Below are positions 1 to 7,835 of a DNA stretch of 7,835 nt, piece after piece. The notes beneath the pieces are model-generated. The model saw only the letters and a list, made by a program, of their open reading frames with translations, was not told the DNA's origin and did not search any database. Source of the stretch: an uncultured Pseudomonas sp. Lineage in GTDB: Bacteria; Pseudomonadota; Gammaproteobacteria; Pseudomonadales; Pseudomonadaceae. The DNA is taken from NCBI GenBank assembly GCA_946886875.1, contig CAMPJN010000169.1:1-7835 (forward strand). Reading direction: 5' to 3'. Position 1 is the stretch's first letter; the number at the start of each line of letters is the position of its first letter. Made by a program: the position numbers and the translations under genes.

Positions 1-292
1 CTACATGGGCGAACTGCTGAGTTACTCCTGGCCGGGCAATGTCCGCGAACTGCGGGCGGCGGCGGAGCGCTTCGTACTCGGTCTGCCGCCATTGGGTGAG
101 ATCAGGAAGGACCGCATGCTGCTCAAGGATCAATTGCGGCTGGTCGAGAGAATTCTGATCCAGGATTGCCTGAAGCGTCACGATAAATGCATCGATTCGA
201 TGATCGACGAACTGGGTATTCCTAAAAGAACGCTGTATCACCGGATGAAAATGTTGAATATCCAGGATGGCAATGGAACCACTTTTCGCTAG
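1..292 (+). CDS. hrpS: HrpS, sigma-54 enhancer-binding activator (C-terminal part, 5' end outside window)
   Basis: HrpS, usually acting with HrpR, activates sigma-54-dependent transcription of hrpL, the sigma-factor gene for the type III regulon. Only the last 96 or so codons are present. The frame is open to the left edge, so the Met at 5 is internal and not the start. Visible features are the end of the AAA+ domain with the conserved motif WPGNVREL near fragment residues 10-17, then a linker, then a C-terminal Fis-type helix-turn-helix (about residues 62-90, containing ELGIPKRTLYHRMK). HrpR/HrpS proteins lack an N-terminal receiver domain, which cannot be checked here. The stop codon TAG is at 290-292. 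The promoter of the next gene overlaps this 3' end. HrpR would be the main alternative, but in this cluster type the copy next to hrpA is HrpS. Confidence 0.93.
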   Translation, partial: YMGELLSYSWPGNVRELRAAAERFVLGLPPLGEIRKDRMLLKDQLRLVERILIQDCLKRHDKCIDSMIDELGIPKRTLYHRMKMLNIQDGNGTTFR

Positions 293-302
293 CCGCCACT
301 CA
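275..302 (+). promoter_or_regulatory. hrp box 1 (HrpL promoter of hrpA)
   Basis: GGAACC at 275-280, a 15 nt spacer, then CCACTCA at 296-302: a perfect match to the HrpL (ECF sigma) consensus GGAACC-N15/16-CCACNNA. The -35 half lies inside the hrpS coding region and the hrpS stop codon falls within the spacer, so the hrpA promoter is embedded in the end of the activator gene. The hrpA start codon is 54 nt downstream. Confidence 0.95.
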
Positions 303-309
303 TTATTCG

Positions 310-327
310 AACATCAAACATGATGTT
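310..327 (+). other. Leader hairpin of hrpA mRNA
   Basis: AACATC at 310-315 and GATGTT at 322-327 form a 6 bp stem with loop AAACAT. The alternative pairing AAACAT/ATGTTT around 316-328 is also symmetrical. The hairpin lies just after the expected HrpL start site, so it would sit at or near the 5' end of the hrpA transcript. Pseudomonas syringae hrpA mRNA is reported to be unusually long-lived; a 5' hairpin could contribute, but that is inference. Confidence 0.45.
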
Positions 328-355
328 TAAACTTCTAATACAGCGGAGAAGAATC

Positions 356-574
356 ATGGCAGGTAACTCTATTGCTAGCGGTCTGAACAACCTTTTCGTC
401 AACGAGGGCAACCAGACTGCTCTGAACCAGGGGCAAAACCTCATGGATATGGGTAACTTCACTCGTGAGTCGCAGGACGCTCAGAACAAGAACGCGATGG
501 CTTCCGTCGCAACGGAGAACGCCAAGACCGCGCAGAACGCGCAGATCAACGGCGCTAAAGGCGTGCAGTACTGA
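356..574 (+). CDS. hrpA: HrpA, Hrp pilus subunit
   Basis: This is the major subunit of the extracellular Hrp pilus, the conduit for type III effectors across the plant cell wall. The protein has 72 residues, small and Asn/Gln/Ala-rich, with no Cys or Trp. Its tail (TAQNAQINGAKGVQY) resembles the conserved HrpA C-terminus, which ends NAKGISY in P. syringae as I recall it. P. syringae HrpA is longer (about 110 residues), so this is a short version; HrpA sequences are known to be very variable. I chose ATG 356 because GGAGAAG at 345-351 is correctly spaced. The upstream in-frame ATG at 320 would add a basic, non-pilin extension and lies in the leader hairpin. It directly follows hrpS and a perfect hrp box, the invariant hrpA position, and is followed by a strong hairpin. 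Confidence 0.88.
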   Translation: MAGNSIASGLNNLFVNEGNQTALNQGQNLMDMGNFTRESQDAQNKNAMASVATENAKTAQNAQINGAKGVQY

Positions 575-582
575 TTGGCGAT

Positions 583-609
583 GCGGCCCCGCTCGATGAG
601 TGGGGCTGC
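583..609 (+). terminator. Hairpin after hrpA (terminator or 3' stabilising structure)
   Basis: GCGGCCCCGCT (583-593) pairs with AGTGGGGCTGC (599-609) over 11 bp, including two G-U pairs, around the 5 nt loop CGATG. It begins 9 nt after the hrpA stop. The following sequence, AATTCCTT, is only weakly T-rich, so it may be a partial terminator or an mRNA 3'-end stabiliser. Either would keep the pilin message separate from, and more abundant than, the downstream genes. Confidence 0.7.
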
Positions 610-836
610 AATTCCTTCCATGGCGATGCGATGGATCGCTATCGCTGGCTGTTTTCTCCTTGTTTGCCGGTTACTGGGCGAATCAAGGAGATCCTTTTCC
701 CATTTCTATTTCTATTACCCGGCTCTGTGCTTCCCTTTGCTTTCAGCGTGCTCGTTGGGCGGGGGCTTTCCGGATTTATTTTTTCCAGTACTGCATGAAT
801 CCATTTTGTTGGTATCTATCGCTCGCGCCCAGTGTG
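610..836. other. Intergenic stretch at the usual hrpZ position, no convincing gene
   Basis: From the hrpA stop to the next start is 330 nt. Besides the hairpin and hrp box 2, this part shows no supported gene. Open frames exist on the + strand (575-868 and 600-908), but they overlap each other, have no ribosome binding site, cover the terminator and hrp box 2, and encode implausible Phe/Cys/Leu-rich peptides. It contains T-rich runs (for example around 776-785) and looks less GC-rich than its neighbours. In P. syringae the harpin gene hrpZ occupies this place. I see no Gly-rich harpin remnant. Confidence 0.6.
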
Positions 837-864
837 GGAACTTGGTGGAAGGCTTTTCCACTCA
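837..864 (+). promoter_or_regulatory. hrp box 2 (HrpL promoter of second pilin-like gene and hrpB-hrpE)
   Basis: GGAACT at 837-842, a 15 nt spacer, then CCACTCA at 858-864. It lies 40 nt upstream of the ATG at 905, a normal HrpL promoter distance. In P. syringae the hrpA promoter serves the whole hrpA-hrpZ-hrpB-hrcJ-hrpD-hrpE unit, so a separate box here is notable. An inverted repeat, GTGGAA (845-850) and TTCCAC (856-861), overlaps the -10 half. Confidence 0.87.
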
Positions 865-904
865 ATAATCGGCCGTCGTCATTCACATTTTTTCGGAGGT
901 TTAC

Positions 905-1123
905 ATGAGCATTAGCAGGCCGGCTTTCGATGTGTTGGATGTGATCAACAAAGAAGCCGAATTACAACTCAGCCATACGAAGAAGAGTATGCAGACCTCT
1001 GCCGAAGCCTTCCGGTTGATGCTGCGTGCGAGCGAGAAGAATGCGGCGGGTTCGATCATTCAGGACCAGCAGATCAAGTTCCAGACCAAGGTCATCGAAG
1101 GGACGCGCGATATCCAGTTCTGA
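905..1123 (+). CDS. Small HrpA-like type III protein (putative second pilin or needle-type subunit)
   Basis: I do not recognise a named family with certainty. The gene has a strong ribosome binding site (GGAGG at 895-899) and its own hrp box, so it is very likely real and part of the type III regulon. The product has 72 residues, exactly the length of HrpA upstream, and no Cys or Trp. Aligned end to end without gaps, the two share 13 identities, mostly in the C-terminal half: KNA at 45-47, S50, Q60, I64, G66 and Q71, plus the aromatic last residue (Y/F) and V/I at 70. It is likely helical throughout, like needle, pilin and rod proteins. The inferred role is a secreted structural subunit: a minor pilin, a pilus-base or needle adaptor, or a diverged pilin paralogue. 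HrpF-like or chaperone-like functions are alternatives. It is followed by hrpB, the inner rod gene. Confidence 0.8.
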   Translation: MSISRPAFDVLDVINKEAELQLSHTKKSMQTSAEAFRLMLRASEKNAAGSIIQDQQIKFQTKVIEGTRDIQF

Positions 1124-1124
1124 A

Positions 1125-1156
1125 TGAACGGCATAAGCGTGTTCACGATGTTTTTT
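1125..1156 (+). terminator. Weak hairpin plus T-run between pilin-like gene and hrpB (attenuator)
   Basis: TGAAC (1125-1129) can pair with GTTCA (1141-1145), with a possible inner GC/GC pairing around an ATAA loop. A run of six T (1151-1156) follows 5 nt later. The stem is short, so full termination is unlikely. A partial terminator would lower hrpB and later gene expression relative to the small upstream gene. Confidence 0.4.
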
Positions 1157-1175
1157 ACTAATAACGAGGTGACCG

Positions 1176-1544
1176 ATGAAGATCGAAAGCACAAGCGGCG
1201 TCACGTCCGGGCGAGGGCTCGGCATTGAGACCTTGACGGAAAAACTATCCGATCCGGCCGAGTCGGACGTTTCCTGGTTCAGCGCCGCCATGCAGGAAGG
1301 TGCGAGGCAGGCGCCGATGGCGTCCGGTGGTGCGGTGCGCCCCTTGGGCGAGCTGTTCCAAAACTTACAAGACAACTCCGACAAGGTCGGCCGTGGGCTG
1401 AAAAAGGCATCTGCTTCCGCGGACCCCATGAACATCCGCAAGGCAAGCAAATCCTTGTCCGAGTTCTATCTGGAAAGCCTGTTGTCCGCCAAGCTGGTCG
1501 GCAAGGCGGCCCAGGGTTTGGAAAAGCTCACGAACCTTCAGTAG
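1176..1544 (+). CDS. hrpB: HrpB, type III inner rod protein (SctI family)
   Basis: HrpB forms the inner rod or adaptor linking the export gate and ring to the pilus, and is itself secreted. The length, 122 residues, is normal for HrpB. The C-terminal helix (about residues 94-122, YLESLLSAKLVGKAAQGLEK followed by LTNLQ) carries the SctI signature: a leucine-rich amphipathic helix with V-G-K and a terminal (L)xNLQ. The N-terminus is Ser/Gly/Thr-rich, as in secreted type III proteins. ATG 1176 is preceded by GAGGTGA at 1166-1172. It lies 11 nt ahead of hrcJ and belongs to the transcript starting at hrp box 2. The middle of the protein is poorly conserved in this family, so the identification rests on the tail and on gene order. 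Confidence 0.88.
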   Translation: MKIESTSGVTSGRGLGIETLTEKLSDPAESDVSWFSAAMQEGARQAPMASGGAVRPLGELFQNLQDNSDKVGRGLKKASASADPMNIRKASKSLSEFYLESLLSAKLVGKAAQGLEKLTNLQ

Positions 1545-1555
1545 CGGTCCTTCCT

Positions 1556-2362
1556 ATGTCTATGCGTCTGCCCATACGTTCGAATTTCCTAAAGCTGATT
1601 GGCCTTTTGTTCTTCACGATGTTGTCCGCCTGTGGCGAGCGTATCGAGCTGCATAGCCAGTTGACCGAGCAGGATGCCAATGAGGTGATCGCCGAGCTGG
1701 CCGACAAACATGTCGCCGCAGAAAAACGCCTCGGCAAGGACAGTGTGTCGGTGCTGGTCGACACGGCTGACATCAAGCGCGCCGTGCATATTCTGGCGGC
1801 GGCGGGCTTACCGAAGCGTTCGAGAAACAGTCTGGGGGAGATTTTCCAGAAGGATGGCGTCATCTCGACGCCCCTGGAGGAGCGGGCGCGCTACATCTAT
1901 GCGCTTTCCCAGGAGTTGGAAGCGACGCTGTCGCAGATCGACGGCGTGGTGGTCGCCCGTGTGCATGTCGTGCTGCCCGAGCGCATCGCCCCCGGAGAAC
2001 CGGTGCAGCCCGCCTCGGCCGCCGTGTTCGTCAAGTACCGAACCGACCTCGACCCGGACAGCGTGCAGTCGCGTATCCGCAAACTGGTGGCCAGCAGCAT
2101 CCCCGGATTGTCCGGCAAGGAGGAGCAGAAGCTGGCGATCGTCTTCGTCCCCGCCGAGACCTACCGCGAAGTACCCAGGCTGGTGCGTATCGGCCCCTAT
2201 ATGGTGGCGCAAGAGCGTATCGAGCTGCTGCAACTGGTGCTGATCGTCAGTTTGTTGGGGGGCGTGCTGGTTCTGCTAGTCCTGTTGGCGGTCAAGCCGG
2301 CCTGGCGCAATGCCCTTCTGGCTCGGATAAGTTCGGCCAAATCGTCCGCTAAACCGGCTTGA
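1556..2362 (+). CDS. hrcJ: HrcJ, inner-membrane ring lipoprotein (SctJ/YscJ/FliF family)
   Basis: HrcJ builds the periplasmic side of the inner-membrane ring of the type III basal body. The protein has 268 residues, the family's usual size. Residues 1-26 form a lipoprotein signal with lipobox LSAC (Cys26). Residues about 30-110 are the first ring-building domain; the conserved family segment GEIFQKDGVISTPLEERARY runs from residue 94 and is followed by SQIDGVVVARVHVVLPE. The second domain covers about 130-200. A transmembrane helix lies at about 224-246 (LLQLVLIVSLLGGVLVLLVL), ending in a short basic cytoplasmic tail. ATG 1556 lies 11 nt after hrpB; ATG 1562 is an alternative. The ribosome binding site is weak, which suggests coupling to hrpB. 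Confidence 0.97.
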   Translation: MSMRLPIRSNFLKLIGLLFFTMLSACGERIELHSQLTEQDANEVIAELADKHVAAEKRLGKDSVSVLVDTADIKRAVHILAAAGLPKRSRNSLGEIFQKDGVISTPLEERARYIYALSQELEATLSQIDGVVVARVHVVLPERIAPGEPVQPASAAVFVKYRTDLDPDSVQSRIRKLVASSIPGLSGKEEQKLAIVFVPAETYREVPRLVRIGPYMVAQERIELLQLVLIVSLLGGVLVLLVLLAVKPAWRNALLARISSAKSSAKPA

Positions 2363-2372
2363 GGGTAGAAGC

Positions 2373-2960
2373 ATGATTCCTCATGCGGAGTGCCTGCAGT
2401 GGGTGCAATGGTGGGCGAGCGGCTGGTTGGGCGCGGACCAGAGCTGGCGGGTCGAGGAATATTTCTCGCCTCCGGAAAGAGCGCTGGTCGAGACGGCGAG
2501 CCAGCTGCATCACCTGGCCTTCGCCCGGCGGCTCGGCTTGTCGCCGGGGCTGCCCGCCAAGCCCGACCCGGTGGTGCTGCGCTTGAGCGAGTGGAGCGCC
2601 GAAACACGTTCGCGGGCGCTGTCGTTGATCGCGGAAATCTGTGGAAAAGGCCGCGCCGTCGATTTGTCCGACGCCGAGCGCCTGTGGTGCCGGCGCGTGG
2701 CGAAGGCGCTGCTGCCGGGGCAATGGCTGCCGGCCGAATGGGCCAAGGGCGACCCCGCCGTCGATGGGCTGCGCTTGTTGCGCTGTCGGCTGGATGAGAC
2801 CTGTTGGCAGCGTGCCCGCTTGCTGTTCCCCAAGCCCATGGTCGAGCAGGTGGAGTCGGCTGCGTCGGAGAGGTTGCCCGCGGCCAAGCTCGCCGCGCTT
2901 TGGGAGGCGGTCATCTGGAAGAACCAGCAGCTTTGGCAAACGGGAGAGCAGGCATGCTGA
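2373..2960 (+). CDS. hrpD: HrpD, SctK-like sorting-platform protein
   Basis: The 195-residue protein is in the invariant position between hrcJ and hrpE. HrpD corresponds to the SctK (YscK/OrgA) family, a cytoplasmic sorting-platform component that bridges the ring and the SctQ/SctL/ATPase assembly. It has no signal peptide or membrane segment and is rich in Trp, Leu and Arg (for example the W-W and W-L clusters in the first 30 residues). Family members conserve little sequence, so the assignment relies on order, length and composition. GAGGG at 2361-2365 overlaps the hrcJ stop and is spaced for ATG 2373. The end overlaps hrpE by 7 nt, indicating translational coupling. Confidence 0.85.
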   Translation: MIPHAECLQWVQWWASGWLGADQSWRVEEYFSPPERALVETASQLHHLAFARRLGLSPGLPAKPDPVVLRLSEWSAETRSRALSLIAEICGKGRAVDLSDAERLWCRRVAKALLPGQWLPAEWAKGDPAVDGLRLLRCRLDETCWQRARLLFPKPMVEQVESAASERLPAAKLAALWEAVIWKNQQLWQTGEQAC

Positions 2961-3541
2961 CACGGCGGAGTTTAAAGCTCGGCGGCTCGCTGCCCGGAGA
3001 CGCCGAACGCCTGTTGCGGCGCGAGACGATCGAGCAATGCCAGGCGGCGCAAAGCATTATCGCCGCCGCCGAACGGCAGGCCGCAGCGCTTCTCGAGCAG
3101 GCCCAACGGCAGGCTGACGAATTGGCCCGGGAAGCCCGCGAGGCCGCGTCGGCGGAATTCTGGCAGCAGGCGGAAGCCTTTCTCGAAGGCTGGCGCGAGC
3201 AGCAGCGGCAGGTCGGCGAGCGGACGCAGGAGATCGCCTCCCGGTTGGTCGGTCAGGCGCTGACCTGCCTGTTGGACGAGGTGCCGGAAGAGGCGCGAGT
3301 CCATGCCCTGCTACGCCAGTTGCGTATCGCCCAGGCGGACGGCGAGGGAGGGGAGTTGTGCTGTCATCCGCAGCTTCGCCCGGCGGTCGAAGCTTGGCTC
3401 GAAGCGCGTCGCTCCTGTACCTGGCGGATTCGCGAAGACGAAACCCTGGAGACCGGCAGCCTGCGCCTGGCGGCGGCGCACGGCGATTTTGTCCTGAGCT
3501 GGGGAACGGCCGTGGCCGAATTGCTCCCGCGCGATTTTTGA
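2954..3541 (+). CDS. hrpE: HrpE, SctL-family stator/regulator of the type III ATPase
   Basis: This is the FliH/YscL-type cytoplasmic protein that links the HrcN ATPase to the sorting platform and controls its activity. It has 195 residues. Residues about 25-90 are an Ala/Gln/Glu/Arg-rich coiled coil (stretches such as AAERQAAALLEQAQRQADEL), followed by a globular C-terminal domain with the family-type ending (ETGSLRLAAAHGDFVLSW), a segment resembling the V/E-x-G-x-x-L-x-x-x-x-G-x-x-D motif of FliH/YscL. ATG 2954 lies within ATGCTGA, overlapping the hrpD stop; a longer in-frame extension upstream from 2804 would run inside hrpD and is not supported. It is the last gene of its transcript: hrp box 3 begins 11 nt later. 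Confidence 0.92.
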   Translation: MLTRRSLKLGGSLPGDAERLLRRETIEQCQAAQSIIAAAERQAAALLEQAQRQADELAREAREAASAEFWQQAEAFLEGWREQQRQVGERTQEIASRLVGQALTCLLDEVPEEARVHALLRQLRIAQADGEGGELCCHPQLRPAVEAWLEARRSCTWRIREDETLETGSLRLAAAHGDFVLSWGTAVAELLPRDF

Positions 3542-3551
3542 TGCCTCGCCT

Positions 3552-3579
3552 GGAACGCTTTCGCCGTTTCGACCACTCA
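3552..3579 (+). promoter_or_regulatory. hrp box 3 (HrpL promoter of hrpF-hrpG-hrcC-hrpT-hrpV)
   Basis: GGAACG at 3552-3557, 15 nt spacer, CCACTCA at 3573-3579. The last base of the -35 half differs from the usual C/T. The box is 31 nt upstream of hrpF, matching the known promoter of the hrpC operon in P. syringae. No terminator separates it from hrpE, so readthrough from upstream is possible. Confidence 0.9.
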
Positions 3580-3610
3580 CTGCATACCCACCCGTATGGA
3601 GGTTATCAGC

Positions 3611-3832
3611 ATGTCTTTCGATAGAGTCCAACGCCGTCTCGATGCCGTTTTCCAGCGCTCGCAGAACCAGCTCGATCAGGCCGCCGTCAGGGCGGCGGAA
3701 GGCGCTTCGCTGGAGGATATCAGCGCCTTCACCGAGGCGATGATGCAGCACAGCCGGGCCAACTGGGCCTCGAGCCGCATCGGTACGATGCAACACAGCC
3801 TGTCCAAGGCGATTCTCAATGAAATCCACTGA
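3611..3832 (+). CDS. hrpF: HrpF, small type III accessory protein
   Basis: The 73-residue helical protein is the first gene of the hrpC-type operon, the position of P. syringae HrpF (about 74 residues), a small protein required for secretion. It contains an N-terminal amphipathic segment (VQRRLDAVFQRSQNQLDQAA) and a conserved-looking tail (MQHSLSKAILNEIH). Its size and helical character recall needle and pilin proteins, as with the two 72-residue proteins upstream. ATG 3611 is preferred over ATG 3596 because GGAGG at 3598-3602 is the obvious ribosome binding site and would lie inside a longer product. The 3' end overlaps hrpG by 14 nt. Confidence 0.9.
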   Translation: MSFDRVQRRLDAVFQRSQNQLDQAAVRAAEGASLEDISAFTEAMMQHSRANWASSRIGTMQHSLSKAILNEIH

Positions 3833-4265
3833 GGCGGGCACGCTGCTGCAGGGCTGGCTCGACAGCGCCGAGCCGGAACTGTCCCTGGTCATCGACGGCG
3901 GCGAGGTGGTTGTGCAGCGGGCTGCGGGTGTTGTGCTGTGCAAGGCCGCGCTGAGTGTCGGCTGGCGGGGCCAGCCGGGGCTGCTGGAGAAGGCCCTGCG
4001 CCTGTCCGCACCCAGCCTGGGCCTGTTCGGCGAACGCTCCGCCGCCTTGTCGATGAACCCGGCGGACGGCCGTTTCTGGCTGCTGCTGCGGGCCGGCGGG
4101 GACGGCTACGCGAGCCTGGAGGCGCTCCTGGAGGCGAATCTGGATTCCCTGGTCAACCAGCGCGATAGCTGGAACGAACTGCTCAAGCGCGAGGCGCCGA
4201 AAAGAATGGCCTTCGCCCAACCATTGCCTGTGCGGCCTTTCCGCCAAGGGGGTGCTTATGCGTAA
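3819..4265 (+). CDS. hrpG: HrpG, chaperone-like relief factor for HrpV
   Basis: The protein has 148 residues, is cytoplasmic and has no signal peptide. In P. syringae HrpG is a chaperone-like protein that binds HrpV and so frees the activator HrpS, raising hrp gene expression. Alternating strands in the first half (for example LSLVIDGGEVVVQR and VVLCKAALSVGW) and an acidic C-terminal helix (SLEALLEANLDSLV) fit a type III chaperone-like fold. The last 25 residues are basic and Pro-rich. The start codon lies inside hrpF and the stop overlaps hrcC by 8 nt, so HrpF, HrpG and HrcC are likely translationally coupled. Identification rests on position, length and fold pattern. Confidence 0.87.
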   Translation: MKSTEAGTLLQGWLDSAEPELSLVIDGGEVVVQRAAGVVLCKAALSVGWRGQPGLLEKALRLSAPSLGLFGERSAALSMNPADGRFWLLLRAGGDGYASLEALLEANLDSLVNQRDSWNELLKREAPKRMAFAQPLPVRPFRQGGAYA

Positions 4266-6270
4266 CCTGTTTGTTGCATTGCCCTTGCTGTTCGGGCTAT
4301 CGCTGTCGGCTGTCGCCGCGGTGCCGCCGGACTGGCGCAAGGGCGCCTATGCCTACGAGGCGGAAAGCGCGCCCCTGGAGACGGTGCTCGAGGATTTCGC
4401 CCAGAGTCACGGGATCAAGCTCCGGCTTGGCGACGTCAGCGGCGAAGTGAACGCCAAGATCCGTGCCGACAGCGCCGAGGCTTTTCTCGACCGTCTGGCC
4501 CTGGAGCACCGCTTCCAGTGGTTCGTCTATAACGGCACGCTGCATATCAGCCCGATGGAGGAGCTGGTTTCCGAACGCCTCGAGATATCCCCCGAAGCCG
4601 CGCCCGACCTCAAACAGGCGCTGACCGATATCGGCTTGCTCGACAACCGCTTCGGTTGGGGCGAGTTACCGGACGAAGGCGTGGTGCTGGTCACCGGGCC
4701 ATCGCGTTACGTCCAGCAGATCCGCCGCTTCAGTCGCGAGCGGGTCAAGGAAGAGGAACGTCAGCAGGTCATGGTCTTTCCGTTGCGCTATGCCGCGGTG
4801 GCCGACCGGCAGATCCAATACCGCGACCAGAGCCTGGAGATTCCCGGGGTGGCGCGGCTACTGTCCGGGTTGCTGGGGACCGAGGGGAGCAGCGGCGGCA
4901 CCTCGGCGTCGTCCGCGTTCACGGGAATAAACGAAGGGTTGCAGTCGGCGATAAGCATGGCCGAACAGGCCGGCGAATCTGCCATGGGCTTGGCCCTGAA
5001 GGAGACGCCGCCATTGGGTGCGCTGAGGGTTGGCTCTGGCCGTTCGAGCAAGGGCCGCGTGGTCGCCGATGTGCGCAACAATGCCATCCTGGTTTGGGAC
5101 GATATCAAGCGCAAGGATATGTACCAGCAGGTGATCGACCGTCTCGACGTGCCGCAGAACCTGGTGGAGATCGATGCGTTGATCATCGACATCGACCGCG
5201 AGCAAATCTCCCGCCTTGGCTCCAGCTGGCAGGCGCGGATCGGCAATGTCTTCGGCGGTACCTCGCTGCCTGGCGGTGGCAGCTCGACCCTGTTCATCGG
5301 TGATTTCAAGCGGTTCTTCGCCGAATTGCAAGCGCTGCAGGACGAAGGCGTCGCTTCGATCGTCTCCAATCCCTCGGTGCTGACGCTGGAGAACCAGCCG
5401 GCGGTGATCGACTTCAGCCGCACGGCCTACCTCACCGCGGTCGGTGAGCGGGTGGCCGATATCCAGCCGGTTACCGCCGGCACCAGCCTCAGGGTGGTTC
5501 CCAGGGCAATCGACCAGGGCGGCCACAACAGCATTCAGCTGATCGTCGACATCGAGGACGGCCAGGTGGAACAGGATCGGCAAGGTGCGGCATCCGGGGT
5601 CAAGCGCGGCACCGTCGGCACCCAGGCGGTCATCGACGAACAGCGTTCGCTGGTCATCGGCGGCTTCCACGTCGATGAAAGCGGCGATCGCGAGCGGCGT
5701 ATCCCGCTGCTCGGCGATATTCCCTGGATCGGCCAACTGTTCACCTCCACTCAGCGGGCGACCGCGCGTCGGGAACGGTTGTTCATCCTCACGCCGAAGC
5801 TGATCGGCGATCAGACCGACCCGGCGCGCTATGTCGCGACGGACGACCGGCAGCGGCTCGACGAGGCACTGGTGCGGGTCAATCGCCGGCATACCCATGG
5901 CAACTTGCGCACCAAGCTGGAGAACGTCCTGCTCGATCTGGTGCGTGGCCGGCTGCCGGCCGACTTGCAGCCCAGCTCGTCTGGCGTGGTCCTGGAGAGC
6001 TTGTGCCGTAGCCAGGTCGGCGTCGAGTTCGATGCGACACGCCGGCAGTGGTTCAGCGATACGCAATTCGATGTCGGGGTCGGCGTGGTGCGCAACGTCG
6101 GCGACAAGGCGTTGCAGTTCGACGAGGCCGCCTGCGGTGGGAGCAGCACGCTGGCCGTCACCCTGTGGCCGCGCAGTCGGCTGGAACCTGGCAAAGCCAG
6201 CGAGATATTCATCGCTTTGCGCAAACACGCGGAACGCGCACCGGCCAGGGCGTCGTTGCTGGTTCCTTGA
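4258..6270 (+). CDS. hrcC: HrcC, outer-membrane secretin (SctC family)
   Basis: HrcC is the outer-membrane ring of the secretion apparatus. It has 670 residues from ATG 4258, which has AAGGGGG at 4246-4252 as ribosome binding site; GTG 4252 (two residues longer) is possible but too close to that site. Residues 1-21 are a signal peptide ending AVAA. N0/N1-like periplasmic domains span about 22-170 (including LEDFAQSHGIKL). An N3-type domain at about 170-300 is interrupted by a Gly/Ser-rich insert (209-222) and contains VVADVRNNAILVWD. The secretin core at about 300-515 has VSNPSVLTLENQPA (about 369-382) and the hallmark RRIPLLGDIPWIGQLF (about 480-495). A C-terminal extension of roughly 150 residues follows, probably where the HrpT lipoprotein docks. 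Confidence 0.97.
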   Translation: MRNLFVALPLLFGLSLSAVAAVPPDWRKGAYAYEAESAPLETVLEDFAQSHGIKLRLGDVSGEVNAKIRADSAEAFLDRLALEHRFQWFVYNGTLHISPMEELVSERLEISPEAAPDLKQALTDIGLLDNRFGWGELPDEGVVLVTGPSRYVQQIRRFSRERVKEEERQQVMVFPLRYAAVADRQIQYRDQSLEIPGVARLLSGLLGTEGSSGGTSASSAFTGINEGLQSAISMAEQAGESAMGLALKETPPLGALRVGSGRSSKGRVVADVRNNAILVWDDIKRKDMYQQVIDRLDVPQNLVEIDALIIDIDREQISRLGSSWQARIGNVFGGTSLPGGGSSTLFIGDFKRFFAELQALQDEGVASIVSNPSVLTLENQPAVIDFSRTAYLTAVGERVADIQPVTAGTSLRVVPRAIDQGGHNSIQLIVDIEDGQVEQDRQGAASGVKRGTVGTQAVIDEQRSLVIGGFHVDESGDRERRIPLLGDIPWIGQLFTSTQRATARRERLFILTPKLIGDQTDPARYVATDDRQRLDEALVRVNRRHTHGNLRTKLENVLLDLVRGRLPADLQPSSSGVVLESLCRSQVGVEFDATRRQWFSDTQFDVGVGVVRNVGDKALQFDEAACGGSSTLAVTLWPRSRLEPGKASEIFIALRKHAERAPARASLLVP

Positions 6271-6304
6271 GAGGGGAGGGCTTGAAATGGGAGGGGGTAC
6301 GGTA

Positions 6305-6484
6305 ATGAGAAACATCGTTTTGATGCTCGGCGCTTGCCTGCTGGTGAGCGCATGTTCGACCGGGCCCTGCGGCGCCAAGGGGTGCGAGCGGCCATCGTCG
6401 GATGCGCAACGGTTGGTTGTCTGGTGGACGCCGGAGCTGCGCAGCAACGTCGACGACTACACGGTAGTGCCGGTGCATGATTGA
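6305..6484 (+). CDS. hrpT: HrpT, small outer-membrane lipoprotein
   Basis: The 59-residue precursor has a signal peptide and lipobox LVSAC (Cys17), giving a mature lipoprotein of about 43 residues with two further cysteines (22 and 27) and a WW pair at 40-41. HrpT is a lipoprotein conserved in Hrp1 clusters next to hrcC, and a pilotin-like role in HrcC targeting or ring assembly is expected. ATG 6305 is preferred over ATG 6287 because the purine-rich GGGAGGGGG at 6289-6297 is then an ideal ribosome binding site and the signal peptide starts correctly (MRNIVLMLGACLL). It starts 34 nt after hrcC and overlaps hrpV by 8 nt. Confidence 0.92.
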   Translation: MRNIVLMLGACLLVSACSTGPCGAKGCERPSSDAQRLVVWWTPELRSNVDDYTVVPVHD

Positions 6485-6830
6485 GCAGATCGAAGCCGGC
6501 TCGGAGCGCGGCAACTTTCTCGCCTCTATTCTTGCCGGCCAGGCCAGCCGCTGGAGCTGGGCGCCGGGCATCGACTTCACGTTCAACCAGGAAAGCGTCG
6601 GTTCGGGAGTGGCGTTGAATATCAGACGCCAGTTCCAGCCCCCCGGCCTGTACGACCGCGCCCTGGCCAAGCGTTTCCAGGAGGCGCTGAGCTATGAGGG
6701 TTGCTACCTCTGCCTGGATAGCGGGGAGACCTTCATCCTCTGGCACGCCGTACGGGAGGAGTGCCGCGACATCGCCACGCTGCAATGCATCGTCAACCGG
6801 CTGCTGGATCTGGCCGGTTTACCGCACTGA
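6477..6830 (+). CDS. hrpV: HrpV, negative regulator (anti-activator of HrpS)
   Basis: The 117-residue cytoplasmic protein is at the end of the hrpC-type operon, the place and size of P. syringae HrpV, which binds HrpS and prevents activation of hrpL; HrpG counteracts it. The sequence is mixed alpha/beta with no signal peptide (W-S-W near residue 27, FTFNQESVGSGVALNIRRQF in the first half, and an ILWHAV strand near residues 87-92). It has four cysteines in the second half (YEGCYLCL, EECRD, LQCIV). The start overlaps the hrpT stop and has no clear ribosome binding site of its own, so translation is probably coupled. This places the repressor in the regulon it limits, a negative feedback loop. 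Confidence 0.9.
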   Translation: MIEQIEAGSERGNFLASILAGQASRWSWAPGIDFTFNQESVGSGVALNIRRQFQPPGLYDRALAKRFQEALSYEGCYLCLDSGETFILWHAVREECRDIATLQCIVNRLLDLAGLPH

Positions 6831-6840
6831 GTGTCCGCTG

Positions 6841-6862
6841 AAGGGGCGTGGCCCGCCCCTTT
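6841..6862 (+). terminator. Terminator after hrpV
   Basis: AAGGGGCG (6841-6848) pairs perfectly with CGCCCCTT (6854-6861) around the loop TGGCC, followed by TTTATCATT (counting the last stem bases). The stem is GC-rich, 8 bp, and begins 10 nt after the hrpV stop. The adjacent T-run is short but adequate for an intrinsic terminator. Confidence 0.8.
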
Positions 6863-6957
6863 ATCATTGTCCCGTTCTGCCGCCGGCTCCTGGTTTGCGT
6901 CAGGAGCCGCACGCCTTTCTCCGATCCCGCCGCAGCCTTCTCCGGATACCGGGTTTT

Positions 6958-6985
6958 GGAACTTTGTCGCGCTGCCTTCCACTCA
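6958..6985 (+). promoter_or_regulatory. hrp box 4 (HrpL promoter of effector chaperone gene)
   Basis: GGAACT at 6958-6963, a 15 nt spacer, then CCACTCA at 6979-6985. It lies 90 nt upstream of ATG 7076. Its position rules out a start codon in the open frame that extends further upstream, and it puts the chaperone gene, and probably the gene after it, in the HrpL regulon. Confidence 0.9.
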
Positions 6986-7075
6986 CTCGTTGAATCCCAT
7001 CGCAGCCTGCTGCCAGGCCGTCGACCGGGTACCGATTTCCGTCTTTATTTTCGAGTCCGCAAGAGAGTTCGAGCG

Positions 7076-7465
7076 ATGGATATGCAACGGATCGTTGATG
7101 GTTTCCTGGCCCGCCTGGGCGAGCGTCTCGGCACGCCGCTCACGCTGCAGCGCGGCGTATGCGCGCTGTATAACGACCGCGACCAACAACTCGCTGTGAT
7201 CGAGATCCCCCAGCCGGGGAGTTCCGTCATGTTCTATTGCCGGCTCGGCCAGGTGGCGCGCGAAGTCGACAGTTACCAGCGGCTGCTGGCGAGCAATTTC
7301 GATATGAGCTCGATGCGTGGCTGTTGGTTCGCCTTGAATCGCGACGCGCTATGTCTGTGCACCCAGCGCGATATCGCCGAGCTCGATGAGGAACGCTTCT
7401 GCGACCTGGCGATGGGTTTCATCGCCCAGGCGGAGACGATAAGGAACACCGTGAAAGTCGCGTAG
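7076..7465 (+). CDS. DspF/AvrF-family type III effector chaperone
   Basis: The protein has 129 residues, a small cytoplasmic class I chaperone (CesT fold) that would keep an effector soluble and deliver it to the export apparatus. The sequence closely follows the DspF/AvrF (ShcE) pattern: GVCALYN near residues 27-33, then AVIEIPQPGSSVMFYCRL, then the signature NFDMSSMRGCWFAL, then an acidic helix (IAELDEERFCDLAMGFI). As I recall DspF, it has the same spacing from Met to GVCALYN, which supports ATG 7076; AAGAGAG at 7061-7067 is a weak ribosome binding site. Known DspF/AvrF proteins serve AvrE/DspE effectors and usually lie beside that gene. No AvrE-type gene is seen next to it here, so the partner is either outside the window or a different protein. 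Identification is by residue patterns from memory. Confidence 0.88.
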   Translation: MDMQRIVDGFLARLGERLGTPLTLQRGVCALYNDRDQQLAVIEIPQPGSSVMFYCRLGQVAREVDSYQRLLASNFDMSSMRGCWFALNRDALCLCTQRDIAELDEERFCDLAMGFIAQAETIRNTVKVA

Positions 7466-7478
7466 CGACGCCTTCCTT

Positions 7479-7536
7479 ATGCCCTTCTCCCACCAGGAAA
7501 AGGTGGCGCGAAGCGCCAGATGAGGGAGATGGGCAT
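7479..7536. repeat. Inverted-repeat element between chaperone and harpin-like gene
   Basis: ATGCCCTTCTCCC (7479-7491) and GGGAGATGGGCAT (7524-7536) are inverted repeats with one mismatch in 13. Inside are two smaller hairpins: CCACC (7490-7494) with GGTGG (7502-7506), and GGCGC (7505-7509) with GCGCC (7513-7517) around GAA. The whole could fold as a branched structure. It resembles the short palindromic intergenic repeats with ...GATGAGGG... that I recall as widespread in gammaproteobacterial genomes, so it may be a dispersed repeat unit. It could also act as a terminator for the chaperone transcript, though there is no T-run. Confidence 0.6.
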
Positions 7537-7621
7537 GCCCGTTAACAGGAATCGCCGGCTTCTTCTCGATGCGGTTGAGGGGAGCGTGGTTTGACTAACC
7601 GCCACTGTAGAGGACTCGTCG

Positions 7622-7835
7622 ATGGAGCTCAGGTTGCATATCAATGTCCGGCCCGATGCTTTTTCACCGCAAACGGATTCGCCTTCGGACCATAAAAGCA
7701 ATTCGCGCACGAATACCGGCGATGCGCTGGGCGGCAGATCCTTCGAGGAGTTCGCCGAGCAGATGGCCATGGCATTGGTTGCCGAGCTGTTGAAGGGCAA
7801 CCCCTTGTTGCAGCAATTGCTGGGGGGCGGCAATG
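7622..7835 (+). CDS. Harpin-like secreted protein, possibly HrpW type (N-terminal part, 3' end outside window)
   Basis: The first 71 residues are visible and the frame runs off the right edge. AGAGGA at 7609-7614 is well spaced for ATG 7622. The N-terminus is Ser/Thr/Asn/Asp-rich and without Cys, as in type III secreted proteins. It is followed by an amphipathic Leu-rich helix (FEEFAEQMAMALVAELLKGN) and then PLLQQLLGGGN, the start of a Gly-rich stretch. This matches the layout of harpins, and the helix resembles the EQMAQLLAELLKSLL region I recall from Erwinia HrpW. Whether a pectate-lyase-like domain follows (HrpW) or not (HrpZ/HrpN-like) cannot be seen. It is probably expressed with the upstream chaperone from hrp box 4. 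Confidence 0.72.
   Translation, partial: MELRLHINVRPDAFSPQTDSPSDHKSNSRTNTGDALGGRSFEEFAEQMAMALVAELLKGNPLLQQLLGGGN

Follow-up and report, generated by a model that had tools for sequence, protein, structure and literature searches.

A second, hrpA-like gene in an Hrp1 type III secretion cluster of the Pseudomonas indica group, a probable diverged pilin paralogue

Can an Hrp1 type III secretion cluster encode a second pilin-like protein beside HrpA, and what would such a protein do? The question is raised by a 7,835-nt stretch of DNA from an uncultured Pseudomonas sp. (hereafter the window, meaning the whole stretch analysed), in which a small gene, here called X, is located between hrpA and hrpB. 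The initial annotation, made from the letters of the window, described X as a pilin-like relative of HrpA with a promoter of its own.

Organisation of the Hrp1 cluster

The window contains an Hrp1 type III secretion cluster from the end of hrpS to the start of an open reading frame past hrpV. The gene order is hrpS-hrpA-X-hrpB/sctI-hrcJ-hrpD-hrpE-hrpF-hrpG-hrcC-hrpT-hrpV, then a gene for a CesT-type chaperone and the truncated last reading frame. The names hrpS, hrcJ, hrpD, hrcC and hrpT are given on the grounds of gene order and similarity to related loci rather than of a family match. The 3′ end of hrpS occupies positions 2-292, and a hrp box fitting the pattern GGAAC-N15/17-CCACNNA is found 5′ of hrpA, at 275-302 on the forward strand. 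The hrpA gene (356-574, forward strand), encoding the main Hrp pilin of 72 amino acids, was assigned from its position 3′ of hrpS and from a profile with 28 other Pseudomonas HrpA loci. RNA folding predicts a GC-rich hairpin directly 3′ of hrpA (forward strand, approximately 583-612), which is a possible attenuator; the segment 572-640 folds with a z-score of -4.9, equalled by none of 200 shuffles, and the hairpin is absent from the list of the terminator scan. Next 3′ of X lies hrpB, or sctI (1176-1544, forward strand), coding for the inner rod (PF17001, E=4.1e-21, and TIGR02497), followed by hrcJ (1556-2362). The genuine hrpF of the cluster (3611-3832, forward strand; PF06266, E=1.6e-24) was used as a control in the analysis of X.

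Another hrp box, at 6958, is located 3′ of hrpV and is followed by the CesT-type chaperone gene (7076-7465). The P. indica counterpart (L001, 6730-8139) of the truncated reading frame at 7622-7835 has a pectate-lyase domain, PF03211, and the truncated frame looks like the start of a HrpW-type harpin gene with the gene of its putative chaperone alongside.

Gene X and its transcription

X (905-1123, forward strand) is a real gene between hrpA and hrpB. Its product has the length of HrpA, 72 amino acids each, and a GGAGG sequence is found upstream of its ATG, so that both the equal length and the ribosome binding site first described for X were recovered. The G+C content of third codon positions is 0.73 in X and the same in hrpA. 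The widest homologue search returned 15 protein clusters including X, all of 71-72 amino acids and 61-100% identity; a narrower search returned 13. The pN/pS values of X are 0.166/0.723 between the window and P. indica, with synonymous sites near saturation, and 0.030/0.146 between P. indica and Pseudomonas sp. PIC25. X is under purifying selection. The N-terminal half of the protein is variable, while the C-terminus is conserved and ends in an aromatic residue.

A clear hrp box had been claimed for X, and it is present as GGAAC-N16-CCACTCA at 837-864 (forward strand), starting 68 nt 5′ of the ATG; the window has four hrp boxes, against a mean of 0.05 in shuffled sequences. Since the interval from X to hrpB is free of terminator-like sites in the terminator scan, and the next hrp box downstream is only at 3552, the box at 837-864 is probably the promoter of hrpB-hrcJ-hrpD-hrpE as well as of X, in an operon of presumed extent. 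The description of this promoter as belonging to X holds for the window, but not for P. indica NBRC 103045 and PIC25, in which the 107-110 nt 5′ of X contain no hrp box. HrpL control within the hrp cluster, one of the marks of a pilin gene, is thus indicated for X in the window, by a box that is not conserved in these two relatives.

Distribution of X

Of the 398 Pseudomonadaceae genomes that were sampled, two contain full-length X. Both belong to the P. indica group, and a scan of the genome contigs returned the same two loci only. The nearest named relatives by X are P. indica NBRC 103045 and PIC25, in which hrcC is 82% and hrcJ 80-81% identical to the genes of the window. PF06266, taken as a marker of Hrp1, occurs in 30 of the 398 genomes. 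The early remark that no such gene was known in the classic clusters agrees with the absence of X from all 28 Pseudomonas Hrp1 loci outside the P. indica group and from eight plasmid loci, seven of them Hrp1-like. The X profile was run on all eight of these, which were taken among 40 listed of 180 matched records; Enterobacterales were sampled via plasmids because the class-level PF06266 survey yielded one of 369 genomes. X was not found in the plasmid search, and five pattern matches in viral contigs included no relative. Partial, weak matches to the X profile (E from 1.3e-4 to 0.008) were obtained in 13 of the 398 genomes and in two of 194 in another scan, one genome (G030) appearing in both. 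They are tentatively taken as chance matches; the reading frames looked at around six of them were chosen crudely, and a Pfam scan of three short fragments returned nothing.

Where the harpin gene would lie, between hrpA and hrpB, 25 of the 28 other Pseudomonas loci carry an open reading frame of 286-382 codons; the remaining three, the Hrp1-like clusters L063-L065, have no harpin-sized gene there. In L063, hrcC is located on the opposite side of hrcJ, and L064 and L065 have a small reading frame without the terminal aromatic residue in the position of hrpA. Six Enterobacterales plasmid loci have one small gene directly 5′ of hrpB, according to gene tables that are incomplete (L082 has no listed hrpS). 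The plasmids of Enterobacter chuandaensis (L079) and Pantoea dispersa (L080) carry near-identical Hrp1 clusters in two genera, and their pilin scores only about 2-3 bits against Pseudomonas HrpA profiles. The Mitsuaria locus (L081) has a different arrangement and was left out of the HrpA comparisons.

One contig of P. indica NBRC 103045 breaks off inside a second hrpA, of which only the first 63 nt are visible; ahead of it lie hrpS, a complete hrpA and, beyond a gap of 250 nt, a hrp box (L066, G001:C20; hrpA copies at 392-610 and, start only, at 1-63, reverse strand; hrp box at 114-141). The visible 63 nt are identical to the first hrpA. Another P. indica contig begins 110 nt 5′ of X and carries X and hrpB. 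The PIC25 contig begins in the 3′ end of hrpA, with X starting 107 nt past the hrpA stop, and a complete HrpA was not found in PIC25. The likely order is hrpA1-hrpA2-X-hrpB, with the assemblies broken at the repeated hrpA, as pieced together from contigs that are not contiguous there. A hairpin between hrpA and X is also predicted in P. indica and PIC25, with modest z-scores of -1.7 and -2.5. The hrpA-X gap of the window might derive from the hrpA1-hrpA2 gap of P. indica: the spacing of the box before P. indica hrpA2 (250 nt past the hrpA stop, 78 nt before the ATG) is similar to that in the window (262 and 68 nt), but the best local DNA match is one short hairpin stretch, equalled by 1 of 300 shuffles, and the hrpA-X gap of PIC25 shows no such likeness (equalled by 66 of 300).

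Relationship of X to HrpA

The ungapped end-to-end alignment of X and HrpA of the window has exactly the 13 identities in 72 positions that were originally counted (1, 7, 17, 37, 42, 45, 46, 47, 50, 60, 64, 66 and 71), and ten of them fall in the second half, which confirms the reported clustering; other pairs of X and HrpA members share up to 21. A shuffle check gave a divided answer. At least 13 identities with HrpA were reached by 0.145% of 20,000 residue shuffles of X, in favour of the alignment, but the score of the window X on the window-type HrpA profile was equalled by 150 of 2,969 reported shuffles (3,000 made). The window pair alone is weak evidence, and relatedness is better settled by comparing families.

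A 43-row HrpA profile, built from the window, 28 other Pseudomonas loci, P. indica and 13 database relatives, scored all 14 rows of X at 5.7-20.1 bits. The score of the best row (P0006) was matched by 0 of 3,000 shuffles, that of P0009 by 1 of 3,000 and that of the window X by 5 of 2,998, and neither the maximum nor the mean observed for the X family was reached in 1,000 column permutations. Alignments of the best X rows with this profile run gap-free up to the final residue, as does that of the X profile with HrpA P0020 over positions 1-72. In hhalign, 0 of 200 permutations were as good for X against all HrpA and 1 of 200 against window-type HrpA.

In the fixed-register test the C-termini were aligned and the columns of X permuted. 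X gave z=6.06 against 15 window-type HrpAs, with 0 of 200,000 permutations as good, and z=4.37 against 25 other Pseudomonas HrpAs (of 28; L063, L064 and L065 were left out as very divergent), with 6 of 200,000 as good. In either set, no circular shift out of 70 equalled the observed value, and when the test was repeated on 16 X rows, 0 and 5 of 200,000 permutations, respectively, were as good. The other Pseudomonas HrpAs represent an independent set, since their likeness to X cannot stem from gene conversion. The positive control, window-type HrpA against other Pseudomonas HrpA, gave z=5.42 (0 of 100,000). Residues A7, E17, R37, K45, A47, Q60, I64, G66 and Q71 are each present in at least 80% of both families, and the terminal aromatic residue, noticed from the start in the window pair, is common to the two families. 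By the register test X bears a further mark of a pilin, a relationship to HrpA in sequence, chiefly in the C-terminal half.

Other comparisons gave weaker results. The hhalign probabilities of X were 4.0% with window-type HrpA, 8.3% with all HrpA, 0.5% with other Pseudomonas HrpA and 0.2% with HrpF. A search with the X profile through 5,748 frames of 39 loci had P. indica HrpA as its best non-X match, at only E=1.6. On a profile of other Pseudomonas HrpAs only, the best score of X was reached by 70 of 1,000 column permutations and the mean by 20 of 1,000; in hhalign 11 of 200 permutations were as good against this set, and the N-terminal third of X was without signal against it. Against six Enterobacterales HrpAs (of seven; L075, P. 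antarctica, was left out) the fixed-register result was marginal (z=2.29; 1,420 of 100,000), the control with window-type HrpA giving z=3.01 (223 of 100,000). In a scan of 899 reading frames with the HrpA profile, limited to 55-130 amino acids and so omitting a few true HrpA frames (L045, L053), some HrpF proteins scored 10.4 and 8.7 bits, against 8.7 for the window X. The view of X as a diverged paralogue is thus supported by the profile and register tests with their controls and less so by hhalign and the Enterobacterales comparison. By these alignments, X is very probably a diverged paralogue of hrpA.

Family libraries and predicted structure

Nothing in Pfam or NCBIfam matched X above the cut-off, the best being DUF4785 (E=0.032), and no chaperone, needle or rod model of either library matched it up to E=10, although the neighbouring hrpB matches PF17001. 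The match to an unrelated family, such as a chaperone, that would have contradicted the pilin reading did not appear in these libraries. The lack of a library match for X says little, since the HrpA of the window itself matches neither Pfam nor NCBIfam; the needle and rod models may be too distant for X, as for HrpA. Sequence searches of PDB with X gave two matches, to dynein regulatory complex protein 10 at E=0.26 and to amyloid-like protein 2 at E=0.62, and no SctF needle or SctI rod chain up to E=10.

The predicted structure of X is a single long helix over residues 5-70 (mean pLDDT 87.9), and that of HrpA a single long helix over residues 5-67 (mean pLDDT 75.0). X is thus, by prediction, small and almost wholly alpha-helical, as is characteristic of pilins; Hrp-type pilins are described as almost entirely helical by prediction in the part of PMC3973906 covered. 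The models agree with such descriptions, and helices of this kind cannot separate small helical families.

X as a putative minor pilin

The preferred reading, with a probability of about 0.55, is that X arose as a tandem paralogue of hrpA, has diverged and is retained in the P. indica group, its product being a minor pilin that assembles with HrpA. HrpL would direct transcription from the box at 837, with X at the head of X-hrpB-hrcJ-hrpD-hrpE, and the product of X would be exported early as a type III substrate, like HrpA. It would assemble via its conserved C-terminal half, the near-invariant C-terminus being the putative subunit interface, and would act as a minor pilin with HrpA, for example as a base or tip segment, which by this reasoning is the likeliest role. 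Secretion, polymerisation, a place in the pilus and the extent of the operon are what we infer for X. Over the last 20 columns, the 16 X rows have 17 that are invariant and the 15 HrpA rows have 10. Charged residues make up 0.26 of X and 0.12 of its HrpA, and large hydrophobic residues 0.31 and 0.22. This constrained C-terminus, the composition and the place with the genes of the base suggest that X has a specialised position at the base or tip and is not simply a duplicate shaft subunit.

X could instead be an alternative major pilin, used at other times or in other hosts than HrpA and never mixed with it in one pilus. It has the length and register of HrpA and, in the window, its own hrp box, and the start of a further hrpA with its own box in P. 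indica indicates that pilin duplication occurs in the group. However, the special role suggested by the constrained, more charged and more hydrophobic protein argues against this, and the sigma factor is common to both genes, with no sign of alternation, which makes such a pilin unlikely.

Somewhat less probable still is a HrpA-derived protein that acts outside the pilus, as a secreted or cytoplasmic accessory, a pilin regulator or a pilin-binding helper similar to HrpF. The latter, a small helical-looking protein of similar length encoded in the same cluster, is described, in the part of the source covered, as stabilising the pilin and as a negative regulator, one that binds HrpG (PMC6069116), and the X profile scores HrpF weakly, at up to 4.3 bits. 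Descent of X from HrpF, as a second HrpF-like protein, is nevertheless not supported. A PF06266 search of X gave no match up to E=10; hhalign of X against HrpF was at chance level (113 of 200 permutations as good); the fixed-register test was not significant (z=1.53; 6,716 of 100,000; control with window-type HrpA, z=-0.11); and the highest score of X on a 30-row HrpF profile was 5.7 bits, which 98 of 1,000 column permutations attained. A separate, genuine hrpF is moreover present at 3611-3832.

Least likely is that X, as a small helical type III protein of separate origin, owes its likeness to HrpA to convergence of short low-complexity helices. In favour of this are the low absolute profile scores, the HrpF proteins that equal the window X on the HrpA profile and the marginal Enterobacterales comparison. 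Against it are the fixed-register test, which gave strong results with each of two HrpA sets and no significant one with HrpF, the equal length, the adjacent place and the nine residues and terminal aromatic common to both families.

Comparison with known systems

X resembles HrpA, the Hrp1 pilin, in its 72 amino acids, predicted single helix, C-terminal register with terminal aromatic, lack of cysteine, hrp box and place between hrpS and hrpB. It differs in sharing only 13 of 72 residues with its neighbour, in composition, in its far more constrained C-terminus and in being a second gene beside a normal hrpA. The SctF needle and the SctI inner rod are small helical early substrates that polymerise, and X is similar to them as a small protein of predicted helical structure.

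The closest functional parallel is the rhizobial type III pilus, with which several secreted proteins, namely NopA, NopB and NopX, occur in association (PMC3973906, in the part covered). According to that source NopB resembles FlgK at its C-terminus, and the three are not described as paralogues of one another (PMC3973906), whereas X is a likely paralogue of HrpA with a putative presence in the pilus.

Hrp pili have one major pilin in the portions of the literature covered, and no second hrpA-like gene in an Hrp1 cluster appears in the titles and abstract openings that searches of the open-licence literature on Hrp pili, second pilins and P. indica returned. The name 'HrpA2' of P. syringae pv. 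phaseolicola is presumably that of an allele, not of a second gene; it denotes the pilin of that pathovar. It appears in this sense in the part of PMC6069116 covered.

Implications for the Hrp pilus

The minor-pilin reading of X may be extended, tentatively, to a heteropolymeric Hrp1 pilus in the P. indica group, in which a shaft of HrpA would be combined with X as a dedicated base or tip subunit that has a conserved interface of its own, encoded first in the operon of the basal body and made together with the base. If true, such a two-subunit pilus would be a natural system for studying the initiation of a pilus on its base or its termination at the tip, and X would allow one to ask whether pilin duplication diversifies a surface structure that is exposed to the host.
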